Assembly: GCF_003003355.1 (NCBI RefSeq)
Contig: NZ_PVTQ01000025.1
Location: forward strand, 1 to 40,378
Direction of reading: 5' to 3'
From: Donghicola tyrosinivorans
GTDB lineage: Bacteria; Pseudomonadota; Alphaproteobacteria; Rhodobacterales; Rhodobacteraceae
Length of the DNA: 40,378 nt
Part shown: positions 1 through 40,378 of the stretch, in pieces
Numbering within the stretch: the stretch's first letter is position 1
Layout: every line of letters starts with the position of its first letter
Made by a program: the position numbers and the translations under genes
Notes under the pieces: model-generated
What the model saw: the letters and a program-made list of their open reading frames with translations, nothing else
Databases searched by the model: none
Told to the model about the DNA's origin: nothing

Positions 1-665
1 GTGCGCAAGGCAGAGGCAGCGCGCATCTTGGGGATCAGACTGGCGTCCGCGTGGTCGTGAATGGTGTTCAGGTTGCATCCGGTATTGGCCATGAACGCGA
101 CCACCGCAGGATCAAGGCGCGTCATGTCGGCGACCTGTCCGCCAATTTCCGACAGGGTTTGTCTGGTTCTGCTCTCTTCAAAGAGGGTAAAGGGCCGGTC
201 TTGGAAATGGTTCCGCACCACAACCCAGTCGGGTTGGTGGCCTGCGAAGACCTCCAATTCGTCGCGAAGCGCCGCAAGAACTTCGCGGCTCTGGTCGATC
301 ACGAAGAGCATCACCGCGCGGGCGTCGATCTGATCTAGCAAGAATGCAAGATCGATCATGCCCTCGGCAGACCCGTCAGAGGTCATCTTCGCGGTTGCGT
401 CCGACCCACCAGCGGGCAGGTCAATCAGCACGTCATCGGGACTGCTGACGATGGTTTCGAGCATCTCTTCCATGCCCGCGGCCGTCCGTAGGTCCGCGCA
501 TGTGGTGCGGTCTTCAAACAGCATGTGAAGGCCTGGGTTTTTGAAGTCGCCGTCGATAAGCGTGAGCGGTCGCCCCGCGGCTTCAAAAGCTGCCGCAGTT
601 CGCGTGGCGCATTGGGTCTTGCCCACGCCTCCTTTGTCACCATGGATAAAAATTACACTCTTCAT
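1..665 (-). CDS. ParA/StbB/TraL-like P-loop ATPase, partial at window edge
   Basis: Reading frame open from an ATG at 665 to the window edge (221 codons, C-terminus missing). The N-terminus SVIFIHGDKGGVGKT is a deviant Walker A motif of the ParA/MinD family, followed by a Walker A' type segment (LIDGDFKNPG) and an acidic strand VLIDLPAGG that fits Walker B. In this family the ATPase moves or places plasmids or transfer complexes; with a small DNA-binding gene directly upstream, the pair resembles StbA/StbB or TraK/TraL of mobilisable plasmids. The ATG overlaps the stop of the upstream gene (ATGA), implying translational coupling. Family call is firm; the choice between partition and transfer is inference. 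Confidence 0.8.
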   Translation of the reverse strand, partial: MKSVIFIHGDKGGVGKTQCATRTAAAFEAAGRPLTLIDGDFKNPGLHMLFEDRTTCADLRTAAGMEEMLETIVSSPDDVLIDLPAGGSDATAKMTSDGSAEGMIDLAFLLDQIDARAVMLFVIDQSREVLAALRDELEVFAGHQPDWVVVRNHFQDRPFTLFEESRTRQTLSEIGGQVADMTRLDPAVVAFMANTGCNLNTIHDHADASLIPKMRAASALR

Positions 666-1087
666 ATTGCACCTTTCATGTCACAAGGGCTTTTCTTCAC
701 GGGTTGAGTCTGGCACGCCTCTTGCGCGTCAGGGCGGGATTGCGGCTGAGCCTTTGGCTCGGCTCGCAAAAATTTGCTGCTGGTTTTTGCGGGGCTTGTC
801 TGCACTCCCTGCGCGCGCTTGGGCTGCGCTGGCGCGAGACCCTGTTCAGCACGGGCCTTCTGGAGATAGTTCCGGAAGGTCTGCAGGTTGATCTGCTGAT
901 CTGCGTCGCGGTTTGCGTTCAGGGCAGCCACGATGTCTGTCAGAGTATGCCCCTCTAGCATCATTGTGCGGATGTCTTCGACAAGCTCACGCACAAGATC
1001 CATCAGCGGACTGCCGCGTTTGGGGGGCTGTGTCTTTAGATGCTCTAACGCCTCTTTGGCGCGGGTGATGTCTGTGCTTTTACTCAT
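662..1087 (-). CDS. small HTH protein, StbA/TraK-like, upstream of the ATPase
   Basis: 141 aa. The N-terminal half (about residues 25-80) is helical and has a pattern seen in mobilisation-associated DNA-binding proteins: a repeat-like 'LVRELVEDIRTMMLEGHTL' helix, then 'DIVAALNANRD' and 'LQTFRNYLQKAR', which reads as a helix-turn-helix followed by a recognition helix. The C-terminal 60 residues are low-complexity, rich in Q, P, K and A, likely disordered. The stop overlaps the start of the ParA-like gene, so the two form an operon. Role in plasmid transfer or stability is inferred from the pairing only. Confidence 0.6.
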   Translation of the reverse strand: MSKSTDITRAKEALEHLKTQPPKRGSPLMDLVRELVEDIRTMMLEGHTLTDIVAALNANRDADQQINLQTFRNYLQKARAEQGLAPAQPKRAQGVQTSPAKTSSKFLRAEPKAQPQSRPDAQEACQTQPVKKSPCDMKGAI

Positions 1088-1564
1088 GGTGAACTCGCAT
1101 TCAACTTTCCATGAGTGTAGAATCGATTAGCGAAAAAACTCAGAAAAACTTAGAAAAATCTGATGTTTACTGGAGCAGTTAAATTTTCGGGCGCCACAGG
1201 GTTCGAATATGGTCAACGAAGAGGTATACTCAGGGTAGTCGTCGGATCGACATGCGCATCGACCCGTAAATCGCTGCCAAGCAGGGTATGGCGACGGTAA
1301 ACCGTCACCCCTGCTTTTATCGCGGCGGCCCTGACGGCCTTCTTGATAAAAGACACCACGCGCACCGCCCGAGAGGCCGTTTGGCGCAGGTGTGGGCAGT
1401 AAATTGGGTGGGGCGTATTTCGGAAAAACCTGTGTTTGCGCGTCTCGGAAGGCGGCGCGATCGCGGTCAAATCGCGTCGGTTCGCCAAACTCAGGACAGC
1501 GTTTCACAGCATGCCAGAATCAAAAGGGCCGCGCGGGTGAACGCGCGACCCTTGAGAGGAAGTC
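1088..1564. other. non-coding gap with nested inverted repeat (possible oriT or terminator)
   Basis: No convincing gene. It holds a nested dyad at 1279-1316: outer arms AAGCAGGG/CCCTGCTT and an inner perfect arm GACGGT-AA-ACCGTC, followed on the plus strand by TTTT. Its position between a mobilisation-like operon and another gene would suit an origin of transfer, but a bidirectional terminator is equally possible. Minus-strand frames of 91 and 126 codons are open here but have no family likeness I recognise. Confidence 0.35.
1132..1163. promoter_or_regulatory. three phased A-tract repeats upstream of the HTH gene
   Basis: GAAAAAACTCA, GAAAAACTTA and GAAAAATCTGA follow each other at 10-11 bp steps, about 45-75 bp upstream of the ATG at 1087. 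Such in-phase A-tracts bend DNA and also look like iterated operator sites. They could be the binding sites of the HTH protein itself, by analogy with StbA-type autoregulation; this is inference. Confidence 0.5.
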
Positions 1565-2554
1565 TTAACTGGCCTCTTTGGTCACGACGCGATCAAAGAG
1601 AGTGAGGATGGTTTGCAGCCGATCTGGGCGGTAGACTTCGGAGACCACGTTGATCCGGTCTTCCAGCTCCTGTCGGGGAACCACCTGATCGGGATGGGCT
1701 TCGCGCAAGGTCGCGTGCAGTTTCTTCTCCACGAAGCAGGCTTCATGTCCGGTCTCGAACGGCACGTTCCGAAGCAGTTCTACATCTACATCCTCCGACA
1801 AGCCCAACTGATGGCGGAAGCGCTTTTCGGGATGGTTGCTGAAGCCGAGTTTGATCCACGGATGATCCTGATCGGGCCACGTCAGTTGCAACAGGTAGAT
1901 GTTCGACGGCCGCGAGGTCCAGCTTTGCCCGCAGCCTGCACAGTCCACCTGACCCCAGTGCATATTCGCGCGGGCGACGCGCTGAACATGGCCGCAGCCG
2001 TGCTGGTAGATTCGATAATTGGCGTCATCGGGGTCTCTGGACAGAAGGTTCCAGCCGATGCTTTGGGCCTCAGCGCGGTCTCGATCCTCAAGGCAGTATT
2101 CGCAGCGATGGGCGACTTCGCCGGCGGCGATACGCTCTAGAAACGTGAACTGTCGGGAAATCTTGTGCCCGCAAGGGGCGCGAAAGATCCCATAGTGGCG
2201 GTTCGAAGGATCCCGGTGCAGGAAGGACAGACCTGCCGCCTGCGCAAGGGCTTCGCGAGCCTGACATTGGCAGGCAACGCAGGCAGGTTGTGCAGTACGC
2301 AGCGTGTAGACTTTCTGGGCAGTGAGGGCGCCGCAGGTCTGACACTGGAGGCATAGATGGAACTTGTCCCGAATGCGGCTGTGAATGGTGAAGCCTTTGG
2401 CCTCTGCGATGGTGTGCCAGTCCTTCGGGATCGGGCCAGTGTAGGGGATCCATTCTTCTGCGGGAACATGGCTGCTGCGGCGGGGCAGGTAGAGGCGCAG
2501 GCCGCTTTCGGGCAGGATGATGTAGTCGGGTGCTGGTGTGTTGCCTTTGGGCAT
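1565..2554 (-). CDS. GIY-YIG-like (T5orf172/MUG113-type) protein with N-terminal zinc-ribbon repeats
   Basis: 329 aa. The C-terminal third (about residues 218-300) fits the T5orf172 branch of GIY-YIG nucleases: IYLLQL, then WIKLGFS, then an EKRF arginine and a later 'CFVEKKLHATLRE' glutamate/histidine segment. The middle (about 65-210) has repeated paired cysteines (CLQCQTC, CVACQC, CEYC, CAGC) with intervening CGH motifs, probably three or four small zinc ribbons that may read DNA. Proteins of this kind are common on plasmids and phages. Nuclease activity is not proven by the motifs: the second tyrosine of the GIY-YIG pair is replaced by a KLGFS context. Single gene; its ATG at 2554 is the first good start. 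Confidence 0.7.
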   Translation of the reverse strand: MPKGNTPAPDYIILPESGLRLYLPRRSSHVPAEEWIPYTGPIPKDWHTIAEAKGFTIHSRIRDKFHLCLQCQTCGALTAQKVYTLRTAQPACVACQCQAREALAQAAGLSFLHRDPSNRHYGIFRAPCGHKISRQFTFLERIAAGEVAHRCEYCLEDRDRAEAQSIGWNLLSRDPDDANYRIYQHGCGHVQRVARANMHWGQVDCAGCGQSWTSRPSNIYLLQLTWPDQDHPWIKLGFSNHPEKRFRHQLGLSEDVDVELLRNVPFETGHEACFVEKKLHATLREAHPDQVVPRQELEDRINVVSEVYRPDRLQTILTLFDRVVTKEAS

Positions 2555-3160
2555 AGGGTATCCTCCTCGGAATCTGAGGTCAGTGAGATCACGGCCAGAA
2601 CGGCCAAATAGCTTGGGAAAGTCAGATCGCTGGATGCAGCAGGACGGACCGCTGCCGGAGGGCAGTGGCCTGTGCCGAGCGCGCAGAGCGGGTCCAATTA
2701 AGGCTGCAAATGCCGCCTGATTGCCTCAGGCGGAGGTGTTGATCCCGGATGTCCAAGAGAGGGCGCGATATTGCGAACGCTCGCGCATGCGTTTAGGGAG
2801 GCCATAGCCATGACGTTGTCTCCTACTGACACGTTGTGGTCAGGGCGGGGTGGAGGTTGCAGCCTCCATGTCGCCCGCTTATTCGGGCGCCCGATAACCA
2901 TATTCCCAGAATAAGGGACCGCAAATGCGCTCGCAATGTAGCAATGTGATAGCTGCGTGCAGATCCGGGCGGGTCAAATATCCCATCGTGCCTTCTGGGA
3001 GGGCTCTAGGGCTTAAAGCCCTTGGTCCGTTTGGTCGCCGGGCACCACTTATAATGCCGTCTGATTGTTTCATAGGAGCGCGTAGGCCAAAGCCGGAGTC
3101 ACATGTGCGATAGGTGGCAAATTCTCTCGCTGAAACGAAAGCGCCGCACTGCGGCGGGAT
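2555..3160. other. gene-free stretch with several short hairpins
   Basis: No supported gene. Four small perfect inverted repeats occur: CCGCCTGA/TCAGGCGG (2713-2733), GGAGG/CCTCC (2852-2867), CGCCCG/CGGGCG (2872-2889) and AGGGCTT/AAGCCCT (3008-3022). None is followed by a convincing T-run. Their density suggests structured DNA or remains of a lost gene or origin, but I cannot assign a role. Confidence 0.3.
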
Positions 3161-3463
3161 TTAATCATCAGCGTAAACTACATCGTCACACTCAGTACCA
3201 TTTGCGGTCGCATGAATTGCTGTTTTCGGGAGATACCCCTTTCTCAGCTTCAGTATCTGCAGATGCTCGAACGCTGCGGCGGCAGCTTCAGGCTGCTCAA
3301 ATGTCTCGCATCGTATCTGGCCACGCGCACCGATCCGACCCCAGTTTCGGATCAAAGAGACCTCTCCAAACAGTGTGGGCTCGAGGGACAGCGCATAGAA
3401 ACGCGCCATGTTCCGCCTTGGGTCTGATCGGGTTAGGTAAAGAGGGGCAGGCATAGGTTCCAT
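3161..3463 (-). CDS. WGR domain protein
   Basis: 100 aa. Contains the WGR signature: NMARFYALSLEPTLFGE, then LIRNWGRIGARGQ, and a helical tail (EAAAAAFEHLQILKLRKGY). WGR domains are found alone in small alphaproteobacterial proteins and in PARPs and MolR-type proteins, where they bind nucleic acid ends. The length matches stand-alone family members of about 80-100 aa. The M at residue 19 (NMARF) is a possible later start. No operon partner; probably a cargo gene of the replicon. Confidence 0.85.
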   Translation of the reverse strand: MEPMPAPLYLTRSDPRRNMARFYALSLEPTLFGEVSLIRNWGRIGARGQIRCETFEQPEAAAAAFEHLQILKLRKGYLPKTAIHATANGTECDDVVYADD

Positions 3464-3769
3464 GTTTGAGAGTATCGAAGACTATGCCCGCCCCAGTCCA
3501 ATTCAATTTCTGAATCTATGGCACCGGCCGGATTCAGGATTGTGATAGATCAATGTTTCTTTCTTTTTCGCAAAGCGCATATGGACGGGGTCGCGACCTT
3601 TGGGAGCCTTGCAGCATGAATTACTTTGCGATGCCGCCCCAGTCGCCTCGTCCTCGTGGTTCCGTTCTCAAATGTCGTCTCGACGATAATCCGCACATCC
3701 ATGGCAATTCCTCTCCTGTGAAATCACCATCATAGACAAACACCCCCAGGTTTTGCCCACTCCCCTCAG
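3464..3769. other. gene-free stretch between WGR gene and scpB fragment
   Basis: No gene or clear regulatory element seen. The frame of the scpB fragment is open back to 3722, but homology appears to begin only near 3770, so a rearrangement boundary probably lies in this stretch. Confidence 0.3.
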
Positions 3770-4138
3770 GTCGCCGGCGGCTGGATATTCCGGACTCGGG
3801 CGGCCTACGCGCCCGCGATCCGCGCGGCGGCGGATGTCGGGGACCAGTTACTCGATCTGAGTGAATTCGACGTCGCGGTTTTGGCGGCCATCGTCTATCA
3901 CCAGCCAATAACCCGCGAAGGGCTCAAGGACATCTTCGGCAAGGAAATTAGCCGCGACCTTATCGGCCGGCTGCATGCGCGCGGCCTGATCGGGACCGGG
4001 CCACGGTCGCCTCGACGCGGGGCGCCCTATACCTTCGTCACCACAGATCAGTTCCTCGTCGCCTTCGGGATGGAGAGCCTGATAGATCTTCCTGATCGGG
4101 AGCAGCTGGTCGATGCGGGCGTGGCCGGTTCTTCATGA
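3770..4138 (+). pseudogene. scpB: 5'-truncated scpB-like gene (condensin accessory winged-helix protein)
   Basis: From about 3770 the frame encodes the C-terminal winged-helix half of ScpB: GGWIFRTRAAYAPAIR, then VLAAIVYHQPITREGLKDIFG, an LHARGLI segment, and the terminal FLVAFGMESLIDLP. ScpB partners ScpA and SMC in chromosome segregation. There is no ATG, GTG or TTG in frame before the TTG at 3881, which lies inside the domain, and the N-terminal winged helix is missing. The gene therefore looks truncated at its 5' end, although a short product from TTG 3881 (85 aa) cannot be excluded. Family call is good; pseudogene status is inferred. Confidence 0.7.
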
Positions 4139-4158
4139 GAGCGATGCGGTGCTCGCGT

Positions 4159-4222
4159 CATGTAAACTAATTACATGATCTTAGCGAATTTCGAATATTT
4201 CGAGTGTTGCGATTGTTTCGAA
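4159..4222. promoter_or_regulatory. candidate toxin-antitoxin operator/promoter
   Basis: A perfect dyad CATGTAA-ACTAA-TTACATG (4159-4177) and two TTCGAA hexamers (4190-4195 and 4217-4222, 27 bp apart) lie 50-113 bp upstream of the antitoxin ATG. Such paired dyads are typical of autoregulated type II toxin-antitoxin promoters; which dyad is bound is unknown. Confidence 0.45.
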
Positions 4223-4271
4223 TGAGGGATAGCCTATATCCAACACGAGACGAGAGAACCGGAGAGAGAAG

Positions 4272-4736
4272 ATGAACGCCCTCAGAAAAGAGGCGTTCTT
4301 TGATCGTTTGCCCGACGAGGTCGAGATCAAGAACGCCGAAAAACTCAGAACGATTGTCGCCTCCCAGATCAAGGAAGGCGAACCGACAAAGCTGTCGCTC
4401 GCCCTGGAAGGCGGCGAAGTTCGCACCGTGACGCTTGCGCCCGCCCTGACGGCTTCGCTGCTCGAAGTGCTGCGGCTTGTGTCGAGCGGTCGCGGGTTTC
4501 GGATGATCCCCGTCGAGTCAGAGCTGACCACGCAGCAGGCGGCGGACCTTCTCAATGTGTCCCGCCCGTTCCTGGTAAAGCTTCTCGAGGAAGGCGAGAT
4601 TCCGTTTGCGAAGACCGGCCGTCATCGCCGTGTTCGTGCCGATGACCTCTTTGCCTACAAGGAGAAGCGTGACGCGTCTCGCTCTGATGCTTTGAGTGAC
4701 CTTGCTGCAATGGATGCGGAAGAAGGTCTTGTATGA
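4272..4736 (+). CDS. excisionase-type HTH antitoxin
   Basis: 154 aa. The C-terminal part carries a MerR/excisionase-type HTH: LTTQQAADLLNVSRPFLVKL, then EIPFAKTGRHRRVRADDLF. The N-terminal 80 residues are the variable region that usually neutralises the partner. It overlaps the downstream PIN gene by 4 bp (ATGA), the standard antitoxin-first arrangement. Expected to bind the toxin and repress the operon. ATG at 4272 follows GGAGAGA. Confidence 0.85.
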   Translation: MNALRKEAFFDRLPDEVEIKNAEKLRTIVASQIKEGEPTKLSLALEGGEVRTVTLAPALTASLLEVLRLVSSGRGFRMIPVESELTTQQAADLLNVSRPFLVKLLEEGEIPFAKTGRHRRVRADDLFAYKEKRDASRSDALSDLAAMDAEEGLV

Positions 4737-5308
4737 GCCGATACGCTGATCGGTTCACGGCTCTCCTCGATGCCTGCGTCCTGGGCGGAGCGCTTCGCAG
4801 AAACATGCTCCTGAGCCTGGCCGAGGCCGGCTTGTTCCGGCCTCGGTGGAGCAGTCGCATTCTTGACGAGACCCAGAAGGCAATCATCCAGATTACCAAG
4901 GGCGAAACCAATGGTTCCCGGCAAAGGGCTGCAATCGAAGCGGCGTTCCCAGATGCTCTGGTGACTGGTTATGAGATGTTCGAAGACAAGCTCGTGTTGC
5001 CCGACCCCAACGACAACCACGTACTGGCAGCGGCCATCGCGACGTCTGCTTCAGTCATCGTGACGGACAATCTTGCCGACTTTCCTTCCGCAGTTCTGGA
5101 CCCGCACGCCATACAGGCGATTTCCGCCGACGACTTCATCGCCGATACAATCGAGCTGGATCCCTCAGAGGCCATTCTGGCCCTGCGTCGCATGCGGGAG
5201 CGCTTCAAGAACCCGGCGCTCGATGTTGCGGCTTTGATTCACAAGTCAGAAGCGCAGGGCCTATTGCAGGTTGCAACTTTCATGGACGAGTATCAGTCGT
5301 TCCTGTGA
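4733..5308 (+). CDS. PIN-domain toxin (putative ribonuclease)
   Basis: 191 aa. PIN fold acidic residues are visible: LLDAC near the N-terminus (about D13), SRILDET (about residue 43), the DPNDNHVLAAA block (about D90) and VIVTDNLADF (about D111). Family members cleave RNA with these metal-binding acids. The C-terminal 60 residues form a helical extension typical of this longer PIN subgroup, which pairs with excisionase-type antitoxins. Coupled to the antitoxin by an ATGA overlap. RNA target unknown. Confidence 0.85.
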   Translation: MSRYADRFTALLDACVLGGALRRNMLLSLAEAGLFRPRWSSRILDETQKAIIQITKGETNGSRQRAAIEAAFPDALVTGYEMFEDKLVLPDPNDNHVLAAAIATSASVIVTDNLADFPSAVLDPHAIQAISADDFIADTIELDPSEAILALRRMRERFKNPALDVAALIHKSEAQGLLQVATFMDEYQSFL

Positions 5309-5948
5309 GGAGACGACCGGTGGATGCTAAAGCAGAGGCACGAAGTACTATCGGCGATTGTGGCCGACTTTAGGCCCCGCCGGACGTGCTAAGCGGTCCG
5401 TGGTAAAATGCAGTTGAAGCCCGAGGAGCATCAAAGAATGTCTCAAGGCGTTCAGCGTTCTCCTCGACAAGACATTTTGCCTGCTGCGGAAGTTCGGCAC
5501 TCGCTCGCGTGAAGTTTTTGTCCGCACCCCCGTTGGGTCAGTTCTCGGTGACATCCAACACTCAATCACCTTTCAATTTCACTTCCACAAACTTCGCGAT
5601 TATCCACCTTTTCAGGCATTTTTCTGGACACCTTGACTGCACAACTGAAGCTCGGTCCTGAAGAAAAAATATTAACATGACCGACCCTACAGTGGAGAAC
5701 ATGCTGCATTGTGAGCATCGACATACCTCGCACTCTTTGCGGCAGCGGAACAATCGTCAGCGCAGGATCATCACATGGAGTGCCTTGGACTTTGGTAGGG
5801 GAAGGCTACACCACGCTTCGGCGTAAACTGTCAGAAAAGAGCAAGGTATTATCAAGTCTGTGCACCAATGACCATGAAGATTTTGCTCAGGCACTGTCTC
5901 TCAGATATGACTACTGTGATTGGTACAATTCTGTATGGAGGCGCATGA
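5309..5948. other. gene-free stretch with a degraded remnant
   Basis: No intact gene. At 5545-5561 the 17-mer TCGGTGACATCCAACAC occurs; the same 17-mer is at 19972-19988. Read on the minus strand both encode VLDVTE shortly before a stop, so they may be the 3' end of the same lost gene or insertion sequence. The rest shows nothing I can name. Confidence 0.3.
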
Positions 5949-7442
5949 ATGACTTGGGTATTCCGAACGGTTCTGGCGCTGTCCATCGCCTGCGCTGCGA
6001 TCCTGTCCTATCTGCACGGCCAGCGGGTACAGCATCTGACAGCGCGGATCACTCAGGCCTCGGCGCAGGTTGCGGTGCTAGAGACCCTTGGCGGCAGTCT
6101 GCATAATGAGCTGCTGAAGGCCATTCTAGAGCCCGATGTGGACAAGGCGACCGAAGCGCTTAGCCAGTTCGAACGGGACGCCATGCACGCCCTTGGCGCA
6201 CTGGAACAGATGACCGAGACCGAAGTCGGCTTTGTTCAGGACGAAGAGCGTGCCGAAGAAGCCGCAGAACTGATGCGTCCGGCCCACCTGCGCGATGCCA
6301 CCGTCAAAACACTTGTGGCCGCACGGCGCCTGATCAAAGTACGCCAGTCCGCAGACATCATGACGGATGCAACCGTGCTGCTTGAGCATCTGGAAGTCGA
6401 ACGCACCACGCTTTCGCATATGGTCTCCGACATCCAGCTGGATGAGCGGGCCGAAATCCGCGCCGCCACCGACAGGATTTCCAGCGCCCAGAAAGCAATT
6501 GGCTTTCGGCTTTCCCTGCTGCTGACCCTCGCGGCACTTTCCGGCATCGCGGCCCTTGTGACGGCCAGACGGCAACGACTACACGCTGACAACAGGCGCA
6601 ACCATGCCTTGATGGCAATGATAGAGCAAGGCACCGTTGCGCCACCCGACGCGCACGACCCCCTATCGCCTGCCTTGGCTCGGGTCGCCAACCACATCAA
6701 GTCTGTGTCTGACGCAAAGGCGGCAACCGAACGGGAACTGGAAAACCGGACAGCGGCCCTGCAACTCAGCGCTTCAAAGTTGAAGCAGATCGATGAGACC
6801 CGCCGCCGCTTTCTGGCTGATCTGGGGCACAGCCTGAAGACCCCGCTGGCCATTGCCCGTGGCTCGGTCGAGGCCCTGCCCGATGGGGGCGCAAAACGGC
6901 TGGCGGCGCTAGAGGCAATCGATCAAGTCACGCGGCGGGTCTCGGACCTGCTGCAATTGTCCCGCTCGGATGATGGGCGACTGCTGCGCAAGAACCAACT
7001 GCTTGAATTGACCGAACTGCTGGACAACCGCGTGGCCGAGTTGTCCGCTCTGCCCCAAGGCGAGCATATCACCCTGACCACCGACGGCGACGGCCCCTAT
7101 GAGATCGAAGGCGACCGCGAAGCGCTGACCCGCATGTTCGACGCCATCATCGAAAATGGCCTACGCTATGCAGGGCCGGACGCACCGCTGTCCATCAGCA
7201 TTGATACCATCGAGAAAAGCGTGCGCGTCAGCATCGTTGATCAGGGGCCGGGCGTATCGCAAGGGAACGTGGTCTTTGACCGCGACACCAGCTTTTATCA
7301 GGGCGGAACGGGGATCGGGCTGGCCATGGCACAGCAGATCGCATTGGATCACCAAGGCCGGATCGCAATCAAGGAAACATCGCGCGGCGCTCAGTTCGAC
7401 ATCACACTGCCCCGCACCCCATATTTCGAGACCCAATCATGA
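5949..7442 (+). CDS. membrane sensor histidine kinase
   Basis: 497 aa. N-terminal membrane helix (about 5-21), a helical periplasmic sensor region rich in acidic residues, a second membrane segment (about 184-204), linker, then HisKA with the phosphoacceptor in FLADLGHSLKTPL (H294). The ATPase domain has the N box (IIENGLRY), the G1 box (VDQGPGV) and the G2 box (GGTGIGLAMAQQIA). It pairs with the OmpR-type regulator that follows with a 4-bp overlap. By position it probably controls the beta-propeller operon downstream. The signal sensed is not evident. A second ATG at 5945 lies in another frame. Confidence 0.92.
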   Translation: MTWVFRTVLALSIACAAILSYLHGQRVQHLTARITQASAQVAVLETLGGSLHNELLKAILEPDVDKATEALSQFERDAMHALGALEQMTETEVGFVQDEERAEEAAELMRPAHLRDATVKTLVAARRLIKVRQSADIMTDATVLLEHLEVERTTLSHMVSDIQLDERAEIRAATDRISSAQKAIGFRLSLLLTLAALSGIAALVTARRQRLHADNRRNHALMAMIEQGTVAPPDAHDPLSPALARVANHIKSVSDAKAATERELENRTAALQLSASKLKQIDETRRRFLADLGHSLKTPLAIARGSVEALPDGGAKRLAALEAIDQVTRRVSDLLQLSRSDDGRLLRKNQLLELTELLDNRVAELSALPQGEHITLTTDGDGPYEIEGDREALTRMFDAIIENGLRYAGPDAPLSISIDTIEKSVRVSIVDQGPGVSQGNVVFDRDTSFYQGGTGIGLAMAQQIALDHQGRIAIKETSRGAQFDITLPRTPYFETQS

Positions 7443-8122
7443 GTATCCTTGTCGTCGAAGATGATCCCTCGCTTGGTGGACTGATCTGCGAAGCCCTGCG
7501 TGGGGCGCAGCAAAATCCGGTTCTGGCCACCGACGGCGAGGTCGGCCTGATGAGTGCCAGCAGCGGCCATCACAAGGCGATCATCCTTGACGCCATGCTG
7601 CCCACATTCTCCGGCTTTGAAATCTGCCAGCGTCTGCGCGAAGGGGGCGTGACCACGCCCATCCTGTTCCTGACCTGCCGCGACAGCGAGGCCGACATTA
7701 TCCGCGGCCTGCGACTGGGGGCCGATGACTATATGACCAAACCCTTCTCGACCGGCGAAATGATCGCACGGATCGAGGCCCTGATCCGCCGCAACACCGG
7801 ATACACCCCGCAGGATGAATTGACCTTTGGCGACCTACGCATTCGCACCGCACAACGGCAGGCCCTTTGCGGCACAACCCTGCTTGAACTGACAATGCGC
7901 GAATACACCCTTTTACACACGCTCACCGTGGCACGGGGGCAGGCCCTGTCCCGCGACAGCCTGCTTGAGCGGGTCTGGGGGGATGACGAAAGCCACACCA
8001 CCAATGTGGTCGATGTCTACATCAGCTATCTGCGCCGCAAATTGCGCGCCGCCGAAAGTTCTGTCGGGATTACAACCGTGCGCGGCTTCGGCTTTCGGCT
8101 CGACCTATCGGAGCACGACTGA
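7439..8122 (+). CDS. OmpR/PhoB-family response regulator
   Basis: 227 aa. Receiver domain with acidic pocket VVEDD, phosphoacceptor D51 (AIILDAMLP), and the conserved K in DDYMTKPF. The C-terminal winged helix has ELTMREYTLLHTL, LERVWG, and DVYISYLRRKLR followed by IRTAQ/VRGFGF-type elements. It belongs with the preceding kinase (ATGA overlap). OmpR-type regulators bind direct repeats spaced about 10-11 bp; such TCTCA repeats lie on both sides of the following gap, so this protein is the likely reader. Confidence 0.93.
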   Translation: MSILVVEDDPSLGGLICEALRGAQQNPVLATDGEVGLMSASSGHHKAIILDAMLPTFSGFEICQRLREGGVTTPILFLTCRDSEADIIRGLRLGADDYMTKPFSTGEMIARIEALIRRNTGYTPQDELTFGDLRIRTAQRQALCGTTLLELTMREYTLLHTLTVARGQALSRDSLLERVWGDDESHTTNVVDVYISYLRRKLRAAESSVGITTVRGFGFRLDLSEHD

Positions 8123-8144
8123 CTACGACCTTGGTCTAAGCCCG

Positions 8145-8195
8145 TTCTCACAAAGCTCTCAGACTTCTCAAAGACGGCTCTCAGACAGCCCTCTT
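8145..8195 (+). promoter_or_regulatory. TCTCA direct-repeat array 1
   Basis: TCTCA at 8146, 8157, 8166 and 8179, with CTCTT near 8191: steps of 9-13 bp. It lies just after the response-regulator stop, and a TATGCT box follows at about 8197. The array shares TTCTCACAAA with array 2, so both are probably bound by the same OmpR-type protein. Confidence 0.55.
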
Positions 8196-8411
8196 ATGCT
8201 GTGTATGTGAGTTCTGAAAAGCAGGGGGCATTCTTGCGCACAGGCCGGACCATGAGCGGGGTCCACTAGGCGCATCACGAGACATCGGACACAAAAGGGG
8301 CAGCTTTCATTCCCCTAGACGACTGCCACTTTTCCGGTGTGCCAACCCTTTGCTTTTCGGACCGCAACCAAATCTCCACGGCGGTGCATCCCGAAACTCC
8401 CCTGCCGTCGT

Positions 8412-8458
8412 AGCCGCTGCAAAGACTTCCCTGTTCTTTGCAGCGGCTTCATTTGTTT
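8412..8458 (+). terminator. strong hairpin, possible terminator of a short transcript
   Basis: Perfect 13-bp arms AGCCGCTGCAAAG/CTTTGCAGCGGCT around an 11-nt loop, followed by TCATTTGTTT. The T-run is interrupted, so a terminator is likely but not certain. With array 1 it would bound a transcript of about 240 nt without a visible gene. Confidence 0.45.
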
Positions 8459-8494
8459 GAGGCGACCCAAACACCTCCACCACGTTTTTAAATG

Positions 8495-8554
8495 CTCAGA
8501 CCATAGTCTCATGACTTCTCAGAGAACCCTCAGACTCTTCCAAGACCGTTCTCA
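8495..8554 (+). promoter_or_regulatory. TCTCA direct-repeat array 2 upstream of beta-propeller gene
   Basis: CTCA-type half-sites at 8495, TCTCA at 8507 and 8517, CCTCA at 8528, a degenerate TCTTC near 8537, and TCTCA at 8550: regular 10-12 bp steps, fitting tandem OmpR-type dimers. The array ends about 45 bp before the gene start at 8602, where an activator array would be expected. Confidence 0.6.
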
Positions 8555-8601
8555 CAAACCTCGCTTAAGGTGAATGTCAGCTAAGCCTTCAAGGAATGAC
8601 C

Positions 8602-9567
8602 ATGCGTGTATCCACTCTTGCCCTGCTTGCAGCGATCACCGCGCAGCCTGTTCTGGCCGACGAAATCTGGGTGACCAACGAAAAGGACGACACCGTCAGC
8701 GTGATCGACATCGAAACGATGGAGGTCACCCACACCTATGAGACCGGCGAGCGGCCCCGTGGCATCACCTTAAGCCACGACTACAAATACCTCTACATCT
8801 GCGCATCTGACAGCGATGCGGTGCAGGTGATGGACCCCGCGACGGGCGAAATCTTGCATGATCTGCCCTCGGGCGAAGACCCAGAGCAATTCGTGCTGCA
8901 CCCCGACAACAAGCACCTCTACATCGCTAACGAAGATGACGCGATCACCACCGTGGTAGATGTGGAAAGCCGCACCGTGGTTGCCCAGATCGACGTGGGA
9001 ATCGAGCCCGAAGGCATGGCGGTCTCGCCCGATGGCAAGATCGCGATCACGACCTCCGAGACCACCAACATGGCCCATTGGATCGACACTGAGACCCAAG
9101 AGCTGTTCGCCAACACGCTGGTCGATTCCCGCCCCCGCCACGCTGAATTCGTCAAGGATGGCGCGGAAATGTGGGTCAGCGCCGAGATTGGCGGCAGTAT
9201 CTCGGTCTTTGATACGGCGACCCAAACCGAAAAGGCGAAAATCCGGTTTGAGATGCCTGACATCCACCCCGACCGCATCCAGCCGGTGGGCTTTGAACTG
9301 GGTGAAGGGGACAAGTTTGCCTATGTGGCCCTTGGCCCATCGAACCACATCGCCGTGGTGAACGCCGAGACTTATGAGGTTGAGGATTACATCCTTGTGG
9401 GCCGCCGTGTCTGGCATATGGCCTTTAACGCAGACAAATCGCGCCTTTTCACCACCAACGGGATTTCCGGCGACGTGACCGTCGTCGACGTGGAAAAGCG
9501 CAAAGCGCTCAAGACCATCAAGGTCGGCCGCTTTCCTTGGGGTGCCGCCTTCCGCCCCACCAACTGA
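8602..9567 (+). CDS. secreted YVTN beta-propeller, PQQ-dependent-catabolism-associated type
   Basis: 321 aa from the ATG at 8602, chosen because AAGGA lies 6 nt upstream; the ATG at 8596 would abut the Shine-Dalgarno. Signal peptide STLALLAAITAQPVLADE, cleaved after the ALAD-like site. The rest is seven-bladed propeller repeats of the type 'IWVTNEKDDTVSVIDIET' and 'LYIANEDDAITTVVDVES', which matches the beta-propeller family found beside PQQ-dependent alcohol dehydrogenases. Periplasmic; role in the dehydrogenase system is known only by association, and no dehydrogenase is present in this window. Two-component genes immediately upstream suggest inducible expression. Confidence 0.85.
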   Translation: MRVSTLALLAAITAQPVLADEIWVTNEKDDTVSVIDIETMEVTHTYETGERPRGITLSHDYKYLYICASDSDAVQVMDPATGEILHDLPSGEDPEQFVLHPDNKHLYIANEDDAITTVVDVESRTVVAQIDVGIEPEGMAVSPDGKIAITTSETTNMAHWIDTETQELFANTLVDSRPRHAEFVKDGAEMWVSAEIGGSISVFDTATQTEKAKIRFEMPDIHPDRIQPVGFELGEGDKFAYVALGPSNHIAVVNAETYEVEDYILVGRRVWHMAFNADKSRLFTTNGISGDVTVVDVEKRKALKTIKVGRFPWGAAFRPTN

Positions 9568-9623
9568 TTGTCGATTAAAACGGCCCGACAGAGGCCAGAC
9601 ACCATCTTAACGGGAGAGACCTT

Positions 9624-10076
9624 ATGAAAAAGTTCATCACCATGCTGGCGGTCGCCGCGCTCCTGCCCTGCGCCGCGATGGCGGACGACGACGATGATGA
9701 AGACGTACAGTTCGGCATGGCAGGCCTTTTGTCCGCCAAGAACAAACACGATCTAGAGCCCATCCAGCTGAGCGCCGGCATGCCTTTGACACAGGCCCCT
9801 TGGGTGCTGAAATCGGGCAGCTATTATGAGTTCGAAATTCAGGGCGACGGCAGTCAGGAACTGGCCTTGGTCGGCCCCGAGTTCTTCCGCGCCATCTGGA
9901 TCGACGAGATTGTCGTCGAAGGCTTGGAGATCCGCCCCTTGGGTCTTGATTCCATTGAGTTTGACGAAGCGGGTGAAATGGAAATAGGCTTCATAGCAAT
10001 CAAGCCCGGTTCCTATTACATCAAAATTCCGGGCTCCACCGGGGACTCCCAGAGATTGGAGATCACGATAGAATGA
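9624..10076 (+). CDS. small acidic periplasmic protein, unknown function
   Basis: 150 aa. Signal peptide KKFITMLAVAALLPCAAMA is followed by a striking run of Asp and Glu (about residues 22-29), then a beta-rich domain (SYYEFEIQGDGSQELAL, IGFIAIKPGSYYIKIPG) reminiscent of cupredoxin-like folds, but no Cys-His-Met copper ligand set is seen. 56 bp after the beta-propeller, so co-transcribed. The acid cluster could bind metal such as calcium. I do not recognise a named family. Confidence 0.75.
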   Translation: MKKFITMLAVAALLPCAAMADDDDDEDVQFGMAGLLSAKNKHDLEPIQLSAGMPLTQAPWVLKSGSYYEFEIQGDGSQELALVGPEFFRAIWIDEIVVEGLEIRPLGLDSIEFDEAGEMEIGFIAIKPGSYYIKIPGSTGDSQRLEITIE

Positions 10077-10426
10077 TCCTTGGGTGAATCTGAACGCGAG
10101 GGCCTATTACCCCGTGTTTCACCAAGTAATTATTGAGGGCTGACCGGTATTTGGACAGCTTTCACTCTCACGCCACTGACAGCAACGCCTGTCAGTCTGT
10201 AGATCTTGCGATCAACTCCTAGGCATGGCTGACCAAATGCACCGCGCTACCCTTTGCAGCGCGAATTTCATCTACAGCTGGCTCCCACGAGCGCGCACTC
10301 TTAACGATATCTTAACCAGTTCGCGGAACTCTCAGATTGCAATGTTTATTCTGGGAGTCTGAGATTGGGATCGGTTTCGTTTCACACATCCGCAATGTTT
10401 ACGTTTTGCTCGGGGACAGGCCGAGC

Positions 10427-10464
10427 AAGTAAGCGCCTTCAAAAGGCGAAGAAGGCGCTTACTT
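10427..10464. repeat. perfect 14-bp inverted repeat
   Basis: AAGTAAGCGCCTTC and GAAGGCGCTTACTT around a 10-nt spacer. No T-run follows, so it is not a typical intrinsic terminator; it could be an operator, a recombination site or a miniature element end. Confidence 0.6.
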
Positions 10465-10786
10465 CAGAGGGAGAATGGCATCAATTCAGTTTCGATTCCG
10501 GCCTAGTATTTGCGCGTTTGGAGGGAAAAACGCTCGCACTCCGCGTCCCACGAGAAGGGATCGACACAGCGGTTGCGCTTTCAAAGTTCGAATTTTGGCG
10601 CAAATCCCGCGTCGATTACCATCAGGAAGCTCCCTGTCCAACTGTTGCGTATATGGTTGAATTGGGCACTTCAGATAAGCGCATGCCGCGTCTCGCGATG
10701 CTGTCAACGCCGGAGTAAGATCCGGCCACGTGGCAGCGCAATATCAGGCCAGTCATGGGGGTGCGCTTGCGGCATGTAGAGACCAT

Positions 10787-10841
10787 GATTTTGGGGGCAG
10801 CGGAGGTCGGGCGTAGCCCGGCCGTAGCTGCCCCCAAAATC
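10787..10841. repeat. perfect 15-bp inverted repeat with inner hairpin
   Basis: GATTTTGGGGGCAGC and GCTGCCCCCAAAATC flank a 25-nt centre that itself contains CGGGC-GTA-GCCCG. It lies about 60 bp beyond the stop of istB, close to the expected end of the IS21 element, and could be part of it or a hotspot it inserted next to. Confidence 0.6.
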
Positions 10842-10899
10842 TCGCCCGAAGTAGCACAGTGCTGAGTGTAAGTGATCGTTGCGTTGGGGTGACAGGCCG

Positions 10900-11667
10900 T
10901 TAGGGTGTTTTCGGTTCGGCCGTGCGGGCCCTGCTTTGTGCGAGCCTGTAGCTCTCGCCATTCATCTCGAGGATGTTCACGTGGTGGGTCAGCCGGTCAA
11001 GCAGTGCGCCAGTCAGGCGTTCCGTGCCAAAGGTTGATGTCCACTCGTCGAACGGCAGGTTGCTCGTGATCATCGTGGACCCACGCTCGTAGCGTTGCGA
11101 GATCAGTTCGAAGAGGAGTTCTGCACCGGTTTTGGAGAGTGGCACGAAGCCCAACTCGTCGATGATGAGGAGCTTGACGGCGGCCAGCTGCTTTTGCAGA
11201 CGAAGCAGGCGTCGTTCGTCGCGGGCCTCCATCATCTCGTTGACCAGCGCCGCCGCCGTGGTGAAGGCAACCGACATGCCCTTCTGGCATGCAGCGAGGC
11301 CGAGCGCCAAGGAGACATGGGTCTTGCCAGTGCCACTGGGGCCGAGAGCGATGACGTTCTCGTGCCGGTCGATCCACTCGCAACGAGCCAGTTCCAACAC
11401 CTGCATCTTGTTCAGCTTGGGGATCGCCTTGAAGTCGAAGCTGTCCAGGCTCTTGGTGGCCGGGAATTTGGCGGCTTTAATCCGCCGTTCGATCATCCGC
11501 CGCTCACGGTCGATCAGTTCCATCTCGACCAGCCGCGCCAGGAACTGCACATGATCCAATCCCTCGGCAGCGCATTGAAGCGCAACCTTCTCGTATTCCC
11601 GCAAGAATGTCGGCAGCTTCAATGTCTTCAGATGGTGGGCAAGCAGGATCTTTGGGGCCTCGGTCAT
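10900..11667 (-). CDS. istB: IstB-like ATP-binding transposition helper
   Basis: 255 aa, full length for the family. AAA+ P-loop in ALGPSGTGKTHVSLALGLAA, Walker B LLIIDELGFVPL, and a later sensor region with TSNLPFDEW. IstB loads onto target DNA and directs IstA to it. ATG overlaps the istA stop (ATGA). Intact. Confidence 0.95.
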   Translation of the reverse strand: MTEAPKILLAHHLKTLKLPTFLREYEKVALQCAAEGLDHVQFLARLVEMELIDRERRMIERRIKAAKFPATKSLDSFDFKAIPKLNKMQVLELARCEWIDRHENVIALGPSGTGKTHVSLALGLAACQKGMSVAFTTAAALVNEMMEARDERRLLRLQKQLAAVKLLIIDELGFVPLSKTGAELLFELISQRYERGSTMITSNLPFDEWTSTFGTERLTGALLDRLTHHVNILEMNGESYRLAQSRARTAEPKTP

Positions 11668-13151
11668 GCGGCATCCTCCGACAGCAGCGACATGTAGCTT
11701 GCCGTGGATGTTGTCCCGACCTCGGCGCGCGGCAGGTAAGGGTAGATATCAAGGTCGAGCTTGGGCGGTCTCTTCTCGACCTGGCAGAGCACGAGATGCT
11801 TTACTGCGTCAAAGCCCACAGCACCAAGGCGCAAGGCCTGTTTGATGGCCGCGTGCAGGTCGTCGATGTCGAATGTCTCCAGCAGGCGCAGAACCTGGAC
11901 ATATTCCCGGCGTCCAGCCTTGAGCATCCGCGCCTCCATCAGGCGGCGTAGGGTCGCGAACTCCGGTGGCAGGTCCCATTCTGCCAAGGGTGCCGCCTGA
12001 TCCAGGGCATTGATCTTGCGCTCGATGAGCGGAAGGTAGTGGACCGGGTCGAAGACCATGTCCTCGCGATCGTAGCAGCGCGGATGGCGAGCGATAACTT
12101 CACCTCCACAGCCGATCACGACGTTGTCGACATACCCGCGGATCCACACGTCGCGATGGCCGTATGCCACGGGCACCGAGTAATCGTTGGTCTTGTAGCG
12201 CACCAAGGCCTGGGAACTGACCCGCCCGGTAGCCTGATCACAGGCTTCAAACGGCGCCGCCGGCATGTCGATCATCGCGGCCAGATCTCGCGCGAGGCGG
12301 TCTCCTATGGTCTCCGAATGCCCCCGCAGGACATCCGCCCGTCGCCTGCGGCACTGCTCTTCCAGGGAGGCGTTGAACGCCTCCCAACTCGGGAATCGCG
12401 GGACAGGCACCATAAAGTTGCGGCGGGAATAGCCGACCAGCCCTTCCACGTTGCCTTTGTCATTGCCCTTGCCGGGGCGACCGTAGCGATCGCGAAACAG
12501 GTAATGCGACAGGAACCCGCTGAAGAGCGTGGCACGCTGACGTGTGCCGTCAGATAGGATCTTTGCGACCAGACAGCGGTCGTTGTCGTAGAGAACCGAT
12601 ACCGGCACCCTGCCGAAAAAGGCGAAGGCGTGGACGTGGCCGTCGACCCAGGCTTCCGCCGTCGCCGCCGGATATGCACGCACGTAGCAGGCGTCGCTGT
12701 GCGGCAAATCCATGCAGAAGAAATGCGCCTTCTGTTCCACGCCGTCTATGATGACCACCGCCTCACCGAAGTCAGCTTGCGCATGACCGGGTGGATGCGC
12801 CAAAGGCACGAACATCTCGCGGACACGCCGCTCGCGCTCGCGAATATAATCCTTCACGATCGTGTAGCCGCCGGTGAACCCATGCTCGTCGCGAAGCCGC
12901 TCAAAAACGCGCTTCGCCGTGTGGCGCTGCTTGCGATGGACCTCGCGGTCCCCCTCAAGCCAGTTGTCGATGATCTCGGTGAAGCCATCCAGCTTGGGAC
13001 GCTTCACAGGCGCTGTGCGGCGGTATCCAGGCGGCGTCGAGAACGCCATCATCTTGGCTACAGTGTCGCGCGAGACGTTGAAATGACGCGCAGCTTCGCG
13101 CTGGCTCATGCCCTCGGCACAGGCCAGCCTAACCTTCCGATACAAGTCCAC
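11664..13151 (-). CDS. istA: IS21-family transposase IstA
   Basis: 495 aa from a GTG at 13151. N-terminal HTH (GMSQREAARHFNVSRDTVAKM), then an RNase H-fold DDE core: QADFGEAVVIIDG, VLYDNDRC and DKGNVEGLVGYSRR give the D, D and E residues. The C-terminal part is beta-rich. Intact and coupled to istB; the element may be active. Confidence 0.95.
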   Translation of the reverse strand: MDLYRKVRLACAEGMSQREAARHFNVSRDTVAKMMAFSTPPGYRRTAPVKRPKLDGFTEIIDNWLEGDREVHRKQRHTAKRVFERLRDEHGFTGGYTIVKDYIRERERRVREMFVPLAHPPGHAQADFGEAVVIIDGVEQKAHFFCMDLPHSDACYVRAYPAATAEAWVDGHVHAFAFFGRVPVSVLYDNDRCLVAKILSDGTRQRATLFSGFLSHYLFRDRYGRPGKGNDKGNVEGLVGYSRRNFMVPVPRFPSWEAFNASLEEQCRRRRADVLRGHSETIGDRLARDLAAMIDMPAAPFEACDQATGRVSSQALVRYKTNDYSVPVAYGHRDVWIRGYVDNVVIGCGGEVIARHPRCYDREDMVFDPVHYLPLIERKINALDQAAPLAEWDLPPEFATLRRLMEARMLKAGRREYVQVLRLLETFDIDDLHAAIKQALRLGAVGFDAVKHLVLCQVEKRPPKLDLDIYPYLPRAEVGTTSTASYMSLLSEDAA

Positions 13152-13530
13152 AGTGAAAATCCTCCCAGCCTCCCTGCAAACAGAAAGACTTCAAGGTGGA
13201 CGACTTTTACGCCGCCCGCAGCAGGATCATCCCGCCGCTAACGTGGCCGACTTTCTCACCGCCGTTCTCACTGATGGTGGGTCACTCGGAATCCATGGTG
13301 GTCGAACACCGCGAGATGTTCCAAATCCGCCCAAGCATCTTCCGCAAGATGTGATGGGGCGGAGACCTCAAAGGCAGAGTTTCACACAGAATGTAGGAAA
13401 CCTAGGATACTTCACCCTCCCATTGAAGCACGCTCAGGCAAACAGGCTGAAAAAGTTCCAAGGTAACGGAACTTTAAATGCAACTACGGAGTTCGAAAAG
13501 CGCATCTAGTGTCTGTGATAGGGATTTTTG

Positions 13531-13884
13531 GTGAATATTCTGATAGTCGAGGACGAAGCGCTTATTGCGATGGACTTGGTAGACATCGTTGAATGCGCTG
13601 GACATGCTGTAGTTGGACCTGGGCACTCTGCCACAACTGGCGAACAGCTCGCGCGACTTGAACAGATCGATTTCGCTCTTCTCGATATCAATCTTGGTCG
13701 GGGTCAGACCACTGAAAGAGTCGCAGCTCGCCTTGCTGAGCGAGGGATACCATTCGTTTTTCTGTCATCTTATTCACCAGACGCCGTAAAGTTCACCAAA
13801 AATCATCAAATTCTGTCAAAGCCCTATACAGAACAAATGATTCTTGACTGCCTTGTGCGTGCAAAATGTGAGAACGAGACGTGA
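13531..13884 (+). CDS. orphan single-domain response regulator, copy 1
   Basis: 117 aa from GTG 13531 (MNILIVEDEA), chosen because the paralogue at 24292-24633 starts at the same point; a TTG lies one codon earlier. Receiver only: acidic pocket VEDE, phosphoacceptor D52 in FALLDINL, and the lysine in LSKPYT. It has no output domain, so it presumably acts through protein contacts. Ancestrally it converged on the 110-aa gene now beyond the IS66 insertion (1-nt gap between stops). Upstream it shares with copy 2 a conserved degraded frame. No cognate kinase is adjacent. Confidence 0.9.
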   Translation: MNILIVEDEALIAMDLVDIVECAGHAVVGPGHSATTGEQLARLEQIDFALLDINLGRGQTTERVAARLAERGIPFVFLSSYSPDAVKFTKNHQILSKPYTEQMILDCLVRAKCENET

Positions 13885-13893
13885 GTTAAGACG

Positions 13894-13901
13894 GTTTACT
13901 C
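13894..13901. repeat. left target-site duplication of IS66 element
   Basis: GTTTACTC, identical to 16725-16732. An 8-bp duplication is the IS66 norm, and the match is perfect, so the insertion is fairly recent. Confidence 0.92.
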
Positions 13902-13947
13902 GTAACCGCCCGATTGGCACCGCCTGCCTGAAGTTGGGTTGATCGTT

Positions 13948-13987
13948 TAAGACACGTGCATAACGACGTCGTTAATGACGTGTCTTA
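13948..13987. promoter_or_regulatory. 40-bp dyad upstream of tnpA
   Basis: Outer arms TAAGACACGT/ACGTGTCTTA and a central palindrome AACGACGTCGTT lie just before tnpA. It may be the operator of the transposase promoter or a hairpin limiting translation of read-through transcripts. Confidence 0.5.
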
Positions 13988-14000
13988 TGCGAGGTTTTCG

Positions 14001-14384
14001 ATGCGGGGCGATATTCTTGGGGCCGAGCGGCGTCGGCGGTGGCGTGATGAAGACAAGCTTGCGATCGTGACGGCTGTGGGTGTTGACGGAGCCTCTGTTA
14101 CGCAAGTTGCGCAGCGCCACGACATCACGCGTCAGCAAATCTATACATGGCGGCACGAGCTTAGAAAGAAGGGGCTACTGTCAGCGGCTTGTGATACTTT
14201 GTTCCTGCCTGTCGAATTGGAGCTGCAAGAGGCTTTGCCCATTGCGGCTGAGCCGAATGTGGATCGCCGGCTGCCCCGCTCTTTGGTGGAACTGCAATTG
14301 GCGAATGGCCGCTGCCTGCGTTTTGATCCTTTGATCGAACCGGCCTCACTGATGCGGGTGATCCAGACTGTGGAGGCCGCATGA
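14001..14384 (+). CDS. tnpA: IS66 TnpA (HTH accessory protein)
   Basis: 127 aa from ATG 14001 (MRGDILGAERRRRWRDEDK), the usual N-terminus of IS66 TnpA; a GTG at 13956 in the same frame lies within the dyad. HTH: ASVTQVAQRHDITRQQIYTWR. Overlaps tnpB by 4 bp. Confidence 0.9.
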   Translation: MRGDILGAERRRRWRDEDKLAIVTAVGVDGASVTQVAQRHDITRQQIYTWRHELRKKGLLSAACDTLFLPVELELQEALPIAAEPNVDRRLPRSLVELQLANGRCLRFDPLIEPASLMRVIQTVEAA

Positions 14385-14728
14385 TCGGGCCTGGCACCGG
14401 CGTGCGGGTATATCTGGCCTGCGGCATCACCGATATGCGCAAGGGGATCGACGGGTTGGCCGCGCTTGCGCAGGACCATCTGCGTCAGAAGCCGACAGGG
14501 GGCGCGGTCTTTGCTTTCCGCGGGCGACGTGGCGACAGGTTGAAGCTGCTCTTTTGGGACGGACAGGGATTTTGCCTGTATTACAAAGTCCTCGAACGTG
14601 GCCGTTTCCCGTGGCCAAACTCGGGCGATGGAGCGGTACGGTTGACCTCGGCGCAGCTTGCGATGCTGTGGGAGGGAATAGACTGGCGGCGCCCTGATTG
14701 GGGTGCGCCACCGGCGCGCGTTGGCTGA
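14381..14728 (+). CDS. tnpB: IS66 TnpB
   Basis: 115 aa, full length. Recognised by GVRVYLACGITDMRKGIDGL and FRGRRGDRLKLLFWDGQGF, and RFPWP near the C-terminus. Needed together with TnpA and TnpC for IS66 transposition; its biochemical role is unclear. ATGA overlap with tnpA. Confidence 0.95.
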   Translation: MIGPGTGVRVYLACGITDMRKGIDGLAALAQDHLRQKPTGGAVFAFRGRRGDRLKLLFWDGQGFCLYYKVLERGRFPWPNSGDGAVRLTSAQLAMLWEGIDWRRPDWGAPPARVG

Positions 14729-14790
14729 ATATTCCCTTTGGAACGCTTTGTTTTTATGGCGATTATTAACGCCCTATGGTAGTCAGGTGC

Positions 14791-16413
14791 ATGTCGAATG
14801 CACCCGCAACTCTCCCTGATGATCCCGCGCTTTTGAAGGCGATGATCGCTGCTTTGCAGACAGAGAATGCGCGGATGTCGGCAACGCTGCGCGCCCATGA
14901 CCAGCTGATCCAGACCCTGCGGCTGCGCATCGCCAAGCTCAAGAAACAGGTCTTTGGCAAATCCTCCGAGAAGATCGAGCGCGAGATTATGCAGCTGGAA
15001 CTGGCGCTCGAGGATCTGCTGATTGCAGCGTCCGAAGGTGGCAGTCTGGAACCGCAAGCCGATCCGGACGACGGACCGATCGAACCCATCAATGACAGCG
15101 ACCCGCGCCCATCCCGTCGGCGCCCCCGTGTCTCGGACAGTACGCCGCGGGAACGGCGTGAACTTGATCCGGGCAGGTGCTGCCCCGATTGCGGCGGGGA
15201 GCTGCGCTTCGTCGGTGAAGACATCAGCGAGATGCTGGACATGATCGCGGCCCAGTTGAAGGTCGTGCAGATTGCCCGTCCCAAGAAGTCCTGCCGCCAG
15301 TGCGAGCGCATGGTCCAGGTGCCAGCCCCCAGCCGCCCGATCCCGGGCAGCATGGCTGGTGCGAGCCTCTTGGCCTATATTCTGGTCTCGAAGTACGACG
15401 ACCACCTACCGCTTTATCGCCAGCACGAGATCTTTGCCCGCATGGGCGCAGATATCCCCGACAGCACCTTGGTGGACTGGTGTGGCCGGGCGATGAAGGT
15501 TCTGGCCCCGCTCATCGAACGGATCGAGGCCGATATCATGGCCAGCGATCTTCTTCATGCCGACGACACGCCGATCCGCGTTCTGGACCGCGGCCGGGCA
15601 GACAAGGGGCTTGGCAAAGGCGTCAAGAAGGGGCGCATCTGGACCTATGTCCGCGATCAGCGCCCTTGGTCCGGCTCTGCCCCGCCCGGTGCTGTCTACA
15701 GATTTGCCCCGGACTGGAAAGAAGAACACGTCCAGACCCATCTGGCCAACACCCGCGGCATACTGCAGGCGGATGGCTACAAGGGCTATGCCAAGCTCTA
15801 TGAACCGGACCCGGGCGGCACTGCACGGTTGCAAGAGGCGTCCTGTTGGGCCCATTGGCGGCGGGATTTCCACGATGTCTGGGAAAAGACTAAATCCACC
15901 ATCGCCCGCGAGGCGCTGGACCGGATCGGTGCCCTCTATGACATCGAGCGCGCCATTAACGGCCAGCCTGCCGAGGTCCGTCTGGCAGCTAGGCAGGCCC
16001 AAAGCGCAACCCATGTTGCTGCGTTCTTCGACTGGTCAGAGCAACAGCTCTGCGCACTCCCGGGCAAGAGCGATCTGGCCAAAGCTTTCCGTTACGGCCT
16101 TAGCCGTCGTGCATCTCTCAGCCTGTTCCTGATGGACGGTCGCGTGGCTATCGACAACAATCCGGCCGAGCGCGCCCTCAGACCCATTGGGGTTGGCCGA
16201 CGCAATTGGCTCTTTGCCGGTGCGGAAACAGGCGCAGAAACCCTAGCCCGCGCTATGACCGTCATCGAGACTGCCAAACTGAACGGCCTTGATCCACAAG
16301 CCTACCTCTCGGACATCCTCGCCCGTATCAACGATCACAAGATCAATCGTCTTGATGACCTGCTGCCATGGAACTGGTCCCCGCTTCCTGAAACGCAACC
16401 CGAGGCCGCCTGA
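14791..16413 (+). CDS. tnpC: IS66 transposase TnpC
   Basis: 540 aa from ATG 14791; an in-frame ATG at 14776 is less likely. N-terminal leucine-zipper-like coiled coil, a zinc-binding CCPDCGGELR with a later CRQCERM, then the DDE transposase core (LLHADDTPIRV with the first D, QADGYKGYAKLY, and NNPAERALRPI with the E). C-terminus ends WNWSPLPETQPEAA, a sequence that recurs in the remnant at 39.9 kb. Intact. Confidence 0.95.
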   Translation: MSNAPATLPDDPALLKAMIAALQTENARMSATLRAHDQLIQTLRLRIAKLKKQVFGKSSEKIEREIMQLELALEDLLIAASEGGSLEPQADPDDGPIEPINDSDPRPSRRRPRVSDSTPRERRELDPGRCCPDCGGELRFVGEDISEMLDMIAAQLKVVQIARPKKSCRQCERMVQVPAPSRPIPGSMAGASLLAYILVSKYDDHLPLYRQHEIFARMGADIPDSTLVDWCGRAMKVLAPLIERIEADIMASDLLHADDTPIRVLDRGRADKGLGKGVKKGRIWTYVRDQRPWSGSAPPGAVYRFAPDWKEEHVQTHLANTRGILQADGYKGYAKLYEPDPGGTARLQEASCWAHWRRDFHDVWEKTKSTIAREALDRIGALYDIERAINGQPAEVRLAARQAQSATHVAAFFDWSEQQLCALPGKSDLAKAFRYGLSRRASLSLFLMDGRVAIDNNPAERALRPIGVGRRNWLFAGAETGAETLARAMTVIETAKLNGLDPQAYLSDILARINDHKINRLDDLLPWNWSPLPETQPEAA

Positions 16414-16709
16414 TGGCTACCATCACCCATGTCAGCACCCTCGATTACGTTGCCAAAATGCTTGGTGAAGATCCCGAGCTTCTCGAAGCTATCGTCTGCA
16501 ACGACGACAATTTGAGCTACGGCGCGATCATCAGCGTCTACATGGGCACTGATGACAGCATCACCGCCTTGACCGACGATGGCATCGACGAGCTAAAGGA
16601 CATGCTCAGAGACGCGCGGAGCACACCCGAAACCTGGCACGACTTCCTTGACGACTTCGTCGATGACGCAGAACTCGTCGCCCGCATCAAGGCCCAATCA
16701 CCGCGGTAG
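16413..16709 (+). CDS. IS66 passenger small protein, copy 1
   Basis: 98 aa, start overlaps the tnpC stop (TGATG). Small acidic protein beginning MATITHVSTLDYV, with NLSYGAIISVY and STPETWHDFLDDF. A near-identical copy remains in the IS66 remnant at 39608-39904, so it is part of the element rather than host sequence. Function unknown. Confidence 0.85.
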   Translation: MATITHVSTLDYVAKMLGEDPELLEAIVCNDDNLSYGAIISVYMGTDDSITALTDDGIDELKDMLRDARSTPETWHDFLDDFVDDAELVARIKAQSPR

Positions 16710-17049
16710 CAACCGGTCGGTTACGTTTACTCGCAATTGTGGAAAGATCGCTGTCAACAAGATGGCTTTCGATTCTCAAAAGGCGCTGTTCTTGCTGCAG
16801 CAGCAACCGCTCAATCTTCTTCAGTTGCACGCTGATTTCGGAAGACGTTGTCGCGTATGAAGGCCGCTTGTCCCTATGCACCTCTAAAGACTGTAGTAAA
16901 TCGCGTATAGCAGATCCAGCATTCTTTGCCCGAGTGCTGCTTATTATGAGGGCCGATTGCATACGACCGGTAACCTCCAACTCTACGGCCAGGGCCAAAA
17001 GGTCAGATTCTCCGAAAATGTCGTCACTATTCTCTTTTGTCTCTGCCAT
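16687..17049 (-). CDS. unknown 110-aa protein, copy 1, 3' end replaced by IS66
   Basis: Present frame 120 aa, paralogous to 23946-24278. N-terminal ~55 residues: FGESDLLALAVELEVTG and TRAKNAGSAIRDLLQSLE; C-terminal coiled coil (VQLKKIERLLLQQEQRLLRI). The last 12 residues are encoded by the IS66 right end. Removing the element and one duplication restores ...ASKPS-stop, giving 110 aa, the same length as copy 2. It lost only two residues, so the protein may still work. Family not recognised; it always faces a receiver gene here, so a signalling partner role is inferred. Confidence 0.75.
   Translation of the reverse strand: MAETKENSDDIFGESDLLALAVELEVTGRMQSALIISSTRAKNAGSAIRDLLQSLEVHRDKRPSYATTSSEISVQLKKIERLLLQQEQRLLRIESHLVDSDLSTIASKRNRPVATAVIGP
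16725..16732. repeat. right target-site duplication of IS66 element
   Basis: GTTTACTC, identical to 13894-13901; lies inside the coding frame of the 110-aa gene. Confidence 0.92.
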
Positions 17050-17066
17050 CGAACTTCTTTCACGAT

Positions 17067-17127
17067 TCTAGAGTATGCCTCTAAACTATCGAATGTTGGC
17101 GAGCGTATTTGTAATCTGATCTTTCGT
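17067..17127 (-). promoter_or_regulatory. conserved promoter blocks of 110-aa gene, copy 1
   Basis: On the minus strand ACGAAAGATCA (17127-17117) and GCATACTCTAGA (17078-17067), separated by 38 bp and ending 17 bp before the ATG. The same blocks with identical spacing precede copy 2. TACTCT may be the -10 box; the upstream block may be an operator. Confidence 0.5.
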
Positions 17128-17590
17128 TATTAGGAGTGATTAATAGATAGCCATGGTAACCACATCCGACGTAAGAGATGTAGTCAAAAGAATGGATATT
17201 TGTGACCGTCATTTTGGTGTTTGTTGGACTATTGACCAACTAGACGAGTTCTGAATTTCGTGGACGAAAAGGCATGCTTCACATCGTACTTACCGAAAAT
17301 CATACTTGCCAAATACTGAGATTTCAAAGGTATCGCGCAGATCAATACGGTGGAAAGGAGGCATGATGCGAGATTGCATTTTATCGTCTAACCACAGAAT
17401 CCCAATGAACTTTCTGAAGCAATCCAGCATACAGTTAGTAAAAGTATCAATGAAAAAGCGATAGCTCACTCCAAAAAAGCTCTTTCGGTGCTACCCTTCG
17501 GGAATCAGACGAGGCTTTGCTCAACACTTTATAGGCTAACAAATTCCATTCCAGAGCTTTAGGAAAAACAGAGGGTCACGGTAGACAGAA
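17128..17590. other. gene-free low-GC stretch
   Basis: I see no gene, repeat or terminator that I can support between the 110-aa gene promoter and the HPt-like gene. Confidence 0.4.
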
Positions 17591-17914
17591 TTAAAGATTT
17601 CTTAAAAGTAAAGATAGCCGTTCCTCGACCTGATGCAAGATCAGATCGAATTTACTCTTAACTGAAAAATCACAAGTTTCTAGTGGCTGAAAAAGAGATT
17701 CCAAAGATTCTGTGATATCGTCAAAGCGGAATAGAGAAGAAATCCCACGCAGGTTACGCGTCATTCTAAGCGCGTCATTCCAGCAGCCATCATCTACAAG
17801 CATTACGATCCGAGGAAGATCTTTGGCGATCTTCTCTATGGCAGCTGAATGCAGATCGGCCAACTCGGGATCTACGCCTCCCGTTGATGAGATGTTGGCG
17901 TGTGAATCTTCCAT
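17591..17914 (-). CDS. HPt-like helical protein lacking the phosphoacceptor histidine
   Basis: 107 aa from ATG 17914; a TTG seven codons earlier is also possible. The pattern LHSAAIEKIAKDLPRIVM, DDGCWNDALRMTRNLRGISS and LFRFDDITESLESL follows the HPt four-helix bundle, where the usual motif is AHSLKGSS. Here the histidine position reads R (TRNLRGIS). So it looks like a degenerate HPt or pseudo-phosphotransfer protein that could bind receivers without transferring phosphate. Its place next to a receiver locus and a chemoreceptor supports a signalling role. The resemblance is by eye and could be chance. Confidence 0.5.
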   Translation of the reverse strand: MEDSHANISSTGGVDPELADLHSAAIEKIAKDLPRIVMLVDDGCWNDALRMTRNLRGISSLFRFDDITESLESLFQPLETCDFSVKSKFDLILHQVEERLSLLLRNL

Positions 17915-19309
17915 GAAAATCTCGTTTATTTGCAACCCTCATCAAATACCCCTCATGGCTCCTTAAATCAACAAATAGCTTGTTAACACTCATCATTACT
18001 CGGAGAAATAGAGGGAAATGTAATTCTCTCAGTCAGTGGAGCGATACATTTTTTTAAGAAATTCTTAATTTCGTAAATGAAATCAGTAGTTGGTTTCCAT
18101 GCGTCGCAACATTGACCGGTGCTCGCGTGTAAGACAGAATGTTGGGTTCGGAAACCCTACTCACTAGAAAGCGCAGACTATGATATTCCCTCAGGACGTT
18201 GAGCGATTCTTAATAAAATTTCATTAAAGCATCTGTAAGAGCTATGTTGCCCAGATCTGGCAATAGCTGAGCTCCTCCTTTCCCGGATAGACTTATCCGG
18301 CGGCTTTCAGAATGGGAATGGCGGGCACTGGCAAACCGTCGAACACATTGGTGGTGACTTAGAGATCTGCAATTTGACGGTTGAAGATTCGCGCCACGCA
18401 GCGCAGCCTCAACGGTCACTCACAATGTGACGTTTTCCCAGGCGGATTGGGTCGCTGTCATCTGCACCATGATCGCCCAGGGTACAGCAGACCCAATGGA
18501 GAAGGGCTACGATGTCATCGATAATTTGAAGGGAAGAAGGCATCGCGACCCGCGATGGCATCGTGGCCCTTTCAGATGCGTTAGGCGAAATCGACAAGAA
18601 CCGAGCCTCACTTCGTCAACGGGAAACTAGCGAGAGGATTGGGTAAGGAAACCCCTAGATGGGGCAAGTAGCTTTTGGGCGCACCGCTCGCTTCTTCCCT
18701 CGACCGTGATGCCCACCCTCTCGACGAGCACACAGAAAATCCTTCGATCTACGGATAAAAAGAAACGTTAACGGCTTAGACCTTTGACATTGGGCATCGT
18801 CCAATCGTGCCCAACCGGGCAAAGTAGGCGTTCAACAATTTCGTTGTTCCGAGCAGCCTCCCGTGGTTTGTTCAGCTTCTGCCGCAGGCCGAACCCTCTT
18901 AGTGATAGAATTCCGTTGTGTGTGTTTACGCTTTAAAAAATTTGCGCAACTTTCGTTTACGTCCGAAAGGAACGTGTGTTGGTAGAGCGGAAGAAGCTAA
19001 CTCTTACAAGACACGGCAGGCAGGGTATTCATCAAAAACAATGTAGAGCTTAACCAAGCGCAAGGAGTTTTGGTGATTGTTGCTTCAAAAGATCAAAAAA
19101 ATCATTCAGACATTTTAACATAAAAAAAATATGTAATGGAATCTGTGCTAATGGTTGCAAATAAAAAAATCGTCAATATTGCTTCTATTTCTCTTGGGGA
19201 GCTCAAGTGTTAAGATATCTATAAAGGATACAGAGTCTGAGGTTGATGTATTTTGTTTCTTGATTTCATCTCGTTTGTTGCTGGAGAGATGCTGGCGACT
19301 TTCATAGCA

Positions 19310-19343
19310 CAAGAAAACCGGCTGAAGCATACACTTCAGCCGG
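19310..19343 (-). terminator. Rho-independent terminator on the minus strand
   Basis: Perfect arms CCGGCTGAAG/CTTCAGCCGG with loop CATACA, followed on the minus strand by TTTTCTTG. No minus-strand gene upstream is certain, so it may end a non-coding RNA. Confidence 0.6.
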
Positions 19344-19494
19344 CGCACTTTAAAATATTGCTGCGACATTTGTAATTGCAAAAGCTGCGATGCCGCAATC
19401 TCCGGGAAAGTCAAGCGATATACAATCACTTAATGTCCGACTCACCACCACTCACGAGATTATTTATTAATAGTTAGTACTCGCAAAGGTGTAT

Positions 19495-19512
19495 GGTAGG
19501 GAATTCCTTACC
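19495..19512 (+). promoter_or_regulatory. 18-bp dyad box, copy 1
   Basis: GGTAGGGAATTCCTTACC, fitting GGTAnGG-N4-CCnTACC shared by three sites. A TACATT hexamer starts at 19533, 29.5 bp after the dyad centre, so the box would be centred near -41.5 as for an activator. Confidence 0.55.
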
Positions 19513-19544
19513 TCTCTTTGCATTTATCGCGATACATTTTTGAT

Positions 19545-19852
19545 TACAGCATCTCAAAAATGCAAAACTACTCTTTTGTTCTGATGCCCTTTTTCAACTT
19601 TTTTAAGTAAGCCTCTGTTTATCATATCTTTCACAGAGCGCTCAAAAGATACATTCTGAAACTTGAATTTTTATAAAGTTAGCGCTGTTTTGCAAAATCA
19701 ACATACGACAACAAGCTGATTGCGTCTGGCGCATCGAAAATCCGCTTTGCCTATTGCCACTTTTTGCATTCAAAGTAAATTTATCGCTACGTAGTGGGGC
19801 AAAATTTTCCCTAAGTTACGAGTGCAAGACCCGCGAATGCGGGTCTTTTTTA
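19545..19852 (+). ncRNA. candidate non-coding RNA 1
   Basis: Bounded by the dyad/-10 region above (predicted start about 19545) and a strong terminator AAGACCCGC-GAAT-GCGGGTCTT followed by TTTT (19826-19851). No convincing reading frame inside. Transcription is a prediction from signals only. Confidence 0.35.
19826..19851 (+). terminator. Rho-independent terminator
   Basis: Perfect 9-bp arms with a GAAT tetraloop, followed by a T-run. Plus strand. Confidence 0.85.
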
Positions 19853-20212
19853 ATGTACTTTCGGCGTACAGTCATTTTCCCTCATACAGCCGCAACTCAT
19901 GCGGAGGAGCAGTTTTCGGGTACAGGCCATCGATGTGGACCCTGTTGAACCGCACCTAGCTCAGCGAGTATTCGGTGACATCCAACACGAAAGTGCTCAC
20001 GGGGTCGCCAAACGGAAGTGCATTGCCCATTTGGGATATCTCCTAACATCCTTCGTTTAACTGGACTAATCATGGCCGGAGCCCTGACGTATAGCCATCT
20101 TAGGATAGACTGTGGAAGAAGTACATCAAGCTAACCGAAGATTTAACCAGCCTCCATGAACTGAGCATTTGTAGATCTGTCGGTGGTTGATCGAAGATCT
20201 GAAGGAGAGAAA

Positions 20213-21880
20213 ATGCGTTTCACAATCAAATCAAAACTAGTTTTGACATTTTCTTTCATAATTTTGACATTGGGAGGTGTAATCGGTCTGTCGGTCGAGC
20301 GGTTTCATAGCGTCACCAGTGAATTTGCAAAAATTGTCCACGTTGATGCTCAAGACTTGATGTTTGTGAAAGGAATTGCGGAAAACGAGTTGACGATCCG
20401 TTCGATGGTTGCAGAAATTCTAATAGGGTTAGATGAAGACAATCCTGAGCGCATTCCGAGCCTGCAATACCAAATTGATAAGCGCAGTGCGGAGCTTCTT
20501 GATGAGATCAACGCGCTTGCAGGGCGTATGCCTGTTGAAATCAAAACAGTACTTGAACAAATTGCGCTTGATCATACTGAGCTTCATGAGCTGAATAAAA
20601 AATCTATTTCCTTTGAACTTTCCGGGGACGGCACAAATGCTAACTTAGTTTTTCATACCGATGCAAAGATCGTTGCGATGCGAATTTTTAGCCTTGTTGA
20701 TCAATTGCGCGCTGAGTTCTCCGGATCGATGATGAATTCTGTGGATGAGGCGGAAACTGCCAAGCTGAATGTGACTTACTATTCTGTTATCGCAGCGACG
20801 CTCGTGGCCCTTTTTGGTGTCTACGCTGCCTTCATGATTATTACTTCGTTTAACCGAGCAGTGCGCAAGGCCTTGGCACTTGCGAAGCGCGTAGCACAGG
20901 GCGATTTGAGCGAACTTGCAGTATTCAAGCGAAACGATGAGATTGGGGATCTGCTTCGCGCTCAGAACGAAATGGTGGTTCGACTAAGAGAAATTGTTGT
21001 GCAGGTCGGCGAGACTGCTAGACACGTAGCGGCTGGAGCAAATCAGATGGCTTCGACATCAGAAGATTTGGCATCAGGCGCTGCGCAACAAGCCGGTACT
21101 ACCGAGCGTGTATCGGCATCAGTGGATGAAATGGCATCGAACATTTCCACTGCCTCGAATAATGCAAAACTCACCGATGAAATCGCTCGCAAGGCAGCAA
21201 TCGGAGCGACCGAGTCAGGAAAGGTTGTCGCGGCTGCCGTTAATGACATGAAGCGGATCGCTGAGCGGATCATGATTGTGCAAGAGATTGCTCGACAAAC
21301 TGACCTGTTGGCACTCAATGCAGCGGTTGAAGCTGCTCGTGCGGGCGAGCATGGCCGTGGTTTCGCAGTTGTGGCGTCCGAAGTGAGGAAGCTCGCTGAA
21401 AATAGCCAGAAGGCGTCCGCTGAAATATCGGCGCTTTCCGTAAGTACCGTCGAGTCCGCAGTGGCGGCTGGCAAAGTACTCTCAGAACTGGTTCCAGATA
21501 TTGAACGCACATCACACCTGATTTCCGAGATCAGCGCCTCGTCGAATAAGCTTGCGGAAGGTTCTTTCGAAATCAATCGCTCAATCCAACAATTGGATGT
21601 GGTAACTCAGGGGAATGGCGCAGCTTCGGAGGAGATGTCTTCAGCTGCGACAGAGCTGTCTAGTCAAGCGCAAGCTTTGGCGGATGCAGTTCTATTCTTC
21701 AAAACTGCCGACACGACGGGCGCAACTGGGAAAGATCACACGGCCAATGATAAGAAATTGGACCGGAATTCAGTGGTGAGTTCTGAAAATTCGGTGAGCG
21801 CGGCGATTACAAATGACGCCTTATTGGAGCGCAAGACTAATAAGGCGAAGTCAGAAAGCTTCAGTTTCAACTTAGACTGA
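20213..21880 (+). CDS. methyl-accepting chemotaxis protein
   Basis: 555 aa from ATG 20213, preceded by GAAGGAGAG. Membrane helix 1 (about 9-27), a helical periplasmic or four-helix-bundle sensor, membrane helix 2 (about 190-212), HAMP (about 213-265; [15 protein letters not shown]), then the signalling domain with the conserved tip [20 protein letters not shown] followed by [15 protein letters not shown]. It would signal to CheA/CheW, which are not in the window, so it probably feeds the host chemotaxis system. The C-terminal tail has no receptor-modification pentapeptide that I recognise. Confidence 0.95.
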
Positions 21881-21911
21881 AATAGAAGTTTTGGCTACAC
21901 AGGTTGTGAAG

Positions 21912-21940
21912 CGGCGCCTGATTGATTGGGCGCCGTTTTT
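21912..21940 (+). terminator. terminator of the chemoreceptor gene
   Basis: CGGCGCC/GGCGCCG arms with a 10-nt loop and TTTTT, about 30 bp after the stop codon. Confidence 0.85.
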
Positions 21941-22159
21941 ACGTACTTCGCGAAATGTCTTATAATAAGATATCAAGGTGTATAATGGAGCCATATTTGC
22001 TTGACGGAGATGCGCCCAATGTTCTTCTTGTGTAATAAGAAATTTCGAAATAATCTTAAATGGAAATTTCCTTGGCTTTAAAGAGGACTGCTCAGGCAAT
22101 ACCAATGATATCTATTCGCCTAATTGATAGGTGGATGGCGGTCTGCGCTCTAATTATGC

Positions 22160-22241
22160 TTGTAACGTGAGTGCACTACGCCTTCTTTTTCCAACCCCAG
22201 AAGGTGCATACTGGCCAGCGCTGCGGCGCTGGCCACTTTTT
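22160..22241 (+). ncRNA. candidate small RNA A, paralogue of the one at 25918-25991
   Basis: A GCTCTAAT segment at about 22147 resembles the -10 region of RNA B. The body holds a hairpin CCTTCT/AGAAGG whose loop contains CCAACCCC, then a strong terminator GGCCAGCGC-TGCG-GCGCTGGCC with TTTTT (22213-22241). The order of elements and several blocks (CCAA, CCC, GTGC, ACTG, GCCAGCG) match RNA B. No reading frame. Function unknown; the C-rich loop could pair with ribosome binding sites. Confidence 0.5.
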
Positions 22242-22397
22242 ACAAAATATGTAGGTGTGCTCTACGTTGGAATTGGACACGAACATCGGCGATTTGGCAT
22301 TGCAAATACAAGCTAGAAGAGGGCGGGCTCAACAGATTGTGGCGCTCATTTTCGGTCGTCGCGAAGATCAGGCGAAGCGGGACTTAGAGCCTTTGGA

Positions 22398-23164
22398 GGG
22401 ACTTTTGCGTTAATCTGCCGAGGACGGACCGATGCGGTGGAATGCCATAGGATCAAGCGGCGTCAAACAGCTGCGCGATGAACTGCATCTCCGCGAGGAC
22501 ACCTGGCTGTTTGTTGTGGATGTGACCGCGTTTGATGATTCGCATCGTTTCTATTCCGCTCAGGGTCGCCTTCGCTGATCGCAAGGATCGCAAACTTTGG
22601 CGGTATCCGCGTAACCGTTTCAGTGATGCATGATCGCTTTCAATCAGATTGTTTCTCTAATTTTGATCAATGTGCCGAATGCTGTCGAAACGCGGATCAT
22701 AACGTTGATTGATTTCACAAATGACACGCCGAAAGGTTTGCGCCTTATCAGTCACGATGGTCACCGGCCGGTGTAAACGAACGCGTTCAATAGCTTTGTT
22801 CAGAAAGGACTTGGCGGCTTTTGTATCACGCCGGGATGTGAGCCGGACGTCGACCATCTGGCCGTTGGCATCGACAGCGCGCCAGAGAGAGCGCCAATTG
22901 CCACCGACGCGGATGTAGGTTTCATCCACATGCCAGTCGACGCTCGCACGGCACAGGTGTTTCTCTGTTCGTTTGCACAGTTCAGGGCCGAACTTCTGAA
23001 GCCATCGAAACACGGTCGAACGAGCAACTCCAATGCCTCGCTCCGCGAGCAGATCGACGACATCTTGGTCGGACAGCGGAAATCTCAGGTGCCAGCGAAC
23101 GGTGCAAAGAACGATATCGCGCGGGAAGCGGTGGTGTTTGAATGGCGATCAATGCAACAGTCCC
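22398..23164 (-). mobile_element. IS6-family insertion sequence, inactivated
   Basis: Imperfect terminal repeats: GGGACTTTTGCGTTAATC at the left and, read inward, GGGACTGTTGCATTGATC at the right. 767 bp. Flanks show no matching 8-bp duplication, so it is old or rearranged. Confidence 0.75.
22453..23148 (-). pseudogene. IS6-family transposase with internal stop
   Basis: The frame reads a typical IS6 transposase: HHRFPRDIVLCTVRWHLRF, then VDWHVDETYIRVGG (first D), TIVTDKAQTFRRV (second D), and after a TAG at 22659-22657, NNLIESDHASLKRL (catalytic E region). The TAG replaces what is normally a tyrosine codon before RNN. The start codon is also missing: a TGA lies directly upstream of the first family residues. 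So the gene is dead. Confidence 0.85.
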
Positions 23165-23445
23165 CTCCCAGATCATGTGCCTATTTTTTAGGCATATCTA
23201 CAAGGGGCTTACTTAAAGCTAGAAAAATAAATATTCTGTATTTCAAATTCTTGAATTCTTCTTGGATATCACTTTGATACATGAGGGTTCGTAGAAGCCT
23301 TATCTGTATTGGCAGTTTTTATTTAAAGATTAAACAATACATCTTGTTTGCGATCAGGTCTCAGCGTCATTGACTCTCAGTGGGAGATATTAAGCGATGT
23401 CGCGTATCTCTTTTGGGCATGTGTGAGCCCCATCATATCTCAGAA

Positions 23446-23463
23446 GGTAAGGTTTTCCATACC
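23446..23463 (+). promoter_or_regulatory. 18-bp dyad box, copy 2
   Basis: GGTAAGGTTTTCCATACC. A TATTAT box starts at 23483, 28.5 bp after the dyad centre, preceded by TG. Confidence 0.55.
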
Positions 23464-23494
23464 ATACTTATTTGTAAGTATGTATTATCGAAAG

Positions 23495-23650
23495 TTTATG
23501 ACGTGATTGTCCGGATGGTTAAGTCTGGAGCGTCGATAGCTGTGATACTGTCGATGGGATTAGCGTATCGCGGATATTTAATTTGTATGAATTTGCTGTT
23601 TTTTAGTGATAAATCCGAATGACGTTAGAAACGTTATTCGGATTTTTTTT
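23495..23650 (+). ncRNA. candidate non-coding RNA 2
   Basis: Runs from the predicted start after the -10 box to a strong terminator AATCCGAAT/ATTCGGATT (23612-23644) with a run of eight T. About 155 nt, no convincing gene. Prediction from signals only. Confidence 0.4.
23612..23650 (+). terminator. Rho-independent terminator
   Basis: 9-bp perfect outer arms, partly paired inner ACGTT/AACGT, then a T8 tract. Plus strand. Confidence 0.85.
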
Positions 23651-23867
23651 GGTTTGTTTTCTGGGGTTGAATGGCGAGTGAATCGCGTCACCAATTTATG
23701 GTTTAAGTGGAATTTTAAATTCGTTGGTGAAATCATTGGGGTGAGAAGAGATTTCAGGGGTTTGCATTGTGACAGATCTTTGAAAAGCCTCTTTGAGGAA
23801 GATGGCCATTTGAACACACTCTTTAGATAAGTTATTTAAATTTAATATCCATTTCGCACTTATATTG

Positions 23868-23928
23868 ACGAAAGATCATCTTACGTGAATCTGCATCGAC
23901 GTGCGATATGGTGGGTGCATACTCTAGA
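23868..23928 (+). promoter_or_regulatory. conserved promoter blocks of 110-aa gene, copy 2
   Basis: ACGAAAGATCA (23868-23878) and GCATACTCTAGA (23917-23928), 38 bp apart, ending 17 bp before the ATG: the same blocks and spacing as copy 1. Confidence 0.5.
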
Positions 23929-23945
23929 TTCCCGTGAGTGATGAG

Positions 23946-24278
23946 ATGGCAGATAAAAGAGAAAACTCAGACAACCTTTTTGGCAGATCTGACCTTTTAG
24001 CCCTAGCAGTTGAGTTAGAGCTTGTCGGGCGTACGCAATCAGCCTTTATGATTGGGGGTACTCGAGCGAAGAATGCAGGTTCGGCAATTCGAGAACTGCT
24101 GCAGACTTTAGAGGGGTATGAGGATAAGCGCCCATCATATGTGTCATCGTCTTCCGAACTTAATGTGCAGCTGAAGAGAATAGAGCATTTGCTTTTGCAG
24201 CAAGAACAGCGCCTTCTGAAAATAGAAACGTATCTTGTCGACCATGGCCTTCCCTTAGCGGCGACAGAACGGCCTTAA
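23946..24278 (+). CDS. unknown 110-aa protein, copy 2
   Basis: 110 aa from ATG 23946 (MADKRENSD), chosen because copy 1 begins at the same residue (MAETKENSD) and the conserved promoter block ends 17 bp upstream; an in-frame GTG at 23934 is less likely. Same two-part design as copy 1: FGRSDLLALAVELELVG, TRAKNAGSAIRELLQTLE, then coiled coil VQLKRIEHLLLQQEQRLLKI. Its stop is 13 bp from the stop of the convergent receiver gene. No named family recognised. Confidence 0.8.
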   Translation: MADKRENSDNLFGRSDLLALAVELELVGRTQSAFMIGGTRAKNAGSAIRELLQTLEGYEDKRPSYVSSSSELNVQLKRIEHLLLQQEQRLLKIETYLVDHGLPLAATERP

Positions 24279-24291
24279 CTCACGTGCCGTA

Positions 24292-24633
24292 CTAACAACT
24301 GGCGCGCATAATACGGTGCAGGATCATCTCCTCTGTATATGGCTTTGCCATGATCTCATGAGATCCAATGAATTTTATCGCCTCACGCGTATAGGCTGAC
24401 AGGAACACAAATGGAATTCCTCGCTCAGAAAGGATAGCGGCGACTTTCTCAGAGGTTTGTCCCTGGCTGAGATTAATATCGAGAAGAGCAAAGTCGATCG
24501 CTTCAGTTTGTGCGAGCTGTTCACCGATCTTGGCGGAGTGCCCAGGTCCGACGACTGAATGGCCTGCACTTTCAACGATATCTACAAGGTCCATCGCTAT
24601 AATCGCTTCATCTTCCACTATCAGTATCTTCAC
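24292..24633 (-). CDS. orphan single-domain response regulator, copy 2
   Basis: 113 aa from GTG 24633 (MKILIVEDEAIIAMDLVDIV). Phosphoacceptor in FALLDINL, lysine in MAKPYTEEM. Strongly similar to copy 1 along its length. Convergent with the 110-aa gene. The GTG overlaps the stop of a short upstream frame (GTGA), suggesting it once was, or is, translated as the second gene of a coupled pair. Confidence 0.9.
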   Translation of the reverse strand: MKILIVEDEAIIAMDLVDIVESAGHSVVGPGHSAKIGEQLAQTEAIDFALLDINLSQGQTSEKVAAILSERGIPFVFLSAYTREAIKFIGSHEIMAKPYTEEMILHRIMRASC

Positions 24634-24887
24634 AAAATATCACCACTCAGGCATTCAATGCGTTTTTCGAACTCCGTAGTTGCATTAAAAGTTCTGTGAC
24701 GTTGGAGCTTTTTCAGCCTGCGCCTTTTGGGTATGTCTGGCGGGGTGATCGAAGTGAGGTCAAGCAAGGCCGATCGTGGCCCCCAATTCATGTCATAAAC
24801 CTCTCTAGGACTGGCTTGCTCATGCGACGCTAGGAGGGTAATCCCCCCTTTTTTACGGGGACTTGGACATAGAATTTGCGCGGCCAT
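24630..24887 (-). CDS. possible 85-aa leader or remnant coupled to receiver copy 2
   Basis: Open frame whose stop overlaps the receiver start. Its last ~30 residues, RRLKKLQRHRTFNATTEFEK and on to GDIL, match a frame upstream of receiver copy 1 (ANRLKKFQGNGTLNATTEFE, 13437-13508) that now ends in an early stop. The conserved tail suggests the 3' end of a lost upstream partner gene rather than a free-standing gene. The first 50 residues are not conserved. Confidence 0.35.
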   Translation of the reverse strand: MAAQILCPSPRKKGGITLLASHEQASPREVYDMNWGPRSALLDLTSITPPDIPKRRRLKKLQRHRTFNATTEFEKRIECLSGDIL

Positions 24888-24931
24888 TTTCAGTTTATCA
24901 TGCGTTTAAATCGCGTTCCGCGCGCAGAATA

Positions 24932-25765
24932 TCATGTGCCGTCATTTGGACCGATGCGGCCAATGTCATCTACGGATTTTTGCAAAGAAATGCGGTCTAG
25001 ACTCTCGATTGGCAACGCTACGAAGCTCTCGATCCGCGCTTTGAGCGCGCCGTATGCTCGCTGAAAAGCCAGCGCCTTTTCGGCATTGGTCCCTTCCACT
25101 TTTACTGGGTCTGGCATTCCCCAATGACCGCTGACAGGCTGTCCTTCCCAGGCAGGACATTCTTCATTGGCGGCTTGGTCGCAGACTGTGAACACAAAGT
25201 CGAAGTGGGGTGCGTCGATGTGAGAAAACTCAGAGAGGTCCTTGGAGCGTAGAGCTGAAATATCGTGCCCTTTATCCATAAGGACCTGCAGCGCAAATGG
25301 GTTGAGCTGTGATCCAGGTCGGGTGCCCGCCGAATATGCGTTGAACCGATCGTTCGCGATTGCGCGCAGGAGCGACTCTGCAAAGATGGATCGTGCTGAA
25401 TTCCCCACGCAGATAAACAGGACGTTGTATTTACGGTCGGACATCGGATCAGCTCCTGTGCTGAATGGCATGCAGATGTTGGGACGGCCGCGGCAGCAAT
25501 CTTTGAATAGGTATCCGAACAGGTGTTGCACCGTGGTCATGTTGATCGAGTAGAGAAGAGATGTGCCTACCCGCTGTTTTTCCACTAACTGATCGCGTGC
25601 TAGCGCAGACAGATACGTTGACATAGTGCTTGCCTTGATCCCAAGCGCGGAGGCAATTTCGCCTGCGGGCACGCGGTCTGGATAGCGACGCATCAGCAAT
25701 CGAAAGATTGCCAAGCGAAGTGGGTGGCCAAGGGTGGACAGCTGGTCGGAAAACTCTATTTTCAT
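24932..25765 (-). CDS. ArsR-ArsC fusion: HTH regulator plus low-MW phosphatase-type arsenate reductase
   Basis: 277 aa. Residues 1-95 are an ArsR winged helix (STLGHPLRLAIFRLLMRR, ASTMSTYLSALARDQLVEK). From about 108 on comes the low-molecular-weight phosphatase fold with the loop FICVGNSARS (CX5R, C about 120), HIDAPHFDFVFTVCDQAANE, and VSGHWGMPDPVKVEG. This fusion is known in roseobacters. The loop has Ala where thioredoxin-linked ArsC proteins have a second Cys (CTGNSCRS). No arsenite pump or other ars gene is nearby, so it may act alone or with distant genes. A second candidate start is M at ~108. Confidence 0.88.
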   Translation of the reverse strand: MKIEFSDQLSTLGHPLRLAIFRLLMRRYPDRVPAGEIASALGIKASTMSTYLSALARDQLVEKQRVGTSLLYSINMTTVQHLFGYLFKDCCRGRPNICMPFSTGADPMSDRKYNVLFICVGNSARSIFAESLLRAIANDRFNAYSAGTRPGSQLNPFALQVLMDKGHDISALRSKDLSEFSHIDAPHFDFVFTVCDQAANEECPAWEGQPVSGHWGMPDPVKVEGTNAEKALAFQRAYGALKARIESFVALPIESLDRISLQKSVDDIGRIGPNDGT

Positions 25766-25882
25766 ATTTCATGAATTATAGAAATAATATGGGCGTGCCA
25801 AGTGAAGTTTCTATGACATGAAGCATCTTACCCGATAGGCATACCTGTGGTGCTGCGGGGCGTTGAGCAGCCATATGATAGT

Positions 25883-25911
25883 TTGACCTCATAGCATCAT
25901 AGCTCTAAACT
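25883..25911 (+). promoter_or_regulatory. sigma70-type promoter of small RNA B
   Basis: TTGACC, 17-bp spacer, TAAACT. Predicted start near 25918. Confidence 0.6.
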
Positions 25912-25917
25912 TTAATT

Positions 25918-25991
25918 GTGAATGTGTCGTGCAATCCCTTTACCAAATCCCAAAGTGCGACTGAGCCAGCGTCTCGACGCTGGCTTTTTTT
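25918..25991 (+). ncRNA. candidate small RNA B (about 74 nt)
   Basis: Starts at the promoter above; contains CCCTTTACCAAATCCCAAAG, a small hairpin with a CCAAATCCC loop, then the terminator AGCCAGCGTC-TC-GACGCTGGCT with TTTTTTT. Elements match RNA A in order and partly in sequence, so the two are probably paralogous small RNAs. No reading frame. Confidence 0.6.
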
Positions 25992-25993
25992 AT

Positions 25994-26020
25994 AAAAAAA
26001 GCCCCCCGATGTTGGGGGGC
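25994..26020 (-). terminator. minus-strand terminator facing small RNA B terminator
   Basis: GCCCCCC/GGGGGGC arms with a 6-nt loop; on the minus strand followed by seven T. It abuts the plus-strand terminator of RNA B, so the two insulate the regions. No minus-strand gene is visible upstream within 300 bp. Confidence 0.75.
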
Positions 26021-26342
26021 GCACTCGCAATTGCGGTTGAGGAAGCGCGAATTTTTGCGCGATTTTCAGATTAGAATAGATCGATAAATGCGCAAGAATT
26101 ATTTTAATATGTAAGAATTGATTTCAAAAACTGGGGCGCTTTTTGCGGTAATTTTGCAATATATATTTTGCATTTATAGCATAAAATCGGCGTAATATTG
26201 TCTTGAAAAATATATTCAATAATAAATTATTATGTCGAATTTTTTTGACACTTTTTTATGCAAAACTTTCATTTTTATTTTTGCAAAATTGATTGCTAAC
26301 GGGGTATTTTAAGGGTGTTTTATGAACTAAAAAAGTTCAAAA
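26021..26342. other. very AT-rich non-coding stretch
   Basis: Long A/T runs with repeated TTTTGCAA and ATTTTTGCG words, no gene. Such DNA is a typical target of xenogeneic silencers, but no direct evidence. Confidence 0.4.
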
Positions 26343-26360
26343 GGTATGGTTTTCCTTACC
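26343..26360 (+). promoter_or_regulatory. 18-bp dyad box, copy 3
   Basis: GGTATGGTTTTCCTTACC. A TGTTAT hexamer starts at 26381, 29.5 bp after the dyad centre. Confidence 0.55.
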
Positions 26361-26392
26361 CCTCGGGTCTCGTTAGTTTGTGTTATTAGAAA

Positions 26393-26558
26393 GCGTCTCT
26401 TAAATTGTGGCTGTCCAGAATTATGAGTGGTTATGGGTGGCGGTCACGTGAGGGATCGCAGCATATCCGCACAGGGCTTTATATGCCGCGTACTTATTTT
26501 TAAAATGATCTTTCAGAATGAACACCGACTGTAGCGCGAGCTTCAGTCGGTTTTTATT
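26393..26558 (+). ncRNA. candidate non-coding RNA 3
   Basis: From the predicted start to a terminator ACCGACTG/CAGTCGGT (26524-26551) followed by TTTTTATTTTTTT. About 165 nt with no convincing gene. Prediction from signals only. Confidence 0.4.
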
Positions 26559-26562
26559 TTTT
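26524..26562 (+). terminator. Rho-independent terminator
   Basis: 8-bp perfect arms, 12-nt loop, long T-rich tail on the plus strand. Confidence 0.8.
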
Positions 26563-27038
26563 TCAGCTTTTTAAACCTCAGGGGCTGAGGTGAAGCGTCT
26601 AGGGATCTCGAAAAGAGTCCGCTTCTTTTTTGATCTTTGATATTTTCCAGTGGCTCCAGATTTCAGAGATTACCCCTGCTAGAACCACAAGCACAAACAA
26701 CGCTCCTGCCCATGGCAGGAAATCCGAAAGTGAAGACATGCCCTGGAAACCCTCTTCATAGAAATCCTAGGGCATCTTGCAGGGTGACACGTGGAGTTTT
26801 TAGGGGATTTATATGGTGGTTTGTGTGAAAAATATCGTAAAAACAAAACATTACCGTGCAACCTAAAACTATCTATTATCGATGCGTTTCCAACCGCTGA
26901 AGGCATCATGCGCTTGTAGCGGGCGAGATGGAGCATAGGCTAACCTGCTGCGCTTCATCGGGGAAGACAAATAAGGCCCGTTGATATGGGCAGCTGTCAT
27001 GATCCATGTGGTAGGCCTAACTCCACATCCTTGCGGCA
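26563..27038. other. gene-free stretch before the IS6 element
   Basis: No supported gene or repeat. The base composition changes from AT-rich to mixed towards the IS6 element. Confidence 0.35.
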
Positions 27039-27847
27039 GGGATTGCCAACTTGTTTTTACCTGTTTGAGAGAGGCGAGACCTCTGCCTGTCAGGCGGTCA
27101 TTTCGGCAGCATAACCTCTCCAGAGGTCGAAAGCATCGGACCTTGCGTGGCGGTATGAGACGGCGGAGAGTTGATAGCGTCGTGGGCGAAAAACGATGTT
27201 GATCTGATCATGGGCAGCCAGAAATCTTTGTGCCTGCCGGGGAGATTTAAACCGCCCCATCAACTTCTCGCGTTTCCGTGTTGGTCTGTGTGATGCTTCG
27301 ATCCGGTTGTTCAAGCCCTTGTGTGCGCGATGATCTGCGCCCGGTGCGAGGTCCCGGATCGGCCTGAAATAACTGCGCAACTTGTCCGTGATGATGACAC
27401 GGGGTTCACCGAACCGGTCGATCAGCCTTGCCAGAAAACGTCTTGCAGCATTGGCGTTGCGCTGTGGCTGAACGAGAATATCAAGGACGTCGCCGTTCGC
27501 GTCGACCGCCCGCCAGAGCCAGTATTTTCTGCCGTTGATTGGGATGACGACCTCATCCAAGTGCCATTTGTCGCCCGCGGCCGGTCTGTCGCGCCTGATG
27601 CAATCGGCAAAGTGACGGCCAAAGCGGTTCACCCATTTTCGGATCGTTTCCCGGCTGACCATCACACCCCGATCGGCGAGAAGATCCTCGACATCCGCCG
27701 TGCTGAGCGCGAAGCGATGATAGACCCAGACGGCATATGCAACGATTTCACGAGGGAAACGGTAGCCTTTCAGGCGCGGCATGGAGGATGGTGTATTCAT
27801 ACCCAACGCCTAACCAATCACCGCTCCGCAAACAATTTGGCAATCCC
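27039..27847 (-). mobile_element. IS6-family insertion sequence, intact (809 bp)
   Basis: Terminal repeats GGGATTGCCAACTTGTTT (left) and, read inward, GGGATTGCCAAATTGTTT (right). Encodes one intact transposase. The 8-bp flanks differ, so no target duplication; it may be the result of replicon fusion or rearrangement. It separates the low-GC regulatory part from the GC-rich stress island. Confidence 0.85.
27090..27806 (-). CDS. IS6-family transposase
   Basis: 238 aa, full length. N-terminal HTH region (FALSTADVEDLLADRGVMVS), DDE core with WHLDEVVIPINGRKYWLWRA, VIITDKLRSY and LNNRIEASHRPTRKRE. C-terminus ends in the usual NIVFRPRRYQLSA segment. Distinct from the dead IS6 copy at 22.4 kb. ATG 27806; the MPRLKGYRFP start 8 codons downstream is a second option. 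Confidence 0.95.
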   Translation of the reverse strand: MGMNTPSSMPRLKGYRFPREIVAYAVWVYHRFALSTADVEDLLADRGVMVSRETIRKWVNRFGRHFADCIRRDRPAAGDKWHLDEVVIPINGRKYWLWRAVDANGDVLDILVQPQRNANAARRFLARLIDRFGEPRVIITDKLRSYFRPIRDLAPGADHRAHKGLNNRIEASHRPTRKREKLMGRFKSPRQAQRFLAAHDQINIVFRPRRYQLSAVSYRHARSDAFDLWRGYAAEMTA

Positions 27848-28084
27848 TTTGTCATCGCAAAGCGGATGCGTTGACCGCGAGAAGCAGTTGCCGGCGCCTC
27901 AGCCGCGTCGCGTACGGCTCAGGCGGCAAGCGTCCGGGCCTCCGCGAATGAAAGAAATCTCCAGTGCTTCTCGTCTCATAGGTGCAGCCTTGCGCAGCGG
28001 AAGCTCTGCCAAAGTGTTATGCGCGTCGTGTCCCGCCGCCATCAGGCTCCGTATTCAGTGATGGCCAATCATTTGGCCCTCTGC

Positions 28085-28219
28085 CTATTTCTTCTTGTGC
28101 TCGCCTAGATTGGTCAAGGTTTTGCCCTTCGTGAAGTCGGCTGTTGCAACGACCTTTTCCTTCACCTTCTTAGGCTTCTTCGCTTCACGGTTGCCACGTC
28201 GTTTGTCACCTTTGGTCAT
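28085..28219 (-). CDS. very small basic protein (44 aa)
   Basis: MTKGDKRRGNREAKKPKK start, lysine- and arginine-rich, ends GEHKKK. AGGAGA lies about 7 nt before the ATG. The opening resembles a small lysine-rich protein widespread in alphaproteobacteria whose function is unknown. It is 107 bp downstream of groEL on the same strand and may be co-transcribed. Confidence 0.7.
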   Translation of the reverse strand: MTKGDKRRGNREAKKPKKVKEKVVATADFTKGKTLTNLGEHKKK

Positions 28220-28325
28220 TTGAGTTTCTCCTAGTTCTGGATTTGCTTAACGAATTGATCCGTGTTCAAGTCCTTCAAGAATTTGGTTTCGCGTCCTGAG
28301 GCTCGTGACCAAGGGACGCAGATCT

Positions 28326-30295
<1,970 letters not shown>

Positions 30296-30428
30296 CGACG
30301 TGCTCCTTGTCGAGGATTGTCGGGCGTAAGTACCTTGTTCGAATGCCCGGCTTGGGTGCGCGCAAGGCGGCGACAACCTGGTGGGGCTATTCTTCGAGAT
30401 TGCGGATCAAGACCGCCGCGGTATTGCA

Positions 30429-30665
30429 TCACGAGCGTCGAACCGAGTTTCCGCCAGCGATGATCGCGTTGATCAATTCGGCGACGGCCCGGTGGCTTTC
30501 TATTTCGAGTTCGGTGCCAACGGCATTCTCATGGGTCGCCGCGGCGTCGCGAAGAACCTCCACAATCTCGTGCTCCGGCAGCAATCCGAGATTGTTCATG
30601 GCAAGCAGGAGCGCTTCGCAGATTGACAGGGCGGCCTGACCTGCATGTTCGCTCGCGGTGGACAT
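30429..30665 (-). CDS. conserved small helical protein (78 aa)
   Basis: MSTASEHAGQAALSICEALL, then LGLLPEHEIVEVLRDAAATH; all-helical, no membrane segment. The ATG at 30665 faces the divergent Crp/Fnr gene, so the two may share a control region (30666-30815). Such small proteins occur in plasmid stress clusters, but I cannot assign a function. Confidence 0.65.
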   Translation of the reverse strand: MSTASEHAGQAALSICEALLLAMNNLGLLPEHEIVEVLRDAAATHENAVGTELEIESHRAVAELINAIIAGGNSVRRS

Positions 30666-30815
30666 CCGGGTTTCCTTCCTTGATATCGTGAACCCTCGGG
30701 AAGGTGAGGTTCAAATACATCCGTACTTCTCGCAGGAAGTGCTCTATGCTGGACTGATCCAGAGCAGTGTCCGAGTCGATTTCCGCTCTTGGGTCGCGAC
30801 ACGCCAGGAGCCTCC

Positions 30816-31550
30816 ATGGCATCAGCCGAACACAGCCCTTTGACCCGCAAGCTCTCGGCCTTCGTCGCTCTGTCTGAGGTCGAACTGGCCGTGCTTGAGC
30901 GACTGCACCAGCGTCGCCGCTCCTTCGTCGCGGGACGTGATTTGGTGCATCAGGGCCAATCGGCTCAGGCCGCGTACATTCTGTCGTCGGGTTGGGTCTG
31001 CTCCTACAAGCTGCAGGCCGACGGAACCCGGCAGATCGTGGATTTCCAGGTGCCAGGGGATTTTCTGGGATTGCGCAGCGTCCTGTTGCGCACTTCAGAC
31101 CACAGCTTCGAACCCATCGTCGACATCGAGGCAGCCGAAGTGCTGGCGAGCGACCTTCTCGATGCCTTCGCACGGACGCCGCGCCTCGCGACCGCCATCC
31201 TCTGGGCGGCGTCGCGTGACGAGGCGATGGTCGTTGAACATCTCGTCGGGATCGGCCGGCGTGATGCGGAGGCCCGCATGGCGCATTTCCTGCTGGAGCT
31301 GGGATCGAGTCTTGCGCTGGTCGGAATAGGCAGCAAGGAAGGATTCGACTGCCCTCTGACGCAGTACCACCTCGCCGATACGCTGGGGTTGAGTGCGGTC
31401 CATGTGAACCGCGTTTTGCGCCGGCTTCGCGAGAATGGACTGGTGACCTTCCGGGACGGCCATGTCACGTTTCACGACTATGGCGGGCTGGTGGACCTTG
31501 CCGAGTTCGACCCGGCATATCTGGACCAGACCGGGCCGCTCCTGAAATAA
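30816..31550 (+). CDS. Crp/Fnr-family transcription regulator
   Basis: 244 aa from ATG 30816 (MASAEHSPL), with AGGAG 5 nt upstream. N-terminal cyclic-nucleotide-binding-type barrel (AAYILSSGWVCSYKLQADGT, VDFQVPGDFLGL), long dimer helix, and C-terminal HTH: HLADTLGLSAVHVNRVLRRLRENGLV. The N-terminal cysteines of FNR are absent, so it is not a classic oxygen sensor. The recognition helix has V-x-x-N-R where FNR has E-x-x-S-R, predicting another half-site. It is the natural candidate to bind the CTnAC-N4-GTnAG dyads found at four nearby promoters. Confidence 0.93.
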   Translation: MASAEHSPLTRKLSAFVALSEVELAVLERLHQRRRSFVAGRDLVHQGQSAQAAYILSSGWVCSYKLQADGTRQIVDFQVPGDFLGLRSVLLRTSDHSFEPIVDIEAAEVLASDLLDAFARTPRLATAILWAASRDEAMVVEHLVGIGRRDAEARMAHFLLELGSSLALVGIGSKEGFDCPLTQYHLADTLGLSAVHVNRVLRRLRENGLVTFRDGHVTFHDYGGLVDLAEFDPAYLDQTGPLLK

Positions 31551-31608
31551 GAGGGCCGCCCTCCGTTGCTCGGCAGGCGACCCCAGCTATAACCTCAGAC
31601 GATGGCGT

Positions 31609-31797
31609 TCACGCGAGGGCGTGGGTCGCCGCATCGAGTTCCTTGTTGGCCTCGGCGTCATTCTTCGCCGTATGCGCCTTCTCGGCTGCCTGGAAGTGCT
31701 TCAGCGCCGCATCCTTCTTCGGGCCAGAGGGCGCTTTGTCCCAGGCGGCTTTCACGGTTTTCATCTTCTCGGCAGTCTTGTTCTGTTCGGGAGTCAT
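31609..31797 (-). CDS. small charged protein (62 aa)
   Basis: MTPEQNKTAEKMKTVKAAWD, then PKKDAALKHFQAAEKAH; lysine- and alanine-rich helices. GGAAAGGA lies upstream of the ATG at 31797. Convergent with the Crp/Fnr gene. Its promoter carries dyad site 1, about 163 bp upstream. Function unknown. Confidence 0.75.
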   Translation of the reverse strand: MTPEQNKTAEKMKTVKAAWDKAPSGPKKDAALKHFQAAEKAHTAKNDAEANKELDAATHALA

Positions 31798-31931
31798 TGG
31801 AATTGTCCTTTCCTGGACGTTCCGAGAATAAGAAGCGCGCCGACATGCCGACCCTTTGGGGATCGGCACGCCCACACGCTTCTCGGGTACTCGGAAAAAG
31901 ATGCGCCACCAAATATTCGGCGGGCACGGCT

Positions 31932-31973
31932 TACCTAGCCAATGTCAGCCCTCGCCGCACTGACGCAGGTTAG
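31932..31973 (-). promoter_or_regulatory. class II-type promoter with dyad site 1
   Basis: Dyad CTAAC-CTGC-GTCAG read on the minus strand (31973-31960), centre 31966.5; TAGGTA at 31937-31932 starts 29.5 bp downstream. This places the dyad at -41.5. Serves the 62-aa gene. Confidence 0.65.
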
Positions 31974-32011
31974 TCCCGGCGTCTGTGGCGGGTCGATTGC
32001 CTTGTCGGCTT

Positions 32012-32425
32012 TCAAGTCACCGCCGTTTGCTGATGGGAAATCCTTAGCCATTTGTCGTCATCGCCAAGGTACGTTGAAGCGCAGAGCGCTTTGTAGATCG
32101 GCACGTCGGTTTTTTCAGCCGAGACCCGATAAGTGAGGATCGCGATATCGCCGCATCGCGTCACGCGCCGTTCGGCCATGACGACGGAACGCCAGCCGGT
32201 TCTCTGCCGAAGTTGGGTCCAGATTTGGTCACCCTGGAGGATGCCGGGCGGATAGGGGAAAATCATCACCGCGTTGGTCGCTGTCGTCGCCTGCGCACTA
32301 TCGGTGCCGCTGGTCCAGAACTGTTCCTCCATGTCCCAGAGTATGCCCTGTTCGTGTGGAGAAAGCCTACCGGACTTGTGTGCCGCATGGGCCAGTCTCC
32401 TCGCGGTCGCGGTTGATACGGTCAT
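32012..32425 (-). CDS. NTF2-like (DUF4440-type) small protein
   Basis: 137 aa. Pattern LSPHEQGILWDMEEQFWTSG, then MIFPYPPGILQGDQIWTQL and RRVTRCGDIAILTYRVSA, typical of the cone-shaped SnoaL/DUF4440 fold. Usually a small-ligand binding or enzyme fold; substrate unknown. Its ATG overlaps the stop of the upstream gene (ATGA), so co-translated with the 141-aa membrane protein. Confidence 0.75.
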   Translation of the reverse strand: MTVSTATARRLAHAAHKSGRLSPHEQGILWDMEEQFWTSGTDSAQATTATNAVMIFPYPPGILQGDQIWTQLRQRTGWRSVVMAERRVTRCGDIAILTYRVSAEKTDVPIYKALCASTYLGDDDKWLRISHQQTAVT

Positions 32426-32847
32426 TCGCCTGACCCCGACCCGTCAACCATGAACATCTGAAATAGAAGGAAGACAATCGCGAGCACCGCCCAGATCGCT
32501 CCGCTTGTCCCCGGACGGTCGCCAGTCACCGTCGAGGCAGCTCGCTTCAGGCTACCTGACGTCTGGCCTTCGGGAAGCAACTGACTCAGGTCTCGTGCGA
32601 CCTTGCCGTGATCGCTGGCGAGCGCGGGTACGTCCCGAAAACAAGTAAGCAGCGTTCCCAAGCGTGCGCGCGCATCGTCGCGCCCCAGTTTGACCAGTTC
32701 AGCGGTTTCTTTCCATGGATCGAGGCCAAGCCGCGCGAGCGTGGAGAGCACAGTCACGGCAAAGCCGTTCCGGTCCTCGCCAACAGACGCATAGAGAAAT
32801 CGCTCGAACTCGGGTGGGTGCGGGTTGAGTACATTGGAGCCGGTCAT
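32422..32847 (-). CDS. C-terminally anchored membrane protein, unknown
   Basis: 141 aa from ATG 32847 (MTGSNVLNPHPPEFERFLYA), because AAAGGA is 6 nt upstream; two further ATGs at 32853 and 32862 are less well placed. Soluble helical domain (VTVLSTLARLGLDPWKETAE, DARARLGTLL) and one C-terminal membrane helix (AIWAVLAIVFLLFQMFMV). First gene of a two-gene operon whose promoter has dyad site 2. Resembles unnamed proteins of plasmid stress clusters. Confidence 0.75.
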   Translation of the reverse strand: MTGSNVLNPHPPEFERFLYASVGEDRNGFAVTVLSTLARLGLDPWKETAELVKLGRDDARARLGTLLTCFRDVPALASDHGKVARDLSQLLPEGQTSGSLKRAASTVTGDRPGTSGAIWAVLAIVFLLFQMFMVDGSGSGE

Positions 32848-32897
32848 AGCCATTCCTTTCAAGGGTTGCAGGAATGCAGATCACTCCTGTTTCCCAC

Positions 32898-32939
32898 AGA
32901 CTACGCGCTGGTCGGTCCCCGCGCCCTTACACAGGTCAG
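32898..32939 (-). promoter_or_regulatory. class II-type promoter with dyad site 2
   Basis: Minus-strand dyad CTGAC-CTGT-GTAAG (32939-32926), centre 32932.5; TAGTCT (32903-32898) starts 29.5 bp downstream. Predicted start near 32891, 44 nt before the 141-aa gene. Confidence 0.6.
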
Positions 32940-32987
32940 TGCGGGCGACGGCCCTCAGGGAGGTCGCAACCGGTTCGGTGCCCGGGA

Positions 32988-33029
32988 CTAACATGCGTCA
33001 GCGCCAGCCGAACGATCCCGAAGTACAAG
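32988..33029 (+). promoter_or_regulatory. class II-type promoter with dyad site 3
   Basis: CTAAC-ATGC-GTCAG (32988-33001), centre 32994.5; TACAAG begins at 33024, 29.5 bp downstream. Predicted start near 33036, 83 nt before the first gene of the plus-strand operon. Confidence 0.65.
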
Positions 33030-33118
33030 ACACTAATCGTTCGACTGGTCCGTCCCGCACTTCAAGGGGCCGTCAACAGTGATGAGCGACGGATCTGCCA
33101 ACATCGAGGAGACCAGAG

Positions 33119-33433
33119 ATGAACATGCGGTCGACCAGATCGACGGTGACGTTTTCCAATGCCTTCACCTTGCCGGGATACCCAGACGGTTTGCCCGCGG
33201 GCGACTATGAGGTTCTCGTCGAAGAAGAGCTTCTCCAGGGGCTGAGCTTCGAGGCCTACAGACGAACGGCGACCTACCTGACGGTGCGCGGAAGGAGCGG
33301 TCATGCTGGACATACAGAGTTACGGGCGATTTCTGAAAGCGACCTGAAAGAGGCGCTAGGCCGGGATGCGGCCATGACCGAAACGAACAATTACAGCGAG
33401 GCGGCGCTTTCTCCGCAGGAGGACTTGAAATGA
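33119..33433 (+). CDS. LPAGxYE-type small protein, member 1
   Basis: 104 aa, ATG 33119 after GAGGAG. Core VTFSNAFTLPGYPDGLPAGD then YEVLVEEELLQGLSF is shared with the N-terminal half of the 177-aa protein at 38970. The motif is known to me from unnamed proteins of rhizobial and roseobacter plasmids. Overlaps the next gene by 4 bp. First gene after promoter site 3. Function unknown. Confidence 0.75.
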   Translation: MNMRSTRSTVTFSNAFTLPGYPDGLPAGDYEVLVEEELLQGLSFEAYRRTATYLTVRGRSGHAGHTELRAISESDLKEALGRDAAMTETNNYSEAALSPQEDLK

Positions 33434-33774
33434 ATACTCCCGAATGGCTCAAACCCGGCATCTATGGTGCTGTGATCGGTGCTGTCTTTGTCGGCGTCGT
33501 CGGATTTTCATGGGGTGGCTGGGTGACCGGCGGCACCTCGAATGACCGCGCGGTGGCGATGTCTCGTAACGATGTCGTCGCCTCAATGGTACCGGTCTGC
33601 CTCGCCATGGCGCGGTCAGACCCCGCTCGGGCGGACAAGCTTGCAACGATCCGGGCAGCCTCGACCTACCAGAAGCGCGACGCTCTCATGACAGCCGGCT
33701 GGGCGACGATGCCAGGAACCGATGCCCCAGACCGAGACATTGCGCAAGCCTGCCTGAAGGAACTGGACCTCTGA
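33430..33774 (+). CDS. membrane-anchored protein with Cys pair, unknown
   Basis: 114 aa, ATG overlaps the previous stop. One N-terminal membrane helix (GIYGAVIGAVFVGVVGFSWG), then a periplasmic-facing domain with VPVCLAMARSD and IAQACLKELDL, two cysteines that could pair. The WGGWVTGGTS segment is distinctive. No named family recognised. Lies between LPAGxYE member 1 and hflK. Confidence 0.75.
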   Translation: MNTPEWLKPGIYGAVIGAVFVGVVGFSWGGWVTGGTSNDRAVAMSRNDVVASMVPVCLAMARSDPARADKLATIRAASTYQKRDALMTAGWATMPGTDAPDRDIAQACLKELDL

Positions 33775-33881
33775 GGTCATGCTGTTCAGAGCCGACGATG
33801 TGATGGCGCAAAACGGGTCGCACCGTCAAACGCGCGAGCCACGCGTCGCCCCGAGTGCCAAAACCGAGATAGGAGCTTGCG

Positions 33882-34949
33882 ATGCCTTCTGATGGCAATG
33901 GACCGGAAGATCGCGGACCTTGGAAAAACAAGCAGACCCGCGTTCCCCCTGAGGTTGACGCAATTCTCAGGCGGGGCCGGGATCGGCTGCACGGCATCCT
34001 GCCGGGCGGTCTGCCACCGGTGAAGCGTCTTGCAATCGGGGCCGCCATTGCGCTTGCGGCGCTTGGGGCGGGGTCCTCATATTACACGGTGCCGAGCGAC
34101 TCCGTTGCGATTGTCCAACGGTTCGGGAAGTACGCGGCCGAGGTCCCTCCGGGGCTGCACTTCAAGATCCCGTTCGGGATCGACGTGACCACGTTGGTCC
34201 CGGTCAAGCGCCAGCTGAAACAAGAGTTCGGGTTCACGACTCCGGGTGCCTCCGATCCCTATCAGAGCCCGGCGGACGGTCGCCGCGAGACCGAGATGGT
34301 GACTGGCGATCTAAACGCCGCGCTCGTGGAGTGGGTGGTGCAGTACCGGATTTCCGAACCTCGGAAATTTCTGTTCGAGGTGCGTGAGCCGAGCGCGACT
34401 CTGCGTTACGTCTCGGAGTCCGTCATGCGCGAAGTCGTGGGAGACCGCACAGTCGACGAGGTGATCACCGTCGGGCGCCAGGAAATCGAAAGCGAAGCCC
34501 TGCTGAAGATGCAGGCGCTCGCGACCAAATACGCGATGGGCATCAGCATCGATCAGGTACAGCTGAAGAACATCAATCCGCCCCAGCCGGTTCAAGCCTC
34601 GTTCAACGAGGTCAACCAGGCACAACAAGAGAAGGAGCGGATCATCAACGAGGCCCGCCGTGAATACAACCGCGTCATACCTTTAGCCGAAGGCGAAAAG
34701 GACCAACGGATCCGCGAAGCCGATGGTTATCGCTTGAGGAGGATCAATGAAGCCGAGGGCGATGCGGCACGCTTCACGGCGCTCCTGACGGAATACCGTC
34801 TGGCGCCCGAAGTTACCCGGCGCCGGATCTACATCGAAACCCTTCAGGATGTTCTGCCGGGAATTGGTTCCAAGATCATTGTCGACGGGTCCACGGCAAG
34901 CATCCTCCCGCTTTTGAACCTTGATCGACAGACAGGAGAGCAACGATGA
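33882..34949 (+). CDS. hflK: HflK-like SPFH/band 7 protein
   Basis: 355 aa, ATG 33882 after TAGGAG. Cytosolic N-terminus, membrane segment (RLAIGAAIALAALGAG), then SPFH domain: SVAIVQRFGKYAAEVPPGLH, YRISEPRKFLFEVREP, YVSESVMREVVGDRTVDEVI, and helical tail with READGYRLRRINEAEGDAAR. HflK pairs with HflC to hold the FtsH protease in a membrane microdomain. FtsH is not in the window, so this copy may modulate the host protease or serve stress tolerance. Overlaps hflC by 4 bp. Confidence 0.9.
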   Translation: MPSDGNGPEDRGPWKNKQTRVPPEVDAILRRGRDRLHGILPGGLPPVKRLAIGAAIALAALGAGSSYYTVPSDSVAIVQRFGKYAAEVPPGLHFKIPFGIDVTTLVPVKRQLKQEFGFTTPGASDPYQSPADGRRETEMVTGDLNAALVEWVVQYRISEPRKFLFEVREPSATLRYVSESVMREVVGDRTVDEVITVGRQEIESEALLKMQALATKYAMGISIDQVQLKNINPPQPVQASFNEVNQAQQEKERIINEARREYNRVIPLAEGEKDQRIREADGYRLRRINEAEGDAARFTALLTEYRLAPEVTRRRIYIETLQDVLPGIGSKIIVDGSTASILPLLNLDRQTGEQR

Positions 34950-36034
34950 AGACCCTTTCGCTCATTGCCTCGGGAATCGCGGTTGCCGGGGTCGTCGCAG
35001 CGTCATCCGCCGTCTACACGGTCGGCGAGGTCGAACAGGCCATCATCACCCAGTTCGGCAAGCCGGTCGGCGCGCCGATCACCGAGGCGGGTCTCAAGTT
35101 GAAACTCCCCTTTGTTCAGGAGGTTAACCGGATCGACAGCCGGGTTCTGGAGTGGGACGGCTCGCCATCGGACATGCCCACCAAAGACAAGCTCTATATC
35201 TCGGTCGATCTCTTCGCGCGCTGGAAGATCACCGATCCTCTGCAGTACTTTCTGCGCCTGCGCGACGAACGCAGCGCCCAGTCGCGCCTCGATGATATCC
35301 TCGGCAGCGAGACGCGGAACGCGGTCGCCAAGCACGAACTTATCGAGATCGTGCGTACGACCAGGGGCCGGACACCCCTTCGGGACACGCTTCTGACTGA
35401 TCAGGAGCTTGCGCAGGACATTGGCGCACTGGTTCCCATCACGAAGGGGCGGGCGCTGGTCGAGCAGCAGATCTTCGAGGCGGCGGCGGAAAAGGTGCGC
35501 GTTTTCGGGATCGAGCTTCTCGATATCCGCTTCAAACGCATAAACTACAATGAGAGCGTGCGACCCAAGATCTATGACCGCATGATCTCGGAGCGCCGGC
35601 AGATCGCCGAACGCTTCCTGTCTGAAGGCAACGGTGAAGCGGCCCGTATTCAAGGCAATAGGGTGCGGGATCTGAACAAGATCCAGTCCGAAGCCTATCG
35701 CGCCGTCGAGGAAATCCGCGGTGCCGCCGATGCCGCAGCAGCAGCAATCTATGCGGGTGCTTACAATCTCGATGCCGTTTCGGTCGACTTCTACGATTTC
35801 ACCCGAACCATGCAGGCCTACGGCGACATGATCTCGGACGACACGACGCTTGTCCTGACGACGGACAGCGATCTGTTCCAGTTCCTGCGCGGCATGCAGG
35901 GCGAGGCAGACCCACTCCGCGATCCGGGTAGCGACCCGGGTGACGGTGGCGTGGCGTCAATCGGCAGGCCCCGACCAGCGCAAGACCCCGCGACGCCAAT
36001 CTTGACACAGACGGAGGTCGAAGCAGGCCGCTAG
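34946..36034 (+). CDS. hflC: HflC-like SPFH/band 7 protein
   Basis: 362 aa. Signal-anchor (IASGIAVAGVVAASSAVYTV), then SPFH domain: QAIITQFGKPVGAPITEAGL, INYNESVRPKIYDRMISERR, and the helical RIQGNRVRDLNKIQSEAYR stretch typical of HflC. The C-terminal 50 residues are a low-complexity tail absent from most HflC proteins. ATGA overlap with hflK. Together they probably make a ring in the inner membrane. Confidence 0.9.
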   Translation: MKTLSLIASGIAVAGVVAASSAVYTVGEVEQAIITQFGKPVGAPITEAGLKLKLPFVQEVNRIDSRVLEWDGSPSDMPTKDKLYISVDLFARWKITDPLQYFLRLRDERSAQSRLDDILGSETRNAVAKHELIEIVRTTRGRTPLRDTLLTDQELAQDIGALVPITKGRALVEQQIFEAAAEKVRVFGIELLDIRFKRINYNESVRPKIYDRMISERRQIAERFLSEGNGEAARIQGNRVRDLNKIQSEAYRAVEEIRGAADAAAAAIYAGAYNLDAVSVDFYDFTRTMQAYGDMISDDTTLVLTTDSDLFQFLRGMQGEADPLRDPGSDPGDGGVASIGRPRPAQDPATPILTQTEVEAGR

Positions 36035-36162
36035 GTTCATGGTGGAAGGTTTCAAGCATAAATAGAGGGTATCAAGCGGGAAGCACGTCAATGACACCTG
36101 GACCACCGAGGTCGGTTTCTTTCCGCTTCTGAGCAAGACACACCCACTAAATTTCCGTGCCC

Positions 36163-36204
36163 CTAACCTGCGTCAGCGCACGATTTGCGCTTGGCTGGTA
36201 GGTG
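36163..36204 (+). promoter_or_regulatory. class II-type promoter with dyad site 4
   Basis: CTAAC-CTGC-GTCAG (36163-36176), centre 36169.5; TAGGTG begins at 36199, 29.5 bp downstream, like site 1. Predicted start near 36211, 94 nt before the next gene. Confidence 0.65.
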
Positions 36205-36304
36205 GATGGCAAGAGATGGATCGCGATGAGGCGAGGGCCTGCCTGCCCCCACTCGAGGACACGACATCCAACGTCGCACCGCGCAGCGAGGAGGACAATA
36301 CGCT

Positions 36305-36784
36305 ATGACATCAGTCAAACATCTAACCAGGACAGCCGCAGAGACCACCGATCTCGAACGGCGTGTGCTCGCCCATGAAAAGGTGCTTCAAGCCCTGATC
36401 GCCTTCATGGCCCGCACCGAGCCGCGATTTATTGATCATCTGAGAGAACGGTTCGTCGAGCCGATGCGCATGGCGCGGCATGAACATGACTACCGCGAAG
36501 CCGATGATTATGCGGAAGAATTCATTCGCGCCGTGATGCTCCTCGGAGAGGAGCGCGCGCCCATCGCAAAGGAGTCGAAATTGACCGACAAGAAACCCGT
36601 GTCGGCGAAAGGCAGAGGAGAAAAGGGGGCTTCCATGAACTGGCCACCGCACCGCGGTGGAGTTCAGGTGCGCGAAAGGAACGGCATCTGGGAGGTGGAG
36701 GTCGATGGCAAGTTCCGCGGCGACTACCACCAGAAGGAACATACCCTTGCGGCTGCGGCTTTAATAAAGTCGTCCCAAAAATGA
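36305..36784 (+). CDS. two-part protein with C-terminal DUF2188-like motif
   Basis: 159 aa, ATG 36305, GAGGAGG upstream. N-terminal helical part (VLAHEKVLQALIAFMARTEP, EADDYAEEFIRAVMLL), a lysine-rich linker, then a short domain VQVRERNGIWEVEVDGKFRG with YHQKEHTLAAAA, which resembles DUF2188 (small domain seen in stress or plasmid proteins). First gene after site 4; stop overlaps the next ATG. Confidence 0.65.
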   Translation: MTSVKHLTRTAAETTDLERRVLAHEKVLQALIAFMARTEPRFIDHLRERFVEPMRMARHEHDYREADDYAEEFIRAVMLLGEERAPIAKESKLTDKKPVSAKGRGEKGASMNWPPHRGGVQVRERNGIWEVEVDGKFRGDYHQKEHTLAAAALIKSSQK

Positions 36785-37785
36785 CCAACCGCGCCCGCCT
36801 TACAGTTCCGCAAGACTTCCCGATTCAGGCGGCAGAAAACGAGGGCATGCCACCAAGACCCGATTTTGAGGATACGCAACCGCGCTTCACCCGCCCCGGG
36901 AGCCAAACTGGAACACACTGCCTGGGTTCTTTGAAGGAAAAAACGGCGACTGGCAAAGCTTGGCCTGCAAGGGAAAAGCCGATCAGACAGGACAAGAAGA
37001 AAAACAACAATTCGCTAGCACGACTGATCTCTAGGCTGGCTGTCGTGGCCGGTATCATTGCGTCTGTGGCCTTCCCAGTCTTTGCTCAAGACGGCACTGG
37101 ACCGATGCCAGACAACGCAGAGGCGCGGAACTATGGTGGGGGCTGGGACTGCGATCTCGGTTTTCGGGTGGAGGGTGCCGAATGCATGGCTCTCGACATC
37201 CCCGACAACGCCTATGCTACAGGGCGGACATATGGTTCAGGCTGGGCGTGTCGCCGCGGGTACGAAGAAATTAGTGGTGCGTCCTGCGAGGCGATCCCCA
37301 TCCCCGAGAATGCCTATTTGCGATCAACGGGACACGACTGGCAGTGCGATCGCGGATATCGGCAGGATCGTGAGACATGCGTGCCAATCGTCCTTCCGGA
37401 ACATGGATACCTCACGGAAGACACGTCGGGGTCCGAGTGGGTATGCGACCGCGGTTTCACACCGTCGGCGAGCGCCTGCATTCCGATTGCAGTTCTCGAG
37501 AACGGCTACCTCACAAATTCGGACTATGGTGCCGAATGGGCCTGCGAAAGGGGCGTTTTCGAGATCGATGGCCGCTGTGATCCCGTGGCGCTTCCGGCAA
37601 ACGCCTTTCTGGATCAAGAGTCCTACGGTCCGGGATGGCGGTGCGAACGGCGTTTCGAGGCGGTGGACAACGCCTGTGTGGCGATCGACCTGCCCGCAAA
37701 TGCCCATCTCGATCGATCCGGAAACCGCTGGCGTTGCGACCGGAGCTTTCAACTTTCTGACGGGGCGTGCGTTCTTGGACGATAA
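36781..37785 (+). CDS. secreted or anchored cysteine-repeat protein
   Basis: 334 aa. About 79 residues of basic and polar N-terminus, a hydrophobic segment (LISRLAVVAGIIASVAFPVF) with a signal-peptidase-like AQ end, then seven tandem repeats of about 33 residues up to the C-terminus. Each repeat has the form GW/W-x-C-x-RG, then C-x-x-I-x-(I/L)P-x-NA-Y, giving two cysteines per repeat (for example YGSGWACRRGYEEISGASCE). These are likely disulfide-linked and exported. The unusual long N-terminus carries AENEGMPPRPD, also found in the 177-aa protein. No named family recognised. ATGA overlap with the preceding gene. Confidence 0.75.
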   Translation: MTNRARLTVPQDFPIQAAENEGMPPRPDFEDTQPRFTRPGSQTGTHCLGSLKEKTATGKAWPAREKPIRQDKKKNNNSLARLISRLAVVAGIIASVAFPVFAQDGTGPMPDNAEARNYGGGWDCDLGFRVEGAECMALDIPDNAYATGRTYGSGWACRRGYEEISGASCEAIPIPENAYLRSTGHDWQCDRGYRQDRETCVPIVLPEHGYLTEDTSGSEWVCDRGFTPSASACIPIAVLENGYLTNSDYGAEWACERGVFEIDGRCDPVALPANAFLDQESYGPGWRCERRFEAVDNACVAIDLPANAHLDRSGNRWRCDRSFQLSDGACVLGR

Positions 37786-37819
37786 TGCCCCCAGATCGCG
37801 CCCGGCCGAGACGGCTGGC

Positions 37820-38626
37820 ATGCGGTTGCGGATAGGCTGTCGCCTGCGTTACCAGCTGACCCAGCCGACGCCGCTCATTGCAATGCTGAATGTGCACTAT
37901 TCGCGGTTCGGCGATCTGGAGCGTGCAGACTATCTCGTGACGCAACCGAGCGTGCCGCTGGAAAGCTATCGCGACGGGTTCGGCAATTGGTGCACGCGGA
38001 TGGTGGCGCCGGCGGGGGACTTCACCCTGTCCACCGACGGGATCTTTCGCGACACCGGATTGCCCGATCCGTCAGCGACCGAGGCCGCGCAGCACGCCGT
38101 TCAGGACCTGCCCTTCGAAACCTTGGTCTACCTTCTCGGCAGTCGTTACTGCGACACCGATCTTCTTTCGGAAGAGGCATGGCGGCGCTTCGAGAATACC
38201 CCGCCTGGCTGGGCACGCGTTCAGGCGATCTGCGATTTCGTGCACAGGCATGTCCGCTTCGATTACATGCAGGCGAGCGCGACCAGAACCGCGTCCGAAA
38301 CGCTGGCCGGTCGGCAGGGCGTCTGCCGGGATTTCTCCCATCTCGCCATCGCCTTCTGCCGCTGCATGAACATCCCGGCGCGTTACTGCACCGGCTATTT
38401 GAGCGAATTCGGTCAACCGGAGCCTCACGCCCCCGACGATTTCGCAGCCTGGATGGAGGTCTTTCTGGGTGGCCGCTGGTGGGTCTTCGATCCAAGAAAC
38501 AACAGCCCGCGCATGGGAAGGATCCTGATCGCGCGCGGTCGGGACGCCGCCGATGTGCCTCTGACCCAGACATTCGGGCCGAATACGCTGACGCAATTCA
38601 ACGTCTGGACAGATGAGTTGACCTGA
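37820..38626 (+). CDS. transglutaminase-like protein lacking the usual histidine
   Basis: 268 aa from ATG 37820 (MRLRIGCRLRYQLTQPTP); the frame is open upstream inside the previous gene without meaning. N-terminal beta domain then the transglutaminase-like core with the cysteine in GRQGVCRDFSHLAIAFCR and the aspartate in RWWVFDPRNNSPRMGRILIA. The position usually occupied by His (HAWVEV) reads AAWMEV here. I recall homologues with Ser or Ala at this place, so it is a subfamily trait, and the enzyme may not act as a classical transglutaminase or protease. Cytosolic; last large gene of the operon. Confidence 0.85.
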   Translation: MRLRIGCRLRYQLTQPTPLIAMLNVHYSRFGDLERADYLVTQPSVPLESYRDGFGNWCTRMVAPAGDFTLSTDGIFRDTGLPDPSATEAAQHAVQDLPFETLVYLLGSRYCDTDLLSEEAWRRFENTPPGWARVQAICDFVHRHVRFDYMQASATRTASETLAGRQGVCRDFSHLAIAFCRCMNIPARYCTGYLSEFGQPEPHAPDDFAAWMEVFLGGRWWVFDPRNNSPRMGRILIARGRDAADVPLTQTFGPNTLTQFNVWTDELT

Positions 38627-38754
38627 CCTTGGTTTCTTTTGCGACGGGACATCGTAAGTCCGTTCGCCAGTCCCCATATACATCATACCGACGCCAAGCG
38701 TTCCGGTCCGACATGGACGGGGAGTTGCCGTCGGTCAATCAAAGGATCGATGAC

Positions 38755-38892
38755 ATGTCTTTCAAGGACCTGACTGCCCGGGCTGCGGCTGCAATGAATC
38801 CGAAGCCTGAGGAGATAGCTAAGACTCCTGCCAAGGAGAACGAGTCCAAGCCTGCCGGCAAGGACATACCAGCGAAATCCAAGACGTCTTGA
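38755..38892 (+). CDS. small lysine-rich protein (45 aa)
   Basis: ATG 38755 (MSFKDLTARAAAAMNPKPEE), AAAGGA 9 nt upstream; an in-frame ATG at 38713 is less well supported. Short helix, then a Lys/Pro/Glu/Ser tail ending PAKSKTS. Likely a conserved member of this cluster. Function unknown. Confidence 0.65.
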   Translation: MSFKDLTARAAAAMNPKPEEIAKTPAKENESKPAGKDIPAKSKTS

Positions 38893-38969
38893 GGCGTACA
38901 AAGGCCACGCCCCCCAGTTCGGAACCGGGGCGCGGGCCACCCGCAGCACCAAGGGAAAGGATCACGCCA

Positions 38970-39503
38970 ATGGAAGAACTGACGAGCAAGACCGTTGCGG
39001 TTTTTTCCCGCCCGTTCACCCTTCCAGGCTTTGACGAGACGCTCCCGGCGGGAGAGTACGAGATCGAAACGGAATTGGTTTCACCCCCGGATCAAAAGAA
39101 TCCCGGAGCCTGGAAAGCCTCCGTCCTAGTGAAACTTCATTCCCGGGCATCGCATCCTGGACTTGCGAGGACGCTCACCGTTTCCCTTGCCGATCTGGAC
39201 CAAGCACGCGCCAGGGACAAGCTGACGGGCAGGGAGTTGTCCGACTTCTTCCTTGAAGAAATGCTGGCTGATCCGATGGTGCAGCTCGTGATGAAGGCCG
39301 ACGGGGTCTCCGAGGCGCACCTGCGACATCTCTATTCCCGGTCTGGGACGTCCGATCCGACCCTGGCTGCGCCGCCTTCGAAGACGCCCGCCCGAGGAGC
39401 GCGGGACGAAGAGTCGATCCGGACCGCCGAAAACGAAGGCATGCCTACGCGACCGGACTCGCCGCCGCCCTTGCGCACCCGTCTGGCTGAGGGGAAAACG
39501 TGA
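38970..39503 (+). CDS. LPAGxYE-type protein, member 2
   Basis: 177 aa, ATG 38970 after AAGGGAAAGGA. N-terminal half parallels member 1: VAVFSRPFTLPGFDETLPAG then EYEIETELV. The C-terminal half adds LSDFFLEEMLADPMVQLVMK and SEAHLRHLYSRSG and ends with AENEGMPTRPD, shared with the Cys-repeat protein. Overlaps a short frame downstream (TGATG). Function unknown. Confidence 0.75.
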   Translation: MEELTSKTVAVFSRPFTLPGFDETLPAGEYEIETELVSPPDQKNPGAWKASVLVKLHSRASHPGLARTLTVSLADLDQARARDKLTGRELSDFFLEEMLADPMVQLVMKADGVSEAHLRHLYSRSGTSDPTLAAPPSKTPARGARDEESIRTAENEGMPTRPDSPPPLRTRLAEGKT

Positions 39504-39580
39504 TGGCGGACGAGGCCATCGCCGAGGGTGACGTACCGGACATCGCGACCCCAAGGGCCGTGGGGGAGTTGTCACGTTAA
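39503..39580 (+). pseudogene. start of a gene cut by the IS66 remnant
   Basis: ATG 39503 overlaps the previous stop; the frame MADEAIAEGDVPDIATPRAV continues to a TAA at 39578, 13 bp before the IS66 terminal repeat. It looks like the 5' fragment of the next gene of the operon. Identity not recognisable from 25 residues. Confidence 0.45.
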
Positions 39581-39592
39581 TAGGGTAGCGAT

Positions 39593-39953
39593 GTAACCGA
39601 CCGGTTGCTACCGCGGTGATTGTGCCTTGATGCGGGCGACTAGTTCTGCGTCATGGACGAAGTCGTCGAGGAAGTCGTGCCAGGTTTCGGGTGTGCTCCG
39701 CGCGTCTCTGAGCATGTCCTTTAGCTCATCGATGCCATCGTCGGTCAAGGCGGTGATGGTGTCATCTGGGCCAATATAGACGCTGATGATCGCGCCGTAG
39801 CTCAAATTGTCGTCGTTGCAGACGATAGCTTCGAGCAGCTCGGGATCTTCGCCAAGCCTTTGGGCAACGTAATCGAGGGTGCAGACATGGGTGATGGTAG
39901 CCATCAGGCGGCCTCGAGTTGCGTTTCGGCAAGCGGGGACCAGTTCCATGTAT
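39593..39953 (-). mobile_element. truncated IS66 element (right-end fragment)
   Basis: Begins with the same terminal repeat as the complete copy (GTAACCGACCGGTTGCTACC) and contains the fourth IS66 gene and the last codons of tnpC (WNWSPLAETQLEAA). Homology ends near 39953; the rest of the element is missing. It is closely related to the complete copy at 13.9 kb. Confidence 0.85.
39608..39904 (-). CDS. IS66 passenger small protein, copy 2
   Basis: 98 aa from ATG 39904, same length as the 16413 copy and nearly identical (for example MATITHVCTLDYVAQRLGED). Remains intact although the transposase is gone. Function unknown. Confidence 0.8.
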   Translation of the reverse strand: MATITHVCTLDYVAQRLGEDPELLEAIVCNDDNLSYGAIISVYIGPDDTITALTDDGIDELKDMLRDARSTPETWHDFLDDFVHDAELVARIKAQSPR

Positions 39954-40297
39954 GGACGCTCGCCGTTTGCAAGGGTTTTCTAGACTTGATTTCGACAGGT
40001 TGGGTGCGGTCATGTATTCGGCCCTTATTCGCGACCGACGGCCGCTGGCCCTGATGAAATCCGCGGATCAACTCCCAATCATGGCAACGCGCATAAAAAG
40101 CAGCGCTTGGAACTAGGCGGGTCTGGTTGATCCCCGGCAAAACCGGTCTGCCATCACGTCACTTTCACCCTCTGCAACTCGTCGTTACGCTCTGCTCGGT
40201 GTCTCTTGTTGGTAGAGGCGATCCGAGACCATTACACTCCAAATAATCCTTGCAGTCTTGTTTGCCATTGCGACAGCTGCGACTGAGCCTCCCCCAG
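39954..40297. other. gene-free stretch between IS66 remnant and IS3 element
   Basis: No supported gene. A minus-strand frame running into the tnpC end is a fusion artefact of the truncation. It may be remains of another insertion sequence. Confidence 0.3.
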
Positions 40298-40378
40298 TGA
40301 ACTGGTCCGCCCCTATAGTTAGGAAACGGAGGACCATCGATGGCCAACAAACGACCAAAGCCCGAAGAGATTGTCACG
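40298..40378 (+). mobile_element. left end of an IS3-family element (cut by window)
   Basis: TGAACTGGTCCGCCCC resembles an IS3-type terminal repeat, with a transposase OrfA start 42 bp inside. Extends beyond the window. Confidence 0.6.
40340..40378 (+). CDS. IS3-family OrfA, first 13 codons
   Basis: MANKRPKPEEIVT is the typical start of an IS3-family (IS407-like) OrfA; GGAGG lies 7 nt upstream. Incomplete at the window edge. Confidence 0.7.
   Translation, partial: MANKRPKPEEIVT

Follow-up and report, generated by a model that had tools for sequence, protein, structure and literature searches.

We describe a mobile stress-gene island of Rhodobacteraceae-type bacteria, as found in Donghicola tyrosinivorans. 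It seems to encode its own Crp/Fnr switch and to hold five or more sites that match it, of which four have activating spacing. Judging from comparisons of the DNA and protein sequences, a dimer of the island Crp/Fnr protein probably reads these dyads, activating the operons behind sites 1 to 4 as a class II activator and repressing its own gene. The window analysed is the whole 40,378 nt stretch from contig NZ_PVTQ01000025.1 of assembly GCF_003003355.1 (genome size 4.68 Mb). No description of the island or of the motif was found in the open-access literature searched.

Dyads and promoter geometry in the island

On re-reading the sequence, all four CTnAC-N4-GTnAG dyads named in the preliminary description were found (Table 1). 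Each has a TA 29.5 bp past the dyad centre, as that description also had it, with a gap of 22 bp between dyad and -10 hexamer. With the transcription start placed from the -10 box, the dyad centre falls at -41.5 at all four sites, the geometry of class II promoters; the -10 boxes themselves are weak matches. Each site heads a separate gene group, as proposed: the 62-aa gene; the 141-aa and 137-aa genes; the 104-aa, 114-aa, HflK-like and HflC-like genes; and the 159-aa gene with those that follow it. The set of dyads was nevertheless incomplete, as a fifth one in front of the regulator gene had been overlooked.

Table 1. Coordinates of the island features in the Donghicola tyrosinivorans window.
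Feature	Position	Strand	Basis
TATGCT, -10-like hexamer immediately 5' of the regulator's dyad	30745..30750	+	TA distance fixed among relatives
CTGATCCAGAGCAG, dyad CTGAT-CCAG-AGCAG before regulator gene, proposed autoregulatory operator	30754..30767	+	pattern across relatives
Crp/Fnr-family regulator gene, 244 aa, proposed dyad reader	30816..31550	+	Pfam cNMP_binding and HTH_Crp_2
62-aa protein gene	31609..31797	-	no match in Pfam or NCBIfam
TAGGTA, proposed -10 of site 1	31932..31937	-	29.5 bp from dyad centre
Site 1, CTAAC-CTGC-GTCAG, before 62-aa gene	31960..31973	-	exact match
137-aa protein gene	32012..32425	-	DUF4440 match weak, below cut-off
141-aa protein gene	32422..32847	-	no match in Pfam or NCBIfam
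TAGTCT, proposed -10 of site 2	32898..32903	-	29.5 bp from dyad centre
Site 2, CTGAC-CTGT-GTAAG, before 141-aa/137-aa gene pair	32926..32939	-	exact match
Site 3, CTAAC-ATGC-GTCAG, before 104-aa/114-aa/HflK-like/HflC-like genes	32988..33001	+	exact match
TACAAG, proposed -10 of site 3	33024..33029	+	29.5 bp from dyad centre
104-aa protein gene	33119..33433	+	no match in Pfam
114-aa protein gene	33430..33774	+	nothing above cut-off in Pfam
HflK-like SPFH protein	33882..34949	+	NCBIfam hflK, 1e-78
HflC-like SPFH protein	34946..36034	+	NCBIfam hflC, 6.6e-68
Site 4, CTAAC-CTGC-GTCAG, before 159-aa gene	36163..36176	+	exact match
TAGGTG, proposed -10 of site 4	36199..36204	+	29.5 bp from dyad centre
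159-aa protein gene	36305..36784	+	no match in Pfam

The exact motif occurs five times in the window against 0.29 expected, a count that none of 100 shuffles reached; the fifth exact match, at position 12762, is distant from the cluster. Four exact sites thus lie within 4.2 kb, compared to 29 in the rest of the genome (P ~2e-8, a post hoc value because the motif was derived from these same four sites). The whole genome holds 33 distinct exact sites versus 46 for the reversed control, so there is no genome-wide enrichment and we claim no genome-wide regulon. Only one of 28 exact sites outside the window has a TA at 29.5 bp in either direction. A scan of the window allowing one mismatch gave nine matches against 9.2 expected, and exact sites alone were therefore used. 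The region upstream of groESL, the chaperone neighbour, contains no exact dyad of either kind.

Conservation among relatives

Conservation of the motif in front of homologous operons was a check set beforehand, and both the dyad columns and the TA position are kept in the islands of relatives. Top-base frequencies in alignments of 68, 68 and 85 rows are 0.964, 0.965 and 0.955 for the dyad columns versus 0.828, 0.845 and 0.794 for the others. Where the regulator is 87–96% identical (80 named loci), at least one exact dyad is present in 74 loci and at least three in 46; the six loci with none include some that are short or do not have the genes. Exact CTnAC dyads are less widespread in the more divergent loci (12 of 20 in one set, 13 of 46 in the other). 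Genes that have been relocated are still preceded by dyads (the 62-aa gene in L068, the 159-aa gene in L105 and the 104-aa gene in L046), and L246 has dyads on contigs other than that of the regulator. When all possible dyads were enumerated, CTnAT-N4-ATnAG ranked first in the most divergent set (20 of 46 loci, 51–75% identity), and CTnAC was outside the top 12 in the close set (80 loci) and outside the top 15 in the middle set (20 loci); this enumeration is confounded by shared descent and composition, and we use just the first rank in the divergent set, with caution.

The modal TA offset is 29.5 bp in five promoter families, those of the 104-aa, 141-aa and 159-aa genes, arcD and the regulator. 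It is seen in 54 of 68 distinct promoters of the 141-aa family (site 2), 46 of 76 distinct rows of the 104-aa family (site 3) and 10 of 13 distinct promoters of the 159-aa family (site 4), counts that score as misses any reads of a neighbouring site in the wrong direction (22 rows for the 104-aa family and five for the 141-aa family). The 62-aa promoters of relatives mostly have their TA at 30.5 bp (43 of 57 distinct), and six have it at 29.5 bp.

Of the 394 genomes in the family, 87 have a close homologue of the regulator. CTAACMTGYGTCAG was found in 42 of these 87 versus four of the 307 genomes that have no such homologue, and its reversed control in 10 of the 394; the co-occurrence comes partly from shared descent, since it is mostly inside one linked island, and the tests ignore relatedness. 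In one of the four exceptions (G309) the island is at the extreme end of a contig, and in the others (G283, G285 and G322) the motif has no TA at 29.5 bp and looks like chance.

The regulator and its own promoter

The regulator has the architecture of the Crp/Fnr superfamily, with an N-terminal cNMP-binding-like domain (PF00027, 51.2 bits, 1.3e-13) and a C-terminal Crp-type helix-turn-helix (PF13545, 58.1 bits, 8.4e-16), both above cut-off, and its closest solved relatives are FNR and FixK2. It is not a CRP orthologue, scoring 31.3 bits with the NCBIfam CRP model, far under the cut-off of 266; it shares with CRP the two-domain architecture and class II promoters, although its match to CRP is weaker than to FNR and its half-site differs from the TGTGA of CRP. 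Unlike FNR, FnrL and Dnr, it travels with the island and has no N-terminal cysteine cluster of the kind that holds the FNR [4Fe-4S] centre, its first cysteine being Cys62. The only cysteines common in the regulator family are Cys179 (153 of 153 loci) and Cys62 (136 of 153). As the N-terminal FNR cysteines are absent and Cys179, which never varies, sits near the DNA-reading helix, our guess is that the signal is redox. According to PMC9104804, FixK2 of Bradyrhizobium diazoefficiens has no FNR Fe-S cluster, carries one key cysteine close to its DNA-binding motif and is negatively autoregulated. The island regulator resembles it in the first two respects, and autorepression is proposed; its operator is different, and the spacing to the recognition helix puts Cys179 three residues before the C183 position, ruling out exact equivalence.

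A broad dyad pattern precedes the regulator gene in 133 of 153 loci, and CTGAT-N4-A[GT]CAG in 120. Among 111 distinct upstream sequences, 91 have a TA at the same distance from the dyad as that of TATGCT. The half-sites of the regulator's dyad, CTGAT and AGCAG, differ from those of the CTnAC target sites, and a window scan with the CTGAT-type pattern alone gave four matches against 1.58 expected, which is not significant. A perfect palindrome overlapping this dyad, CTGGA-N4-TCCAG, was considered and dropped, as it is the columns of CTGAT-N4-A[GT]CAG that are conserved across divergent loci. Close relatives have a TA at 29.5 bp here in only three of 75 cases. Lying directly 3' of the conserved TATGCT, the dyad would cover the start site, and binding there would give negative feedback, probably as self-repression. 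In divergent relatives the dyad is also found 28.5–29.5 bp ahead of a TA, and positive control of the regulator gene is possible in these.

The dyad over its own start site suggests repression there, and the regulator might likewise bind the other sites mainly as a repressor, or the dyads might serve class I control or looping, with transcription beginning at other positions. We consider this unlikely, as a TA at 29.5 or 30.5 bp is conserved with the dyad in the four target families, which is class II geometry. We favour instead binding of the dimer at sites 1 to 4, centred at -41.5, which would lead to class II activation of all four gene groups.

Half-site identity and the arginine-deiminase operon

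The half-site had been described as that of neither FNR nor Crp, and the FNR box TTGAT-N4-ATCAA is indeed not matched, with C..G at the outer positions of all four sites; the implied remoteness from FNR did not hold up, since the outermost base alone differs. Rhodobacteraceae FnrL/Dnr sites include TTAAC-N4-GTCAA and TTGAC-N4-GTCAA (PMC5398030 and PMC2908626), and the island half-site, CTnA[C/T], is close to the TTnA[C/T] of FNR/Dnr, with a C in place of T at the outermost position. The 14-bp dyad, N4 spacer, -41.5 position and inner TnA[C/T] are alike in these systems, as is the recognition-helix Arg. The FNR residues Glu209, Ser212 and Arg213, DNA-contacting positions of the recognition helix according to PMC4505428, align with Val195, Asn198 and Arg199 of the regulator, so that Arg is kept and Val and Asn replace Glu and Ser. 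We infer that these two replacements could cause the T to C shift in the half-site.

We compared the DNA upstream of arcD in 40 of the 44 genomes that have it (all except G120, G236, G277 and G323). Exact CT..AG dyads are present in seven of 16 regulator-bearing genomes and in none of the 24 others, whereas TT..AA (FnrL/Dnr-like) dyads are present in nine of the 24 regulator-less genomes, and also in two regulator-bearing ones. One arcD copy adjoining the regulator gene (L165/G016) has no CT..AG dyad. In view of this contrast, the half-site resembles that of an FNR/Dnr box with its outermost T changed to C, and the regulon seems to extend to the arc operon in other genomes.

It is quite improbable that the host FnrL or Dnr, and not the island regulator, reads the dyads, with CT..AG being no more than an FNR-box variant that these proteins tolerate. 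In favour of this reading, the departure is at the outermost base, and some FnrL ChIP sites of R. sphaeroides read CTGAT-N4-ATCAA, with a one-sided C. Against it, sites with C..G at both outer positions do not appear in the accessible part of that report (PMC2908626), CT..AG dyads before arcD are restricted to regulator-bearing genomes, and a related dyad precedes the regulator's own gene. That the dyads were conserved merely through recent spread of the island, with no regulatory role, is very hard to credit, for although the DNA around the sites is 80–95% identical in many loci, conservation is higher in the dyad columns than around them and the TA position repeats before unrelated genes, arcD among them. 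The proposal of a regulon under the local Crp/Fnr protein is well supported by dyad and -10 conservation, co-occurrence with the regulator, the dyad of its own gene, and the arcD comparison.

An evenly balanced proposition is that the regulator of this moving island shifted the outer half-site base from T to C through changes in the FNR contact residues, so that a class II regulon operates in insulation next to the host FnrL/Dnr system, and that the arginine-deiminase operon was taken over by older branches of the regulator through an identical T to C shift. If true, this would be a clear natural case of altered specificity within the Crp/Fnr superfamily: depending on the genome, one operon, that of arcD, stands under dyads of the T type or of the C type. 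Control of a widespread uncharacterised island becomes directly testable, and the dyad is a practical marker with which to find more members of the regulon.

Exact dyads around the Crp/Fnr-type gene

The preliminary description placed four CTnAC-N4-GTnAG dyads in this region, each with the TA of a possible -10 box beginning 29.5 bp from the dyad centre (the class II position, -41.5), and all four dyads and TA steps were found where it put them. The exact pattern is rare, occurring five times in the window against 0.29 expected, with four of the 33 copies in the genome falling inside 4.2 kb (P ~2e-8, calculated after the fact), so that the cluster stands out. There is no genome-wide enrichment (33 sites versus 46 for the reversed pattern), and a one-mismatch scan of the window gave no excess. 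A TA at 29.5 bp, in either direction, accompanies just 1 of 28 flanks of exact dyads outside the window, and in this genome the strict motif thus seems to be functional in the island only.

Features of the island and its flanks
Feature	Position	Strand	Remark
IS240-type transposase	27090-27806	-	left flank of chaperonin genes; possible island border
78-aa protein gene	30429-30665	-	divergent from regulator gene; no Pfam match
CTGAT-CCAG-AGCAG	30754-30767		upstream of regulator gene; missed in the preliminary description
Regulator gene	30816-31550	+	two-domain Crp/Fnr protein
Hairpin	31819-31896	-	long; in leader of 62-aa gene
Dyad 1	31960-31973	-	
Dyad 2	32926-32939	-	
Dyad 3	32988-33001	+	
104-aa protein gene	33119-33433	+	
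Protein gene	38970-39503	+	paralogue-like to 104-aa protein; ~30% identity between families (tblastn)
Dyad 4	36163-36176	+	

The dyad targets encode small proteins without a family match and an HflK/HflC-like pair; the HflK-like gene occurs in 10 of 80 named loci and is therefore an accessory of its operon. No exact dyad precedes groESL, which lies across the regulator gene from these targets. With a folding energy of -74.5 kcal/mol over 134 nt (z -8.1), the hairpin ahead of the 62-aa coding sequence is a possible leader element; RNAalifold on 32 sequences predicted 10 pairs, 9 of which have both partners changed in one or more sequences, and there was no Rfam match at E 0.1.

Conservation and association with the regulator

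Among the best 80 of 480 relatives from one collection scan, 74 loci carry one or more exact dyads; two or more are present in 67 and three or more in 46. In three intergenic alignments (68, 68 and 85 rows, those lacking an exact dyad retained) the top-base frequency is 0.964, 0.965 and 0.955 in dyad columns versus 0.828, 0.845 and 0.794 elsewhere. Between the 141-aa and 104-aa genes both dyads are retained in 54 of 67 loci and one in the other 13, and the 62-aa gene keeps its upstream dyad in 53 of 67. Counted on distinct promoters, the TA lies at 29.5 bp for the 104-aa (46/76), 141-aa (54/68) and 159-aa (10/13) genes, arcD (4/5) and the regulator gene (22/116); for the 62-aa gene it lies at 30.5 bp in 43 of 57 and at 29.5 bp in 6. 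Genes relocated within the island still have upstream dyads, and in one locus (L246) the dyad-preceded gene and the regulator are on different contigs.

Of 394 family genomes, 87 have the regulator (E ≤ 1e-60); CTAACMTGYGTCAG is present in 42 of these versus 4 of the 307 that lack the regulator, and its reversed control in 10 of the 394. Much of this co-occurrence is linkage within the island. A partly independent test of the dyad-regulator link is provided by arcD, a DcuC-family transporter gene that adjoins those for arginine deiminase, ornithine carbamoyltransferase and an amino-acid kinase, and is located near some divergent regulator genes. Among 40 arcD upstream regions, 16 from genomes that carry the regulator and 24 from genomes that lack it, exact CT..AG dyads occur in 7/16 versus 0/24 (Fisher 6e-4, kinship ignored), mixed forms in 3/16 and 1/24, and TT..AA dyads in 2/16 and 9/24 (P 0.15, not significant). 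The arcD copy of the query's source genome (G016) has no such dyad upstream. One arginine-deiminase operon with a DcuC-family transporter (L165:9458-14096) adjoins a divergent regulator gene, as do relatives of the 78-aa protein in 18 of 63 loci.

Proposed recognition and autoregulation

The solved structures nearest to the regulator are FNR and FixK2. Rhodobacteraceae FnrL/Dnr sites include TTAAC-N4-GTCAA and TTGAC-N4-GTCAA (PMC5398030, PMC2908626), from which the island CTnAC differs in the outer base. The main FNR contacts, Glu209, Ser212 and Arg213 (PMC4505428), align to Val195, Asn198 and Arg199 of the regulator; that Asn in place of Ser coincides with the changed outer base hints at a possible link.

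The dyad before the regulator's own gene shares the outer CT..AG with the target dyads. In 133 of 153 loci its broad form lies no more than 150 bp from the gene, and CTGAT-N4-A[GT]CAG is found upstream in 120. Since a TA, mostly TATGCT, lies 15.5 bp ahead of its centre in 91 of 111 distinct sequences, this dyad would sit over the start site, and the regulator may repress its own gene in negative feedback. Where regulator identity is below 83%, a TA follows at 29.5 bp in 17 of 50 and at 28.5 bp in 8, versus just 3 of 75 at 29.5 bp in the close set; in older branches the regulator may activate the gene.

A scattered island

In a family-wide set of 394 genomes, with nearly one for each genus, 87 have a close regulator homologue, and the three genomes from the window's own genus yielded no homologue above 2e-13; the island distribution is thus scattered, as expected for a mobile unit. 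One record titled Oceanobacillus (L068) holds island DNA typical of Rhodobacteraceae and a regulator 92% identical, and its title or assembly is possibly wrong. Judged from sequence, the reading with most support is a local Crp/Fnr regulon with predicted class II promoters. The architecture of such a regulon would be ordinary; its shifted outer base and carriage by a mobile island would be unusual.
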